A stretch of DNA of 56,864 bases from a virus: the IMG/VR virus record IMGVR_UViG_3300028392_000077, positions 1 to 56,864 of that record. The stretch is one strand, 5' to 3'. The notes under the pieces were generated by a model, which ran no database searches, was not told the DNA's origin, and saw only the letters and a list, made by a program, of their open reading frames with translations. Of the stretch, positions 1 through 56,864 are shown one piece after another; within the stretch, counting starts at the first letter, position 1; each line of letters begins with the position of its first letter. Made by a program: the position numbers and the translations under genes.

Positions 1-121
1 TACCAAAAGCATTAAATCCCCATGTCCATAATGTAGTACCAACAAAGTTTTCAAACAACTCAGTATTAGTAAAAAATACTCTATCAAAATCACCTTCTGA
101 TGCATCGTTAAATCCCGACAT
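1..121 (-). CDS. RCC1-repeat-like virion protein, N-terminal fragment (runs off the window)
   Basis: The ATG at 121 overlaps the TAA of the upstream giant fibre gene (TAATG, one shared base), which suggests translational coupling. Only the first 40 residues are in the window. They end in TTLWTWGFNAFG, which resembles the start of an RCC1/BNR-type beta-propeller repeat (LWxWGxNxxGQLG), a domain common in tail-associated proteins of marine T4-like phages. It probably belongs to the adhesin/fibre module. The assignment rests on one partial repeat, so it is tentative. Confidence 0.5.
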   Translation of the reverse strand, partial: MSGFNDASEGDFDRVFFTNTELFENFVGTTLWTWGFNAFG

Positions 122-3100
122 TACTTATTCTCCAACTTCTCTATTCTATCTGATAGTTCTTTATTAGATTGTATGAGGTATGCAATTAAACCAGAATAGT
201 TCACACTCTTAACACCATCATTCTCAGAAACCAACCAAGGTAATATCTTCTCTAATTGCTGAGCAATAACACCAGCAGATTTTAACCCATTATCTCTCCA
301 ATCAAATTCAAACCCATCAATTTGTTTGAGTGTGTCTGTTGCATTAACAATAGGAGTTAAATTGGTTTTCTGTGTTTCATCTGATAATGATTGGAACAAA
401 GTGGAATATGTTGTACCTGTACTTGGATTGAAATACAGTTTAGATGTTGATGTGTTGGCAACCAAATAAGAACCAGACGATGATTGTCCCAACATAATAT
501 ATCTGGTTGCATTGGTTGTGGTGTCATCAGTAATTGTTGCACCAGCACTGATACCAGTTAACCCTGCACCATTACCAACAAAGGCGGTTGCACTTAAAGT
601 TCCTGTACTTGGATTATATGTTAGTTTCGTACTGGAAGTATTTGCGACTGTATAAGAACCAGAGGTTGATTGACCCAACATAACATAACGAGATGCATTA
701 GTTGTAGTGTCATCAGTAATCGTTGCACCAGCAGTAATATTTGTATTTGATATACTAGATATTCTACCGTTTGCTGCAAGTTTAATTACAGGAACAATAG
801 TTGCACTACCATAATCGCCTGCTGTTACTGATATAGTCGTATAATCTGTATTGGCTAATGTTTGTAATGCAGAAATACTAGTATTCTGGGATGTATTTAC
901 ACCAGAACCATATGAAATCTGTCCATCAGTATAAGACTTTAACTGGGTATTAGCTGAATTAACATAGTTGATAACATCAACTCCACCAGCAATTATAGTA
1001 CTAGCAGTTATAGTATTTCCAGAATATATTGGACCTTGGAAGAATGTATTAGATGCAACATCAGCAGAATATATTGCATATTTGTTAGTAATGACACCAT
1101 TGGTACCGACGAGCGGAGTATCAAAATATGCTCCAAAATAATTCGTCAATGTACCTGTTGGTCCAACACCGGAACCAGCAGCGAATAGAGTATATGTACC
1201 GTAATAATTAGTAATAGTACTTAATGTGAGTGGTGAGTTATATCCAACATAACCACGATTATAAGTTCCATATGCATTCGTTACCGAACCTACGCTACAA
1301 TTTATATTATTATATGTTGCATATAAAGTCGAAGATGATATAGATGTGTTAGCATTTGCATGTGATAGATGTCTGATGTTGTTGTATGTACCCACCATAG
1401 TACCAGTGGTCGCAGTATCATATGGATTATTACCTCCACGGTCAATGAGTGTATAATTTCCATATACAACTACACTCGTATTTGAACTTACTATCGGAGT
1501 ATTATATGTTCCATACGCTGTCGCTGCACCAGATTGATTATTTGCCTTCGGTTGATTGAGTGTTCCAACTCTAATTGTGCTGGTGGCTGCATCATTTTCA
1601 TTTCTGACCAATGTACCAATATTGTAATTGCTGGTAGTACCTGCAACACTTTCAAACGCTTGACTTTCTAAGTTTGCAACTCTTACTGAACCACCAACTG
1701 TTAATGCTACTGTTGGTGAGGTATTGGATATACCCAATCTACCATTAGTTATATCAAATACAAATGCATTATTAGCATATGATTGATTGTTACCGGATAC
1801 ACCAGCAGTCAACTGAGGATAATAAGTTCCAGTAGTTGCTGTTGTTATTGAATCATATGTAGAAACATTAGCGGAACTAACAATACTGGTTACTGCTGTT
1901 CCTGGAATTGATATTGCTGTATTGGTTACTGAAAGTACACGTCCGTTTGCAGCAAGAGTGGTTACTGGAATATAAGATGAGTTACCATAAGTTGTTGCTG
2001 TTACCGATATGGTGGTATAATCTGTATTGGCTAATGTCTGTAATGCAGTGATACTGGTATTCTGAGATGTATCAACACCAGAAACATATGAGATTTGACC
2101 GTCAACATAAGACTTTAATTGAGTATTGGCTAAAGCAATAGCACCATCTGTGTATGCTTTTAACTGAGTATTAGCATTAGTGATACTGGTGTTGGTTGCA
2201 TTTAATGCACCAAATAAGTAAACGGTATTAGCTTCAACATTGGTTATTCTGGTGTTCTGGGAATTATCCACACCAGAAACATATGATAGCGTAGACGATA
2301 CTTGACCATCAACATATGATTTTAACTGAGTATTAGCTGAACTCACTGAAGAACTAATAGCATCATCTGTGTAAGACTTTAACTGAGTATTGGCTGATGT
2401 TACAATACCATCGGTATATGATTTTAACTGTGTATTAGCTAAAGCAATATTAGTATTAGTTTGATTTAATGCACCGAACAGATAAACCGTATTAGCTTCG
2501 ACAGTTGTTAATCTGGTATTCTGAGATGTATCAACACCAGAAACATAAGATAATGTACTTGATACTTGACCATCAACATATGCTTTTAACTGAGTATTAG
2601 ATGAATTGACATAATTGATAATATCAACTCCACCAGCAATTATAGTACTAGCAGTTATAGTATTTGCAGAATATATTGGACCTTGGAAGAATGTATTGGA
2701 TGCTGGATCAGAAGAATAAATTGCATATCTATTAGTAATTCTTCCTGATGATGCAACTTGTGGTGCACCATAATATGCACCATAATAATTCGTTATAGTG
2801 GAAGTATTTGCACCAGCTGCGGCACCAATGGATGCAGTCAAATAACTACCATAAAAATTTGTTATATTCGCTGATGCAGCTGCGTTTGTTCCTAGAGATA
2901 TTGCGTTATAAACTGAATATGAGTTATTTAAAGAACCAAGTGCAAAAGTTTGTGCGTTATATGTGGTGTATGCTGAACCTGTAACAATAGATGTATTTGC
3001 ATTTACATCATACAAATGTCTAATATTATTGAATGTTCCATATAAAAACCCTGCTGTACCAGTATCGTATGGATTATTACCGCCACGGATAATATTGTTG

Positions 3101-6100
3101 TATGTTCCATATGCATTTACACTTGTAGTTGAACTTACTATAGGACCATTATATGTTCCATATGATGTCGCCGCACCAGATTGATTATTTGCTTTTGGTT
3201 GATTGATTGTTCCGAATCTAGCTGTAGTGGTGGTTGTATCGTTTTCATTTCTAACAAATGTACCAATATTACCGACAACGAAAGCGCCCGGTGTGGATTC
3301 ATACGACTGACTTTCTAAGTTTGTAACTCTTATTGAACCACCAACTGTTAATGATACTGTTGGTGTGGTATTGGATATACCCATTCTACCATTAACAACA
3401 TCAAATACGTATGCAGAGTTGGAATATGCAATATTATTACCAGATGTTCCTAATGACAAATAAGGATAATAGGTTCCTGTAGTTGCAGTTGTTATTGTTT
3501 CATAAGTTGCAACATTAGCTGAATCAACAATACTGGTTACTGCTGTTCCTGGAATTGATATTGCAGTGTTGGTTACTGATAGTACACGTCCGTTTGCGGT
3601 GAGTGTAGTTACTGGAATATAAGATGAGTTACCATAAGTTGTTGCTGTTACTGATATTGAAGTAACATCTGTATTTGCTAATGATTGTAATGCAGAGATG
3701 CTAGTATTCTGTGTAGTATCAACACCAGAAACATATGAGATTTGACCATCCGTATATGCCTTTAATTGAGTATTGGCTGATGTTACGGATGAACTTATTG
3801 CACCATCGGTATATGCTTTTAGTTGTGTATTAGCTGAACTAATAGCACCATCAGTATAGGACTTTAGCTGAGTATTGGCTGATGTTACTATACCGTCCGT
3901 ATAGGACTTCAGTTGAGTGTTAGCACTAGAAACCAATCCATCTGTGTATGCTTTTAACTGTGTATTAGCTAAACCAATGTTAGTGTTTGTTTGATTTAAA
4001 GCACCAAATAGATATACAGTATTAGCTTCAACCGTACTGATTCTAGTGTTTTGTGCAATATCAACACCGGAAATATAAGAAATGAATCCATCTGTATACG
4101 ATTTTAACTGAGTATTAGCTGATGTTACAGAAGAACTGATTGCACCATCTGTATAAGACTTCAACTGAGTATTGGCTAATGTTACAATACCATCAGTATA
4201 AGATTTTAATTGTGTATTAGCTAATCCAATATTAGTATTGGTCGCATTTAATGCACCAAATAGATAAACTGTATTGGCTTCAACGGTGTTTAATCTGGTA
4301 TTCTGTGTAGTATCAACACTAGAAACATAAGAGATTTGACCGTCAGTGTATGACTTTAATTGAGTGTTGGCTGAAGATACTGAAGAACTAATAACACCAT
4401 CTGTATATGATTGTAATTGAGTATTTGCCGATGATACAGCAGAACTGATTGCGCCATCTGTATATGCTTTTAGTTGTGTATTGGCTGAAGATACGGATGA
4501 TGAAACTAAACCATCGGTATATGCCTTTAACTGGGTATTGGCATTTACAATACTTGAATTCTGTGCAGTATTCACACCAGAAATATATGCAATATTGGCA
4601 TCTAACCAAGTTTGTGTATTGGTTATATTTGTGTTCTGTGTTGCATTGATACCATTTTGTTCAGAATCAACTGCATAATAACTACCGTGTTGACCATTCA
4701 AATAGTCGGCGTTTAGATTTGTTACTAACTGTGTTGAAGATGTGGATATTTTACCAAATGTTACAGTATTGGCCTGGAAGTCCGCAATTCTAAAGGTTGC
4801 ATTACTTGTATCAATGTATGGTGATGCATCAGGTTCTGGTTTGTAATTATCAAAAACTTTCCAGATTCCATCGGAGTGGTCTCTAAAGAAACCGGCATGA
4901 TGATATGTACCATCATTATAATTACCAGCAAAACCTAAATCTGGATTAGCAACATTGTTATCATCATTCAGATAAATCATATTATCTTTCAGTATCAGAT
5001 TATTTGATGATACTGTAGTGACAATACCACTAACAGTTAAATTGCCAGTAATTGTAAGATTTGCCGAAATCGTGACATCTCCAGTGATATTTCCACCGGA
5101 AGTATTGAACTTTAAATTGGCAGTATTATACGCACCTTGTGCTAGATTTGTAGCTGTGGTGATATTCGTATTCTGCGTATTATTGATGTTGTTTACATAT
5201 GAGATTTGACCATCAACATATGATTGCAACTGAGTATTGGATGAACTAATAACACCATCAACATAAGACTTTAATTGAGTATTAGCTGAACTTACTGAGG
5301 AACTGATGGCGCCATCAGTATAAGACTTCAGTTGAGTATTTGCTGAAGTTACAGCAGAACTAATAGCACCGTCAGTATAAGATTGTAATTGCGTATTAGC
5401 ACTGATAATACTGTTATTAGTTGCATTCAATGCACCAAATAAGTAAACCGTATTAGCTTCAACTGTTAATAATCTGGTATTTTGAGTATTATCTATACCT
5501 TGATTATAACTTATTTGTCCGTCAACATAAGACTTTAATTGATTATTAGCAGAACTAATAGCACCATCAGTATAAGATTTCAGTTGAGTATTGGCTGAAG
5601 ATACGGATGTTGAAACCAATCCATCTGTATATGATTTTAACTGCGTATTAGCACTAATGATACTGTTATTAGTTGCATCTAATGCACCAAATAGATAGGT
5701 GGTATTAGATTCTACTGTCGATAATCTGGTATTCTGTGTTGTATTTACATTAGAAACATACGAGATTTGACCATCAATATGTGATTTTAACTGGGTATTT
5801 GCTGAAGCAATAGCACCATCAGTATAACTCTTTAATTGAGTATTAGCATTGGTTATATTAGTATTGGTTGCATTTAAAGCACCAAACAAGTAAATCGTAT
5901 TAGATTCAACAGTAGAAATTCTATTGTTTTGTTCAGTGTCAATACCAGAAACATAAGATAATGTTGTTGATACCTGACCATCAACATAAGATTTTAATTG
6001 TGTGTTGGCTAAACCAATAGCACCATCTGTATAAGATTTTAACTGGGTGTTAGCTAATACAATGTTGGTGTTGGTCTGATTTAAAGCACCAAACAAGTAA

Positions 6101-7956
6101 ACTGTATTTGCTTCTACTGTTGTTAATCTGGTATTCTGGGTAGCATCAACACCAGAAACATATGAGATTTGACCATCAACATATGATTTTAACTGAGTAT
6201 TAGCACTAGTGATAGCACCATCGGTATAAGATTTTAACTGTGTATTAGCTAATCCAATATTAGTATTGGTCTGATTTAAAGCACCAAATAAGTAAACTGT
6301 ATTGGCTTCAGTGGTGGTGATTCTGGTGTTCTGCGTTGTATCTACACCTTGGGTGTAGATTGTATTTGCTTTATTACTATTAATCTGTGTAACATAGGCA
6401 TCAGTGAACGCAGTATTCTGCCAAGTGTTATCTGGAAATATTAAATGTGAATTTGCAAAAGACCAAGTATTGTTTATTGTACCATCGGTTCCAGTTACGA
6501 TTTGAACTGTGTCGTATCTGTTGGAACCTAATTTAGTTTCGTTATTTAATGAGAGGAAATTTCCATCATAACTACCACCATAAATTGAATTCAATTGTAT
6601 GGATTTTCCGACAAATCTAGGCCCAGCACCAGAACCACCAGATGGATTGATTCCGATAATACCAATATCACTCATTTCAATACTGGATGTACCACCAGGT
6701 GAATATAATATTGGCGTGTATACTGCTAGATTTGCAGTTAAGTTGTTTGCAGTAATATCACCAGAAACTACACCACCAGTTAGTGGTAACGCATTGTTGG
6801 CTGTGTTCCATGCTGATTGTATGCTATTGTTTTGTGTTGCATTAATAACAGAAACATATGATATTTGGCCATCAACATAAGATTTCAACTGTGTATTTGC
6901 AGAAGATACTGATGATGAAATTAAACCATCAGTATATGATTTCAACTGTGTATTAGCAGAACTAATAGCACCATCCGTATATGCCTTTAATTGAGTATTG
7001 GCTGATGTTACTATACCGTCTGTATATGATTTCAGTTGGGTGTTAGCTGAAGATACAGCAGAACTAATAGCACCATCTGTGTATGATTTTAACTGTGTAT
7101 TAGCTAATCCAATATTAGTATTGGTCTGATTCAAAGCACCGAACAGATAAACTGTATTAGCTTCAACGGTACTAATTCTAGTGTTCTGAGTTGAATCCAC
7201 ACCTTGGATATAGATTGTATTTGCACTTGCGAAATTGGCAGTATTAGCTGTATCTCTGACAAATTGACTATCTGAAATGACCGCAGTGGTCATATAGGTG
7301 CCGTCAGCAAACTTCAGAACATTGGTATTCGCTTCAATAAACTTAGCATTGGCCGCAACAGTCAGGCCAATACTCATATTATCAATGGTACCTGTGTTGG
7401 CCGAATAGATAGTTACATGGTCACTACCTGTATTTGGACCGTACACATTAATACTGGAAGCGGAACCATAAACTTCAAGACTGGTCTGGTCAATACCACC
7501 ATAGATATTGGCGGAAATAATGTCAGCAACAACCCAGTTGTTTGCTAAATCATAATGGAATGATGGGTTTGAACTGAATGTGCCATGAAGACCTACGAAC
7601 TGTATATCGCCGATGTTGCCATTAGCTGATCCGCCTCCACCACCTCCACCCCCACCTTCACCAAATGCAGAGATTGTAATTGTTTTTGTTAGTGTGCAAG
7701 CAGTAAGTGCAACATTTGCACCAGAAACAAAATTAAGTGTATCTGAACCAGATGACGCTAATATCAGTGTCGTATCTACACAGATAGCATCAAAAGACTT
7801 CTGATTGGTTATATAAGATACTGTGCCGTCGGGTTTGGAATAGAATAACTTGGCGTCCGCAGCGTTTAGTGCAATTTCACCATTCGCTAATGAAGACGGA
7901 GTATTACCACTAATTAGTGATTTTTTTAATTTAATTGTGGTATTTGATGTCGTCAT
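121..7956 (-). CDS. Giant tail fibre/adhesin with Mtd-N-like head and peptidase S74 chaperone tail
   Basis: This 2611-residue protein is the largest gene in the window. Residues about 6-55 (TIKLKKS...PSSLANGEIALN) resemble the N-terminal virion-docking domain of Mtd-type receptor-binding proteins, and a glycine run follows near residue 100. Most of the chain is low-complexity repeat: about 37 copies of [11 protein letters not shown]-type units and ten copies of an ANTVYLFGALN unit. At about 950-1095 there is a module with GNLTVSG, LGFAGNYNDGT and HAGFFRD, also found in two neighbouring fibres. Two long globular modules at about 1420-1790 and 1970-2330 are duplicates of each other. The last 90 residues (SDETQKTN, AGVIAQQLEKILP) are a peptidase S74 intramolecular chaperone, expected to trimerise the fibre and then cut itself off just before the Ser of SDE. 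It most likely binds the host receptor. Family recognition is good, but the receptor is unknown. Confidence 0.85.
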   Translation of the reverse strand: MTTSNTTIKLKKSLISGNTPSSLANGEIALNAADAKLFYSKPDGTVSYITNQKSFDAICVDTTLILASSGSDTLNFVSGANVALTACTLTKTITISAFGEGGGGGGGGGSANGNIGDIQFVGLHGTFSSNPSFHYDLANNWVVADIISANIYGGIDQTSLEVYGSASSINVYGPNTGSDHVTIYSANTGTIDNMSIGLTVAANAKFIEANTNVLKFADGTYMTTAVISDSQFVRDTANTANFASANTIYIQGVDSTQNTRISTVEANTVYLFGALNQTNTNIGLANTQLKSYTDGAISSAVSSANTQLKSYTDGIVTSANTQLKAYTDGAISSANTQLKSYTDGLISSSVSSANTQLKSYVDGQISYVSVINATQNNSIQSAWNTANNALPLTGGVVSGDITANNLTANLAVYTPILYSPGGTSSIEMSDIGIIGINPSGGSGAGPRFVGKSIQLNSIYGGSYDGNFLSLNNETKLGSNRYDTVQIVTGTDGTINNTWSFANSHLIFPDNTWQNTAFTDAYVTQINSNKANTIYTQGVDTTQNTRITTTEANTVYLFGALNQTNTNIGLANTQLKSYTDGAITSANTQLKSYVDGQISYVSGVDATQNTRLTTVEANTVYLFGALNQTNTNIVLANTQLKSYTDGAIGLANTQLKSYVDGQVSTTLSYVSGIDTEQNNRISTVESNTIYLFGALNATNTNITNANTQLKSYTDGAIASANTQLKSHIDGQISYVSNVNTTQNTRLSTVESNTTYLFGALDATNNSIISANTQLKSYTDGLVSTSVSSANTQLKSYTDGAISSANNQLKSYVDGQISYNQGIDNTQNTRLLTVEANTVYLFGALNATNNSIISANTQLQSYTDGAISSAVTSANTQLKSYTDGAISSSVSSANTQLKSYVDGVISSSNTQLQSYVDGQISYVNNINNTQNTNITTATNLAQGAYNTANLKFNTSGGNITGDVTISANLTITGNLTVSGIVTTVSSNNLILKDNMIYLNDDNNVANPDLGFAGNYNDGTYHHAGFFRDHSDGIWKVFDNYKPEPDASPYIDTSNATFRIADFQANTVTFGKISTSSTQLVTNLNADYLNGQHGSYYAVDSEQNGINATQNTNITNTQTWLDANIAYISGVNTAQNSSIVNANTQLKAYTDGLVSSSVSSANTQLKAYTDGAISSAVSSANTQLQSYTDGVISSSVSSANTQLKSYTDGQISYVSSVDTTQNTRLNTVEANTVYLFGALNATNTNIGLANTQLKSYTDGIVTLANTQLKSYTDGAISSSVTSANTQLKSYTDGFISYISGVDIAQNTRISTVEANTVYLFGALNQTNTNIGLANTQLKAYTDGLVSSANTQLKSYTDGIVTSANTQLKSYTDGAISSANTQLKAYTDGAISSSVTSANTQLKAYTDGQISYVSGVDTTQNTSISALQSLANTDVTSISVTATTYGNSSYIPVTTLTANGRVLSVTNTAISIPGTAVTSIVDSANVATYETITTATTGTYYPYLSLGTSGNNIAYSNSAYVFDVVNGRMGISNTTPTVSLTVGGSIRVTNLESQSYESTPGAFVVGNIGTFVRNENDTTTTTARFGTINQPKANNQSGAATSYGTYNGPIVSSTTSVNAYGTYNNIIRGGNNPYDTGTAGFLYGTFNNIRHLYDVNANTSIVTGSAYTTYNAQTFALGSLNNSYSVYNAISLGTNAAASANITNFYGSYLTASIGAAAGANTSTITNYYGAYYGAPQVASSGRITNRYAIYSSDPASNTFFQGPIYSANTITASTIIAGGVDIINYVNSSNTQLKAYVDGQVSSTLSYVSGVDTSQNTRLTTVEANTVYLFGALNQTNTNIALANTQLKSYTDGIVTSANTQLKSYTDDAISSSVSSANTQLKSYVDGQVSSTLSYVSGVDNSQNTRITNVEANTVYLFGALNATNTSITNANTQLKAYTDGAIALANTQLKSYVDGQISYVSGVDTSQNTSITALQTLANTDYTTISVTATTYGNSSYIPVTTLAANGRVLSVTNTAISIPGTAVTSIVSSANVSTYDSITTATTGTYYPQLTAGVSGNNQSYANNAFVFDITNGRLGISNTSPTVALTVGGSVRVANLESQAFESVAGTTSNYNIGTLVRNENDAATSTIRVGTLNQPKANNQSGAATAYGTYNTPIVSSNTSVVVYGNYTLIDRGGNNPYDTATTGTMVGTYNNIRHLSHANANTSISSSTLYATYNNINCSVGSVTNAYGTYNRGYVGYNSPLTLSTITNYYGTYTLFAAGSGVGPTGTLTNYFGAYFDTPLVGTNGVITNKYAIYSADVASNTFFQGPIYSGNTITASTIIAGGVDVINYVNSANTQLKSYTDGQISYGSGVNTSQNTSISALQTLANTDYTTISVTAGDYGSATIVPVIKLAANGRISSISNTNITAGATITDDTTTNASRYVMLGQSTSGSYTVANTSSTKLTYNPSTGTLSATAFVGNGAGLTGISAGATITDDTTTNATRYIMLGQSSSGSYLVANTSTSKLYFNPSTGTTYSTLFQSLSDETQKTNLTPIVNATDTLKQIDGFEFDWRDNGLKSAGVIAQQLEKILPWLVSENDGVKSVNYSGLIAYLIQSNKELSDRIEKLENK

Positions 7957-7959
7957 TTA

Positions 7960-8598
7960 TTAGAAGGTTCCACCATCTTTTGTTTGTTCTTTGTTATTTA
8001 TCTGCGACACCGGATCTTCTTCCTTTTGACCATTATCTTCAGCCAATTTCTTTCTTTTTGCTGGAGATAATTTCAAATATTCCACTTCACTTTTTAATCT
8101 TTCATTTTCCTCACGAAAAGAATCGAGAAGTTTGAGTTGTTGATTATTATTTTCCACTTCACTTCTTAGTTTTTCATTCTCTTCGCGACTTGATAATAGT
8201 TCTTTTTTGAAAGATTCGATGTGTTGGAGTTGATGTTTATTATTTTCAACTTCGTCTTTCGATCTTCTCAATATTGTTAATTCACTATTCAACTTTGAGA
8301 TTTCATTCTCAAGAGATGATAATCTTGAGTTCTCATTTTTCAATCTGTTAAATTCGGATTCGGACCTTTTATTTTGTGTTGATGATTCATTAATCGTATT
8401 ATTAAGTTCTGAAATAGTATTTTTCAGTTCTTCGATAGATAAATTCAAACCATTGATTGTTTCATCTTGTTCAGAAATAATTTCATTGGCCAACTTAATG
8501 TTGGCCTGAAAAGAAATATTTTTGATTAGTGTGTCATTTAAAGTACCAGTAAGTATCTGTGAATAATACTTCTGGTACTTTTCATTCATTTCATCCAT
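7960..8598 (-). CDS. Coiled-coil protein of the fibre region
   Basis: This 212-residue protein is almost entirely heptad-type helix from about residue 35 to 180 (repeated EEN-LRSEVENN-QQL blocks), so a long parallel coiled coil is expected. The C-terminus is charged and ends in KDGGTF, similar to the ends of two neighbouring structural proteins. The start at 8598 is supported by TAGGAG seven bases upstream. It sits three bases before the giant fibre gene and is probably co-translated with it. A role as fibre shaft, connector or fibre-assembly chaperone is plausible, but no family is recognised. Confidence 0.6.
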   Translation of the reverse strand: MDEMNEKYQKYYSQILTGTLNDTLIKNISFQANIKLANEIISEQDETINGLNLSIEELKNTISELNNTINESSTQNKRSESEFNRLKNENSRLSSLENEISKLNSELTILRRSKDEVENNKHQLQHIESFKKELLSSREENEKLRSEVENNNQQLKLLDSFREENERLKSEVEYLKLSPAKRKKLAEDNGQKEEDPVSQINNKEQTKDGGTF

Positions 8599-8641
8599 AT
8601 CAACTCCTATTAATCATATAAAATAGTATATAGTAGTGACT

Positions 8642-11600
8642 TTAGAAGTCACCACCATCCAGTGCATAGGAGTATCTCATTTCCTTAGAAGAAGAGTTAT
8701 AGAATACCAATCCATCAAAGTCAGCATCTTGTGATTCAGTATAACGAACTGGATTGATAAACAGACCTGAAGTGGAAGAACCAAAATCATTACCGGTTGC
8801 ATTCAGTACGATAGACGAGTTTGCTATAGTACTATAACCAGCATTTGTACCTATCGCAATTGAGTATTGACCTTGTGGTGAACTATCACCGTGACCAGCT
8901 TGATAACCCAAAGCAACTGCATATTGTCCTTGTTGGTAATTACCTGCACTATAACCAATTGCAACTGCGCCATCAGCCTGTTCAGTTTGTGCCGCAGATC
9001 GGCCGAGAGCAATCGCATTATTTCCCTGTGCTGAATTACCTGCGATAGCACCAATTGCAATTGAACCTGCGTGTTGTGCATCGTTCCCTGCACCATAACC
9101 AATTGCAACTGCATATTGTTCTTGGTAGTAATGTCCTGATTCTCTACCAATTGCAACACCATCTTCGGCCTGTGATTCATTACCAGCGTTTAGGCCGATA
9201 GCAATTGCATATGCTTTCTGTTGATTGTAACCAGATTGTTCACCGATTGCAATTGCATTTTGATATTGTCCATAAACACCAGCATAAGCACCAAGAGCGA
9301 CCGCACGATAACCTTGTGTATCAGTACCAGCGTGGTCACCAATTGCAACTGCACCACTACCTTGATTGGATTGACCTGCACCGCCATTTCCACCAGAACC
9401 ACCACCAATTGCAACAGCAGATTCGCCTTGTCCTGTGTTACCTGCACGATTACCTATTGCAATCGCATTGTCATGTTGATTGGTTGTACCTGCTCTGGCA
9501 CCAATTGCAATGGCATCCCATTGTTGTCCTGTTTGGTGAGTTGGTTGGTAACCAATAGAGATTCTCTGTGAGTAAGTATCACCAGAATCAACTCCAAATC
9601 CTAAGAAAATGGATCTATTACTATTATCTTGTAATACAGCACCATTTTGTAATTCAACACCAGTACTGTGTTTGAATACCTGGTTGTTTGCATTGAATAT
9701 TAAGGTGGCATTTGAGAAGAAGTTCAATTCTCCATCGGCATGACTGAACATACCAGTGTCATAACCACCGTCATATGAGAAGGTATAACCACCACCGACA
9801 GTGCTTATTCCATCTGTCTCTGGTGTTAAGTACTTTCCTGTAGCAGTTACAGTACCATCTTCATCAGAAAGATATAGAGTGTATGAACCATTGGCTAAGT
9901 GAGTTGGATTCAATGCTTCCAATGCACCATATGTCAATTCTTTAGATGTTGGATTATAGAAAACAACATCACCAGGAGAAGCATCATTTCTGACACCAGT
10001 TGCAAATAAACTTCCATCTTCATTAATCGATAGGTGGTTGTCACCATGGGTCAATTGTTGAATGTAGTTGTTGTATAGTGCATATGGTTTGGTTCTGTCT
10101 GTACGATCATCCAGGAAGTAGGTACCGTTTGTCAGATACACATTATAAAGTCCATCTAGACCATCATTAGCTGAACCACTCACCTTAACATAACGAAGGT
10201 CAAACTGACCAGGAACAGAATTATAGAATACAACTTCCCAAATTATGTCTGAAGAACCATTAATTTTTTGTGAACTAAATGTGTGATTACCTTCGTAACG
10301 AATTCTGAACGTATCACCTTGATATAGTGTGTAAACTCTCTGGTATGAGATGTCGCCCATAGCCATAACAATGGCTGGACCACCAGGTAAAGAGGGGTCG
10401 GCTGGGAAACTATGTGAATTATTTGCTGATCCAGCTTCAAAAGTTATATAACCATTTGAACCAACATAAATTGTATCGTATGTTGTACCATTGAAATTGA
10501 TATTAAACGGCAATGATACTGTCGTAAATGCATCATCATAATCACTTCCCAAATCCTGCATAGACATATTTCTAACAGCAGGAGGTACATTAGGATCAGT
10601 AATCGTTTGTTGTGTGACCGCATTTGCACCATCTACATGGAATCTAGTTACGATACCATATTTCTGTTCACCTTTTGACAGCAACGATTCCTGAGAATAA
10701 CCGTCTCTGATATCTAAACCGTGATTGAATACTAATTGATTGGAATCACTGTTGGGATCACTCGTCAGATAGAATGCATCACCGGCGGTGTTGGTTCCAA
10801 ATGTTAAATAATCATAACCACTACTACCATCATTGTAAACATAACTGTATGTTGTGTTATTACCTGTGTGGAAGTTAATTGGTGCAGAAGGATATAAATC
10901 CAACGATGCATTTTCAGCAGAAAGTCCAGCTTCAAGATAGACTTTTCCATTAAAGTCTGCTCTTTGACTAAACGATGTGTTGGCAAACTGTGATAGTCCT
11001 GGTGATATAATATTGGTATGAGTATTACCAACCAAGAAACTTGCATCTGCGATATTGATTACATTTTCTGTAGGTTCTTTGTCATAGTTATAGAAGATGT
11101 AAAAATCTTTATCACCAGCGTGGCGCATAACACCTGCGTGTCTTTGTGTGTCTGTTCCTGCGTCATAATAATTACCAACAAAACCAATGTCAAGATCGTC
11201 AGAGACATAATTGTTTGCAGCAAGATAGATTAATGGATCTGCAACATTGAATGAGACAGTATTTTCAATATAATACGTTCCATGAACTGACAAGTTTCCA
11301 CTAATCTCTACATTACTATCAATGAATTGTGAGAATAGTGCAGTATTTGAACGGAATACAGTATCATCAACATCCAATGTTACTGTTTGTGTGTCTGTTG
11401 CAATTGACGATGTGATACCGTCTCCACCAGCAATAGTCAATGTATCTGTTATTAATGATAATGTATTTGAACCATCATCAGATGAAATATTTAATGAGGT
11501 TGAAATCTGTGATGTTGATACATTTGTGACAAGACCGTTTGCGGCAACAGTGACAACAGGAATGTGTGTTTGGTCACCATATGTTCCTGCATCAACACCA

Positions 11601-11875
11601 GAATTTGTACCTAAATTGCCATATATGGTAGTAAATGATGCTGAACCTGTTGCATCTCTTTGTACCAATGTATTGTTGGTTGCACTATCAGTAGCAGAAT
11701 CAAGTGTGGACGTATAATATTGACCACCAATATTAATGACGCCATCACTACCCGGAGTACCAAAGAATAATGTGTTCGATTTATATGAATATGCAAATTC
11801 GCCTTGTTTGAGTGAAGATGGTGCGGCTGTATTTGCCGAACGTCTAATTAAAATACTGGTATTACTGATTGCCAT
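8642..11875 (-). CDS. Fibre/adhesin with YadA-like (Hep_Hag) head repeats
   Basis: This is a 1077-residue structural protein. Residues 1-60 carry the same docking signature as the giant fibre (ILIRRSANTAAPSSLKQGEFAYS). A module near residues 185-290 has LIYLAANN, DIGFVGNYYDAG and AGVMRHAG and is shared with two other fibres. A middle beta-sandwich-like domain (about 460-600) contains FNINFNGTTYDTIYVGSNGY. Residues about 786-1010 hold 14 tandem 16-residue units of the form AIAIGxxAGxxxQxxx, the left-handed parallel beta-roll repeat of YadA-type trimeric adhesins. The C-terminus ends in LDGGDF. It lacks S74. Together these features suggest a trimeric adhesive fibre. A late-promoter motif lies about 33 nt upstream of its start. 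Confidence 0.8.
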   Translation of the reverse strand: MAISNTSILIRRSANTAAPSSLKQGEFAYSYKSNTLFFGTPGSDGVINIGGQYYTSTLDSATDSATNNTLVQRDATGSASFTTIYGNLGTNSGVDAGTYGDQTHIPVVTVAANGLVTNVSTSQISTSLNISSDDGSNTLSLITDTLTIAGGDGITSSIATDTQTVTLDVDDTVFRSNTALFSQFIDSNVEISGNLSVHGTYYIENTVSFNVADPLIYLAANNYVSDDLDIGFVGNYYDAGTDTQRHAGVMRHAGDKDFYIFYNYDKEPTENVINIADASFLVGNTHTNIISPGLSQFANTSFSQRADFNGKVYLEAGLSAENASLDLYPSAPINFHTGNNTTYSYVYNDGSSGYDYLTFGTNTAGDAFYLTSDPNSDSNQLVFNHGLDIRDGYSQESLLSKGEQKYGIVTRFHVDGANAVTQQTITDPNVPPAVRNMSMQDLGSDYDDAFTTVSLPFNINFNGTTYDTIYVGSNGYITFEAGSANNSHSFPADPSLPGGPAIVMAMGDISYQRVYTLYQGDTFRIRYEGNHTFSSQKINGSSDIIWEVVFYNSVPGQFDLRYVKVSGSANDGLDGLYNVYLTNGTYFLDDRTDRTKPYALYNNYIQQLTHGDNHLSINEDGSLFATGVRNDASPGDVVFYNPTSKELTYGALEALNPTHLANGSYTLYLSDEDGTVTATGKYLTPETDGISTVGGGYTFSYDGGYDTGMFSHADGELNFFSNATLIFNANNQVFKHSTGVELQNGAVLQDNSNRSIFLGFGVDSGDTYSQRISIGYQPTHQTGQQWDAIAIGARAGTTNQHDNAIAIGNRAGNTGQGESAVAIGGGSGGNGGAGQSNQGSGAVAIGDHAGTDTQGYRAVALGAYAGVYGQYQNAIAIGEQSGYNQQKAYAIAIGLNAGNESQAEDGVAIGRESGHYYQEQYAVAIGYGAGNDAQHAGSIAIGAIAGNSAQGNNAIALGRSAAQTEQADGAVAIGYSAGNYQQGQYAVALGYQAGHGDSSPQGQYSIAIGTNAGYSTIANSSIVLNATGNDFGSSTSGLFINPVRYTESQDADFDGLVFYNSSSKEMRYSYALDGGDF

Positions 11876-11908
11876 TTTTAAGCCCTGTAAATGATTTTGT
11901 TGTTATTA

Positions 11909-11916
11909 TATTTATT
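11909..11916 (-). promoter_or_regulatory. Putative T4-type late promoter (AATAAATA)
   Basis: On the minus strand AATAAATA is followed by TAATAAC and ends 33 nt before the ATG of the YadA-like fibre gene. It has one mismatch to the T4 late consensus TATAAATA. The spacing matches that of three other such motifs in the fibre region, and the phage encodes a gp33 homologue. In this AT-rich genome chance occurrence is possible. Confidence 0.45.
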
Positions 11917-11928
11917 AAAAAATACCAT

Positions 11929-12204
11929 TTAAAATATTCCTGCATCTATCGTTTCTGTATCTGCAAAAATTGTATTCGAAACTGTTAGATTTTGATCGAT
12001 GATAACATTGCCGTAAACATGTCCGCCAGTCTTATCATATTTGGTGTTCGCAGTGTCAAAAGCACTTTGTGCTATTAACACTGCCGCATTAGCAGTTTTT
12101 TGGATTTCTTCTATTTGTGCTTGTACGGATGATGAACCTATGAAAGTGGTAGTACCACTAACTCTTACTTGCGGTGGTTGATTAATACGAACATTAATGG
12201 CCAT
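11929..12204 (-). CDS. Small fibre-related structural protein
   Basis: This is a 91-residue protein. Residues 1-30 (MAINVRINQPPQVRVSG) resemble short baseplate/neck connector N-termini of T4-like marine phages. The second half (AFDTANTKYDKTGGHVYGNV followed by NLTVSN) matches the module that precedes the shared globular domain in the large fibres. The C-terminus is DTETIDAGIF, related to the DGG-F ends nearby. The start is 4 bases from the end of the upstream gene. It could be a minimal fibre stub or connector. Confidence 0.6.
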   Translation of the reverse strand: MAINVRINQPPQVRVSGTTTFIGSSSVQAQIEEIQKTANAAVLIAQSAFDTANTKYDKTGGHVYGNVIIDQNLTVSNTIFADTETIDAGIF

Positions 12205-12208
12205 GTTT

Positions 12209-12547
12209 CTATCTCGTTACTGCTGGAGACATAAAGATTTGACCTTCCAGAACTCTGGTGACTGATCCTGTATCATTATCTGTTATGACAACATCATATA
12301 TGAGTTTATATGTGGAGACATTTGCTGTTTTTTGAGCGGTTGCTGATAATTGTATTAAACCGTCATGGGGACTAGATACTGATGCATCAAAATCTAATGC
12401 TATTGTATTTGTATAATAAGACTTTTTTGCTTGAGCTTTTACTGAAAAATTTGTGAGATCGTATGGCGTTCCATAGGAATCATCCAAAGTTATTTCTGTA
12501 CTATATGTCGTACCTTGCTCTATGAATAAATCCTGATAAGCAGCCAT
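12209..12547 (-). CDS. BppU-like Ig-fold baseplate/fibre adaptor
   Basis: This 112-residue protein has the pattern FIEQGTTYSTEITL, DLTNFSVKAQAKKSYY, GLIQLSATAQKTA, YKLIYDVVITD and a final TRVLEGQIFMSPAVTR. This is the layout of a small all-beta family, similar to the N-terminal domain of BppU-type baseplate proteins, that is widespread in marine myoviruses. Proteins of this type usually adapt receptor-binding fibres to the baseplate. It is the first gene after the terminator/late-promoter element at 12564-12597, so it probably heads the transcript for the downstream fibre genes. Confidence 0.6.
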   Translation of the reverse strand: MAAYQDLFIEQGTTYSTEITLDDSYGTPYDLTNFSVKAQAKKSYYTNTIALDFDASVSSPHDGLIQLSATAQKTANVSTYKLIYDVVITDNDTGSVTRVLEGQIFMSPAVTR

Positions 12548-12563
12548 TATAGATCCTATATAA

Positions 12564-12597
12564 AAAACCTTCTCTGTTATTTATACGAGAAGGTTTT
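12564..12597 (-). terminator. Rho-independent terminator, minus strand
   Basis: There is a perfect 11-bp stem (AAAACCTTCTC with GAGAAGGTTTT) and a 12-base loop, followed on the minus strand by a T-rich tract (TTTTTTATAT). It lies in the 79-base gap after the gene at 12627-13223. The loop itself contains TATAAATA (separate entry). Confidence 0.85.
12578..12585 (-). promoter_or_regulatory. Putative late promoter TATAAATA inside the terminator loop
   Basis: This is an exact T4 late consensus on the minus strand, 30 nt upstream of the ATG at 12547. It sits entirely in the loop of the terminator hairpin. The arrangement would end upstream transcription while restarting late transcription for the fibre genes downstream. 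Confidence 0.65.
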
Positions 12598-12626
12598 AGA
12601 ATGTGACTCCGGAAAAAGAAATTGCC

Positions 12627-13223
12627 TTATTTCAGATATGTATATCCGGTGCTGTTGTAAGTCTGACTACCATTTTGGCCATATGGAAAACCGACCGTAA
12701 AATATGTTTGAGCGTAACCAGCTTGAAATCCGCCACCTCGCCAGTACGCACCAGACTGAGATCCATTTATGTCGTAGTAAGGTGTAAACCAACCATCACG
12801 CGCTCTGCCACTATAGTAGTAATTATTAGAATCTCGCCACCAATCAAACGTCCATGATGCATATGGTTGATATATAGCCGAATAAGTACCATTGCCACCA
12901 CCCTGACCCCAAGCCGATCCCACAGCGGCGTTATATACATCATTACCAACGCCATGGGTGATATATCCCCAAATGGTCGGCGGCCTATTACTCGCAAACG
13001 GATCGGCGCCGCCATCTGACGCAATCATAGCCTTTCCCTGAAGAGACGCCATGGTACAGATTGTCCCAGCGGATCTGTTGCCCCAGCCTGCCAGTTGTCT
13101 TACATAATTTTGACTTGAATTTCCATAATTAAATTCAAAATCAACATTTGAACCGCCCTGGGCATATCCACCATAATAATTGTATACATCTGAGTATGAT
13201 ATTGTTCCGGTGGGCAACGGCAT
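12627..13223 (-). CDS. Tail/fibre structural protein, Gly/Tyr/Trp-rich
   Basis: This 198-residue protein starts MPLPTGTISYSDVYNYYGG, an N-terminal pattern (LPxGTISxSDV) shared by many phage virion proteins of otherwise varied sequence. The rest is rich in Gly, Tyr, Trp, Asn and Ser (QGGGNGTYS, WFTPYYDINGSQ), which suggests a beta-rich receptor-binding or decoration tip. It is the last gene before a strong terminator. No specific family is recognised beyond the N-terminal pattern. Confidence 0.55.
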   Translation of the reverse strand: MPLPTGTISYSDVYNYYGGYAQGGSNVDFEFNYGNSSQNYVRQLAGWGNRSAGTICTMASLQGKAMIASDGGADPFASNRPPTIWGYITHGVGNDVYNAAVGSAWGQGGGNGTYSAIYQPYASWTFDWWRDSNNYYYSGRARDGWFTPYYDINGSQSGAYWRGGGFQAGYAQTYFTVGFPYGQNGSQTYNSTGYTYLK

Positions 13224-13236
13224 TATAATGTCCCTG

Positions 13237-13674
13237 TTATGTGTTTGCGGTTAAAATTACTTGTTGATTTTTTAACATTTCCCTTCTCATTGCGTCACTT
13301 TCCGATTTCATTCTATCGAACTCTTCTTGAACACCCGGAGCTCTAATATCTCTTCTGTTGGCAGAATATATGTAAAGTGAAGAAATTGTATCATATAATT
13401 CCTGAAAGGAACATGTTTTTCCTGTATCATTTCCGGAAGAATCTAAAATGGGAAATACTGTATTTGCAGTATCTGGAGTAAAATATTCTTGGCATTGCAA
13501 TCTGATATCCTGAGATGTAATTGGTGTGATCATGACATTTCCATTAGCACCATCAACGACGTTTTCCTCATGAAAATATATAGACTTTTGTCCTTTATAT
13601 ACATTAATAATGCTAATATGATTGGGACGAATCCAGGTTGATCCAACAATAGTTGATTCTTGATATTTTGCCAT
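13237..13674 (-). CDS. Conserved structural-region protein of unknown function
   Basis: This 145-residue protein has a beta-rich N-terminal half (STIVGSTWIRPNHISIINVYKG, IYFHEENVV) and a predicted helical C-terminus (EEFDRMKSESDAMRREMLKNQQ). It sits between the hydroxylase gene and the Gly/Tyr-rich fibre gene. A late-promoter-like AATAAATA lies about 36 nt upstream. No family is recognised. The position suggests a virion component or an assembly factor for the fibres. Confidence 0.5.
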   Translation of the reverse strand: MAKYQESTIVGSTWIRPNHISIINVYKGQKSIYFHEENVVDGANGNVMITPITSQDIRLQCQEYFTPDTANTVFPILDSSGNDTGKTCSFQELYDTISSLYIYSANRRDIRAPGVQEEFDRMKSESDAMRREMLKNQQVILTANT

Positions 13675-13710
13675 AGTTATAATCTCTAAAATTATGTGTT
13701 TGTTAATTAC

Positions 13711-13718
13711 TATTTATT
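13711..13718 (-). promoter_or_regulatory. Putative late promoter (AATAAATA)
   Basis: The motif overlaps the stop codon of the hydroxylase gene (CAA TAA ATA) and ends 36 nt before the ATG at 13674. It has one mismatch to TATAAATA. The spacing matches the motifs near 11909, 12578 and 18746. Confidence 0.4.
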
Positions 13719-14286
13719 GCCATTTCGGACCATCGAACCAGCATGCTAAACTATATCGTGTTCCTTTAGTTACTGATGTTGCCTGATGTCTCAAAAAAGA
13801 AGGAAAAAATATAGTGGATCCTTGATTTCTAATGTCCGTTATATTTGGTTTTTCTGTTGCTTCAATTAATTCCAAATAACCACCCTCATATTTTTTTGGA
13901 TCTGTTAATTGGATGACTGCACTCAATTTTCTGTGGTATTTTGGATCATTGTTAATCCAAAATACATCATGATGTTCTTTATATTCTCCTTGATATGATT
14001 CATCATATTCAGCCAATTGAATATATGACATTTTGGTTATATTAAAACCAAACCATTCATCATTTGCTTGTATTGCCATTTTCCAAATTTCATCAAATAG
14101 AAATTTGAAATTTTTATCAGTATTCATAATAAATCTTACCTTACTTCTTCTATATTCATCATTAGAAAAATCATTACCCACTCCCATTTTTGCATCCTTG
14201 CTGGGCAATTTTAATCCTTCAGTCAAAATATAGTCACATACTTCAGCATCAAAGTATGAATTATAATAACACCACTCACCTTTCAT
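13714..14286 (-). CDS. 2OG-Fe(II) oxygenase, PKHD-type hydroxylase
   Basis: This 190-residue protein has the full 2-oxoglutarate/iron dioxygenase signature. The metal-binding HxD is H105-x-D107 (EHHDVFW), the distal histidine is H167 (FLRHQATSV), and the 2OG-binding arginine is R177 (KGTRYSLACW). The FFPSFLRHQATSVTKGTRYSL block is typical of PKHD-type (PiuC-like) prolyl/lysyl hydroxylases. The gene starts only 10 bases after the end of the fibre gene that carries collagen-like Gly-X-Y repeats, so that fibre is a candidate substrate (inference). Such enzymes are common in T4-like marine phages, but their substrates are generally unknown. Confidence 0.85.
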   Translation of the reverse strand: MKGEWCYYNSYFDAEVCDYILTEGLKLPSKDAKMGVGNDFSNDEYRRSKVRFIMNTDKNFKFLFDEIWKMAIQANDEWFGFNITKMSYIQLAEYDESYQGEYKEHHDVFWINNDPKYHRKLSAVIQLTDPKKYEGGYLELIEATEKPNITDIRNQGSTIFFPSFLRHQATSVTKGTRYSLACWFDGPKWQ

Positions 14287-14296
14287 AATTCACCAA

Positions 14297-17200
14297 TTAA
14301 TTTAATTTGGATTTCAGTTCATCTATCTGTATTTGTTGTTCTTTGATTGCTTCAATCAATAATGGAACAATCTTTTCATACTGTACAGTTATATAGTTTT
14401 CTCCAGACTTGCTATTTCCATTCTCGTCCGTATCAAAAGGAGCTGGTCTAATGATTTCCGGTAAAACGGATTGAACTTCTTGAGCAATTACACCAACTTG
14501 TTGTTCATCATTATTGAAACCAAATTCTTTTGCTTTTTCGTTTTGTGTAAAATAAACACCATTCAAAGCTTTTATTTTAGAAATGGCATTTGGTATAGGT
14601 CCAATAATATTTTTCAATCTCTTATCAGACCAAAAAGCTGTAATGTCGCCATACGAATATATTGAGCCAGCAACTACGCTATACGTTACATTTATGCTGG
14701 AACAACTAATAGAACTACCAGGAGAGAACGATCCTGTAGGTCCTGTAGGTCCGTATGGTCCTGTTGGTCCTATTGGTCCTGTTAGTCCTGTTGGTCCCGG
14801 TGGTCCGTAAACAGTAGCGCCTTGATCACCTTTCAGCCCTTGTAACCCTTGTAACCCTTGTATCCCTTGTATCCCTTGATTACCTTGATTACCTTGTGCT
14901 CCTGGTGGTCCATTGGTGCCATTGGTTCCTGGTGGTCCATTGGTGCCATTGGTTCCTGTAGCACCGGGTGGACCAGCAACAGTTGAACCGGGTCCTGTTG
15001 GTCCTGTAGGACCTGTTGGTCCTGTTGGTCCTGTAGGACCTGTTGGTCCAGATACGCCTGATGCCCATGCACCATCACCTCTAAGAAAAGTAGAACTGCT
15101 AGCGGTTCCTGTTGCCGTAATTTGACTTATGGGTAGAGCTATTGCGGATACTGTATAATCACTTATTCCACCATACGAATTGATTCCCAACGTAGTGATT
15201 GTCTTACCTGCTCCTAATGTTCCAGTTATTGTTGTGGATACATTTCCCGTTGTTACAAATTTGGAACCATCATAAATTACTCTTTGACCATATGTGAACG
15301 ATGTGTTATTAGTACCACCTGATGCAATAGGAAGAGTTCCTGTTGCAAGTGCAGAAGTACTAGTTGCATATACAGCACCACCAGAAGTGAGTGTTGATAA
15401 ACCTGTGCCGCCTCCAGAAACAGGAAGAGTACCAGTGGATAAAGTGGACGTACTGGTTGCATATACAGCACCACCGGAAGTAAATGCCGTTAATCCAGTA
15501 CCACCATAACCTGTTCCTATTGTATTTCCATTCCAAGAACCACTAAATCCTACTGCTGATAGAATTCCTGTACTCGGATTATATTGTAATTTTGTACTAG
15601 ATGTATTTGCAACCGTATATGCACCAGTATTCGAAGGTCCCAACATAACATATCGAACTGCATTCGTTGACGTATCATCAGTAATTGTGGCACCAGCAGT
15701 AATAGAACCAGAATTGCCTAATGCAATTGCAGTACCATTAATAGTAATGGAAGTATTAACTAATGCAGAGTTTGGTATTGATGTTAATCCTGCGCCAGAA
15801 CCTGTGTGTGAACCGGATATTGTGGTTGCACTTAATGTTCCTGTGCTTGGATTGAATGTCAATTTGGAACTAGATGTATTTGCAGCTGTATAAAAACCCG
15901 ATGAAGTCTGACCGAGCATGACGTATCTGGTTGTATTGGTTGTGGTGTCATCGGTAATGGGTGCATACGCAGCGGGATAACTAATAGCAACATTTGATAC
16001 TGATGTTACTCTTCCATAACTATCGACTGTGATTTGCGTTGTATTTCCTGAACTACCATATGTACCACTCGATCCCGGATTGGCAAGAGAAGATATTCTA
16101 GTGCCATCATAGTATGTTAGTGTGCCACTGGTAAAGTTACTGGTAGTCGATCCGGTACCGCCATAATTGACTCCGACAGCATTACCGTTCCATGTTACGC
16201 CGGTAGGAATAGTTCCCGTTGTAATATTGGTTCCACTAATACCCGTAATTAATGAACCATCAGCAACGAGAGATGCTTTGGTTAATGAAGCGTAGTTAAC
16301 TACATTCGTTAAGGGTTCAGTTACAAGATCCTTGAACAAATAGAATGTGCCTGCGTTTGTACCGCCAGTGCCCTCTCTGATTAAACCAGAATACTTTGTT
16401 CCTGCACTAGTATACTGTCCATAGAATCCAATGTCCACAATATCACTGGAGTTATTGTTTGCCAGTTTGATGAGTGAATCTGTTGTTGTGATCGAAGATA
16501 CGTTTAGTGATGTAGTCGTACCCGAGATAATCAGATTACCCGTGACACTGAAGTCGCCTGTTATTGCACCAGAACCTGTGAAAGAAGGATTAACAAATCT
16601 ACCATCAGTATATGCTTTTAACTGATTATTAGCTGATGTTACAGCAGAACTAATAGCACCATCAGTATATGCTTTTAACTGATTATTAGCTGATGTTACA
16701 GAAGAACTAATAGCACCATCTGTATACGATTTTAACTGGTTATTAGCAGAAGCAATAGCACCATCAGTATATGCTTTTAACTGATTATTAGCTGATGTTA
16801 CAGAAGAACTAATAGCACCATCTGTATATGCTTTTAGTTGTGTATTGGCTGAAGTAATAGTATTCTGCAAGAATGTATTTGCGACAGATAATGCCTGTGA
16901 AGATGCAACATTAGCATTACTGTTTAATGTACCACTGTTACTGATATACTGATCTGTTAAAATTCTGTAATATGATTCTGTAACAGTATTAGCAGTAAGA
17001 TCCCAATACTTTTGTGCCTCATTCCAACGAATGTAAGAGTTGCTTGAACCGTTAAGACTTCTGTATACTCCAAAATAACCAAACGTTGGATTTGGTGTGG
17101 AAGAACTCAATATGAATTGATTCGTGTTATATACAGTAGATCCACTAATTGTGAAGTTGCCCGTTACAGTAAGACCACCACCACCAACAGAGAGATTGTA

Positions 17201-18712
17201 TGCTGTTATTGATGCACCATTGGTACCATAATCACCAATAATATTACCACCAACGGGTAGTATTACTCGCGGAGTATATAAGTATCCACCTACACCAAAA
17301 TCATTAACTGCGTTGGAACTTGCTGTTAGTGTAGTTGATCCAGTTATTAACTGATTTCCTGTAATTGCAGTATTACCAGTAACATATAAATTCTTACCTA
17401 CACCCAAATCATTTGTTGTGTTCGCTTTAGATGTTAGAGTAGTATTACCATTCACGGACAATGAACCATTAACAGTTTTATTTCCTGTGGTTGTAGTATT
17501 ACCGGTAATGTATAAATTCTTACCTACACCCAAATCATTAGCAGTGTTGGAACTTGCTGTTAATGTAGTTGATCCAGTTATTAACTGATTTCCTGTAACT
17601 GTTTGGTTTCCTGTAATCGTTTGATTGCCAGACACATATTGATTGCCAGAAATACCCAAATCATTAACTGCGTTGGAACTTGCTGTTAATGTAGTTGAAC
17701 CGGTTACTACTTGATTTCCTGACACATATAGATTGCGACTTACACCGAAATCATTAACTGCGTTGGAACTTGATGTTAATGTAGTTGATCCAGTTATTAA
17801 CTGATTTCCTGTAACTGTTTGGTTTCCTGACACATACTGATTGCCTGCAACACCCAAATCTGCACCGGTGTTTGCCTTACCCATCAGGGTTGATGTTCCA
17901 GTCACAATCAGACTTGCAACATTGGCAACTGATGTTACGGAAAGATTGGCGGTATTGATAGATACATTTGCTTGAAGATTCTTCACATATGCGTTATTCA
18001 AACAGTTTATTGTATTAGTGGACAATATTTCAGTATTGACAGTTACATTTGCTTGTAACGATCCTGTTATAATGTCAATAATGGATAAAATACTTCTTGT
18101 GGTAACTTTATTGTTCGCAATCAAATAATTTGTATTTGTATTGTTGACAATCGTTAAAGTATCACCGACTTGTCCATTATTATTAACTGTTAAAGAATTT
18201 GTCGTCGTATTGTAATATACAAGAGCGTTTAATGTGGAGGTATTTGCGCCGACAGATAAATCACTTGTAACATTTGCATAACTACCAACATTTAATGAAC
18301 TACCTATTGTTGTTGCTTTTCCGACTGTGAGATTACCGGAAATAATAGTATTATTTGATACAACAAGACCATTTCCTGAACCCATTGCGAGTATTGGTCC
18401 ACCCACATTTGCTTGTCCCGCAGTTGTTATACTTAATGTTGGATTTGTGAAATATGCCTGACCATCAACTTGTAGATTTCTTTGAATATATGCAGAAGAT
18501 CCTACTCCTTGTACCTGTAATTGTCCTTGAACAACCGCGTTGTTTGCGACTATCAGACCTGTTTTTGAGGTATCATTTAGGAAAAGTGTACCTGATGATT
18601 TTATGTAATTATTCGCGGCGAGATCATTGTTTTCACCTATGAGATGATTTGTTGCGATTAACCAATCTACGAAGGTATTATCATAAGTTAGTTCTGAAAC
18701 TGTATTTGCCAT
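14297..18712 (-). CDS. Tail fibre with collagen-like repeats and peptidase S74 chaperone
   Basis: This is a 1471-residue fibre. Residues about 275-470 are tandem units of the type [20 protein letters not shown]...TGSTTLTA. Residues about 617-704 carry five [11 protein letters not shown] repeats shared with two other fibres. The module with [21 protein letters not shown] follows. Residues about 1220-1330 are collagen-like: runs of [10 protein letters not shown], four GPP triplets, then [13 protein letters not shown]-type triplets. The C-terminal 115 residues ([34 protein letters not shown]) are an S74 intramolecular chaperone with a coiled-coil end. It is expected to form a trimeric triple-helix-containing fibre and then lose the S74 part by self-cleavage at the SDK serine. 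Its close neighbour is a PKHD hydroxylase. Confidence 0.85.
14725..15056 (-). repeat. Collagen-like Gly-X-Y coding repeat
   Basis: The DNA repeats nine-base units coding GPT, plus TNG, GPP, NQG, IQG and LQG triplets, inside the S74 fibre gene. Proline in the Y position of GPP triplets is the classic site for prolyl hydroxylation in collagens. Confidence 0.9.
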
Positions 18713-18744
18713 TTTTATCTTTTCCTAAAGACTTGATATTATCT

Positions 18745-18942
18745 CTATTTATTCAACATGGAGACAATGGAACTTAACAAAATTTTTATTTCACTGACAT
18801 CGGACTTTAATTCGACCAATTCGTCTTCTATTTGTTTTTTTCTTCGATAATCCAGTAAGGCGGCATAATTTGTATTTAATATCGCCTTACTGTCCATATC
18901 TTTCACTAAATCAGGATGTTCTTCGACTTTATATAATTTCAT
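18745..18942 (-). CDS. Small conserved T4-like phage protein
   Basis: This 65-residue protein is taken to start at ATG 18942 (MKLYKVEEHPDLVKDMDSKA), just after the stop of the 2444-residue gene. A longer frame would overlap that gene. MxLYKVExHPxLxxD followed by AILNTNxxA and a heptad-like C-terminus (LVELKSDVSEIKILLSSIVSML) is a small conserved protein of T4-like phage structural modules. The coiled-coil tail suggests oligomerisation. Its function is unknown. Confidence 0.65.
   Translation of the reverse strand: MKLYKVEEHPDLVKDMDSKAILNTNYAALLDYRRKKQIEDELVELKSDVSEIKILLSSIVSMLNK
18746..18753 (-). promoter_or_regulatory. Putative late promoter (AATAAATA)
   Basis: It overlaps the last codons of the 65-residue gene and ends 33 nt before the ATG of the collagen-like fibre. 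It has one mismatch to TATAAATA, with the same spacing as the other fibre-region motifs. Confidence 0.4.
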
Positions 18943-18944
18943 AA

Positions 18945-21900
18945 TTAGGCTGTTGCAATTGCTCTTAGATTTTTGACTTGTGGAACAACAGTTGAATTGT
19001 CCGAGTAGAAACATATTTTAATCGAGAACACTTTGAAATTATTGTATGACACAGTTGATGTTTTAATATCATTGTAAACAATATTCAATGCTTGATATGT
19101 ATCTGTTATCCAATCATTCGGACCAGTACTTGGTAAACCACCACCTGGAGTAAATATTGGATTCATCAGATGATATGGTTGATCATCAAAATTATTTCCA
19201 TCATTGGCATTCAACACTTTGCAATATACTTCTATACTTGTTCCTGGTTGACGATTTACATCCAAATAAACTGTCAATCCTGTCGAATCAAAGTTATTTG
19301 CTAATGTTACTCTCTTTGTAATATACTTCGACAATGCTCCACCATTTCTAAAACCTGATTGCGATTCACTATAGATTTTATCTGCGGTATGTGCATTTAC
19401 TACGTTATTAACAAGAACTGGATACAATCTTTCCAAGTCAATGACGGGAGATGTCCATCTGTCTGTGTTAGTCAATGTTGTACGAACAACAATGTCACCA
19501 CTATCTAATTGTTTCTGTCTAGACGGCAATATGTGATTCTGTTTGGTAGTTATAGGAATAAAGTCGGACATCAAAGTGGTTGCATAATCCTTAGTCTGAA
19601 TAGAATACTCAATAGAATCCAATGCATTAAATGTCAGATCGCTGTTATTAAGATTAATCAAATCGTATGTCTTTAATATATTTGAGGTATTTGATGTGAA
19701 CTGTACTGACGCATAACCACCCGCAAAGTCACAAACATATGCACGGAAACATAACGTTTCTCCTCCAGCAGGAATCCAAGTCTGGGAATTCTGGGACTTG
19801 AATAATGCGCCAGCATAAGATACTGAAGTTATCGTCTTCCGTGTTCCATATTGGACTTCACCCATTTTGGATGCATAAACTGCATATTGATCCGAATTGG
19901 TTGATATCATAATGCTGTATTGACCTGCAGGCAAATAAATTGGATGATCAAATTGGAAGTTAGTTGGTAAATAAATCGAATCGTAAACGTTATTTGGATT
20001 AGGTGTATTGATACTATCCGGATTCTTGGTCACAATAGAACCAGGAATATCGTTTACTGCATCAGGATAACCATTAACAACTGGACGTATACGAACTGTG
20101 ACTGGTACCAAAGGATCTTTCTTTGCAAAGAATATATCAACAGAAGATATAAATGCACCATTCGGGAATTGACCTTCTGTGATGAAGAAATTCTGTGATA
20201 GAGGATCTTGTAATGCACCAAGATATGCAGCTTGACCAACTTTACCCTCAACATATGCTTGATTTGCAGCAGATCTATAATAAGTTTCAACTGTGTTTAT
20301 CGCAGCAGATTCACTGAGTTTGCCCAACAAATATTGACCATACACAGTCTCCATTCCTACCATTATTCCGGCAAATTGAGTTAGTGTTGGTGGATTTTGA
20401 ATACTCTTTGCGAGATTATATGCAGTACCCGTGAATACGCTGTTTCCACATATACTGGATAACGCTTGATATGCTCCGCCTGCAGCATTCATCATCTTTC
20501 TAACCATAGCAATACCATCGGATTTTGATAGTGTTTGTGCTCTAGTTGTTACTGCATCATTCGACCATATTCCTAGATTTTGCATGGGTTCTGCCATAGA
20601 AGACACTACCCAGTTTCGACTTACACCACCAATTGTTACTGTAGTTGTAAAAGTTTGACTGTATGATCCAATCTGTGCAGATTTCACTTGGAAGAACAAT
20701 CGACCCGAAGAGTCTGCCGTAACAGTTTGTGAAGTAGAGAATACTCCAGGCGAAGCTCCACCACCACCTGGTGGCCAGAAGTTAAAATCACTATTCGCTA
20801 ATATTGTACCACCACCAGAAGCGGTAACACTTATTGGTTGATTTGGTATAGCTCCAGTTACAGTAATTACACCACTTGTGACTCCATTGAGTATCAGGCC
20901 CACATTGTCGGGTCCTTGAGGTATATCAAATTGAATATTTTGTGGTGCTTGAGTCTTAGTCAATACTGTAAAGGTTCCTGAAGCAGATCCAGCTGATGAA
21001 TAACCTGTAACAGTAGTATCTGTGGATTGTCCGCTAGAGGGACTTGAATGATTTCTTAATTGTATCAAGAAAGAACCACCACCATCTGCTGTTACGGATC
21101 CATTTGTCATCCAAGGAGCACTATCCGATATGGATGATGTTGCTGCTCTGAATGAACCACCGGAGACTGATAATGTAACCGTTGCGCCGCTACCCCAATT
21201 CGAACCTGTTGCCTGGTTTGACGAATAATCCGTATTAAATTCCACACTCGACTGCGATATGAACGAGGAAAAAGAAGGTGGCGAAGGTGTAGGTACTGGT
21301 GTAGGTACTGGTGTAGGTACTGGTGTAGGTACTGGTGTAGGTACTGGTGTAGGTACTGGACTCGGCGTTGGCGTCGGAGTTGGTACTGGTGTAGGTACTG
21401 GTGTAGGTACTGGTGTAGGTACTGGACTCGGCGGTGCAACATATGCCAGAGTTGTAATTACATATGTTCCCGTAACCGAACCCACTGATACCTGCACACT
21501 GACCGGAGTTGAATAACTTGTACTTGCAGTTCCCCTCGCAGCAACAATCAATGTTCCTGTACCACTTGTTGTAACAGACACAGCTCCACCCGTTACCCAA
21601 GGATCACTATCCGATATAGATGATGTTCCTGCTTTAAATGCACCACCAGAAACAGATACAAGAACTGGAGCATTTGGTGATAAACCCGTTACTGTAACTG
21701 AACTTGATGTTTGGGTTGAACCCAGTGCAACACCATTCACAGGAGTAAATGAGAATTGATCAGGAGTAGTATCTGCTATCTTAGTGGTGATTACATAATG
21801 TACAGGAATGTTTCCAAGTGAGATGATGACATCTGTTGGAGTATCATATCTAGTACTTGAGAAACCTTTAGCTGCAAGAACTATGCTACCAGTATTACTT

Positions 21901-24900
21901 GTAGTTACAGTTTTTGATGATGCAAATATAGTACTTAATTGTGTGGTTCCTGCGTCCACTAAACCGTTTGATGCGGTTAGAGTTATACTTGTATTCGAAG
22001 GTAAACCGTATACAGGAGTTGTTGCAGAGGTGTGTGATGTGTTGACATCCACTCTATCCGCAGAAGTAATAATAAAAGGTATAGGATTAACTGCTAATTG
22101 TACTCCAGCTGTGTTTGCACCCGCCTCTGTGTTTATAGATACTTGTGAAGCTGGTTTTGGTGTAGATATCGGCGGCCGAGTTGAAACCACAGTTGATTGT
22201 AGTGATTCCAGTGTTCCTTGGGCGTAGAATACTGCTTTGGCATATGAATTTCCGTAAATCGGACTGAGTATGCTATCTGAGAATTCTATGATAATTTGTC
22301 CTGTTGGAAACTTGGCAAGATCACTGGAAGGTAGAGTGATCGTGCCTGATGCATGACCATTTCTATCAGTTCTCAACATACCACCACTAACTCCATTTGC
22401 TTGTGTGTTTGCACGAAGTACTGCTGGAGTTGTATTACTGGATGCAATATAAATTGAAGGTGTCGCAATATAATTGTACCCCGGATTGGTTACATTGACT
22501 GCTGTAACCACACCATTAACAACGTCTGCGGTTGCAATTGCTGATGCTGAACTTGTTCCTGCAATCTGAACAATGGATTGACCAATACCGTTCGGATATC
22601 CAGAACCACCATTAATAACATCAATCGCATACAATCCATCAACAGAACTGGAGTCTGCACTAACAGTGAAGTCCATTGTGGTTCTATTGATGTATGTGTG
22701 CAAGACAGTGTATGGAGGCATGCCATATACATCAAACTTAATGGGAATTGATCTTGCGTAAGGAATAATGGCAGTGTTGAGTATCTGCGTTGAAGAAGAT
22801 ACTGTGATATTTCCACTAGTTAATGCGCCAGTTAATCCTTTTGATGTTAATGCGTCCTTAATTGCAACCGTGTCTCTTGTAATTTGTGTCAACTGACTTG
22901 ATGTTACAACATTTTGTCCGGACCAGTTAAACTGCCAATCATTCCATTGTGTGCCGAAACCGTTTCCACTTGTTGCTGAAATCCATGCGGCTTGATCTTC
23001 GTTGACAACATTAATTATTGGTTGATTATCTACATCGTACCAGGTATCACTAGAAGGAGATAATGTTACTGTTCCACTCCAATAACTGACGTTGAATGGA
23101 TTTACGTTGACAATTTCTGTCGCAACATTCTGATTAACAATTATATGTTCGTCGTATGAGAATGTAATTATATTATTCTTCACGGACAAATAATTATTTG
23201 TCTTACCAGTAGCCGCTCCCGTGTTTGGAGAAGTAACATAAGTTCCTTGTGTTAAACTATTGTTCAACTTTTCGGTAACAGAAGTAAATGCCGGTCTGGC
23301 TAATTGTGCAGTGGAATCTATTGATACTGCATAATCAGGATTACCAACATCACCCACACTATGACCTTTGAAACTATCAACCAAGAAACCATTCTTAAAT
23401 AATAATTGTGTTCCCGTAGAATCTGTAACGTCACTACCCCTTACTTCTTTTTCTAAAAGAGATAATGCAGTATAATATTCAATGTTTGTGATTCTCTTAT
23501 CCAATACTCCAATATCTCTCATGGTATATCTTCTGAGATTGGTTGGAGTTATTGTTATGTCATTCTTTGAATATGTGTATGCAGGAAGATTCAACGTGAA
23601 TAATGTTAGAGCGTCTGCATCATCAACAGGCTCTATTGGATTGGAATATGAAGGTTTACCCATTTTGGTTTTAAATTGACCATTAGCCTTCAAAACAATC
23701 TTGTCAATTCTACTCAAATAATATGAGTAGTTGGCGAAAGGGGTATCTAAAGGAGCGGGTAACTGGAATGAATCAAAAGTAGTTACATTAAGTCCATCAG
23801 ATCTTCTTGGTCTAAAATCCAAAACATCTCTGAGACTATATGTTACACCTGTTGACTTGGATGTAAACGATGGAATGTTTGCATAACTAATTCCAGCATA
23901 TGAGTTTACTGTTATTGGTCCTTTACCACCAGAATGTGTAAAGTAATCAACAATGACTACCACTTGACCTTTTGGACTACCCGATATATTTGTTACTGTT
24001 GCATGATCATAATAAGCATCTTTTTGTCCGTTATCGACAACATAGTTCGACAACATATTCGGAAGTTTTTTCCAGTATGCAGGAGATATATCCGGTTGTA
24101 AATTTTGATTTGAGAATGATAATGAAGTATATACGGAATCACCATATGCAATTCTTTCATCATAATTATAACTTGTCGCTGAATTCCATGTACCAGAGTA
24201 TGTGAAAGTTCCTATTTCAAACACGCCTTTAAACTTGTATACGTCTGATACGCCAATGTCGATAGCGGTTGCCATCGGATTTGCAGAAATTGATTGTGCA
24301 TGATTCGACACAAGAGTTTTATTCTTGATGGAGTCTCCAGTAATACTAATGGTAGCAAAAATGTCAGCAGTACCATTGTAACTTCCGCCCACATTAAATT
24401 GTGCTTGACCTGTTGTAATATTTGAATTTGTAACGGTTACAGCCACATTTGCAGTATCATCTAATGGAATAAGTTGACCCGCAGTGTAATTTCCATCGGT
24501 TGATTTTGCAACTAAAATATAGTATTGTCTGGCATTTGCACCAGAAATAACACCAGAACCACCCATGAAATCTTCATTCGCAGTGGTTGTATTGATTGTT
24601 GTGATACCATTATTGAATGTGACACTACCAAATCTTCTGGTTGTTATATAATTAATGTTTGATACTGAACTGATATTCTTCTGTGGAAATGGGAATATCA
24701 AAGAACTGTAATTGTTATCAACAATACCAGGTTCATCAACTTGTGCTGAAAATCCTGATGATGTAATTAAAGAAACATCAGAAAAGGTGTTGCTTCTGGA
24801 TGGAATATTAACATCAAACAGATATGCATTATACTTTGCAGATTTCAGCGATCCCGAATTGTATGAGAAATTTCTTACCTTTGCTGTACCAATTACACTC

Positions 24901-26279
24901 GATGATGCATCATACAGACTTACTGTAGTTCCAGATTGAAAATTAACAATTCCTGAAGATACGTTAGCAAGTTTGACATAATTACCATAATAGGATTCGA
25001 TGCTGATATTGGTTTGAGATTCAGTATCTCTCGCCTTTGCAATATAGTATTTTGTGGGTGCAATATGTTCTACTGCTGAACCATTCAAATAAACTTTGCC
25101 CGCACTGATCGAGGAAGTTGCATTCGCTGCAGCAGGATCACCTTCAGTGATAACCAAAGAGAATGGATTAACAACGAAGTTGCCTGCTTGATCGAATACA
25201 GATCTAGCGATAGATTTGGATATTTCAGTGAATAATGGTTTATTATTGATATCTTCCGTGACACCTTTATTAATGCGTATCAGTTCAATAAACTTAACTG
25301 TTGTCAGATTGGCAACGACCTGATCACTCAAGTAGGGTTTTGAAGTTAATGTCAATGAAACTTTATATCTATCAGCACCTGGTGCCTGATAGTTTGATGC
25401 TCCGATTGCAGGATCAAGTAGTGACGAATCTGCAAAAGAATCGACGTAAGTTTCATCCACTTCAAAACCAACAACTACTGATGGGGATGCGTTAAGTGGA
25501 TTGGGAACAATAAAAGATGATGCATTATATACGAAAAGACCATTTGTGAACCAAACACCCTCATCGATACCAACCTCTAACGCTTTAACCGAGCATTTGT
25601 TGGTTATAACAGCGGATATACTGGACAAATCACTTGTTAATGCTGTATCGAGAGTAACTTGATTGATGCCGTCAATAGAGGTTACAGTTGCATACAGATT
25701 AATTGATGCAATTGCAATAGTATCACCCACAGAAATATTTGCTGTATTAATATACAGAATATTACTCAGATACGTACCGGATGACGTTCTAGTTATTTGT
25801 TGTTCTGTTACAACAGTCGCACTATAAGAATATGAAACTGAACCATTTAGTGATGCAATTGCCTGATTCTTGGAGTTATAGAAATAAATTGTTTCTCCTG
25901 TCGAAAACAGAGTATTATTTTGTACGTTTACAGCTTTCGTTATGATGTAGAAATTTGTTATATCAACATCCACAACTTGAGCAATAAGTTTGGAATTTTG
26001 TCCTACGGCAAACAGACCGGTGAATGACTGAATATTTTCATTACTGAGTAACTTACAAGTTGTAATATTTGAATCTACAAATATATTACCGCCAGACACT
26101 TTAGAACCATCAGCATAAATGCCTGCACCAAATTTTGAAATTTGATCCTGTAGGATTGTTTGTGCTTGAGTTAGTTCTCTAGCCTGAACCGCATATCCAG
26201 GTTTAAATAGAATTCTGTGATAGTTTTTGGTGGGATCGAAATCATCATACCACGGTTCTTTATTAAACTTAATCGTCAT
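18945..26279 (-). CDS. Very large baseplate/fibre protein, DUF4815-like
   Basis: This is a 2444-residue protein. The N-terminus (FNKEPWYDDFDPTKNYHRIL, PGYAVQARELTQAQTILQDQ) is the hallmark of the DUF4815 family of T4-like virion proteins. Residues about 1450-1870 hold several Ig-like/BIG-type beta repeats with a shared SISDSDPW motif, interrupted at about 1614-1666 by a PTPVPTPVPTP linker coded by a 12-bp tandem repeat. The C-terminal 500 residues (FFAKKDPLVPVTVRIRPV, PAGQYSIMISTNSDQYAVY) look like the carbohydrate-facing half seen in these proteins. It follows gp8, where T4 has gp9/gp10, so it may fill the fibre-socket role at the baseplate rim. Its size is well above a typical DUF4815 protein, apparently because of the Ig-like insertions. 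Confidence 0.7.
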   Translation of the reverse strand: MTIKFNKEPWYDDFDPTKNYHRILFKPGYAVQARELTQAQTILQDQISKFGAGIYADGSKVSGGNIFVDSNITTCKLLSNENIQSFTGLFAVGQNSKLIAQVVDVDITNFYIITKAVNVQNNTLFSTGETIYFYNSKNQAIASLNGSVSYSYSATVVTEQQITRTSSGTYLSNILYINTANISVGDTIAIASINLYATVTSIDGINQVTLDTALTSDLSSISAVITNKCSVKALEVGIDEGVWFTNGLFVYNASSFIVPNPLNASPSVVVGFEVDETYVDSFADSSLLDPAIGASNYQAPGADRYKVSLTLTSKPYLSDQVVANLTTVKFIELIRINKGVTEDINNKPLFTEISKSIARSVFDQAGNFVVNPFSLVITEGDPAAANATSSISAGKVYLNGSAVEHIAPTKYYIAKARDTESQTNISIESYYGNYVKLANVSSGIVNFQSGTTVSLYDASSSVIGTAKVRNFSYNSGSLKSAKYNAYLFDVNIPSRSNTFSDVSLITSSGFSAQVDEPGIVDNNYSSLIFPFPQKNISSVSNINYITTRRFGSVTFNNGITTINTTTANEDFMGGSGVISGANARQYYILVAKSTDGNYTAGQLIPLDDTANVAVTVTNSNITTGQAQFNVGGSYNGTADIFATISITGDSIKNKTLVSNHAQSISANPMATAIDIGVSDVYKFKGVFEIGTFTYSGTWNSATSYNYDERIAYGDSVYTSLSFSNQNLQPDISPAYWKKLPNMLSNYVVDNGQKDAYYDHATVTNISGSPKGQVVVIVDYFTHSGGKGPITVNSYAGISYANIPSFTSKSTGVTYSLRDVLDFRPRRSDGLNVTTFDSFQLPAPLDTPFANYSYYLSRIDKIVLKANGQFKTKMGKPSYSNPIEPVDDADALTLFTLNLPAYTYSKNDITITPTNLRRYTMRDIGVLDKRITNIEYYTALSLLEKEVRGSDVTDSTGTQLLFKNGFLVDSFKGHSVGDVGNPDYAVSIDSTAQLARPAFTSVTEKLNNSLTQGTYVTSPNTGAATGKTNNYLSVKNNIITFSYDEHIIVNQNVATEIVNVNPFNVSYWSGTVTLSPSSDTWYDVDNQPIINVVNEDQAAWISATSGNGFGTQWNDWQFNWSGQNVVTSSQLTQITRDTVAIKDALTSKGLTGALTSGNITVSSSTQILNTAIIPYARSIPIKFDVYGMPPYTVLHTYINRTTMDFTVSADSSSVDGLYAIDVINGGSGYPNGIGQSIVQIAGTSSASAIATADVVNGVVTAVNVTNPGYNYIATPSIYIASSNTTPAVLRANTQANGVSGGMLRTDRNGHASGTITLPSSDLAKFPTGQIIIEFSDSILSPIYGNSYAKAVFYAQGTLESLQSTVVSTRPPISTPKPASQVSINTEAGANTAGVQLAVNPIPFIITSADRVDVNTSHTSATTPVYGLPSNTSITLTASNGLVDAGTTQLSTIFASSKTVTTSNTGSIVLAAKGFSSTRYDTPTDVIISLGNIPVHYVITTKIADTTPDQFSFTPVNGVALGSTQTSSSVTVTGLSPNAPVLVSVSGGAFKAGTSSISDSDPWVTGGAVSVTTSGTGTLIVAARGTASTSYSTPVSVQVSVGSVTGTYVITTLAYVAPPSPVPTPVPTPVPTPVPTPTPTPSPVPTPVPTPVPTPVPTPVPTPVPTPSPPSFSSFISQSSVEFNTDYSSNQATGSNWGSGATVTLSVSGGSFRAATSSISDSAPWMTNGSVTADGGGSFLIQLRNHSSPSSGQSTDTTVTGYSSAGSASGTFTVLTKTQAPQNIQFDIPQGPDNVGLILNGVTSGVITVTGAIPNQPISVTASGGGTILANSDFNFWPPGGGGASPGVFSTSQTVTADSSGRLFFQVKSAQIGSYSQTFTTTVTIGGVSRNWVVSSMAEPMQNLGIWSNDAVTTRAQTLSKSDGIAMVRKMMNAAGGAYQALSSICGNSVFTGTAYNLAKSIQNPPTLTQFAGIMVGMETVYGQYLLGKLSESAAINTVETYYRSAANQAYVEGKVGQAAYLGALQDPLSQNFFITEGQFPNGAFISSVDIFFAKKDPLVPVTVRIRPVVNGYPDAVNDIPGSIVTKNPDSINTPNPNNVYDSIYLPTNFQFDHPIYLPAGQYSIMISTNSDQYAVYASKMGEVQYGTRKTITSVSYAGALFKSQNSQTWIPAGGETLCFRAYVCDFAGGYASVQFTSNTSNILKTYDLINLNNSDLTFNALDSIEYSIQTKDYATTLMSDFIPITTKQNHILPSRQKQLDSGDIVVRTTLTNTDRWTSPVIDLERLYPVLVNNVVNAHTADKIYSESQSGFRNGGALSKYITKRVTLANNFDSTGLTVYLDVNRQPGTSIEVYCKVLNANDGNNFDDQPYHLMNPIFTPGGGLPSTGPNDWITDTYQALNIVYNDIKTSTVSYNNFKVFSIKICFYSDNSTVVPQVKNLRAIATA
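21286..21423 (-). repeat. 12-bp tandem repeat coding a PTPV linker
   Basis: Six perfect copies of GGTGTAGGTACT (plus strand) occupy 21286-21357 and three more occupy 21388-21423. A degenerate spacer between them codes TPTPTPS. The unit is a multiple of three, so copy-number change would lengthen or shorten the linker without frameshift. Confidence 0.95.
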
Positions 26280-26292
26280 TTTTTTACCTTAA

Positions 26293-27690
26293 TTAGTATC
26301 CTAGTACAAATTTAAACTGTTCCACCCCATCCACACTCCTATCGATACCACTCATATTCTGAACATATGTCACATAACCTGTATATGGAACAATATTCGG
26401 TTTTGATTGTGATAGTAGTGTTCTCGTAGTTCCTGATCTATTACTGTAAAGAGAGGCACTCGTTAATGGATTTCCGTAAGTATTTATGACGTATACCACG
26501 TTGGTATCCGGATGAAAATGTACCACTGTTCCAACAAATGTGGGAGCGGTAATATCGCCCTGATAAACAAGTTCATTTGCCTCATATTCTCCATATCCAG
26601 GAGAAACTTGTAAATCGGTAGTTAATTGATATATTTGTCCATTAGCAGGATTTGGTGCGGATGAATACTCGCTGGGATTCACTAACAAACCAACCTGATA
26701 ATATGTGATATTACTATTCATCATTCCAGGAATAACACCGTTTTCAGTACCATCAAAACTACATACGAGCATATCATGTATAGCGCCCAATTCTGAAGTT
26801 GGATCTGATCCATGGCCACCAATCGGAGATACTGGTGCAATGACTGTTGCACCCGATCCTATCATTGAATTTGCTGTAGTGATAGTTACATTCGCATATG
26901 TATAATTCTTTCCTGGATTTGTCACAACAATATCTTTGATAACACCATTTGCAGTATCAAACACAGCTGTTCCTGTCGCACCGGTACCGTCACCCGTGAT
27001 CGTAACAAATACCTGTGAGTTTGCAGGTTTATAACCAGATCCACCATTCGTTACATTAATAACATCAATATTACCAGAACCAACAATTTGTTCTGGTAAT
27101 TCTGCACCAATCGCAAAAACGCCAGATGGTAAAGGTATCCATGTACTGTCCATAAACTTGTTTTTTAAACCAAGATCGACAGTATACATATATTTCCATT
27201 TATAACCATCTGTACTCTGATAAACATTATTTGTTCCATAAGTACCTGGTTGAAAAATGGGTTCATTTAGTGATGGTGCACCATTATTATTCCATAGACA
27301 CTTAAAAACTTGATCATAACTGTTCTTAACATAAAACTTATACAGGGGATTATCGTTTGCATCAATATCCAACATGTTGACATCATCTCTATAATAATCA
27401 TAGACAGTGTTGGATATCCAATCAAATCTTTTAATTACTGGAGTAACACTATCGGCACCCATTTTTTTTATCACAAACATATTTTTAAATGTGTTCTTGA
27501 TTGATTGTTGATCCTGTAACGGAACTGGAGGATTGGCATCATCTTCCCACGGATCAACTCTACTCAAGAAACAATATGTCGAAGATAAATTTATGTTGGG
27601 ATTTAAAGGATAGGTTAACACCGGATAATAATACATTAATTCCGATTGAATAACCTTAAAATATTCCGTTAATAGATTCTTTTTTGCCAT
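26293..27690 (-). CDS. gp8: Baseplate wedge protein gp8-like
   Basis: This 465-residue protein begins MAKKNLLTEYFKVIQSELM and contains YCFLSRVDPWEDD, TYGTNNVYQSTDGYKWKYMYTV and a C-terminus NMSGIDRSVDGVEQFKFVLGY. The end resembles the YIENRxPITRxxDQTExIKLILEF ending of gp8 in marine T4-like phages. Two short beta repeats with GGSGYKPAN and NPGKNYTYANV lie in the middle and also occur in gp6 and gp7. T4 gp8 is 334 residues, so this one is longer. Its place between gp7-like and the DUF4815 protein fits T4 order (6-7-8-9/10). Assignment is by order and end motif. Confidence 0.6.
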   Translation of the reverse strand: MAKKNLLTEYFKVIQSELMYYYPVLTYPLNPNINLSSTYCFLSRVDPWEDDANPPVPLQDQQSIKNTFKNMFVIKKMGADSVTPVIKRFDWISNTVYDYYRDDVNMLDIDANDNPLYKFYVKNSYDQVFKCLWNNNGAPSLNEPIFQPGTYGTNNVYQSTDGYKWKYMYTVDLGLKNKFMDSTWIPLPSGVFAIGAELPEQIVGSGNIDVINVTNGGSGYKPANSQVFVTITGDGTGATGTAVFDTANGVIKDIVVTNPGKNYTYANVTITTANSMIGSGATVIAPVSPIGGHGSDPTSELGAIHDMLVCSFDGTENGVIPGMMNSNITYYQVGLLVNPSEYSSAPNPANGQIYQLTTDLQVSPGYGEYEANELVYQGDITAPTFVGTVVHFHPDTNVVYVINTYGNPLTSASLYSNRSGTTRTLLSQSKPNIVPYTGYVTYVQNMSGIDRSVDGVEQFKFVLGY

Positions 27691-27701
27691 AGTTTTATTT
27701 A

Positions 27702-29540
27702 TTATGAATAATTGACAGATACAAAGGTATTTGCTAAATCACCATCGATACTGAAATATCTTAGGTATGCGGAATGTAATGATGTCAAAGTGAAAGATGC
27801 CGCACCAATAGTTGAATTGTTTGCATAACAACCGTGAGTGATTGTGTGATTTGACCCGCCGCCAGTATCAACATTTGTTAACCAAACTTCAACAACTTTA
27901 CCCACAGTATACCCATTTAAATTTATTGTCGTGGTTCCATTACAATTAAATTTGTATAATGAATTATTTGCAATATCAATATTTAATGTGTTAATTATAC
28001 CAGAAATAACATTTGGGTTATAGATGAATCCCTTTTGTGGATTAACAACACCATTAAATATTGCTGATGTTCCATTGAAGGATGCAATCTGTGTCTGAGT
28101 ATTAGTTCCTGCGGATGTGGTAAAGAATTGTATCTGTGTTGATCTTGCGGCATCAGTAAAGTTTTCTGTTGCAACAATATCAATTCTACCACTACCCAAT
28201 GTTGAGAATTTGGTAGAACCATACCCATTACCTGACATTCTCATCAGGATATCACCATTTAAGACTGCTTGTGGTGCAGTAGGAGTTCCTCTTGCAGTTC
28301 TACCTGCAACAACAGCATAGGTATTTGCACCATACGAGTCAAATACGATTCTGGATGATACGTTCTGTTTACCGGAAATGTGTAACATATAACCATCATT
28401 TGATGGTAATTGGACATCACCTATAGGACATGCTGCAATAGTTAGTGCTGCTTCTGTTGGAGAAAATACTGTATTTGCAAATATTACTAAACCATTAACA
28501 TTTAGTTTGTCATCAATATTCAATGTACCTGCAAAAGTATTGCCATTCGTATTTGCAAAGAACTTTCCATCAGCATATGCTTTTAATTGAGTATTGGCTG
28601 ATGTTACAATACCATCTGTATAAGATTTCAGTTGGGTATTGGCTGAACTTACTGATGAAGAAACTAATCCATCGGTATAAGATTTCAACTGATTATTAGC
28701 TGATGTTACAGAAGAACTAATAGCACCATCTGTATACGTTTTTAACTGGTTATTAGCAGAAGCAATTGATCCATCAGTATATGCCTTTAACTGAGTATTG
28801 GCTGATGTTACTATACCATCAGTATATGCTTTCAACTGAGTATTAGCTAATCCAATATTGGTATTGGTTTGGTTTAATGCACCAAACAAATAGATGGTAT
28901 TGGCGCTTGATGAATTTGCAATATTTCTGGTTGCAATGGAGTAATTATTTGATGCTGCTGCCGTACTTTGTGTTGTTCCATCATCAAATGTGAAATATCT
29001 ACCAGTATTTAATGTCAATCCAGTTTTTGTCACATAACCAACTATATTAGCACTGGTTGCACCTCCAGAAATCAGAACAGTTTTAGTATCGGAAGATGTT
29101 GTTCCTATTACCAAATTTCCATGACTTGTACTTGAAGAATCTCCACTAACATATAAGTATCCGTCGTTTGGATACATTGATGAATAGTTTGGATCTGAGA
29201 ATGTTGAACCATTAATTCCCAAATCAATATAGTTTGTTGTATCTGTACCATCATCAGATGTTACAATGTAATCACCAGAACCACTTGATGTGAAATTCTG
29301 TAGATTGACTTGCAAATATGATACATTATTACCACTAAACTGTCCTATTGCAGATGCAGCAATAACATGATTATTGCCAACATTTAGTGGATTATGGGAA
29401 TACAAACCTTGTGCTAAAGTTGTACCCGTAAACTTTCCAGTAGTACCAGAAGGAATATCAACAGCAACAAATAGTGTGTTGGCTGTGTTGGCATTTAACT
29501 GACGAATTTCCGATAGTTCTGATATTTTGATTGTACTCAT
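27702..29540 (-). CDS. Accessory fibre protein inserted between wedge genes
   Basis: This 612-residue protein starts MSTIKISELSEIRQLNANT, an N-terminal pattern of phage structural proteins. Residues about 217-323 contain one YLFGALNQTNTN unit and six ANTQLKxYTDG repeats, the same as in the two S74 fibres. The C-terminus is a beta-rich domain (VVEVWLTNVDTGGGSNHTI and LTSLHSAYLRYFSIDG) without S74. It lies between gp7-like and gp8-like, where T4 has no gene, so it looks like a fibre built into the wedge operon. It could decorate the baseplate. Confidence 0.65.
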   Translation of the reverse strand: MSTIKISELSEIRQLNANTANTLFVAVDIPSGTTGKFTGTTLAQGLYSHNPLNVGNNHVIAASAIGQFSGNNVSYLQVNLQNFTSSGSGDYIVTSDDGTDTTNYIDLGINGSTFSDPNYSSMYPNDGYLYVSGDSSSTSHGNLVIGTTSSDTKTVLISGGATSANIVGYVTKTGLTLNTGRYFTFDDGTTQSTAAASNNYSIATRNIANSSSANTIYLFGALNQTNTNIGLANTQLKAYTDGIVTSANTQLKAYTDGSIASANNQLKTYTDGAISSSVTSANNQLKSYTDGLVSSSVSSANTQLKSYTDGIVTSANTQLKAYADGKFFANTNGNTFAGTLNIDDKLNVNGLVIFANTVFSPTEAALTIAACPIGDVQLPSNDGYMLHISGKQNVSSRIVFDSYGANTYAVVAGRTARGTPTAPQAVLNGDILMRMSGNGYGSTKFSTLGSGRIDIVATENFTDAARSTQIQFFTTSAGTNTQTQIASFNGTSAIFNGVVNPQKGFIYNPNVISGIINTLNIDIANNSLYKFNCNGTTTINLNGYTVGKVVEVWLTNVDTGGGSNHTITHGCYANNSTIGAASFTLTSLHSAYLRYFSIDGDLANTFVSVNYS

Positions 29541-29543
29541 TTT

Positions 29544-32513
29544 TTAATCTACTATTATTATTTTGCCATCTTCGGTTGAAATACTTAATTTGTTTTCTGT
29601 TGTTAATTCAGGAATATAATCTATACCTATTTTGCCATATAACATCACTTGTGTTTGGGCAATCATCTTTCTATTGACAGACATTTTTGTGTTTGCCGAG
29701 GTCTTTGGCAAATTCACGTTCAGATATATTTTGCCGTTTTCATAATCAACTGTTGTGACAGTATATATTGGCGTTTCTGTTTTGAATAATATACCATCTT
29801 CAGTTAATAATTGAAATGATCCATTTTCAATCCATAAATTACCACTAGGATATGGATATGATTCCATTTTTATAAAATCACCAGCATAAACAATATCTTT
29901 CAATGGATATTGAGTATTACTATATTCACCATTATTAATTATGTCATACGAATTCGTGATCTTATTAATATTTATTACGTTCGAACCAGCTGTAGTTGCA
30001 ACATATGCTACATTTGGATATGTTAACCATGTATTTGTCGCTAACGTTATTTGATTATTGACTGTATCTAAACCAATAATTTCAGATATAACATTAGGTC
30101 CGTTCGTTGGTGTTATTTCAATAATCGTATTCTGAATATTGGGTTGATCGACAAAAATAAATTGTGATAAGTCCGTACCCTCAGGTAAATTATTGAAACT
30201 GACAATGTTGTTTGATATATTGTCAAAATCCGTCACCATAGATATTGATGACTGATTATATCCAGTATAATTATGGAGTGACTTTCCTTGTAATGTGGAT
30301 TGAGTCATGTCCATTTTAAAATGATCATTACTCTTCATCACATACTCACCGATAACTTTCATACCGGAAGGATGTAATAAATTCATCAGTACAGATCTAT
30401 ATTTTGCAATTTCTTTTTCTACTTTCAGTCTGTATGTGAAATTGTTGTATATGTCACTTTGAAGTACACTATAAGAACTTGGTTGACCTGAACTATTTAA
30501 ATATTCCTGTCTAGATATAGTAAGTCCATTTAGGAACTTTGCTTTTGCCTTTGCTTTACCATTACCATATGTCTTTACTCCGGTTGAATCGTATTCTGGA
30601 CTTCCTGGATATAAGTTATTTTCGGCATATCCAGTGTTTGCCATACGCAACACAATATTTTTATTACTGATGCATAATGGTAAATTTGGATCTGGTTTAG
30701 TGTTATAATCAAAAACCCGTAGATAATAAACCGATTTTGACTGATCGAAATCAGGAATAGCTAAAGTTATAGAACTGACGTTTGCTTTATAAGATGAAGA
30801 TTCTAAACTATTACCTTGAAATACAATGTCACCTTCAATAGGTAAAGTGCCGGTGGATGTGTCTGAACCGCCATGAAATATTCCGCTTCCCACACTGGGA
30901 GGAAGATCGTATCCTGTGTTTGATACTAATATATCTTGAACTTTGAGTGAAATCCATGGTTCAGAGATGTAGTCCTGTCCGGGATCAGTTATCGTTATTG
31001 CTCCGATTGATCCTACTAAGTTTACAGTCGCAGATAATTGTGCGCCATCTCCTAGAATGCCAGAAATCTGAAGTGAAGCATTAGATGCTTGATTATTGGC
31101 CGAATTTACAATTAAAGATGGTACACTTTCCCTGGTGTAACCCATCCCGCCCAATTTATAACCCTCGGATGGAATATAAGATGCTGAAGTTATTGCACCA
31201 TTGGTGGCCACATTTGTGACTTTTGCATTTGCGCCGGCACCTCTACCACCAACAAATTGAATAATATCATTTATTTGATATCCTGTTCCACCATTTAATA
31301 CTTTAATCGGTCCAAGAATTCCTATATTATATAAGTTTTCCTGGACATCATTATCTCCAAGATAACATGCTGTCGCTGTAATTGGTGGAACAACATATAA
31401 ACTTGATCCTCCATCTAAAAGAAGAATTGATGATATTGGATGAGTTTCTATTTGTGTGAATGTTAATGCATCAATTAACTTTGTAGATGCATTTGCATTT
31501 GCGATATTTGCAAAATGAAAGTTACTCGCTCCTAATTTAATTCCTTGTTTGAATACAATAGTATCCGTAGCAACATCTATAATTGAAGTATTCGTCGGAT
31601 CAGGATCAATGGAAGCAAGTACTGCTTGAGCTCCGTTTCCATTAATAATATTAATTTTTGTGTTGGGATATGTATAACCTGCGCCACCATTATCAACATT
31701 AATATTTTGGATCGATCCTGTTGTTGTTGATCCAATTACAGCTGAAGCACCTTGAGCATTTTTAATGTTGGTATTCAAACCACCATAAATGACAACAGGA
31801 TCACCTACACGATACAATAAACCTCTGTTGTTGGGATCTATTGTTATTTCACTAATCTGGCCAACAAGAACAGCTGAGAGTATTTTTCCATCAACTTCGA
31901 CAGGATTATTATTAATATCAACAACAGTAACTGTTTCTCCGGACTGAAATAGTCTCTCGATGTCAGATATAAAAGCTTCAGTTTTATCTCCCGATCTGAC
32001 AGAGTTTTCAACAACAGCAAAAGATTTCGATATCTCGCCAAATAACTTATAATTATTGATATTTAAAAAATTAGGATCAGTCGTTTGTAAACGAACACTC
32101 TTTACAGAAAACCATGTTCCTGCTGAGGCACGAAAAACAAAATCTTTATTATACTCAACGTCAAAATCAGAATCGTAAAGTATCTTGAATAGAAATTTAA
32201 AGGCAGAAGGAACCCCTTTAGATTGATATAATTCTTTAGCAAGTTTTAGTGTCTTGCTTTTATTTATCAATGTATCTTGAGGAAAATATTGCAAGAAATC
32301 ATTCGAGAAATATTCCATGAACTGACTTGTTGTTGAGTCAATATCCATATAAGATGGAATATTTTTAGAAAAATCAAGAACATTTCCTGATTTTTCCATC
32401 CATTGATAATATGCCTGCAAGAATTCGACAAAGGCATCGTAATTGGGATCATCCCTAATCCATTCGGGTATCTGAGATCGAACTAGGGTGGAAGTTTTTA
32501 CTATATTACTCAT
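29544..32513 (-). CDS. gp7: Baseplate wedge protein gp7-like
   Basis: This 989-residue protein is close to the length of T4 gp7 (1032). The N-terminus RSQIPEWIRDDPNYDAFVEFLQAYYQWME is the motif of large marine T4-like wedge proteins in this position. The middle has repeated GGAGYTYPN, GGTGYQIND and DPGQDYISEP beta units. Its ATG overlaps the TAA of gp6 (TAATG), showing tight coupling. In T4, gp7 joins gp10, gp8, gp6, gp53 and gp25 in the wedge. Assignment leans on order and size, since sequence identity with T4 gp7 is not evident by eye. Confidence 0.6.
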   Translation of the reverse strand: MSNIVKTSTLVRSQIPEWIRDDPNYDAFVEFLQAYYQWMEKSGNVLDFSKNIPSYMDIDSTTSQFMEYFSNDFLQYFPQDTLINKSKTLKLAKELYQSKGVPSAFKFLFKILYDSDFDVEYNKDFVFRASAGTWFSVKSVRLQTTDPNFLNINNYKLFGEISKSFAVVENSVRSGDKTEAFISDIERLFQSGETVTVVDINNNPVEVDGKILSAVLVGQISEITIDPNNRGLLYRVGDPVVIYGGLNTNIKNAQGASAVIGSTTTGSIQNINVDNGGAGYTYPNTKINIINGNGAQAVLASIDPDPTNTSIIDVATDTIVFKQGIKLGASNFHFANIANANASTKLIDALTFTQIETHPISSILLLDGGSSLYVVPPITATACYLGDNDVQENLYNIGILGPIKVLNGGTGYQINDIIQFVGGRGAGANAKVTNVATNGAITSASYIPSEGYKLGGMGYTRESVPSLIVNSANNQASNASLQISGILGDGAQLSATVNLVGSIGAITITDPGQDYISEPWISLKVQDILVSNTGYDLPPSVGSGIFHGGSDTSTGTLPIEGDIVFQGNSLESSSYKANVSSITLAIPDFDQSKSVYYLRVFDYNTKPDPNLPLCISNKNIVLRMANTGYAENNLYPGSPEYDSTGVKTYGNGKAKAKAKFLNGLTISRQEYLNSSGQPSSYSVLQSDIYNNFTYRLKVEKEIAKYRSVLMNLLHPSGMKVIGEYVMKSNDHFKMDMTQSTLQGKSLHNYTGYNQSSISMVTDFDNISNNIVSFNNLPEGTDLSQFIFVDQPNIQNTIIEITPTNGPNVISEIIGLDTVNNQITLATNTWLTYPNVAYVATTAGSNVININKITNSYDIINNGEYSNTQYPLKDIVYAGDFIKMESYPYPSGNLWIENGSFQLLTEDGILFKTETPIYTVTTVDYENGKIYLNVNLPKTSANTKMSVNRKMIAQTQVMLYGKIGIDYIPELTTENKLSISTEDGKIIIVD

Positions 32514-34597
32514 TATTGAGCCGTTACATTAACGATTATTGCGTTTGGATCTAATGTATCTAGTGTTATTATAGTATTATACGTTGATGTTATTATTTGT
32601 GACTTTGGTGTTGCAGTAATAGATAATTGTCCCAACGGATTATTAATATCAACAGGATTAAAATTGATTAATGATACAATGCCTTTTTCGTAATCAATCG
32701 TGCCCGCTGAATTATTTAATATAGTTTTTATGTTGTTATAATTATAATAGTATGTGCGAAGTAAACCATTACTTCCTATCAATACAGGTATGGCTGCAGC
32801 ACCAGTTCCTGTTGTATCATTGGACGCGGGTGTTATTGTAACAACTGCGTATGTATAATTATTACCAGATGATGTCAACTGAATGGAGTTTATTGTTCCA
32901 TTATTGGTATTAATTATGGCTGTAGCTGCAGCTCCAGCTCCATCACCGGAAATTGTAACAGTTGGTTGAAATTGATAACTATAACCAGGATTAATCAATG
33001 AGATGTTTTGAATTCCACTAGTGGAAGAAGGAATTTCTTCGATATAAACACCACTGATATTTTTTACTGTTATGGGATCGTAGAATGTCAGAGTTGGTGA
33101 ATTTTCAATTCCACTGGTGTATATCCCTCTTTCTAATACTGAATTATAGTGCAAATTGTAGGTCGTTGCGTCCGTTAGATTAGGATATATTTTCTTTTGT
33201 AATTTGAGATTTATGTCACTCGTAATAATTGATGGATCAGCTGTTTTAATTGCTATAGAAACATCCGTAGATGAGAGTGTGGAATTAAAGGTATTTAAAT
33301 TATTTGCAGCATATCTATTGATAGCTGTTTTAACAATTTGTGAAATCTCTGATGATGTATAATTTGTAAGTTTTGGATTATACCGAACATCAACAGACAT
33401 GGTTATAAATGTATAATCCGGATCCACTATTGTTGGTTCTACAGTAACAACAGATATTGGTTTTAAGACTTTTGTGATAAGTTCCTTTTTTTGTGTTTGA
33501 GTTATACTTAAAGCTCCCTTTGGTTTAAGACACACAAACACTTGTCCATAGATTGGAGGATCATTCTCCTCACCACCCCAAACATTAACCGCATCAAAAG
33601 AAACTCCTAGTGTGTTTTGATTGATCAATGTGATATAGTCGTCTTTTGTTACTGCTCTGTTCTGTGCTGAGAATGATTTTGGTGCTTGATATTTTATAGA
33701 GTCGATGCTTTCCTTTTCTTTTCCTCTTGAAGCTGCTGCATAAGGATATATGGAAACACCCGAATAGTTGTTATTGATGGAGTCTAGTAATACGAAATTA
33801 TTTGCACCAGCAGATGAAGTTCCTTGTGTTACAATATAGGTTACTGTAATAATATTGCCGTCAGTTAATTGTTTACCTAAAATTCCATCACCAAATTTTA
33901 ATTCATAATTCCCGGTCAGAGATTCTTCAATAAAATATACTTTACTTGTACCATCAAGAGTAATATATGATTCTGCTTTATTGTAAATATCATAACTTGA
34001 ATTTGTTTGGGAAACTTGAACTGATAATCTTATTGTAGAAATATCAATATCGGAGTCAGGTAATTCGAATACATAATTAGGATTTGATGTACTATCGACA
34101 GTAAATCTGTATTCCACAGGAATACCTTGTTTGAGTTCTAAGTTCGAAAAAGTTGCAGTACCACTAACCATATCTGTATTTACTGTTACCGAATCAACAG
34201 TAACAAAGTAATAGTTTGCACCATCAACCGATTCGGACAAAAAATTTGTATATGCAGGAAGAGTGAAACTTGTTGTATTTACTCCATTAAATACAACATT
34301 AGCAAAAGCAGTCGATGCAACAGATGACTGTGGAACATAATTCATCAATTTGGCATGTGAAACAACCGATGATCTTTGGAGTGCTGTATCCAAGAACATT
34401 TCATTTGATATCATGTTCAGATAGAACGCATTATATTGCGTGTTATATGAGAGTACATCGAGAAGAACTGATAGACCAGAACCTTCAAAGTTGTAATCCT
34501 TGAATGTGTCTTGACTTCTCAAATAAGTTTTGAGATTGTTTTTGATCGTATCGAAGTCGAGACCAACAAAATTAATTTGAGAATTAGCTCCGGCCAT
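32513..34597 (-). CDS. gp6: Baseplate wedge protein gp6 (Baseplate_J-like)
   Basis: This 694-residue protein (T4 gp6 is 660) has the characteristic N-terminus with IKNNLKTYLRSQDTFKDYNF, GSGLSVLLDVLSYNTQYNAF and YLNMISNEMFLDTALQRSSV, followed by KLMNYVPQS. This is the conserved core of gp6/baseplate-J proteins, which form the iris-like ring that joins wedges. GGAGAAATAIIN-type beta repeats extend the C-terminal region relative to the family core. It is the second gene after gp25 and is translationally coupled to gp7-like. Confidence 0.9.
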   Translation of the reverse strand: MAGANSQINFVGLDFDTIKNNLKTYLRSQDTFKDYNFEGSGLSVLLDVLSYNTQYNAFYLNMISNEMFLDTALQRSSVVSHAKLMNYVPQSSVASTAFANVVFNGVNTTSFTLPAYTNFLSESVDGANYYFVTVDSVTVNTDMVSGTATFSNLELKQGIPVEYRFTVDSTSNPNYVFELPDSDIDISTIRLSVQVSQTNSSYDIYNKAESYITLDGTSKVYFIEESLTGNYELKFGDGILGKQLTDGNIITVTYIVTQGTSSAGANNFVLLDSINNNYSGVSIYPYAAASRGKEKESIDSIKYQAPKSFSAQNRAVTKDDYITLINQNTLGVSFDAVNVWGGEENDPPIYGQVFVCLKPKGALSITQTQKKELITKVLKPISVVTVEPTIVDPDYTFITMSVDVRYNPKLTNYTSSEISQIVKTAINRYAANNLNTFNSTLSSTDVSIAIKTADPSIITSDINLKLQKKIYPNLTDATTYNLHYNSVLERGIYTSGIENSPTLTFYDPITVKNISGVYIEEIPSSTSGIQNISLINPGYSYQFQPTVTISGDGAGAAATAIINTNNGTINSIQLTSSGNNYTYAVVTITPASNDTTGTGAAAIPVLIGSNGLLRTYYYNYNNIKTILNNSAGTIDYEKGIVSLINFNPVDINNPLGQLSITATPKSQIITSTYNTIITLDTLDPNAIIVNVTAQ

Positions 34598-34645
34598 TTA
34601 TTTAACCTTTTGTTATTTTTCTTTTATTTAGTTTCGAAAAAAAGC

Positions 34646-34674
34646 TTGACAAAAATATTAACACAGTATATAAT
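34646..34674 (+). promoter_or_regulatory. Consensus sigma70 promoter, antisense to the baseplate operon
   Basis: On the plus strand, TTGACA (34646-34651), a 17-base spacer and TATAAT (34669-34674) form an exact sigma70 consensus in the 100-base gap between gp25 and gp6. It points against the minus-strand late operon. A start of transcription near 34681 would produce RNA antisense to gp25 and genes beyond. Just downstream is a possible 15-codon frame (MSYQKNIILIFLILN) starting at 34679. Confidence 0.7.
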
Positions 34675-34697
34675 TACTATGTCTTACCAAAAGAACA

Positions 34698-35093
34698 TTA
34701 TCTTGATCTTTTTAATATTAAATTGACAGCTGTCGGTTCTGTTTTGTTTCCAATATATACAAATAGAGATACTTGATATCCGTTTTGGTCCGGATATGCA
34801 GTAACATCCAGACTAGCTATTGTTGCCCTTGGTTCCCAGTTGGTAATTACTCTGGTAATTTCATCTTTAAGTAAATTTCCAGTTAATCCGGTAATAGGTT
34901 CAAATAAAAGATTATCCACTCTTGAAGATAATGTAGGATTAAATAATCTTTCATATGGTTTTGTTAACAATAAATTTCGTATTGATCGAATTACTGCCTG
35001 TTCGTCATAACTGATAGATACGTCCTTTGTTGCTGGTTGAGGAGTAAATCTCAAGTCTATGTCTGAATAAAATCTTTGTCTTTTTGGTAACAT
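34698..35093 (-). CDS. gp25: Baseplate wedge protein gp25
   Basis: This 131-residue protein (T4 gp25 is 132) starts at ATG 35093 (MLPKRQRFYSDIDLRF); the open frame extends upstream but overlaps the PAAR gene. It shows the gp25/GPW family pattern YSDIDLRFTPQPATKDVSISYDE, AVIRSIRNLLLTKPYERLF, and ITRVITNWEPRATIASLDV. gp25 is the conserved wedge protein that starts sheath assembly and has a lysozyme-inhibitor-like EPR motif, seen here as WEPR. The upstream PAAR stop codon is two bases away. Confidence 0.92.
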   Translation of the reverse strand: MLPKRQRFYSDIDLRFTPQPATKDVSISYDEQAVIRSIRNLLLTKPYERLFNPTLSSRVDNLLFEPITGLTGNLLKDEITRVITNWEPRATIASLDVTAYPDQNGYQVSLFVYIGNKTEPTAVNLILKRSR

Positions 35094-35095
35094 TT

Positions 35096-35398
35096 TTAAC
35101 CTGCCAAAACGTTTGGTGATCCTTGACCCACAGCGGTACACACAGGTCCCACTATATCTCCCACTCTCCCCACTCCTAATCCCGAAGCTCTGACCATTAA
35201 TGATCCCACCAATATTGCTGCAATGTGAGTCACACACGGTGGTGTTCCGCCAGTGGGTATTAGATGAGGACTATTTGTGTGTCCTTGGCAACTTACAGGA
35301 ATTCCACTAATTCTCACCAAAGGATTTCCTTGCGATCTTACCATTGGTGAACAGTGAGGAATATCCGATGCACCAACAAATGTAACTGGACTACCCAT
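35096..35398 (-). CDS. PAAR-motif spike tip protein
   Basis: This protein of about 100 residues contains the PAAR-type pattern of short Pro/Ala/Gly/Cys/His motifs (MGSPVTFVGASDIPHCSP, CQGHTNSPHL, PPCVTHIAAILVGS). It should fold as a sharp cone with a metal-binding tip on the gp5 beta-helix needle, like T4 gp5.4. Two in-frame ATGs exist (35404 and 35398). The second is preferred because AAAGGA lies six bases upstream. The start overlaps the end of the preceding gene. Confidence 0.88.
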   Translation of the reverse strand: MGSPVTFVGASDIPHCSPMVRSQGNPLVRISGIPVSCQGHTNSPHLIPTGGTPPCVTHIAAILVGSLMVRASGLGVGRVGDIVGPVCTAVGQGSPNVLAG

Positions 35399-35660
35399 TA
35401 TCATTCCTTTGTTGCGAAACTTTTGGTTTTCGTATTTCTATCGTTCTATTTGCTTTAGAATATGGTCTGGTTTCCCTACTCGTTAATTCCTGCATCATCA
35501 TAGGAAAAGAAGAAATATATGCGTGTTGTTCTTCTGTGTGTGGTGGTTCAGGATATTCCGGATCAAATTTAACCAGATAATCAAAAGATTCCGGAACATC
35601 TTCCATTCTTTCGTATGTAAATTGTTCTGAATCTATTAGTATTGTGAATGTATTTGCCAT
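35391..35660 (-). CDS. Conserved small protein between spike and PAAR genes
   Basis: This 89-residue protein (MANTFTILIDSEQFTYERME, EEQHAYISSFPMMMQELTSR, RPYSKANRTIEIRKP) lies between the gp5 beta-helix gene and the PAAR gene. It is acidic in the first half and basic in the second. Small proteins of this kind occur here in related phages, but no function is known. An assembly or tip-loading role is possible from position only. Confidence 0.55.
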   Translation of the reverse strand: MANTFTILIDSEQFTYERMEDVPESFDYLVKFDPEYPEPPHTEEQHAYISSFPMMMQELTSRETRPYSKANRTIEIRKPKVSQQRNDNG

Positions 35661-35669
35661 TTTATTACC

Positions 35670-36806
35670 TTAGTTCAATTCTATGATTGTACCCTGAATT
35701 GCAACTGCTGCTGCGGCCGCAATATCTACACCAATACCCGAATGAATCGTTGTCGCAGCGCCAGATGTAACATCAATAACTCCACCTGCACTAATCTCTG
35801 TGCCACCAGTTGATGTAATATTAATATTAGCTAGAGAATCAACCGTTGTTATACCTGTAGAATAAATACCGACGGTGGTTAGAGCAGTAATTGATGTTGC
35901 CAAAGTGGATACAAGAGTAATCGTCGTTGCTGATGTGACTGTTGTTGCTAAAACGGAACCAAGAGTGAGGAATGCTCCTGCTGTGATCGTTGTTGTAAGA
36001 CCAGAAACAATTGTTGTCGCAAGACCAGAAGTCAGACTGACATTCACCCCGGCCGTGCCAATTATTGATCCACCCGCTACACCAATAATTGATGTTCCTG
36101 CTTCCATAAGAATCGCAGATGGTGTTCCCATCTCAATAGCACCAACAGTGTCTACTAACATTCCTAATCCGGGAACTATTCCACTAATTACATGAGGCAA
36201 AGGTTCACCTCCAGTCGCAGGAATTATCCCTTCCGCCATTATAGAACCTTGAATGCTCAAGTGACCACCTGCCGTTAGATTTCCCAGAGCACCAACAGTC
36301 CGTTGGCAAATAACGTCTCCACGAATGTTAACGTTGCCACTTTGTGTTATCTCATTGACAGATTCTTGTTCAATTTCATCGGCAGTGACATTGTGTGTCC
36401 CCTCACAGTTTGTTTTAAAGTCACCCTGTACAGTTAAATTGTAATTGCCTTTAACGGTGTGGTCCATGTCACCATCAACAAGGAGATGCATATTTCCCAA
36501 CACATGTAGTTCTGCATCTTTGTGTATGTTGACTGTACAACCGCCTTGAATGTCGACCACTTGATCTTTGATGACCAGATGAAAACCGTTACCTACAATT
36601 TTGTGTACTACATTACCCGTCGCTTGATATTCTTGAAATGAACCCTCACGGTGTTGTACTCTAATTCTTTCATTTCCTGGAGTAGAATCATACTCTTGAT
36701 AATGACCACATTCAGTCCCCTTTACTGAATTATAAGGAGATTTTGGTTTGCCTCTACCATATTTGGCATCACTGTCTGTGGGTTCGAATGTTGCGTCAGT
36801 TGTCAT
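35670..36806 (-). CDS. gp5: gp5 C-terminal beta-helix (membrane-puncturing needle)
   Basis: This 378-residue protein starts with a short lead (KYGRGKPKSPYNSVKGTECGH) and then the VgrG/gp5 needle signature TPGNERIRVQHREGSFQEY, NVVHKIVGNGFHLVIKDQ. A long series of eight-residue-type beta repeats follows (VTVQGDFK, NVNIRGDV, and Thr/Ala-rich steps such as TTTITAGAFLTLG). This is the trimeric beta-helix needle of the spike. There is no lysozyme domain and no OB fold. The OB fold is encoded separately at 37824-38150. Confidence 0.85.
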   Translation of the reverse strand: MTTDATFEPTDSDAKYGRGKPKSPYNSVKGTECGHYQEYDSTPGNERIRVQHREGSFQEYQATGNVVHKIVGNGFHLVIKDQVVDIQGGCTVNIHKDAELHVLGNMHLLVDGDMDHTVKGNYNLTVQGDFKTNCEGTHNVTADEIEQESVNEITQSGNVNIRGDVICQRTVGALGNLTAGGHLSIQGSIMAEGIIPATGGEPLPHVISGIVPGLGMLVDTVGAIEMGTPSAILMEAGTSIIGVAGGSIIGTAGVNVSLTSGLATTIVSGLTTTITAGAFLTLGSVLATTVTSATTITLVSTLATSITALTTVGIYSTGITTVDSLANINITSTGGTEISAGGVIDVTSGAATTIHSGIGVDIAAAAAVAIQGTIIELN

Positions 36807-37126
36807 TATCTTCCGCCTCTGTTATGATAATTCATTCTATTTTGAACTTTCATCATAAGATCCACTTTTCGTTGAATTTGTTCTGGATTTAACGCAGTCG
36901 AAATGACGTTTTCCAGATGTTCAGATTTGTCCATAATATGCGATTTTATACCTTCCAATTGACTTAAAAAGTCAGGATGAGGTTCTGCATTGGGATTTAA
37001 TTCAGACGCAACATTTATCTTTGATGCATCATACAGATTGTTTGTATGATTTTGAAGTTCGTTTAGAGAATCCTCCAAAGAACTTATATTACTCATTAAT
37101 AATTGAACTTGTTTTTCTGCACTCAT
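36806..37126 (-). CDS. Small hub-region protein with coiled-coil potential
   Basis: This 106-residue protein (SAEKQVQLLMSNISSLEDSL, NELQNHTNNLYDA, and a basic end MKVQNRMNYHNRGGR) has predicted long helices. Its ATG is coupled to the upstream gene (TAATG at 37126) and its end abuts the gp5 needle gene. It lies between the two gp5 parts, so it may be a spike assembly or adaptor protein. No family is recognised. Confidence 0.55.
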   Translation of the reverse strand: MSAEKQVQLLMSNISSLEDSLNELQNHTNNLYDASKINVASELNPNAEPHPDFLSQLEGIKSHIMDKSEHLENVISTALNPEQIQRKVDLMMKVQNRMNYHNRGGR

Positions 37127-37815
37127 TATACTTTAGCCTTTATTGCTGGTGGTTTCACGTTATAGTTCCCTGATGTTGATACCATTGGTATGCCTGTTCC
37201 TGATAATCCTTTTGTTGCGTTTATATCTGATAAACCTTGAGATAAACCAGAACTGAAACTACTACCAATACCGGAGGCATACTTGGTGACTCCAGCAGTT
37301 AACTCTTTCAAACAATTTGCAACAAGTTGTGCCAATCTGGCAGGTATACTTGCAATGAAAGCAACAAATTCTGCTATGGCTTTTATCCATGTTTGAATTT
37401 CTTTGATCAAATCAGTCATTTTTTTAACATAACCTTGTAATTCTTTGATCATCATCTTGATCGATGCGATCCAGTTATTGACTTGATCCACGATCGGAGC
37501 AAAGAACTCTTTTGCTATTTTGTATGCCCATTCTTTGAGTCTGATTGCCTCAGCTTCTGGCCACAACTTCAATCTAGAATTCAATTTATTCATCAAATTT
37601 GGCAATTTGATAGGACAACCGGCAACAGGAATCAAGTTATTCAATTCTGTCATGCTGTTTTTGAGTACACCTTGTGAATTTTTGGGAAGAGATGCACCAT
37701 CATCCTGTGCAGTAACCGAACTATTAGTTCCTTTCGGTACTTTTGGAGGATTTGTTTCTGTGGTTTTACCACCAGATGAACTTGTTTCCGCTAAGTTTGG
37801 ATTATCTGCAGCCAT
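37126..37815 (-). CDS. Hub-region structural protein, helix-rich
   Basis: This 229-residue protein has a disordered N-terminus (residues 1-50, rich in Ser/Thr/Pro/Lys), then PVAGCPIKLPNLMNKLNSRL and about 100 residues of amphipathic helix (KIAKEFFAPIVDQVNNWIAS, IKEIQTWIKAIAEFVAFIAS). A Gly/Ser-rich end follows. It sits between the gp5 OB-fold gene and the gp5 needle gene. In T4 this place in the gp5 chain is held by the lysozyme domain, but there is no lysozyme motif here. Its function is unknown. Confidence 0.55.
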   Translation of the reverse strand: MAADNPNLAETSSSGGKTTETNPPKVPKGTNSSVTAQDDGASLPKNSQGVLKNSMTELNNLIPVAGCPIKLPNLMNKLNSRLKLWPEAEAIRLKEWAYKIAKEFFAPIVDQVNNWIASIKMMIKELQGYVKKMTDLIKEIQTWIKAIAEFVAFIASIPARLAQLVANCLKELTAGVTKYASGIGSSFSSGLSQGLSDINATKGLSGTGIPMVSTSGNYNVKPPAIKAKV

Positions 37816-37823
37816 TTTTTATC

Positions 37824-38150
37824 CTATGTATTTTTACCATTTATGGTCTTATCTTTTATATATGGAAGTACTCCCATCATCACCGGAAACTGTGCATTTT
37901 CGCCGTCCATAAAGAAACCTACAACCCAATCTCCAATTAACGGTGCTGTCCATTCAAGTGAATTATTTACTGGAAACAGTGCCATAGACCAAGGCAAATC
38001 ATCCGATGGTAGTAAAGATGTATTTTCTGTATGCCAACCAAAAATACGAACCTTACATCTTCCCATGGCCAATGGATCAACTCTCTGTTCGATCACACCG
38101 ACCCACCAAATAAAACCACTCATACCAATAAAATTATCCTTGTCTATCAT
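37824..38150 (-). CDS. gp5: gp5 N-terminal OB-fold domain protein
   Basis: This protein of about 108 residues starts at ATG 38150 (MIDKDNFIGMSGFIWWVGVI); an earlier TTG would lengthen the overlap with gp27. The patterns GVIEQRVDPLAMGRCKVRIF, GWHTENTSLLPSDDLPWSMAL and PLIGDWVVGFFMDGENAQFP are those of the OB-fold that caps T4 gp5 and contacts gp27. In T4 this is fused to lysozyme and the needle. Here it stands alone, overlapping the 3' end of gp27 by 17 bases, with the needle on a separate gene at 35670-36806. Confidence 0.85.
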   Translation of the reverse strand: MIDKDNFIGMSGFIWWVGVIEQRVDPLAMGRCKVRIFGWHTENTSLLPSDDLPWSMALFPVNNSLEWTAPLIGDWVVGFFMDGENAQFPVMMGVLPYIKDKTINGKNT

Positions 38151-39567
38151 TTGATATACTCTCTTTTGCAACTTCAATAACAGTGGTATAACGAGTAACG
38201 TTTACTATATGTCTGATTGCTGTAATTAAATATTTACCATTCAGATATATATCCTCTTGTTTCGTTTTCGTATCATTTATTAATGGTACAGTTTCATAAA
38301 TTTTTATTGTTATAACATCACCAATTTTGATACTAGAATTACCAGGAACCAAAATTTTAAGACGATTATATTGTGATAAAAATAATTGAGCAATTCTGTT
38401 TGGTATTGTTTTCTCAATAAGATAATCGTTTTGCACAGAATTTGGAGTACCATTTATCTGTGATGACTTTTTCAAATTCGAATTGGACATCATTAATCTT
38501 AATGCACTCGATTGCAATTCATTAGGTGGGGGTTCATATATTTTCTTGCCCACTAAATCGGTGTACTCATTACTTTTATTGGAATTGATATCGGTTACAT
38601 CTAATTCGTTTAATTTCTGTGCTTGTTTATAATAATCATTATAATTGAAATCTTTAATGTATCTTTGTCTTAACATAGGATCAAGAGATATTAGACGATT
38701 CGATAAAGTTCCCTTCGATGTTGCTCCTAATGTGTCAAAGTTATTCATAATTTCTAAACGGTAAATGTTTTCCGACTCACTGTTGAGATCGTTGTTAACA
38801 TTTTTAGGATTATAATAATACGTATAAATCGAATTTTGTTTGTATAGTGTTTGTAGAGACTTAAAATGCAATCCTGCATAATTCTCATACAATAACATAT
38901 CAGCGCCAATTTTTCCCTGAGATGGTTGGGCATATAATGCCAACCAGTTTATGGTCTCATATATTTTTTTATTGGGTAAAACGAAGTCATATGATCCTAG
39001 TGTTTGTTCAATGGATACACTTTTTTTCGTTTTCAGAAAATTTCTAAGAACATTTTGCACTATGGAACTTATTTGTTCTTGTTTATATGATTTACTGACC
39101 CTATATTTTTCAGCAGTCATCAATTCTTTAGAACATAAATTCAAAGTGTAGTTTTCAAAATTCATACTATTGTCTTGATGTCGATCGGACACAGAAAAAA
39201 CATGAAGTTGATGTTCGATTACATTTCCGCCAACACCCGCATGGAATTTCATATTGATCTTTTCTGTACCATTCAATCCACCCATTTTGAATACACCGAC
39301 TGCATCAGATATCACTAATTTTGCAGATACAGAATTATCAAAAATGTCCTCATAATAGTTCAATTCGATCAAGTATGGTATTAAATCTAATTTTTCGCCA
39401 ATATTACTTGTCAAAGTTGAACCTTCGAGGGACAATTCGTCAAGATTGAAATCTGTAGGATATGTTAAATCTAAATTGGGATTCGCACTCTGTACTGAAC
39501 TGCCATCCAACACAGATGATAATGTGGAATTTCCAATAGGAGCAATAATATCCGAAAGAATACTCAT
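38134..39567 (-). CDS. gp27: Baseplate hub protein gp27-like
   Basis: This 477-residue protein (T4 gp27 is 391) has the hub layout with LIPYLIELNYYEDIFDNSVS near residue 65, two tube-like beta domains, and the late stretch FLSQYNRLKILVPGNSSIKIGDV followed by YLNGKYLITAIRHIVNVTRY. That is the usual end of gp27/gpD-type hub proteins. It directly precedes the gp5 OB-fold gene, its expected partner in the (gp27-gp5) hub complex. The stop and the following start overlap. Confidence 0.8.
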   Translation of the reverse strand: MSILSDIIAPIGNSTLSSVLDGSSVQSANPNLDLTYPTDFNLDELSLEGSTLTSNIGEKLDLIPYLIELNYYEDIFDNSVSAKLVISDAVGVFKMGGLNGTEKINMKFHAGVGGNVIEHQLHVFSVSDRHQDNSMNFENYTLNLCSKELMTAEKYRVSKSYKQEQISSIVQNVLRNFLKTKKSVSIEQTLGSYDFVLPNKKIYETINWLALYAQPSQGKIGADMLLYENYAGLHFKSLQTLYKQNSIYTYYYNPKNVNNDLNSESENIYRLEIMNNFDTLGATSKGTLSNRLISLDPMLRQRYIKDFNYNDYYKQAQKLNELDVTDINSNKSNEYTDLVGKKIYEPPPNELQSSALRLMMSNSNLKKSSQINGTPNSVQNDYLIEKTIPNRIAQLFLSQYNRLKILVPGNSSIKIGDVITIKIYETVPLINDTKTKQEDIYLNGKYLITAIRHIVNVTRYTTVIEVAKESISNDRQG

Positions 39568-40238
39568 GTTATATAAACGCCTTTTATCAATTTCACAAAT
39601 TGTCTTTCCATATCAACTGCATAATCTGAATTTAAAATCTGAATCTTTCTTTTATTTTCGTTTATTCTTTCTTCATACTCGTAAATACTCACAGCTTTTT
39701 TCGTGATATTCACCGTTGCAACAACCCCATTATCAAATGTTCTGGTTATTGTTTCTTCATCCATCATTGAGTTATAAGTATCAATATCAATATGTATTGT
39801 TATCACTTGATTCTGATAATTCAGTGTGTCTGTTGTGTTTATTATTTTTTCGAAATGATGAGGAGAAGAAGTAATATAACTCATAGTTTGACTTGATGTC
39901 ACTGCATTTGCAGAAATAAATAAAACGTTTGCCGTATCATTTCTATATTTGTCAACCACATAACTTTGAAAGTCATTATAATTTAATGGCCATTCGGATT
40001 GTGGATCGATAATATTATTCGAATACAGAATTAACCAATATCGATACACATCATTGTAATATCGATACGCAATATTTTCTGGAGTATCTCCTTCCCGCAC
40101 ATCATATTCATAAAACAGAACTATGTTCTTTAGTAATGAAGATAAGATATATGTTCGAGTCAATATATTACTGACAACAATTGAATTATTGTTGTTGTCT
40201 GTTCGGACTATCAGTGGAAGATTATTGAAATATTTCAT
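39564..40238 (-). CDS. gp53: Baseplate wedge protein gp53
   Basis: This 224-residue protein (T4 gp53 is 196) carries the LysM-like gp53 core: VLFYEYDVREGDTPENIAYR, YYNDVYRYWLILYSNNIIDP and EWPLNYNDFQSYV. gp53 staples adjacent wedges around the hub in T4. It overlaps gp27 by four bases and follows the gp48-type gene, which keeps the baseplate group together. Confidence 0.88.
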   Translation of the reverse strand: MKYFNNLPLIVRTDNNNNSIVVSNILTRTYILSSLLKNIVLFYEYDVREGDTPENIAYRYYNDVYRYWLILYSNNIIDPQSEWPLNYNDFQSYVVDKYRNDTANVLFISANAVTSSQTMSYITSSPHHFEKIINTTDTLNYQNQVITIHIDIDTYNSMMDEETITRTFDNGVVATVNITKKAVSIYEYEERINENKRKIQILNSDYAVDMERQFVKLIKGVYIT

Positions 40239-40240
40239 TA

Positions 40241-41455
40241 TTAACCACCCAATGGAGGAACGTTACCTAAACCTGCGGCTATACTACCAAGGGTGGGAGA
40301 TGATACGCTTCCGGGAGCAAGAGGCCCAGGTTGCAACATACTCACTGCAGCCAATGTGTCTGGATTTTGATTAGCTGTGTCACCAATACTTGATGCTGTG
40401 GATCCCTGTTTTGATGATAATGGTCTAATATTTTCCTTTGTCACAATGTCAGTTTCTTGGAAAGTCAGAGTCATCGTTGTTTGAACGGGATGACCATCTG
40501 CATATGCTGCCCATCCATTTGGTGCATAATCTAGATTGATATCCTTTAACACACACGGATGATATATTTCAAATATTTTTGCTGGATTTGCGGAAGGATC
40601 AATTTGATTTGATCCAAATATCGCGCCGCTGACTTGCGAAGTTAAAATATTTGTACCTATATTTTTGAAGAAATCTGTAAATGCACCAGTTAAACCCGAT
40701 CCACCTAGAAAAGAAAATTTGATGTCAAATACTTGTGGTGGTTCCAAGAATTGCTGACTTTTTCCTAATAATGCCGGGGCTGAATAGTATTGGAACGCAT
40801 TGATGATACTTTCGACCATTATAGCTTCTTTACTTGATGTCGGTGTAAAGATAAATGAGAATTGAAAAGTTCTGAGTCCAACACCCTTGAATAATAATTG
40901 TAATTGTGGATTAGGAACTGTCTTTAATGCCATTCCAATTGTTCCACCCAAATCCTTATTAGCTACACTACCTAATGCCCCGGCCAGACCTCTAGCATAT
41001 AGATTGAGATAATTGGATCTATCTTGACTTGAACCTCGATATGCTGATGCCCAATCCGCAATTGCACCCGCAATATATTTACCTGTACCTAGAGCTTCTT
41101 CCAAACTGCTGTCCGCATAGATATTATTGAACTCCACGTTTAAAGTATCTGGCATATAAAGAGATATTGTAGATAGAATATCTTTTTGTGCTGTTAATTT
41201 AAACAAAGATGTAGGATTTACTGACTGAGCCAATGTACTCGCACCACCGGTCAAATTGCCGATTGCGGAAGTTAAACCATATGTGTAATTGTGTACAGTG
41301 AACTGTATGGCATGACCATAATTAGGATTTGATGCCAAATCGATAGGATACATCAAATTTTGATCTGTTATACCTCCAGGAAATAAATCAAATAACAGAT
41401 TTAGTGGAGGTTTTACACCATTAATGTTTAATGGTAGTATATCTATCGTTGCCAT
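40241..41455 (-). CDS. gp48: Baseplate tail-tube cap, gp48/gp54 family
   Basis: This 404-residue protein begins the long minus-strand late operon. Key stretches are GVGLRTFQFSFIFTPTSSKE, IINAFQYYSAPALL, FEIYHPCVLKDINLDYAPNG and TTMTLTFQETDIVTKENI. The same strings (RTFxFxFxFxPxSxxEA; LYAPNG; FTExxIVTKxxI) mark gp48/gp54 tube-cap and initiator proteins of T4-like marine phages. N- and C-terminal tails are Pro/Gly/Ala-rich. gp48 versus gp54 cannot be settled by eye. The start is only 33 bases from the divergent gp4 gene. Confidence 0.75.
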   Translation of the reverse strand: MATIDILPLNINGVKPPLNLLFDLFPGGITDQNLMYPIDLASNPNYGHAIQFTVHNYTYGLTSAIGNLTGGASTLAQSVNPTSLFKLTAQKDILSTISLYMPDTLNVEFNNIYADSSLEEALGTGKYIAGAIADWASAYRGSSQDRSNYLNLYARGLAGALGSVANKDLGGTIGMALKTVPNPQLQLLFKGVGLRTFQFSFIFTPTSSKEAIMVESIINAFQYYSAPALLGKSQQFLEPPQVFDIKFSFLGGSGLTGAFTDFFKNIGTNILTSQVSGAIFGSNQIDPSANPAKIFEIYHPCVLKDINLDYAPNGWAAYADGHPVQTTMTLTFQETDIVTKENIRPLSSKQGSTASSIGDTANQNPDTLAAVSMLQPGPLAPGSVSSPTLGSIAAGLGNVPPLGG

Positions 41456-41488
41456 TTAATTATCCGAAAAGAAATATATATTGTATTT

Positions 41489-41959
41489 ATGACATATAAA
41501 GGAAGATTTTATCCTAGAAATCCACAAAAGTACCTAGGTGATCCAAAGAATATTATTTATAGATCATCTTGGGAACATAGGATCATGGATTCATTCGACA
41601 AAAGATCGGATGTATTGTCATGGTCTTCGGAGGAGATGTGCGTTCCATATGTGTCTCCTGTTGATAGTAAACGCCATAGATATTTTCCAGACTTCATTGT
41701 GAAAATTAAATCAAAAGACGGATCAATAAAGACATTTATGGTCGAAGTCAAACCAGAAAAACAATCACGACCACCAGAAAAGAAATCTAGAGTTACCAAA
41801 CAGTATATTCACGAGGTAGTTACTTGGGGTATCAATCAAGCAAAATGGAAGGCAGCTATTGAATACTGTAAAGATAGAAATTGGCATTTCATTGTTATGA
41901 CCTCCAGAGATGGTCTGGAATTTAAACACTTGACTGAAAAGGAATTATTACTCAACTAA
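41489..41959 (+). CDS. gp4: Head completion protein gp4
   Basis: This 156-residue protein (T4 gp4, also called gp50, is about 150) has YRSSWEHRIMDSFDKRSDVL, RYFPDFIVKI, MVEVKPEKQSRPP and TWGINQAKWKAAIEYC. E29, D68 and E86-x-K88 form a TnsA-like PD-(D/E)XK nuclease triad, known for the gp4 family. gp4 acts at the portal vertex to complete DNA-filled heads before tail joining. It is the first gene of the plus-strand group and is divergent from gp48. Confidence 0.85.
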   Translation: MTYKGRFYPRNPQKYLGDPKNIIYRSSWEHRIMDSFDKRSDVLSWSSEEMCVPYVSPVDSKRHRYFPDFIVKIKSKDGSIKTFMVEVKPEKQSRPPEKKSRVTKQYIHEVVTWGINQAKWKAAIEYCKDRNWHFIVMTSRDGLEFKHLTEKELLLN

Positions 41960-41967
41960 ATACTGGT

Positions 41968-42588
41968 ATGACATCTAAACTCACACAAATTACAGAACAA
42001 AAATCGTCAGCCCAACTCGAAACAATGAGTAGGGAGTCCATTACTTGGCTCAATAGAAAGATGAGTCAATTAAAAAATCCAGGAAATATTCGTCGCGATA
42101 TTTCTAGAGAAAAGGACAGATATGTTCGTGCAACATCGTTAGGATACTCCGGTAAATTTCTATTGGGTGGATTATATTTTTTTTATTATAATCCAAAAAC
42201 GAAAGATAGTTTACCATATTATGATACTTTTCCATTGGTAATGCCATTAGAGAAGTATGGAGATGGATTTTTGGGTTTGAATTTTCATTATCTGCCAGTA
42301 AGATATAGAATGGTGTTTATGAAAAAACTTGTGGGCAGAGCGATATATGATGAGAATGATGAAATAAAAAGAGTTAAAATAACATATGACATTCTTTCTG
42401 CCTCCAGAAGATATAAAGAATTCAGACCTTGTTTGAAGAGATATTTGGTCTCACATATAAAGTCTAAAATTATGGCAGTACAACCTGAAGAATGGGATGT
42501 TGCATCAATGTTACCCGTACAAGCATTCAGGAAAGCACCAGTATCAGAAGTATGGTCGGATTCACTAGAAGAGATTAAGAATCAGTAA
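41968..42588 (+). CDS. Head/tail completion-region protein, possibly DNA end protector gp2
   Basis: This 206-residue protein contains SRESITWLNRKMSQLKNPGN, FFYYNPKTKDSLPYYDTFPL, GFLGLNFHYLPVRYRMVFM and YDILSASRRYKEFRPCLKRYL. The YDxFPLxxPLxxxxxGFxGLNxHYLP core is a conserved T4-like marine phage family found next to gp4. T4 gene order (3-2-4-53) and the neighbour suggest the gp2 DNA end protector, but the sequence link to T4 gp2 is not visible by eye. It lies between gp4 and the tube protein. Confidence 0.5.
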   Translation: MTSKLTQITEQKSSAQLETMSRESITWLNRKMSQLKNPGNIRRDISREKDRYVRATSLGYSGKFLLGGLYFFYYNPKTKDSLPYYDTFPLVMPLEKYGDGFLGLNFHYLPVRYRMVFMKKLVGRAIYDENDEIKRVKITYDILSASRRYKEFRPCLKRYLVSHIKSKIMAVQPEEWDVASMLPVQAFRKAPVSEVWSDSLEEIKNQ

Positions 42589-42589
42589 A

Positions 42590-43174
42590 ATGGCAAAAGA
42601 TATAAGACAATTTGCTTCAAGTTTCAAACAAGATCCTGCAAGAGCAGCCAGATTTGATGCTTATATTATTATACCACCCATTCTTGCAATCATGTATGGT
42701 ACTGTCACCAAACAACTTTCACTTAGATGTGAGATGACGGAATTACCTGGAAGAACATTTAATGTAACCGAAAGGAAATTTGGTTCGGCACCAGTGCAGA
42801 AAGTACCATATCAATCTTTATATTCAGATGTTAATATGACATTCATTGTATCTGGAGATATGACTGAACGTCTGGTATTTGATCAGTGGATGGAACTAAT
42901 TAATCCATCGTCAACATACAACTTTAAATATAAATCGGATTATGTTACCGATATTGTAATTCGACAATATGACTTACAAAATAATCTGACATATGCTTCG
43001 GTATTAATTGATGCTTTTCCCCTTGCAGTTAATCAATTGGATTTAGATTGGACATCTGACAACTATCATAGACTGTCAGTGACATTTGCATACACCAACT
43101 GGCAAGAAGGAACAGTTATTGCTAATTTGAAGAATCTTGGATCTCAGGTCCTTGGTGGTCTTCTGGGTATTTAA
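42590..43174 (+). CDS. Tail-tube-family protein (gp19/gp54-like)
   Basis: This 194-residue protein has LSLRCEMTELPGRTFNVTER, KVPYQSLYSDVNMTFIVSGD and VLIDAFPLAVNQLDLDWTSDNYHRLSVTFAYTNW, the pattern of tail-tube and tube-initiator proteins (gp19 and the gp54 N-terminal domain). Length matches gp19-type monomers. It is next to gp26 rather than beside a sheath gene, so a tube-initiator (gp54) role is as likely as the major tube subunit. The start follows the upstream stop by one base. Confidence 0.65.
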   Translation: MAKDIRQFASSFKQDPARAARFDAYIIIPPILAIMYGTVTKQLSLRCEMTELPGRTFNVTERKFGSAPVQKVPYQSLYSDVNMTFIVSGDMTERLVFDQWMELINPSSTYNFKYKSDYVTDIVIRQYDLQNNLTYASVLIDAFPLAVNQLDLDWTSDNYHRLSVTFAYTNWQEGTVIANLKNLGSQVLGGLLGI

Positions 43175-43195
43175 TTAAAATGAAATGAGGTTGAA

Positions 43196-43921
43196 ATGGC
43201 TTTACCACGAATTGATTGTCCTGTATTTGAAATAAAATTACCACTTTCAAATAAAAATATTAAGTTTCGTCCATTCCTTGTCAAAGAGCAAAAGAATCTT
43301 CTTATGGCTCTAGAGGCAGATGACAAACAAACGATAGAAAGAAATATTAAACAGATTCTACATAACTGTACAATATCGGAAGATGTTAATATTGAGTCAT
43401 TGCCCGTTGTAGATGTGGAATACTATTTCATTAATCTTCGTGCAAAATCAGTGGGTGAAATTGTAGAAAACAATTATATTTGCAACAATGAAGTTGACGA
43501 TAATAAATGTGGAAATAAAATGAAAGTATTCATTGACTTGAATACTATTCAAGTTGATGATGTTAAACCTGAAGATTCTCTCATTAAATTGACTGATACA
43601 ATCTCTATCAAATTGAAGTATCCTGAATTTTCTATTGTTGAAAGATTATCTGAAACGGACAACACAGTCGAAGCTGCATTTAAAGTAATTGTTGATTCAA
43701 TTGAATATATTTTCGATGGAGATCAATACTATTATGCCAATGAGACTGATCCTAAAGAACTCATGGAGTTCATTGAATCATTAAATCAGGATCAATTTGG
43801 AAGATTGGAGAAGTTCTTTGAAAGTCTTCCAAAAATAAAGAAAGATATAGAGATTAAGTGCAGTAAGTGTGGTTTTGATCACTCTATTACTGTGGAGGGT
43901 CTCGAAAATTTTTTCGGATAA
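43196..43921 (+). CDS. gp26: Baseplate hub assembly chaperone gp26
   Basis: This 241-residue protein starts MALPRIDCPVFEIKLPLSNKNIKFRPFLVKEQKNLLMALE, the signature of the T4 gp26 family (Pfam T4_baseplate). C96 and C105, with the C-terminal CSKCGF pair, may bind zinc. In T4-like phages gp26 is paired with gp51 for tail/hub assembly. The 3' end contains a candidate -1 frameshift site (A AAT TTT at 43906-43912), nine bases before the TAA, that would join the gp51-like frame (next entry). This resembles the chaperone frameshift of lambda-type tail genes. A fusion of about 304 residues is predicted. Confidence 0.85.
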   Translation: MALPRIDCPVFEIKLPLSNKNIKFRPFLVKEQKNLLMALEADDKQTIERNIKQILHNCTISEDVNIESLPVVDVEYYFINLRAKSVGEIVENNYICNNEVDDNKCGNKMKVFIDLNTIQVDDVKPEDSLIKLTDTISIKLKYPEFSIVERLSETDNTVEAAFKVIVDSIEYIFDGDQYYYANETDPKELMEFIESLNQDQFGRLEKFFESLPKIKKDIEIKCSKCGFDHSITVEGLENFFG

Positions 43922-44109
43922 CTTTTCGTCATGATAACTTAGAGAATTATTACAGGACCAATTTTTCGTTGATGCAACATCACAAGTACAGTTTAACTGA
44001 ACTTGAAAATATGTTGGTGTGGGAACGAGATATCTATGTTACTTTGTTGATTCAGTATATTGCAGAAGAAAACGAAAAGATAAAACAGAAACAACAAACA
44101 AGACGATAA
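43912..44109 (+). CDS. gp51: gp51-like hub assembly extension in the -1 frame of gp26
   Basis: After the slippery site the -1 frame codes about 65 residues: HDNLENYYRTNFSLMQHHKY, SLTELENMLVWERDIYVTLL, then IQYIAEENEKIKQ. This is the compact gp51-type domain found after gp26 in T4-like phages. The frame has no ATG before residue M of MQHHK (43972), which would remove the conserved NLENYYR part, so expression as a gp26 frameshift product is favoured. It ends in TAATG at 44107-44111, overlapping the start of the next gene. Confidence 0.7.
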   Translation, partial: FRITFRHDNLENYYRTNFSLMQHHKYSLTELENMLVWERDIYVTLLIQYIAEENEKIKQKQQTRR

Positions 44110-46211
44110 TGGCATACTTACCAACAGTTAACGATTTATCTACGGACCGTAGTAAAAGTGCGGAAAGTACATCCAATATAGTTAATTCTCTATCTGGAAG
44201 AATGAAACTGACCTCTTCCAATAAAAGTGTTATTGCTCCATCTGAGAAAAATACTGTCGTTGAATCTACCGTTGGTTCGAGTGATAAAACATCAGATGTT
44301 CTGACCAAACTATATGATTTCGTTGTGAAAGATTATAGTGAAAAAGACATACTAACTGATGTTGATACCGCCGAACGTGAAATTTATGAGAATAATGCTC
44401 GTGACAGAATTTTATCCTTAATACGTGCGATTCCCAATTTTATACAAAAAGAAAAAGAAGATAAAGAAGGTATACTGAGTAAACTTTGGAGATACTTCAA
44501 ATACTTCACTTTTGGTAAAATGGTTTACAATAATTGGGATAAAATTTCAAAATTGTTAGGTCTCGAAAAACTGACAGAATCCGTTAGAAGTATATCGGAA
44601 GAGTTGGGCATTACAAAAATCATCGATAATATAAAATCCACTATCGATGATATAATGCAGAATTTTTCTTTAGGTACATCAAACATGTCAATAACTGGTG
44701 GTGGTCCAATTGATCCATCAAAATATGATGTTATGATTAAAAAAATAGGTTCTGAAGAAGGAGTTGATCCTGCTCTGATAAAATCTATTATGAAGGCTGA
44801 GAGTGGTTTCAATCCAATGGCAAAATCACCTAAGGGTGCTATGGGTTTGATGCAGCTGATGCCTGCTACCGCCGGTAGATTTGGAGTAAAGGATGCTTCT
44901 GATCCGGAACAGAATATTAGAGGTGGAACAAAATACCTTAAATTTTTATCGAAAAAATATCAAGGAGATTTGACAAGAATTATATCTGCATACAATGCTG
45001 GTGAAGGTAATGTTGACAAGTATGGAGGTATACCACCATTTAAAGAAACTAAGGAATATGTGAAAAAAGTTTCTGGATATATGAAAGAAACTCCAATTAA
45101 TTCTCAGGCCGGAACCAACACTGTACCCGAGTCTCCTGCTGTACCAAAGAAAGAAGATAAATCAGTATTTTCTGTCGCACCAAAAAAAGATGTATTTGAA
45201 ACAAAATCTGCTGTAGAAAATGTTTTTGAAACAACTACGCCCAAATCAAAAAAAACAGAACCAAAAAAAGAAATTACTGCAACAAGAGTTTCAAAGAAAG
45301 AAGATGAACCAGGTGAAGTGGGATCTAATGCTAGTGGTAAAACACAACAAAAAGAAGTGCCGCAAGGTATAGCAACTGAAAATGATATTAAAGGTTTACA
45401 ATTTCACGGTCATATGAGAAAAGGTGTGTCGAATCCAGAATCATATGAAAAACAAATAACAAAATTTCAAGCAGATAAATTGCAAAAATTGAAGAGTAAA
45501 TTGGGTCTCAGCTCACTGAATATCAATTCAGGAAGAAGATCAAAACAATATAACTCCCTTCTTGAAGGTTCGGCAGAGAATTCGGAACACATCAATGGTC
45601 GAGCTACTGATATCGATACGAGTGGTATGACAGACGACCAACGAGTCGCTTTTGTTCGTGCAGCATCCGAAGTTGGATTTGGTGGAATTGGGATTTATAG
45701 AACCTTTATACATCTAGATACAGGTAAAGTGAGAACATGGCCGGGTGCTGGAGTAAAATTATCTTCGGATATGCAAGGTGTATTATTTAATCATCAATCG
45801 GGTCGTCGTGGTAAAGATACTGATACCAGCAAAATGTCACCAGGAATTAATGAACCTGGAGAATTGTCATCAGCTCAACAAAGTAAACAACAAAGTCAAC
45901 AACAAAGTCAAGCCCCATCAAAACCTAAAAGTTTAATGGAGATGGCAATCGAGTCTTATAAGAATAATGTTCAGGTGATGAACAATTTATTATCTCCTGA
46001 AGGTATAAAAAAATTAGAAGAAGGACTTATAAATTTTGTGGAAAATATACCCAAAAAAGAAAAATTTGTTCCTGATTTGGGTGCAATGATGCAACAGAAT
46101 AATTATGTTCTGAATAATGTTCAAGAACAGAAAATGATATTACAGAATTCTTCGCCATTACAAAATGATTTGCCTCAATTATTACAACAATTTCTTAACG
46201 AACATCAATAA
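44109..46211 (+). CDS. Bifunctional tail murein hydrolase: lytic transglycosylase plus M15-type peptidase
   Basis: This 700-residue protein starts at ATG 44109 (MAYLPTVNDL), overlapping the gp51 stop; an upstream in-frame ATG would lie inside gp51. Residues about 207-330 are a soluble-lytic-transglycosylase domain with catalytic E231 (MKAESGFNP), GAMGLMQLMPATA and ISAYNAGEGNV. Residues about 440-545 form an M15/DUF882-like DD-carboxypeptidase domain with H494 and D501 (EHINGRATDID) and H535 (FIHLD). Lys/Pro-rich linkers separate these. The C-terminus is helical and Gln-rich. It lies among hub/tape genes, so it is probably a virion-borne enzyme that opens the peptidoglycan during DNA entry. 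Confidence 0.85.
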   Translation: MAYLPTVNDLSTDRSKSAESTSNIVNSLSGRMKLTSSNKSVIAPSEKNTVVESTVGSSDKTSDVLTKLYDFVVKDYSEKDILTDVDTAEREIYENNARDRILSLIRAIPNFIQKEKEDKEGILSKLWRYFKYFTFGKMVYNNWDKISKLLGLEKLTESVRSISEELGITKIIDNIKSTIDDIMQNFSLGTSNMSITGGGPIDPSKYDVMIKKIGSEEGVDPALIKSIMKAESGFNPMAKSPKGAMGLMQLMPATAGRFGVKDASDPEQNIRGGTKYLKFLSKKYQGDLTRIISAYNAGEGNVDKYGGIPPFKETKEYVKKVSGYMKETPINSQAGTNTVPESPAVPKKEDKSVFSVAPKKDVFETKSAVENVFETTTPKSKKTEPKKEITATRVSKKEDEPGEVGSNASGKTQQKEVPQGIATENDIKGLQFHGHMRKGVSNPESYEKQITKFQADKLQKLKSKLGLSSLNINSGRRSKQYNSLLEGSAENSEHINGRATDIDTSGMTDDQRVAFVRAASEVGFGGIGIYRTFIHLDTGKVRTWPGAGVKLSSDMQGVLFNHQSGRRGKDTDTSKMSPGINEPGELSSAQQSKQQSQQQSQAPSKPKSLMEMAIESYKNNVQVMNNLLSPEGIKKLEEGLINFVENIPKKEKFVPDLGAMMQQNNYVLNNVQEQKMILQNSSPLQNDLPQLLQQFLNEHQ

Positions 46212-46213
46212 CA

Positions 46214-48502
46214 ATGGCTAAAGTAAAAAGTTCAAAATTCTCAAAGATTCTCAAAGATATTCGTTCGAGTAATGAACAAACAGATATTGGTATTTCCGAT
46301 CTGAGAAGAGATGTTAATGATTTAGAAAATACAGTTCTACTAATCATGGAAAAAATTAGAAGAATTGAGAAATATCCAGTTGTTCAGACCAAAAAAGGAA
46401 AATTGATACCCACAAAACTTGATGTGGATACTACTGCTATTCCCGCCAATGACCAAACTGTTGGTGGCGATATAAACAATGAAACATCGAAGAATATATT
46501 AATCAAGATGTATAATTTCATGGTTCGAAATTCTGAGAAGCAAAAAAATAAAGATGATAAAGAAAGAAAACAAAAAAGAACATTAGAGAAAAAGAAAGAT
46601 ATTGATTATCGAAAGGAAATGCTCAAGGCTGGATTAGATCCAAAATTCTTTAGGAAACGTGGATTACTGGAAAAGGTGGGTACTGGTCTTAAATGGACTA
46701 CATTTGCTGCGATTGGATTAGGAATATCTGGTCTGGTTTATTTGTTTATTGATGAGATTAAAGTGATGGGCAAAGGCCTTAAGGAATCACTGGGTTCTTT
46801 GGGTGAATTTTTGTCTCAAAAATTTGGAATATTTAAAACATTTTATGAAGATTTAAAAGCTTTCATTGGAAAATATGTGTTGGATAATCCTGTAGTTAAA
46901 TGGATGAAAGGACAGATTGATGCTGTTTTTGCTTCCGAAGGACCTCTAGGATTTATATCAACCAAATTAGACAATCTTATAACAGAGGTTGTAAAAGCAT
47001 TCAGTGAAATGAAAGATTGGGTATCTTCTTTAATTGAACCTATCATTAAAATTATGCAGAATCCTAAAGAATTTCTCAAAGACAGTTTCAAGGATATCAC
47101 CAAAGGATTGGTTATTGCACTAAAAGGTGGCATCAGTGGTACTATAGGAAGAATGTTTGGTGGTGCCAGTGCGATTTCTTCCAAAATAATAGAAGCTAGA
47201 TCAGAATCACAAAAGAATCTTTATGGTGAAGAATATTATAAAGAAACTGAAAAATTTCTCGATTCAATACCCGCGAAAGTTGCAAAAGATATCATAAAGA
47301 GATTTTTATTCAAAGGTGACTGGCAAGATAAAATCAATGCATCACATTTTATGGATTCATCAGATACACTTTCCGGTGAACAAAAAAGAATTGCTGTTGA
47401 TATGATGATTCAATATCCAGCATTGAAAGAAAATTTGTCTTCTGCTGGATTTATTGATAGTGGAAGAGATTTGTCCATGAAGGAAAAGTTTCTACCATTA
47501 GGTTTGCCTGGTCAGGAATCACCCACTGAAACATATGCTAAAGAATTCAAACAAAAGACAGGAATGGATGCATATGGATTCAGAGACGAACGTCAGAAAC
47601 AAGAAAAGACAATACAGGAATTAGGTAAAAAAAGAATTGAAAATTTCTTTGTTAAGAATCTTGAAGGATATTCTGTTGTTAATGCAGAAGAATCTTTACG
47701 TTCCAGTAGTGGAATATCGATTAAGAATCCCGAAGGAGATATAATTAATTCAGTTAATGATCCCGAAAAATTCTATGAACTGTTAATTAAAGCAAAAATA
47801 TTTGATTCTGCTAAAGATATCAAGAGTCGAGTGATGGATTCCGATGCAGTCAAGAAATTGGAGGAAATGCAGAAAGAGGTGGTCGATCTTAAAAAGAAAG
47901 CTGAAGAATGGTCAGAGAGTACTGCAATTCCATCAGTACAGTCTGCGGCACGTACTGTCGGTGATACTGCAACCGCAGTTGTTTCATCAGTAAGACAAGA
48001 ATTTGGTGAAGTATCTACGCCCGAAGAAGCAATGGTTGCCACCGGAAATCTGGCATCAAAAGCAACAAATGCAGTTACCGAAAGTGTTATTAAACCTCTT
48101 GCGGAAAAAACAAGTAAGTTTACTGCTGATGATTTGTTTAGTGTGGCTAATAAATCTTACGATGTGATGCAAAAAGGAATAGGTGAGGTTATTGGTGTTG
48201 CCAACAAATTCAGTAATTGGGACGAGGCCTCGAAATTTATTGGTGGTTTTACTGGACAACAAAAAGTAGAAGAGAATCTAACACCAGAACAAAGAAGAAC
48301 TGAGGTTAGTCAAGATCCCAACGAAGATCCATTTCATTTGCAGACCATGTTTGATCAATCCAAAGAAAGAATCGCGCCGGTTAATAAAATAGTTAACAAT
48401 AAAGGATCAACATCATCCACTGATAACTTTGCTTTTCCACCGGTTAGAAACTCTGATCCATCCAAGAAATGGTGTGTGATAGATTCACTTTGTAAACCAT
48501 AA
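46214..48502 (+). CDS. Tail tape-measure/hub protein candidate
   Basis: This 762-residue protein is rich in charged helices, especially residues 1-140 (DLRRDVNDLENTVLLIMEKI, KQKNKDDKERKQKRTLEKKK). A hydrophobic segment sits at about 159-183 (KWTTFAAIGLGISGLVYLFI). Several amphipathic blocks follow, and the C-terminus is Ser/Asn-rich. Size, helicity, one membrane segment and position after the hub chaperones suggest the tape measure (gp29 role). T4 gp29 is 590 residues. There is no direct sequence match by eye. It is the last gene before a strong terminator. Confidence 0.5.
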   Translation: MAKVKSSKFSKILKDIRSSNEQTDIGISDLRRDVNDLENTVLLIMEKIRRIEKYPVVQTKKGKLIPTKLDVDTTAIPANDQTVGGDINNETSKNILIKMYNFMVRNSEKQKNKDDKERKQKRTLEKKKDIDYRKEMLKAGLDPKFFRKRGLLEKVGTGLKWTTFAAIGLGISGLVYLFIDEIKVMGKGLKESLGSLGEFLSQKFGIFKTFYEDLKAFIGKYVLDNPVVKWMKGQIDAVFASEGPLGFISTKLDNLITEVVKAFSEMKDWVSSLIEPIIKIMQNPKEFLKDSFKDITKGLVIALKGGISGTIGRMFGGASAISSKIIEARSESQKNLYGEEYYKETEKFLDSIPAKVAKDIIKRFLFKGDWQDKINASHFMDSSDTLSGEQKRIAVDMMIQYPALKENLSSAGFIDSGRDLSMKEKFLPLGLPGQESPTETYAKEFKQKTGMDAYGFRDERQKQEKTIQELGKKRIENFFVKNLEGYSVVNAEESLRSSSGISIKNPEGDIINSVNDPEKFYELLIKAKIFDSAKDIKSRVMDSDAVKKLEEMQKEVVDLKKKAEEWSESTAIPSVQSAARTVGDTATAVVSSVRQEFGEVSTPEEAMVATGNLASKATNAVTESVIKPLAEKTSKFTADDLFSVANKSYDVMQKGIGEVIGVANKFSNWDEASKFIGGFTGQQKVEENLTPEQRRTEVSQDPNEDPFHLQTMFDQSKERIAPVNKIVNNKGSTSSTDNFAFPPVRNSDPSKKWCVIDSLCKP

Positions 48503-48506
48503 AAAG

Positions 48507-48526
48507 AACCCCGCCGAAGCGGGGTT
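48507..48526. terminator. Bidirectional Rho-independent terminator between convergent genes
   Basis: The hairpin AACCCCGC-CGAA-GCGGGGTT has an 8-bp GC-rich stem and a four-base loop. It is followed by TTTTTA on the plus strand and preceded by AAAAAG, which acts as a T tract on the minus strand. It separates the convergent tape-measure candidate (plus) from gp32 (minus). Confidence 0.95.
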
Positions 48527-48544
48527 TTTAGATTTAACAGGAGA

Positions 48545-49444
48545 TTAATCTTCTTCTTCAGCCAACTTGGAGAAATATGCAAGATCATCGTCTTCCTCGA
48601 TGGTCGCAGTATCTTTCCATGGTGAATCATCAGCAACAGGTTTCGTCTTCACCTGTTCACGAATAGTTTCAACAGTTGTCTTAGGCTTCACATCACCAGA
48701 TAGACCCAATACACGGTCGAGACGAGTCTTCATTTCATCATATGACTTGAACTCCTTATCTGAAACAAATTCCAGAATAGAATGTTCAGACTTCCAAATC
48801 TTCTCCAATTGTTCATCGGAGAAGTTGCCTAGAGTTGATGCGGATTCAAACTCTGAAGAATCATAATTCTGATAACCAGCAATCTTACGAATCTTCATCT
48901 TGAAGTTGGCACCAGTCCACAGATCAAAAGGATTAATTGGAGATTCATCTTCAAATGCAGGATTCATTGCTTCGGTAATCTTATCAAAGATCTTCTTACC
49001 AAACTTGAACAAGAATACCTTGCCTTCATTCTCAGGATGCTTAGGATCTGAAACAACATAAACATTTGAGATATAAGTTAACTTACGCTTCTGCTTACGA
49101 ACAATGTCCTTGTTCGCTTCAATACCTGAATTCCAAAGTGCAGAATTGTGTTCACATACAGGACACGTCTGATTCTTAGTTGTCAGACAGTTATCAATCA
49201 ACCATCCACCCGGACCCTGAAACCCGTGAGTGAATACTTTCACCCATGGAAGTGCATCATCACCATCAACCTCAGGTGCAGGAAGGAATCGAATGGTAGC
49301 AATACCATTACCTGCCTTGTCTACCTCAGGCTTCCAGAATAAATGTGAATTGTCACCACCAGAATCGGAAGTGTTGAGTTGTTCGAGCGCCTTGGCGAGT
49401 TTGTCCAAATTACCAGATTGACGCTTTAGATTTGCAAATGACAT
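48545..49444 (-). CDS. gp32: Single-stranded DNA-binding protein gp32
   Basis: This 299-residue protein (T4 gp32 is 301) has the LAST-like basic N-terminus (SFANLKRQSGNLDKLAKAL), an OB-fold core starting HLFWKPEVDKAGNGIATIRF, and the zinc-binding set H73, C86, C94 and C97 (FTHGFQ, DNCL, CPVCEH). The acidic C-terminal tail (TIEEDDDLAYFSKLAEEED) is the partner-binding domain. It organises replication, recombination and repair. It follows gp59 and gp33 in T4 order. A consensus sigma70 promoter lies upstream, with RBS AAGAGG before the ATG. Confidence 0.95.
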   Translation of the reverse strand: MSFANLKRQSGNLDKLAKALEQLNTSDSGGDNSHLFWKPEVDKAGNGIATIRFLPAPEVDGDDALPWVKVFTHGFQGPGGWLIDNCLTTKNQTCPVCEHNSALWNSGIEANKDIVRKQKRKLTYISNVYVVSDPKHPENEGKVFLFKFGKKIFDKITEAMNPAFEDESPINPFDLWTGANFKMKIRKIAGYQNYDSSEFESASTLGNFSDEQLEKIWKSEHSILEFVSDKEFKSYDEMKTRLDRVLGLSGDVKPKTTVETIREQVKTKPVADDSPWKDTATIEEDDDLAYFSKLAEEED

Positions 49445-49505
49445 ATTTTACCTCTTGTATAACGGAGTATTAACGGATTGTCCACATGATTCATAATAAA
49501 AAAGT

Positions 49506-49534
49506 ATTGTATCATAATATATTACATTTGTCAA
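49506..49534 (-). promoter_or_regulatory. Sigma70-type promoter for gp32
   Basis: Minus-strand TTGACA, a 17-base spacer and TACAAT (one mismatch in -10). The predicted start gives a leader of about 55 bases before the gp32 ATG. T4 gp32 is autoregulated through its leader; this leader is AT-rich with a small GGACAATCC hairpin. A GATAAATA late-like motif lies at 49540-49547 just upstream. Confidence 0.8.
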
Positions 49535-49545
49535 CTTTATATTTA

Positions 49546-50154
49546 TCACATTTCCATTATCTTTTTCTTGAGAAAATTCTTAAATTTTACCTTGTCATAG
49601 GTAATAAATGGTGTATACTTCTCAATCTTCCTTTTCCATTCTGGCCATAAAATATCATCTGATACCTTCGTGGTCCACATAGGAGTAAAGTTCATTAGAT
49701 CATTGAGAATACATAAAGATTCTACCTCAATGCTACCTTGCATTGCTATCTCAAGCAGTTTGGGATAGTTACCTGAATTCACCACCAGAAGTTCATCTGG
49801 TTTGTTTACCTGATTGAGAATGTAATCCACATCTTGGTCAAAAATGTATGTAAGGCTTTGATTACGTTTCTTCCATTTAGTATAAGCTTCTTCACCGGAT
49901 TCACCTGTTATATCACCTACCCACTTGACTCCACGATCCACAAAATTGGAAACATAGAAATACACCAACTCTTCAAGTGAATATCTTCTTGAGAGTTTGT
50001 GGAAATAATATTTGTCCTTTCTTTTTAGAAAGGTATCTTTAGATACGTTAGTCTTGCCATTATATTTAAAGTAATCATATGATTTTGAACTGAAGTGTAG
50101 GTGAATGGCATTGTAAATTGCATATGCTGCAAAACCAGTTCCTTCTTCCATCAT
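49546..50154 (-). CDS. gp59: Helicase loader gp59
   Basis: This 202-residue protein (T4 gp59 is 217) has GFAAYAIYNAIHLHFSSKSY, DYFKYNGKTNVSKDTFLKRK, and YFYVSNFVDRGVKWVGDIT. The second half has LLVVNSGNYPKLLEIAMQGS and TPMWTTKVSDDILWPEWKRK. These are gp59 family hallmarks. It loads the gp41 helicase onto gp32-coated DNA. The ATG overlaps the TGA of gp33 (ATGA) and gp32 follows, as in T4. Confidence 0.92.
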   Translation of the reverse strand: MMEEGTGFAAYAIYNAIHLHFSSKSYDYFKYNGKTNVSKDTFLKRKDKYYFHKLSRRYSLEELVYFYVSNFVDRGVKWVGDITGESGEEAYTKWKKRNQSLTYIFDQDVDYILNQVNKPDELLVVNSGNYPKLLEIAMQGSIEVESLCILNDLMNFTPMWTTKVSDDILWPEWKRKIEKYTPFITYDKVKFKNFLKKKIMEM

Positions 50155-50378
50155 ATGGGTAATCGGGAACTTCGCCTGACTAAATTATCTTTTTCAGATT
50201 CTTCACGAATCTTTGCCTTTAATACATTAGAAATGAGTGTACTAGCCACTTCCACTTCCAATCCCGTAGATTCACAATGATGAACAATGGCATCCAATCT
50301 ATTACACCTTAAATTGAATGCCAGATCCTCAATAGTTGCACTGAAGGTTTGTATTTCTTCTATGTTTGGTTTTGCCAT
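50151..50378 (-). CDS. gp33: Late-transcription co-activator gp33-like
   Basis: This 75-residue protein has LAFNLRCNRLDAIVHHCEST, GLEVEVASTLISNVLKAKIREES and a C-terminal SSRLPI. The pattern MDAxxHYCExxGLE...LIxxxLKxKI...LPI is that of gp33 in marine T4-like phages. gp33 bridges host RNA polymerase to the sliding clamp and gp55 for late transcription. The small size is typical outside T4 (T4 gp33 is 112). It heads the 33-59-32 group. Its presence agrees with the TATAAATA motifs in the window. Confidence 0.82.
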   Translation of the reverse strand: MAKPNIEEIQTFSATIEDLAFNLRCNRLDAIVHHCESTGLEVEVASTLISNVLKAKIREESEKDNLVRRSSRLPI

Positions 50379-50401
50379 GATTATACCGATTCAAAAATAA
50401 C

Positions 50402-50430
50402 ATTATAACATATAATAAATGACCAGTCAA
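50402..50430 (-). promoter_or_regulatory. Sigma70-type promoter for the 33-59-32 group
   Basis: Minus-strand TTGACT, a 17-base spacer and TATAAT, with a start about 17 bases before the gp33 ATG. The -35 overlaps the stop codon of the RlpA-like gene. There is no good Shine-Dalgarno before gp33. Confidence 0.8.
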
Positions 50431-50786
50431 TCTAAAATTTGCAGAGAGACATTTGCAACACCATCCATGCCAATAGCATTCTTGGCACCCAATGATAGAT
50501 CAATAATACGTCCTTTTATAAAAGGACCACGATCATTGATTTTGACTATGACAGATTTATTATTTTTTAGATTTGTTACTTTTACTTTAGTACCAAATTT
50601 AATAGATCGATGTGCCGCAGTTAAACCGTGCATATTATATCGTTCACCTGATGCTGTCTTTCTACCATGATGCGGATAACCGTACCATGATGCAATCCCA
50701 GTTTGGGCCATTAAGTTTGTTGATACTAAAGTCAAAAGAATTATTGACCAAAGTTTTGATTTTAGATGTTTTTTAAAATACATCAT
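50427..50786 (-). CDS. RlpA-like secreted double-psi beta-barrel protein
   Basis: This 119-residue protein has a Sec signal peptide (residues 1-28, [18 protein letters not shown]) and then the RlpA core GIASWYG (30-36), [26 protein letters not shown], and the catalytic-type INDRGPF with RIIDLS (83-98). RlpA enzymes are periplasmic lytic transglycosylases acting on denuded glycan strands. Phage copies may help cell-wall remodelling or lysis. It lacks the SPOR domain of full-length bacterial RlpA. A TATAAATA motif is 178 bases upstream of the start, giving a long leader. RBS AAGGAG is well placed before ATG 50786. Confidence 0.88.
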
Positions 50787-50982
50787 TTTCTCCTTTTTGA
50801 TTACGAGAACAAAGTTCTCTTGATCTCCAATTACGAATTTGACTTCTTATAACTTTTTATTTTTGGAGTGTTAAACGGGACGGGAGTTGTAAATTCCCTA
50901 TTGAGTCACAGAATCATTATGAAAAGATTTTACCTATGGTTGTTTTAACGAAGTTGTAATATTTATTTATAATTATTGGAAT
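50787..50982 (-). other. 196-base intergenic leader of the RlpA-like gene
   Basis: No gene is seen here. On the minus strand it holds a late promoter motif (50964-50971), a GC-rich patch in an otherwise AT-rich stretch (GGGAATTTACAACTCCC then GTCCCG, about 50878-50901) that can form a small hairpin, and a perfect hairpin GAGAAC-TTT-GTTCTC at 50805-50819 about 20 bases before the start codon. It could be a structured 5' leader. No known riboswitch was recognised. Confidence 0.5.
50964..50971 (-). promoter_or_regulatory. Putative late promoter TATAAATA
   Basis: This is an exact T4 late consensus on the minus strand, just downstream of the 2OG oxygenase gene and 178 bases before the RlpA-like gene. 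Confidence 0.6.
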
Positions 50983-51525
50983 TTAATCTTCTAGACGCCA
51001 ATGATAGAATGTATAAATTGCAAATTCATCTGGTTGACAATCCAATCTATCTCTCCAATGAGGATATTTTCGACCTTCCATTAATAGACCAGTGCCTACT
51101 GGAATGACGAAATCTTCTTTATCGGACTTAAACAATTCGATGTGTTGAGTATTTTGATTCCACTCATTACCATCAACAAGACTCAGTTTCGAAACACTGA
51201 GAGGCCATTTTGTTTGAATATTGGAAAAAACACAGATACCCAGAGTTATATCCAATCCTCCTCTGTCTGTGTGAATATCCAATATAGATTCATTTCTATA
51301 AATCCTCGAATAAGAATTCTCAAATTCTATGTTGGGATATTCTTCTCTAACAATATTTTCGACTTGTAACAAATATTTCAAAGTTACTGGTAGATTATAT
51401 GATCCTAGGGAGTTTTTATAATAAGGAGGTTGTTCCTCATGTAATGATCCTTTCGACCACAGTGATTGCATTGCATCCGATACCTGATCGCATTGATCAA
51501 CAGATAATATATTTTCAAACATCAT
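50983..51525 (-). CDS. 2OG-Fe(II) oxygenase family protein
   Basis: This protein of about 180 residues starts at ATG 51525 (MMFENILSVDQCDQVSD), with GGGGAG upstream. An earlier GTG would enlarge the overlap with the preceding gene. The HxD is H85-T-D87 (LDIHTDRGGLDITLG), the distal histidine H156 (KYPHWRDRLD), and a basic residue follows. It resembles phage 2OG oxygenases of unknown substrate. It overlaps the upstream P4H-like gene by 11 bases, so the two oxygenases are co-expressed. Confidence 0.75.
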   Translation of the reverse strand: MMFENILSVDQCDQVSDAMQSLWSKGSLHEEQPPYYKNSLGSYNLPVTLKYLLQVENIVREEYPNIEFENSYSRIYRNESILDIHTDRGGLDITLGICVFSNIQTKWPLSVSKLSLVDGNEWNQNTQHIELFKSDKEDFVIPVGTGLLMEGRKYPHWRDRLDCQPDEFAIYTFYHWRLED

Positions 51526-52123
51526 TAATAACAGTCTCCCCTGCACTATTAAACTTATTTTCTCTGATCCATGTTATCAGTACATACTTTATACCAGAAG
51601 TAACAGGTAACCCTGCGTGTTCTGAGTCACGATTTAGATTACCATCAACATCAATATTTCTCCAATAACATAATAACCCCTTTTGAGGTTTCACTTTTTT
51701 ATTTAGCTGATAAAATTTTGTTTCTCCACCAGTAAAATTGTCATTTAGATATAGAATACATGAGTATATTCTTTGTCCACCTTGACTCATGGTTCTGTCA
51801 TAATAATTAGTACCTGGATGAAAAAAATCATTATGTCTTTTATATTGACATCCTATTTTATATTCTACAATGTGTGGTGTTTCGAAATTATCTATGGACA
51901 TACCAGTTAAGTCTTTTAATTTTTCCTGGTATTTTTTAATTAAATCATCACAATTATTCGATATCCAATCAAACTTAGCACTTCTATAACCGGGAACATA
52001 TTCTCCCAAAGTACCACTTCCACCATTATCGGAGTATCGAAATTCTTTAGTGTAGTTTTCTAATATAGAATCACACTCTTCTTCGGTGAAGAAATTTTCT
52101 ATTGTATGAACTTCTGTTGTCAT
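51515..52123 (-). CDS. Prolyl 4-hydroxylase-type 2OG-Fe(II) oxygenase
   Basis: This 202-residue protein has the P4H layout: HxD at H97-N-D99 (KRHNDFFHPG), RIYSCILYLNDNFTGGETKF, then distal H169 (SEHAGLPV) and 2OG-binding K179 (SGIKYVLITWIRE). That lysine in place of arginine is typical of prolyl 4-hydroxylases. It is directly downstream of the tmRNA gene, with about 18 bases between, and overlaps a second oxygenase gene. The substrate is unknown. With the PKHD enzyme near the collagen-like fibre, this makes three such enzymes in the window. Confidence 0.88.
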   Translation of the reverse strand: MTTEVHTIENFFTEEECDSILENYTKEFRYSDNGGSGTLGEYVPGYRSAKFDWISNNCDDLIKKYQEKLKDLTGMSIDNFETPHIVEYKIGCQYKRHNDFFHPGTNYYDRTMSQGGQRIYSCILYLNDNFTGGETKFYQLNKKVKPQKGLLCYWRNIDVDGNLNRDSEHAGLPVTSGIKYVLITWIRENKFNSAGETVINDV

Positions 52124-52141
52124 GATTAATATTGAATTAGT

Positions 52142-52456
52142 GGTGGGTATTGAGTACCAAGGAACCCACCGAACCCCGACTAAGCAGCTAGTGCGTAGTT
52201 GTAATCGCTATCATTTGCAATTATTTTATTTATCTTCTACGACCGGGTAACCCCAATCCTAACGGCTTCCGATACTTGCCGATTCTCCGATGTTCTTTCA
52301 ATGCGCTGTCGAATCTATGTCATCCCCATCAGAAGTATTCTATACTACGTTCCACTTTGTGAAGGAATCGAACCTTCATCGCTGTATAAAATACTTTTGG
52401 TGGAGATGGCCGGTACCGCCCCGGCGTCCAACGCACCTATTTCAACATCATCAACG
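52142..52456 (-). ncRNA. ssrA: Permuted two-piece tmRNA (ssrA)
   Basis: Read on the minus strand, an acceptor piece comes first and ends at 52398: GGACGCCGGGGCGGTACCGG, then the acceptor strand CATCTCC, discriminator A and CCA. A 70-base spacer (52328-52397) follows, then the coding piece starting GGGGATGACATAGATTCGAC (52327 downward), which matches the conserved tmRNA 5' end. GGGGATG pairs fully with CATCTCC (one G-U), making the 7-bp acceptor stem. A tag frame at 52218-52180 reads ANDSDYNYALAA then TAG. It is followed by a hairpin with a GGTGGGT/ACCCACC stem. The acceptor-before-coding order is that of permuted tmRNA genes. It should rescue stalled ribosomes and tag peptides for degradation during infection. 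The 5' limit of the acceptor piece is uncertain. Confidence 0.92.
52328..52397 (-). other. Pre-tmRNA spacer with extended stem and T-arm-like hairpin
   Basis: The spacer between the acceptor and coding pieces starts and ends with arms that pair over 13 bp (52384-52396 with 52333-52345, one G-U), continuing the acceptor stem outward. Inside is GAAGG-TTCGATT-CCTTC (52361-52377), a perfect 5-bp stem with a canonical 7-base tRNA T-loop. The mature acceptor piece has GCCGG-GGCGGTA-CCGGC, whose loop lacks TTC. The spacer hairpin may serve processing enzymes. Confidence 0.8.
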
Positions 52457-52463
52457 AATTCTT
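52440..52463. repeat. Imperfect direct repeat, copy 1 (tmRNA side)
   Basis: This 24-base stretch matches the 39-base copy at 52713-52751 apart from a 15-base gap. It lies just upstream of the tmRNA acceptor piece, while copy 2 is inside the end of the Bfd-like gene. The two copies flank the lipoprotein gene. Confidence 0.8.
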
Positions 52464-52691
52464 TTACTTGGTATTCGCCTTAGTGAATACTCTATCAAAC
52501 TTAGCATTCAAATCTGAATGTTCACTCTTAATGGCTTCATGGTCAGAAACAATACTAGCATGCTGTGCTTCGTGAGTTTGATGTGCTGTTTCAAGAGCAG
52601 ACACCCTATCTCGCAAAGAATCCACATCCTTAGTGGATGCACAACCGACCATACTAAACATAACCATTGCCAATACAATAAACTTACTCAT
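52464..52691 (-). CDS. Small Lpp-like lipoprotein
   Basis: This 75-residue protein has a signal peptide MSKFIVLAMVMFSM with lipobox MVGC (Cys17). A helical mature part follows (VDSLRDRVSALETAHQTHEA, SDHEAIKSEHSDLNAKFDRV) with heptad spacing like the coiled coil of Lpp. The RBS AGGAGA is well placed. It is expected to be anchored in a host membrane. Roles could include superinfection exclusion, an outer-membrane spanin component or envelope support. It lies between the Bfd-like gene and the tmRNA and is flanked by an imperfect direct repeat. Confidence 0.75.
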   Translation of the reverse strand: MSKFIVLAMVMFSMVGCASTKDVDSLRDRVSALETAHQTHEAQHASIVSDHEAIKSEHSDLNAKFDRVFTKANTK

Positions 52692-52701
52692 ATTATTTCT
52701 C

Positions 52702-52857
52702 CTAATTTATATTTTCAACATCATCATTGATAAATTCATCAACGAATTCTTCTAGGCATTTACCACAACAAAGGTCATCTTCCATAAGTCTGGTTATTAA
52801 TGTTTCTTTGTCTGTATATTCAGAATTCCGAATATCTCTACAAATACAAACAACCAT
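52702..52857 (-). CDS. Bfd-like [2Fe-2S] ferredoxin domain protein
   Basis: This 51-residue protein starts at ATG 52857, one base after the stop of the upstream small gene. It has VCICRDIRNSEY at the N-terminus (C4, C6) and CCGKCLEEFV near the end (C31, C34, with an extra C30). CxC followed by CxxC is the iron-sulfur motif of bacterioferritin-associated ferredoxin (BFD). The gap is 24 residues, shorter than the usual 31-32. It might draw electrons to release host iron, or serve another redox role such as supplying iron for the nearby 2OG oxygenases (speculative). Confidence 0.7.
   Translation of the reverse strand: MVVCICRDIRNSEYTDKETLITRLMEDDLCCGKCLEEFVDEFINDDVENIN
52713..52751. repeat. Imperfect direct repeat, copy 2
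   Basis: This 39-base copy lies at the 3' end of the Bfd-like gene. Removing 15 internal bases gives the 24-base copy at 52440-52463. Confidence 0.8.
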
Positions 52858-52858
52858 C

Positions 52859-52990
52859 TTACTTAATTCTTTGTGTTTTCTTGCCTTTTAAACTTTTCTT
52901 GGTAATCTTCTTGTACAGTTTAGCCTCCTTTTCAGGATTCTGCTTGAAGATTGCTTCGAAGTATTTTTGAATGAGTTCTTTAACTTTCAT
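52859..52990 (-). CDS. Small basic protein, 43 residues
   Basis: The frame MKVKELIQKYFEAIFKQNPE... is Lys-rich (KKITKKSLKGKKTQRIK at the end) and helical. Its ATG sits at the predicted transcription start of the consensus promoter just upstream, so the mRNA would be nearly leaderless. It is followed one base later by the Bfd-like gene. It could be a small DNA- or RNA-binding protein, or only a leader. No homologue is recognised. Confidence 0.5.
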   Translation of the reverse strand: MKVKELIQKYFEAIFKQNPEKEAKLYKKITKKSLKGKKTQRIK

Positions 52991-52996
52991 TGGAAC

Positions 52997-53025
52997 ATTA
53001 TACCACAAAGTTAGATTCCTGTCAA
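52997..53025 (-). promoter_or_regulatory. Consensus sigma70 promoter for the Bfd-lipoprotein-ssrA group
   Basis: Minus-strand TTGACA, a 17-base spacer and TATAAT, all exact. It lies at the end of the nuclease gene. Transcription would start at about 52990, at the ATG of the 43-residue frame, and run through Bfd-like, the lipoprotein and ssrA. Confidence 0.85.
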
Positions 53026-53691
53026 TCTTTTTGGATTATCCAAGTATCTATAATACTTGATATATTCTCCTAATTTATATATATGATCTGTTGTTTTCTC
53101 GACATAGATTAATGGTTGTTCATCTTCTACTGCCATAATAATAACAATTTGATCAATAGGAATTCCAATCATTTCCTCATACATTAGTGCATATGCTGTG
53201 CATTGTGCAAAATAATCAGGAATATCTTCCTTTGATTTTAGTCTTTTACTTGTTTTAAAATCAATAACAGAAAGAGTACCATCAAATTCACCGATACAAT
53301 CAACTCTACCTGCCATCATCAATTTTAAAGACCACAGAGCGCATTCCTGATAATGAATGTTGTTGATTCTATTGAGATGTGGTTTAATCGACTGGAACAT
53401 CTCCAGTGCGTCTGGCATGGGTGTTCCGAGTGATTGATTGTTGAGATAGTTCTCACACAATGTGTGTAAATTGGTGCCCCGTCTAGATGCTTTAGCGGAT
53501 ATCTTATTGGCAACTTCTTCACCAACTCTTTGTCTCCACTCCATGATAGACTTTTTCTTTTGGGCACCAATTACAGTGGTCACTGATGGTAATTTTTCTC
53601 CCGTTGGAGTGATATAATATCTTTTACCATCTTCAAATGTTTTAGCCTCGATATCGGGTAATACCTTTGGCGGACAAAAATTAAAAATCAC
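53011..53691 (-). CDS. RecB-type PD-(D/E)XK exonuclease
   Basis: This 226-residue protein starts at GTG 53691, overlapping the phoH stop (GTGA). It has SVTTVIGAQKKKSIMEWRQR, RGTNLHTLCENYL (H76), GRVDCIGEF (D131) and VIDFKTSKR (D144, K146), then AQCTAYALMYEEM. This is the RecB/Cas4-like nuclease core found in many T4-like marine phages as a DNA exonuclease. It probably acts in recombination or host DNA breakdown. The gene follows PhoH directly. Confidence 0.85.
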   Translation of the reverse strand: MIFNFCPPKVLPDIEAKTFEDGKRYYITPTGEKLPSVTTVIGAQKKKSIMEWRQRVGEEVANKISAKASRRGTNLHTLCENYLNNQSLGTPMPDALEMFQSIKPHLNRINNIHYQECALWSLKLMMAGRVDCIGEFDGTLSVIDFKTSKRLKSKEDIPDYFAQCTAYALMYEEMIGIPIDQIVIIMAVEDEQPLIYVEKTTDHIYKLGEYIKYYRYLDNPKRLTGI

Positions 53692-54389
53692 AGTCCCTGT
53701 TTCTCCTTCTCTCTCAGATAATCACGAACAAAACCTGAACGTACTACATCATCAATAGTAAATCTGATTTCAGCCACATCTTCCATATTTTCCAAAATTC
53801 TCATTGCATCTTGGAATCCAGATTTCTCTCTCTTAATACTTAGGTCATTCTGATTGAAGTCACCACACAAAATAAATCTGCAATTCTCACCAATACGAGT
53901 TAATACTGTATCAATTTCATGAAATGTTGCAGACTGAAATTCATCAAAAATAATTATACTATCAGTAAAAGTTAAACCACGAAGAAAACTTGTTGTTTGA
54001 AATTCAACAATTTCCTTATTCATCAAAAAGTGCCAGGCATCTCCACGACCAATCAATTCGTTTGCAATATTCTTATACGGATCTTGATATACTTTAGATT
54101 TTTCTTCTAGAGTACCAGGAACGAAACCTAAATCTCTCGATGGTACTGCTGAACGAATAATAATAAGTTTTTTGTATTGCGAATTGCTGTCCTTGATTAT
54201 ATCCCTTAAAGCCAAAAACATTGCAAGAAATGATTTACCTGATCCAGCTGAACCAGATAATACCAAATGTTTACCATCATCAAATGATTCAAAAACTCTT
54301 TCTTGAGTTTCTGTAATAGGAATTATTCTTTTAATGGAGAAATGTTGCTTCTGTGCTTCTTCGGCAGCTGTCCTTCTTTTTGTTGCCAT
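53688..54389 (-). CDS. phoH: PhoH-like P-loop ATPase
   Basis: This 233-residue protein has Walker A GSAGSGKS (46-53), SAVPSRDLGFVPGTLEEK, Walker B IIIFDE (D149, E150) and GDFNQNDL (sensor-like). These are diagnostic for PhoH proteins, a marker gene of marine phages. Its role in infection is unsettled; proposed activities include RNA or nucleotide metabolism under phosphate stress. It precedes the nuclease gene, with a four-base overlap. Confidence 0.95.
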   Translation of the reverse strand: MATKRRTAAEEAQKQHFSIKRIIPITETQERVFESFDDGKHLVLSGSAGSGKSFLAMFLALRDIIKDSNSQYKKLIIIRSAVPSRDLGFVPGTLEEKSKVYQDPYKNIANELIGRGDAWHFLMNKEIVEFQTTSFLRGLTFTDSIIIFDEFQSATFHEIDTVLTRIGENCRFILCGDFNQNDLSIKREKSGFQDAMRILENMEDVAEIRFTIDDVVRSGFVRDYLREKEKQGL

Positions 54390-54410
54390 GGTGTCCTTTT
54401 AATGTTTGTA

Positions 54411-54692
54411 TTATTCCCACTTCCTGCCCTGCGTTTTGTGGGATTTATGTAAAGTATTTCCTGGAACTGAAGCTTTAATACGATCAATAACACCATGTTC
54501 AAAAGCAGGATCACATTTCATAGTTCCTGGTACATTCATTCTGATTGGGTCCGACATTACATGAAGATTTTCTGGTGTGTGATACCTCTTTAATTGTGGA
54601 TTGTCGATAAGGAATTGGTCATATTCCTTATATGAAAAGGAATGTTCTTCAATTTCATTTGTTTCTGTGTTAACGAAGTCATAGCGGGGCAT
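54411..54692 (-). CDS. Conserved phage protein with FmdB-like N-terminus
   Basis: This 93-residue protein (MPRYDFVNTETNEIEEHSFS, DQFLIDNPQLKRY, DPIRMNVPGTMKCDPAFEHG) belongs to a small family common next to phoH in T4-like marine phages. The start resembles FmdB-type regulators, but the zinc-ribbon cysteines are missing (only one Cys). Its function is unknown. It overlaps the upstream gene by 14 bases. A late-like AATAAATA at 54726-54733 lies 34 bases before its start. Confidence 0.65.
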   Translation of the reverse strand: MPRYDFVNTETNEIEEHSFSYKEYDQFLIDNPQLKRYHTPENLHVMSDPIRMNVPGTMKCDPAFEHGVIDRIKASVPGNTLHKSHKTQGRKWE

Positions 54693-55260
54693 TATTCACC
54701 TCATACCATTCTGGGATTGGTCTACTATTTATTTTTCCTGACCATGACGCCAGTTTAGATTTATTCTTTATATAGTAGTTTCGGTACGATTCCAACGAAT
54801 TACCTAAAATTTTTACATCATCAGGCATTGCAGGAGTAGGTTCAGTAAACATATGAACTTTAAGGTTCTTAGGATATGTAGCAAGATCATTAACTAATCC
54901 ATCACGATCACACTTATGTACTTTACCATATCTAAAAGTATATTCTTTACAGAGTTCCACTAAAAGAGAATGTAGCCAAGAATAGTTTGCGATACTTTCT
55001 CTTACCCAAATAGCTGAAGGATGGTTTACATGGGTAGCCGAATAAAGACGAGATTCAAGAGTGGGATCACGACTATCGGTAAGTACATATACTTTCTTTT
55101 TACGACCAGAAGCACTGTAACCGTCAATAATAGTCCCATCAAGCACACGGTGAGCGGTTGAGAGTAGTTGGGAATATTCTAAAATCATCTTAATTAGATG
55201 TTTATCATTATGGAATCTTGCACATTCCGCCGGGTTCTTTGAAAGATAAAAAATATTCAT
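54679..55260 (-). CDS. Conserved phage protein (MNIFYL...NDKHLIKMILEYSQLLSTA family)
   Basis: This 193-residue protein has NIFYLSKNPAECARFHNDKH, LIKMILEYSQLLSTAHRVLD, HVNHPSAIWVRESIANYSWL and SGKINSRPIPEWYE. This is a widely shared protein of T4-like and other tailed phages. The conserved His/Asp/Asn residues suggest an enzyme. Some databases relate it to pyrimidine-dimer glycosylases, but I cannot confirm that. A sigma70 promoter lies upstream with a leader of about 27 bases. Confidence 0.7.
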   Translation of the reverse strand: MNIFYLSKNPAECARFHNDKHLIKMILEYSQLLSTAHRVLDGTIIDGYSASGRKKKVYVLTDSRDPTLESRLYSATHVNHPSAIWVRESIANYSWLHSLLVELCKEYTFRYGKVHKCDRDGLVNDLATYPKNLKVHMFTEPTPAMPDDVKILGNSLESYRNYYIKNKSKLASWSGKINSRPIPEWYEVNNAPL

Positions 55261-55292
55261 AATGTGTAACGTAGAATAGTGAAATCAAGATC

Positions 55293-55321
55293 ATTGTATC
55301 ACATAAGATACACTTTGTCAA
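55293..55321 (-). promoter_or_regulatory. Sigma70-type promoter
   Basis: Minus-strand TTGACA, a 17-base spacer and TACAAT (one mismatch), in the 67-base gap before the gene at 54679-55260. It is the same type as the gp32 promoter. It probably drives the 193-residue gene, the small gene after it, phoH and the nuclease. Confidence 0.85.
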
Positions 55322-55327
55322 TGTGTA

Positions 55328-55591
55328 TTACTTCTCAGAAATACCGATTCTTGTTATACCTGGTTCATCTGGTGTGTTATACCATCCAACTTCATGTTCA
55401 GGAGTTTCTTTCGGATAGGAAGATTCCTTATCCACGATATCCAAATAACCATCAAAAGTATAACCAGAAGCCTTCAGGAATCTTTCGAAATTTTCGATAA
55501 GATCTGTTAGTGTAATAACACCCTCAACCTCATGTTTGATAGTGGTTTTTGGATGTTGTTCATCTTCATGAATAAACGTATATTTTGCCAT
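55328..55591 (-). CDS. Small conserved phage protein, acidic
   Basis: This 87-residue protein (MAKYTFIHEDEQHPKTTIKHEVEG, LTDLIENFERFLKASGYTFDGYLDIV) resembles small proteins of marine T4-like phages with the pattern DLIENFExFLKxSGYxFDG. Its function is unknown. It is acidic and probably a single domain. It is the last gene before the promoter gap. Confidence 0.6.
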   Translation of the reverse strand: MAKYTFIHEDEQHPKTTIKHEVEGVITLTDLIENFERFLKASGYTFDGYLDIVDKESSYPKETPEHEVGWYNTPDEPGITRIGISEK

Positions 55592-55592
55592 G

Positions 55593-55997
55593 TTATCCTT
55601 TCAGTGACTTAATCTTATTCTGAATATCTTCTGATGATACCGTCTGCATTGCAAATTGCCTGAACAAGTCATAGGAGTCTGTTACCTTAATATCATACTT
55701 ACCTGTACCATCATTACAGAATAAGGCACATCCACCAGCAGAAAGTGGTGCAATTTCAACAACCTGATCCAGATTAATAATAACAGGACATCCCTTTTCA
55801 ACCGAATTCACTTCAACAAAAGTACTCATTTTATTTTCTCCTTTTTCAATAACTTTAAGTTTCTCTTCAACAGGTCCTTCAACAATACCAAATTTCACTT
55901 GGCATTTTTTAATGTGGGTTTTAAGGTTACCCTTACCTCCACCAATTTCTTTGCCGCAATGTGGACAACCACGTTTAGTTTCATTATCAAATGGCAT
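55593..55997 (-). CDS. Zinc-finger plus small beta-domain protein, with possible internal start
   Basis: The protein has about 134 residues from ATG 55997 (MPFDNETKRG, preceded by GGAG). An upstream ATG at 56009 is also in frame. The N-terminal part is a C2H2-like finger (CPHCGKEIGGGKGNLKTHIKKC). From an internal Met (55829) the second part reads MSTFVEVNSVEKGCPVIINL and so on, a domain often found as a separate small phage protein. GGAGAA lies six bases before that Met, so two products may be made. DNA binding by the finger is plausible. Confidence 0.65.
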   Translation of the reverse strand: MPFDNETKRGCPHCGKEIGGGKGNLKTHIKKCQVKFGIVEGPVEEKLKVIEKGENKMSTFVEVNSVEKGCPVIINLDQVVEIAPLSAGGCALFCNDGTGKYDIKVTDSYDLFRQFAMQTVSSEDIQNKIKSLKG

Positions 55998-56211
55998 CAG
56001 TTGCTCCATATCCAGTAATCAAAATTAATAAGAATATGAGAGTATATATGACATCTGAAATGGACTTATAATAAAAATAAGTTACTTCATCTTCAGTCAT
56101 ATCTCGCTGTGCAAGAAGTATGGATGATGCATCATCACCACCCATGACTTCAATGGTTTTGTTAATTTCTTTGAGATGTTTTCTCGCGGAAAGATAATTA
56201 ATGAAGTTCAT
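55987..56211 (-). CDS. Small membrane protein
   Basis: This 74-residue protein has a soluble N-terminus (MNFINYLSARKHLKEINKTI) and a C-terminal transmembrane helix (VIYTLIFLLILITGYGA). Its start is coupled to the upstream gene (TAATG at 56211) and its end overlaps the zinc-finger gene. No family is recognised. Confidence 0.55.
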   Translation of the reverse strand: MNFINYLSARKHLKEINKTIEVMGGDDASSILLAQRDMTEDEVTYFYYKSISDVIYTLIFLLILITGYGATDAI

Positions 56212-56633
56212 TACTTCCTCGTTACAGAATCATCGAATTTGGAATTGAAAGACCATTTATTATAATCAGCATCATATGGACTTCCGCCATTCATGCCTGT
56301 AACCACGCCACGAACACCATTCCAAACATCAGAACAACCAACGGGACCAATATCTCCAGTGGTCATCATAGGCTTTGGCTTTTGCATTACATCTAAACGA
56401 TGTTCCAATTCATAAAACTTCTTATCATATTCATCAAGAATACCAAGAAGTTTGCCAATAGTTACATATCCATTACTTCCTTCTTTAGATTCCATAATGG
56501 GTTCGATATTCTTAATATAGACATCAAACATCTTATTATAGATATATTCCTTTTCTTGTTCATGTAAATTGCAGAAACCAGGTAACCAGGTTTCACACAT
56601 AGAATATACAATTTGTACTTTAGTCATTTTCAT
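56211..56633 (-). CDS. Hypothetical phage protein
   Basis: This protein of about 140 residues starts at ATG 56633 (MKMTKVQIVYSMCETWLPGF); an earlier frame start would overlap the preceding gene more. It has NKMFDVYIKNIEPIMESKEG, VTIGKLLGILDEYDKKFYEL and a Gly-rich later part (VTGMNGGSPYDADYNKW). It looks soluble and helical at first. No family is recognised. Confidence 0.55.
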   Translation of the reverse strand: MKMTKVQIVYSMCETWLPGFCNLHEQEKEYIYNKMFDVYIKNIEPIMESKEGSNGYVTIGKLLGILDEYDKKFYELEHRLDVMQKPKPMMTTGDIGPVGCSDVWNGVRGVVTGMNGGSPYDADYNKWSFNSKFDDSVTRK

Positions 56634-56637
56634 AGTT

Positions 56638-56864
56638 CTAATCCCAAAGCGCACGCCAGTGCTGGCCCAGCAGTCTCAACCCATTATCAATCTTTGCAGA
56701 GTGTGCTTTATAACCTTCTATATCAAAAGTGTGAGTGTGTTTCGGTCCATGTTTCATTTCTGAATATTTTGATCCTTCTTCCTTTTCGAATGTGATGTCC
56801 ATCTTTCCAGTGTGGAATTGGTCTTCCCAGTCACAATCAGGTTGCATCTGTTCTAGCGACCAGA
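56638..56864 (-). CDS. Hypothetical protein, N-terminus beyond the window
   Basis: The frame is open to the right edge (codons for SLEQ precede the first internal Met), so the gene is cut by the window. The visible part contains MQPDCDWEDQFHTGKMDITF, EMKHGPKHTHTFDIEGYKAH and ends LRLLGQHWRALWD. It is rich in His, Lys and Asp. Its function is unknown. Confidence 0.5.
   Translation of the reverse strand, partial: WSLEQMQPDCDWEDQFHTGKMDITFEKEEGSKYSEMKHGPKHTHTFDIEGYKAHSAKIDNGLRLLGQHWRALWD

Follow-up and report, generated by a model that had tools for sequence, protein, structure and literature searches.

We analyzed a stretch of 56,864 nucleotides (hereafter, the window), a 56.9-kb IMG/VR virus record that is possibly a fragment. 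The record is that of a T4-like phage: it encodes gp32, the gp59 helicase loader, a gp33-like late regulator, PhoH, an exonuclease, and baseplate wedge and tail proteins, and the closest homologues of its gp32 are those of cyanophages and marine T4-like phages (about 55-57% identical). At about 52460-52139, on the minus strand, lies a circularly permuted tmRNA gene (ssrA). The Rfam covariance model RF04321 (tmRNA_permuted) matches 52460-52180 (-) with 120.2 bits (cut-off 47, E 5.9e-23), RF01849 (alpha_tmRNA) matches 52502-52139 (-) with 96.8 bits (cut-off 50, E 3.5e-25), and ARAGORN predicts a permuted tmRNA with the tag ANDSDYNYALAA at the same locus. The fold of the precursor is more stable than 100 out of 100 shuffles (z = -4.95), and a chance match is ruled out by the Rfam models, ARAGORN and this z-score. 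An earlier interpretation made from the letters (hereafter, the sequence-only reading) had proposed a phage-encoded permuted tmRNA here and suggested a search with Rfam models; with two of them far above their cut-offs and the T4-like proteins on the record, both the identity and the phage origin are borne out. Its placement of the gene at 52142-52456 hit the right locus, but the full element is slightly longer and the strand had been left unstated.

The gene is laid out in the order acceptor piece, intervening sequence (IVS, or spacer) and coding piece, all on the minus strand. The acceptor piece (52398-52460; Rfam tmRNA_permuted and ARAGORN) comprises the 5' strand of P2, GGAC, a T-arm (GCCGG-GGCGGTA-CCGGC) and the acceptor 3' strand; sequence mapping places this last element, CATCTCC, at 52408-52402, followed by A73 at 52401 and an encoded CCA at 52400-52398. 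The IVS (52328-52397, from the ARAGORN segmentation and the fold) is 70 nt long, ends in a conserved TGAT and is predicted to be removed. The coding piece (52142-52327 by ARAGORN, to 52139 by alpha_tmRNA) starts with the acceptor 5' strand GGGGATG, mapped to 52327-52321, and continues through a D-like loop, the 3' strand of P2 and the resume and tag frame to a 3'-terminal hairpin, GGTGGG...CCCACC (52142-52170, MFE fold). The acceptor stem forms across the spacer with 7/7 pairs (G-C, G-C, G-U, G-C, A-U, U-A, G-C), including the G3-U70 wobble, which alanyl-tRNA synthetase (AlaRS) reads. The tag frame (52180-52218; ARAGORN and direct reading) has a GCA resume codon, a hydrophobic AA end and a TAG stop. 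All sequence-level hallmarks that can be checked (stem, G3·U70, A73, CCA, GCA resume codon and piece order) are present. The sequence-only reading had described the same full pairing of GGGGATG with CATCTCC, the same acceptor-then-coding order and a tag ending in YALAA before TAG, and the product ends that it predicted, 52398 and 52327, coincide exactly with the borders of the predicted pieces.

The neighbourhood of the gene, PhoH-exonuclease ... gp33-gp59-gp32, is the same in phages Melnitz (MZ577097, an OM43 phage) and HTVC008M (NC_020484.1, a Pelagibacter, or SAR11, phage). Its syntenic anchor is a PD-(D/E)XK exonuclease gene at 53011-53691 (-) (PHROG 298, E 1.2e-75; PF12705). Upstream of the tmRNA unit, a consensus scan finds a 12/12 sigma-70-type promoter match (52997-53025, minus strand; TTGACA-17-TATAAT with TG); the match has an extended -10 and overlaps the exonuclease stop codon. 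Just upstream of the acceptor piece, and in the same direction, lies a gene for a putative 75-aa lipoprotein (52464-52691, minus strand; lipobox-like MVGCAS), for which no clear family was found. A 51-aa ORF at 52702-52857 (-), MVVCICRDIRNSEY...CCGKC..., resembles by eye a bacterioferritin-associated ferredoxin ([2Fe-2S]) domain. A direct repeat (gaattcgttgatgatgttgaaa-like), likewise seen by eye, is shared by the 5' flank of the tmRNA (52440-52465) and the 3' end of the 51-aa ORF (52717-52755); as it flanks the lipoprotein gene, it suggests that this gene was inserted between the copies by duplication. Adjoining the tmRNA, a ferrochelatase-like PHROG match and a 2OG-Fe(II) oxygenase, at 50983-51546 (-) and 51515-52123 (-), form a small iron-related cluster.

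Related phage genes and the proposed working of the tmRNA

Two-piece tmRNA genes are already known from phages, and the window adds one more phage to the list of published carriers. The two-piece form makes up 53 of 133 unique phage tmRNA structures and occurs in 17 of 47 Melnitz-cluster contigs (PMC9004378). The Methylophilales phage Melnitz itself carries a two-piece ssrA and a glutamine riboswitch (PMC9004378), a combination that the sequence-only reading had correctly named for a methylophage. Melnitz resembles the window in its permuted two-piece tmRNA, its alpha_tmRNA match, its DYALAA tag end and the order PhoH - PD-(D/E)XK nuclease - ssrA - gp33 - gp59. It differs in its spacer (142 nt, versus 70 nt with a T-arm motif in the window) and in the riboswitch directly after the tmRNA, which the window lacks: as the sequence-only reading had noted, none is found there, with nothing in 51300-53300 up to E 5 and the positive control, Melnitz, detected. 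In HTVC008M we found a permuted tmRNA (about 145100-145450, 90.6 bits) that is unannotated in the isolate record. Like that of the window, it is placed after the exonuclease and a small ORF; the lipoprotein gene that the window has between small ORF and tmRNA is missing, the tag is ANFNEYALAA, and the spacer is 49 nt long without a T-arm, as opposed to 70 nt with one.

Permuted ssrA genes recur at one and the same genomic position in T4-like aquatic phages, the unannotated copy of HTVC008M being a further case. ARAGORN calls a permuted tmRNA in 35 of 85 loci scanned (the window, the 80 relatives in IMG/VR that are nearest to it by exonuclease, and four hits from pattern scans); our phage tmRNA sets come from pattern-based scans, so that such prevalence figures describe samples. 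One pattern hit (L085) and its neighbours were rejected as tmRNAs, being mostly tRNA-Thr arrays. A nucleotide search with the window tmRNA against annotated phages gave just short, weak matches.

Might the gene be a passenger, an ssrA that the phage acquired from a host and that is in the course of decay? Genes of the tRNA type do get picked up by phage genomes, and the Rfam score of 120 bits lies below the 140-176 of good bacterial genes. However, the window tmRNA has no broken pair and no lost tag, isolate phages hold the gene at the same syntenic place, and its position in the tree is inside a clade made up of phage genes alone. All unique phage permuted tmRNAs collected (253/253) moreover retain A73, G3-U70 and the full 7-bp stem, a figure that is partly selected, as patterns and ARAGORN favour good genes. 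Pairs 4, 5 and 6 of the stem vary in this set with compensatory changes, and this covariation is less affected, since the pattern scans left these pairs free. Conservation together with compensatory change argues for selection rather than decay, and we regard a decaying passenger as very improbable.

In the core tree, the window belongs to a clade (support 0.81) whose 19 members are all from phages and which nests within a mostly beta-type set (support 0.74-0.94). The alpha_tmRNA match and the T-loop GGCRGTA fit the alpha subtype, yet the tree position is in the beta-dominated set; T-loop type is therefore an unsafe guide to source in phages. T-loop types are mixed within this one clade, unlike in bacterial RF04321/RF01849 tmRNAs, which otherwise share all tRNA-like-domain features and the gene order with the window. 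The sequence-only reading had taken the end of the tag as closer to beta/gamma tags, but YALAA is common: it ends 48 of 204 unique phage permuted tmRNA tags and also those of Melnitz (ANDNYVPVDYALAA) and HTVC008M, both alpha-type tmRNAs, so it is no marker of a beta/gamma source.

Taken together, the models, tag, fold, conserved stem, shared neighbourhood and perfect consensus promoter upstream support the reading that the locus is, very probably, a working permuted ssrA of a T4-like aquatic phage, serving ribosome rescue by a two-piece tmRNA. Ribosome rescue and tagging by the two-piece tmRNA of Caulobacter are reported in work cited by PMC9004378. In the phage, the acceptor and coding pieces of a single transcript would fold as a tRNA-like domain with the intervening hairpin at its acceptor end; host tRNA-maturation nucleases would cut after CCA and before GGGG, removing the hairpin, and base pairing would keep the two pieces together. 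Host AlaRS could then charge the tmRNA through G3-U70, and host SmpB would bring it to stalled ribosomes, where it would append (A)ANDSDYNYALAA to the stalled products, the ALAA end serving ClpXP-type proteases. The phage may gain by keeping ribosomes free and clearing broken proteins while host mRNA and DNA degrade.

No SmpB gene was found in the window and 14 related records (several of which are fragments); as neither it nor the glutamine riboswitch was found, the window tmRNA most likely uses host SmpB. The lack of a phage SmpB would also suit the main rival explanation, in which the phage tmRNA is a decoy or modulator, chiefly tying up host SmpB or ribosomes or replacing the host tag with one of the phage's choosing, rather than raising the capacity for rescue; there is a precedent in the DS6A phage tmRNA, consisting of a TLD only and reported to inhibit host tmRNA (PMC4131195, PMC11915505). 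A pure decoy, on the other hand, would have no need of the full tag frame, ALAA end, resume sequence and stop that are kept here, and ALAA ends 139/204 phage tags. We therefore judge a decoy role unlikely and favour ribosome rescue.

Some related loci depart from this pattern. Tags of 20-31 aa, as compared with the usual 10-14 aa, occur in 33/261 unique phage permuted tmRNAs (L277, L470, L488, L508, L554 and others); they form mostly conserved families, e.g., ANADTFDFSAMSFTGNTVSGKSKVALAA, with raw dN/dS of 0.30-0.39. One phage record (G008, locus L058) has two different permuted tmRNA genes, both above the Rfam cut-off, at 172862-173101 and 143658-143932 on the minus strand. Phage-like permuted tmRNAs, with a long clamp spacer ending in TGAT and the tag ANDNVDMG.., also occur in bacterial genomes, mostly Microvirga (L340, L357, L389, L398, L446); one of these genomes (G016) has a normal alpha type as well, which suggests a mobile-element copy.

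The intervening sequence of the window

Spacers are longer in phages than in bacteria (median 83 versus 40 nt) and more often end in TGAT (84% versus 32%). In the window, the MFE fold closes the IVS with a 13-bp clamp helix (52333-52396, minus strand; 52396-52384 with 52345-52333), and among phage IVS that reach 40 nt, 89% have a clamp that is 8 bp or longer. The window IVS further contains a hairpin like a tRNA T-arm, GAAGG-TTCGATT-CCTTC (52361-52377, minus strand), with 5 Watson-Crick pairs and a canonical TTCRANY loop. No full tRNA was found in this spacer, either as an RF00005 match up to E 5 or as an ARAGORN tRNA. Such a motif (at least 4 Watson-Crick pairs) occurs in 9/204 unique phage acceptor-plus-spacer sequences, about 50-fold more than in dinucleotide shuffles (mean 0.19, maximum 3 in 200). 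It is absent from the antisense strand of the 204 sequences and from 81 bacterial spacers (0/81), which are shorter than the phage ones.

T-arm spacers may be either decayed captured tRNA genes or a tRNA-like shape that aids processing. For the window, we consider it possible, if somewhat doubtful, that the hairpin is a functional tRNA mimic recruiting tRNA maturation enzymes to the precursor, a proposal that concerns one part of the spacer and is no alternative to the tmRNA identity. The enrichment over shuffles, antisense strands and bacterial spacers points that way, as do two related loci (L025, L100) in which the entire spacer folds cloverleaf-like, with the clamp in place of the acceptor stem. 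But the motif is present in just 4% of phage spacers and at varying positions, the window hairpin is not adjacent to the 3' strand of the clamp, and the motif would be explained equally well as what is left of a tRNA gene once captured. A nominally archaeal MAG, GCA-2688965, has an intact tRNA-Ala in its permuted tmRNA spacer, noted as unique (PMC11915505); it resembles the window in having a tRNA-type sequence there, although in the phage this is a T-arm alone.

Protein genes in the spacers of related phages

In 13/203 unique phage spacers, a Shine-Dalgarno sequence precedes an ORF that is 15 or more codons long and whose stop is precisely the TGA within TGAT, versus 0.5 expected in shuffles (maximum 3 in 300). 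No such ORF is found in the bacterial spacers (0/81, of which 25 are at least 60 nt long), and the window spacer has no Shine-Dalgarno sequence, start and ORF ending at TGAT. The Shine-Dalgarno sequence directly follows CCA, and a scan for the pattern CCA - Shine-Dalgarno - ATG gave at least 111 new loci. ARAGORN makes at least 98 tmRNA calls in them, all permuted among the matches listed; two of these calls fall in a single locus, and three are segmented wrongly.

The encoded proteins are small and mostly membrane proteins (mostly with one span, 21-44 aa). Family A has 21-24 aa (MNDDLTNLGIGVVVVLVVFALVLL), family B 26-29 aa, family C 34-44 aa (..WSICADI..) and family E, which is soluble, 52 aa; loci include L003, L064, L126, L170, L252, L277, L313, L319, L336, L455, L460 (family C) and L463 (family A), among others. 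L111 encodes 73 aa in its spacer, and the 239-nt spacer of L172 (ARAGORN tmRNA at 5735-6283, minus strand) a protein of 68 aa, whose weak match to DUF2061 falls slightly short of the cut-off. Comparison with PHROGs gave no clear family for the micropeptides, and a tblastn search with two of them against annotated phages gave no match, probably owing to the low-complexity filter.

In the two largest families, dN/dS of about 0.2 indicates purifying selection on the spacer proteins, with the qualification that sequence pairs are not independent: raw dN/dS is 0.20 for the 24-aa group of family A (15 sequences; third positions account for 895 of 1556 pairwise differences) and 0.19 for the 44-aa group of family C (8 sequences). 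The 23-aa (0.61) and 21-aa (0.41) groups of family A are weaker. Similar genes also lie outside spacers: in L151 a C-like peptide gene immediately precedes the tmRNA, in L302 and L331 an E-like gene adjoins it, and L277, L490, L499, L500 and L506 have stand-alone homologues of the L172 protein. It thus looks as if genes enter and leave the slot.

These observations lead us to propose that the IVS of phage permuted tmRNAs is probably a slot for gene cargo: that of the window holds a tRNA-like hairpin, while those of relatives may hold a gene for a small, mostly membrane protein with its own ribosome site. The ORF part of this proposal comes from related loci, as does the weight of the spacer finding; the window tmRNA itself is ordinary. 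One transcript would then yield both tmRNA halves and an mRNA. As the Shine-Dalgarno sequence is mostly paired within the clamp, translation may require that the clamp be unfolded or the precursor processed. The literature searched (subscription journals lay outside its coverage) yielded no description of the spacer as a slot for hairpin or protein genes, and none of spacer ORFs. Many phages have conserved protein genes in a spacer that was thought to be discarded, and translation of these genes would connect small membrane proteins with ribosome rescue during infection. The spacer of Melnitz (L649) holds TTGGAGAAGTATATG and a 41-codon open frame that runs to its last base with no stop, so that the released spacer would be a non-stop mRNA.
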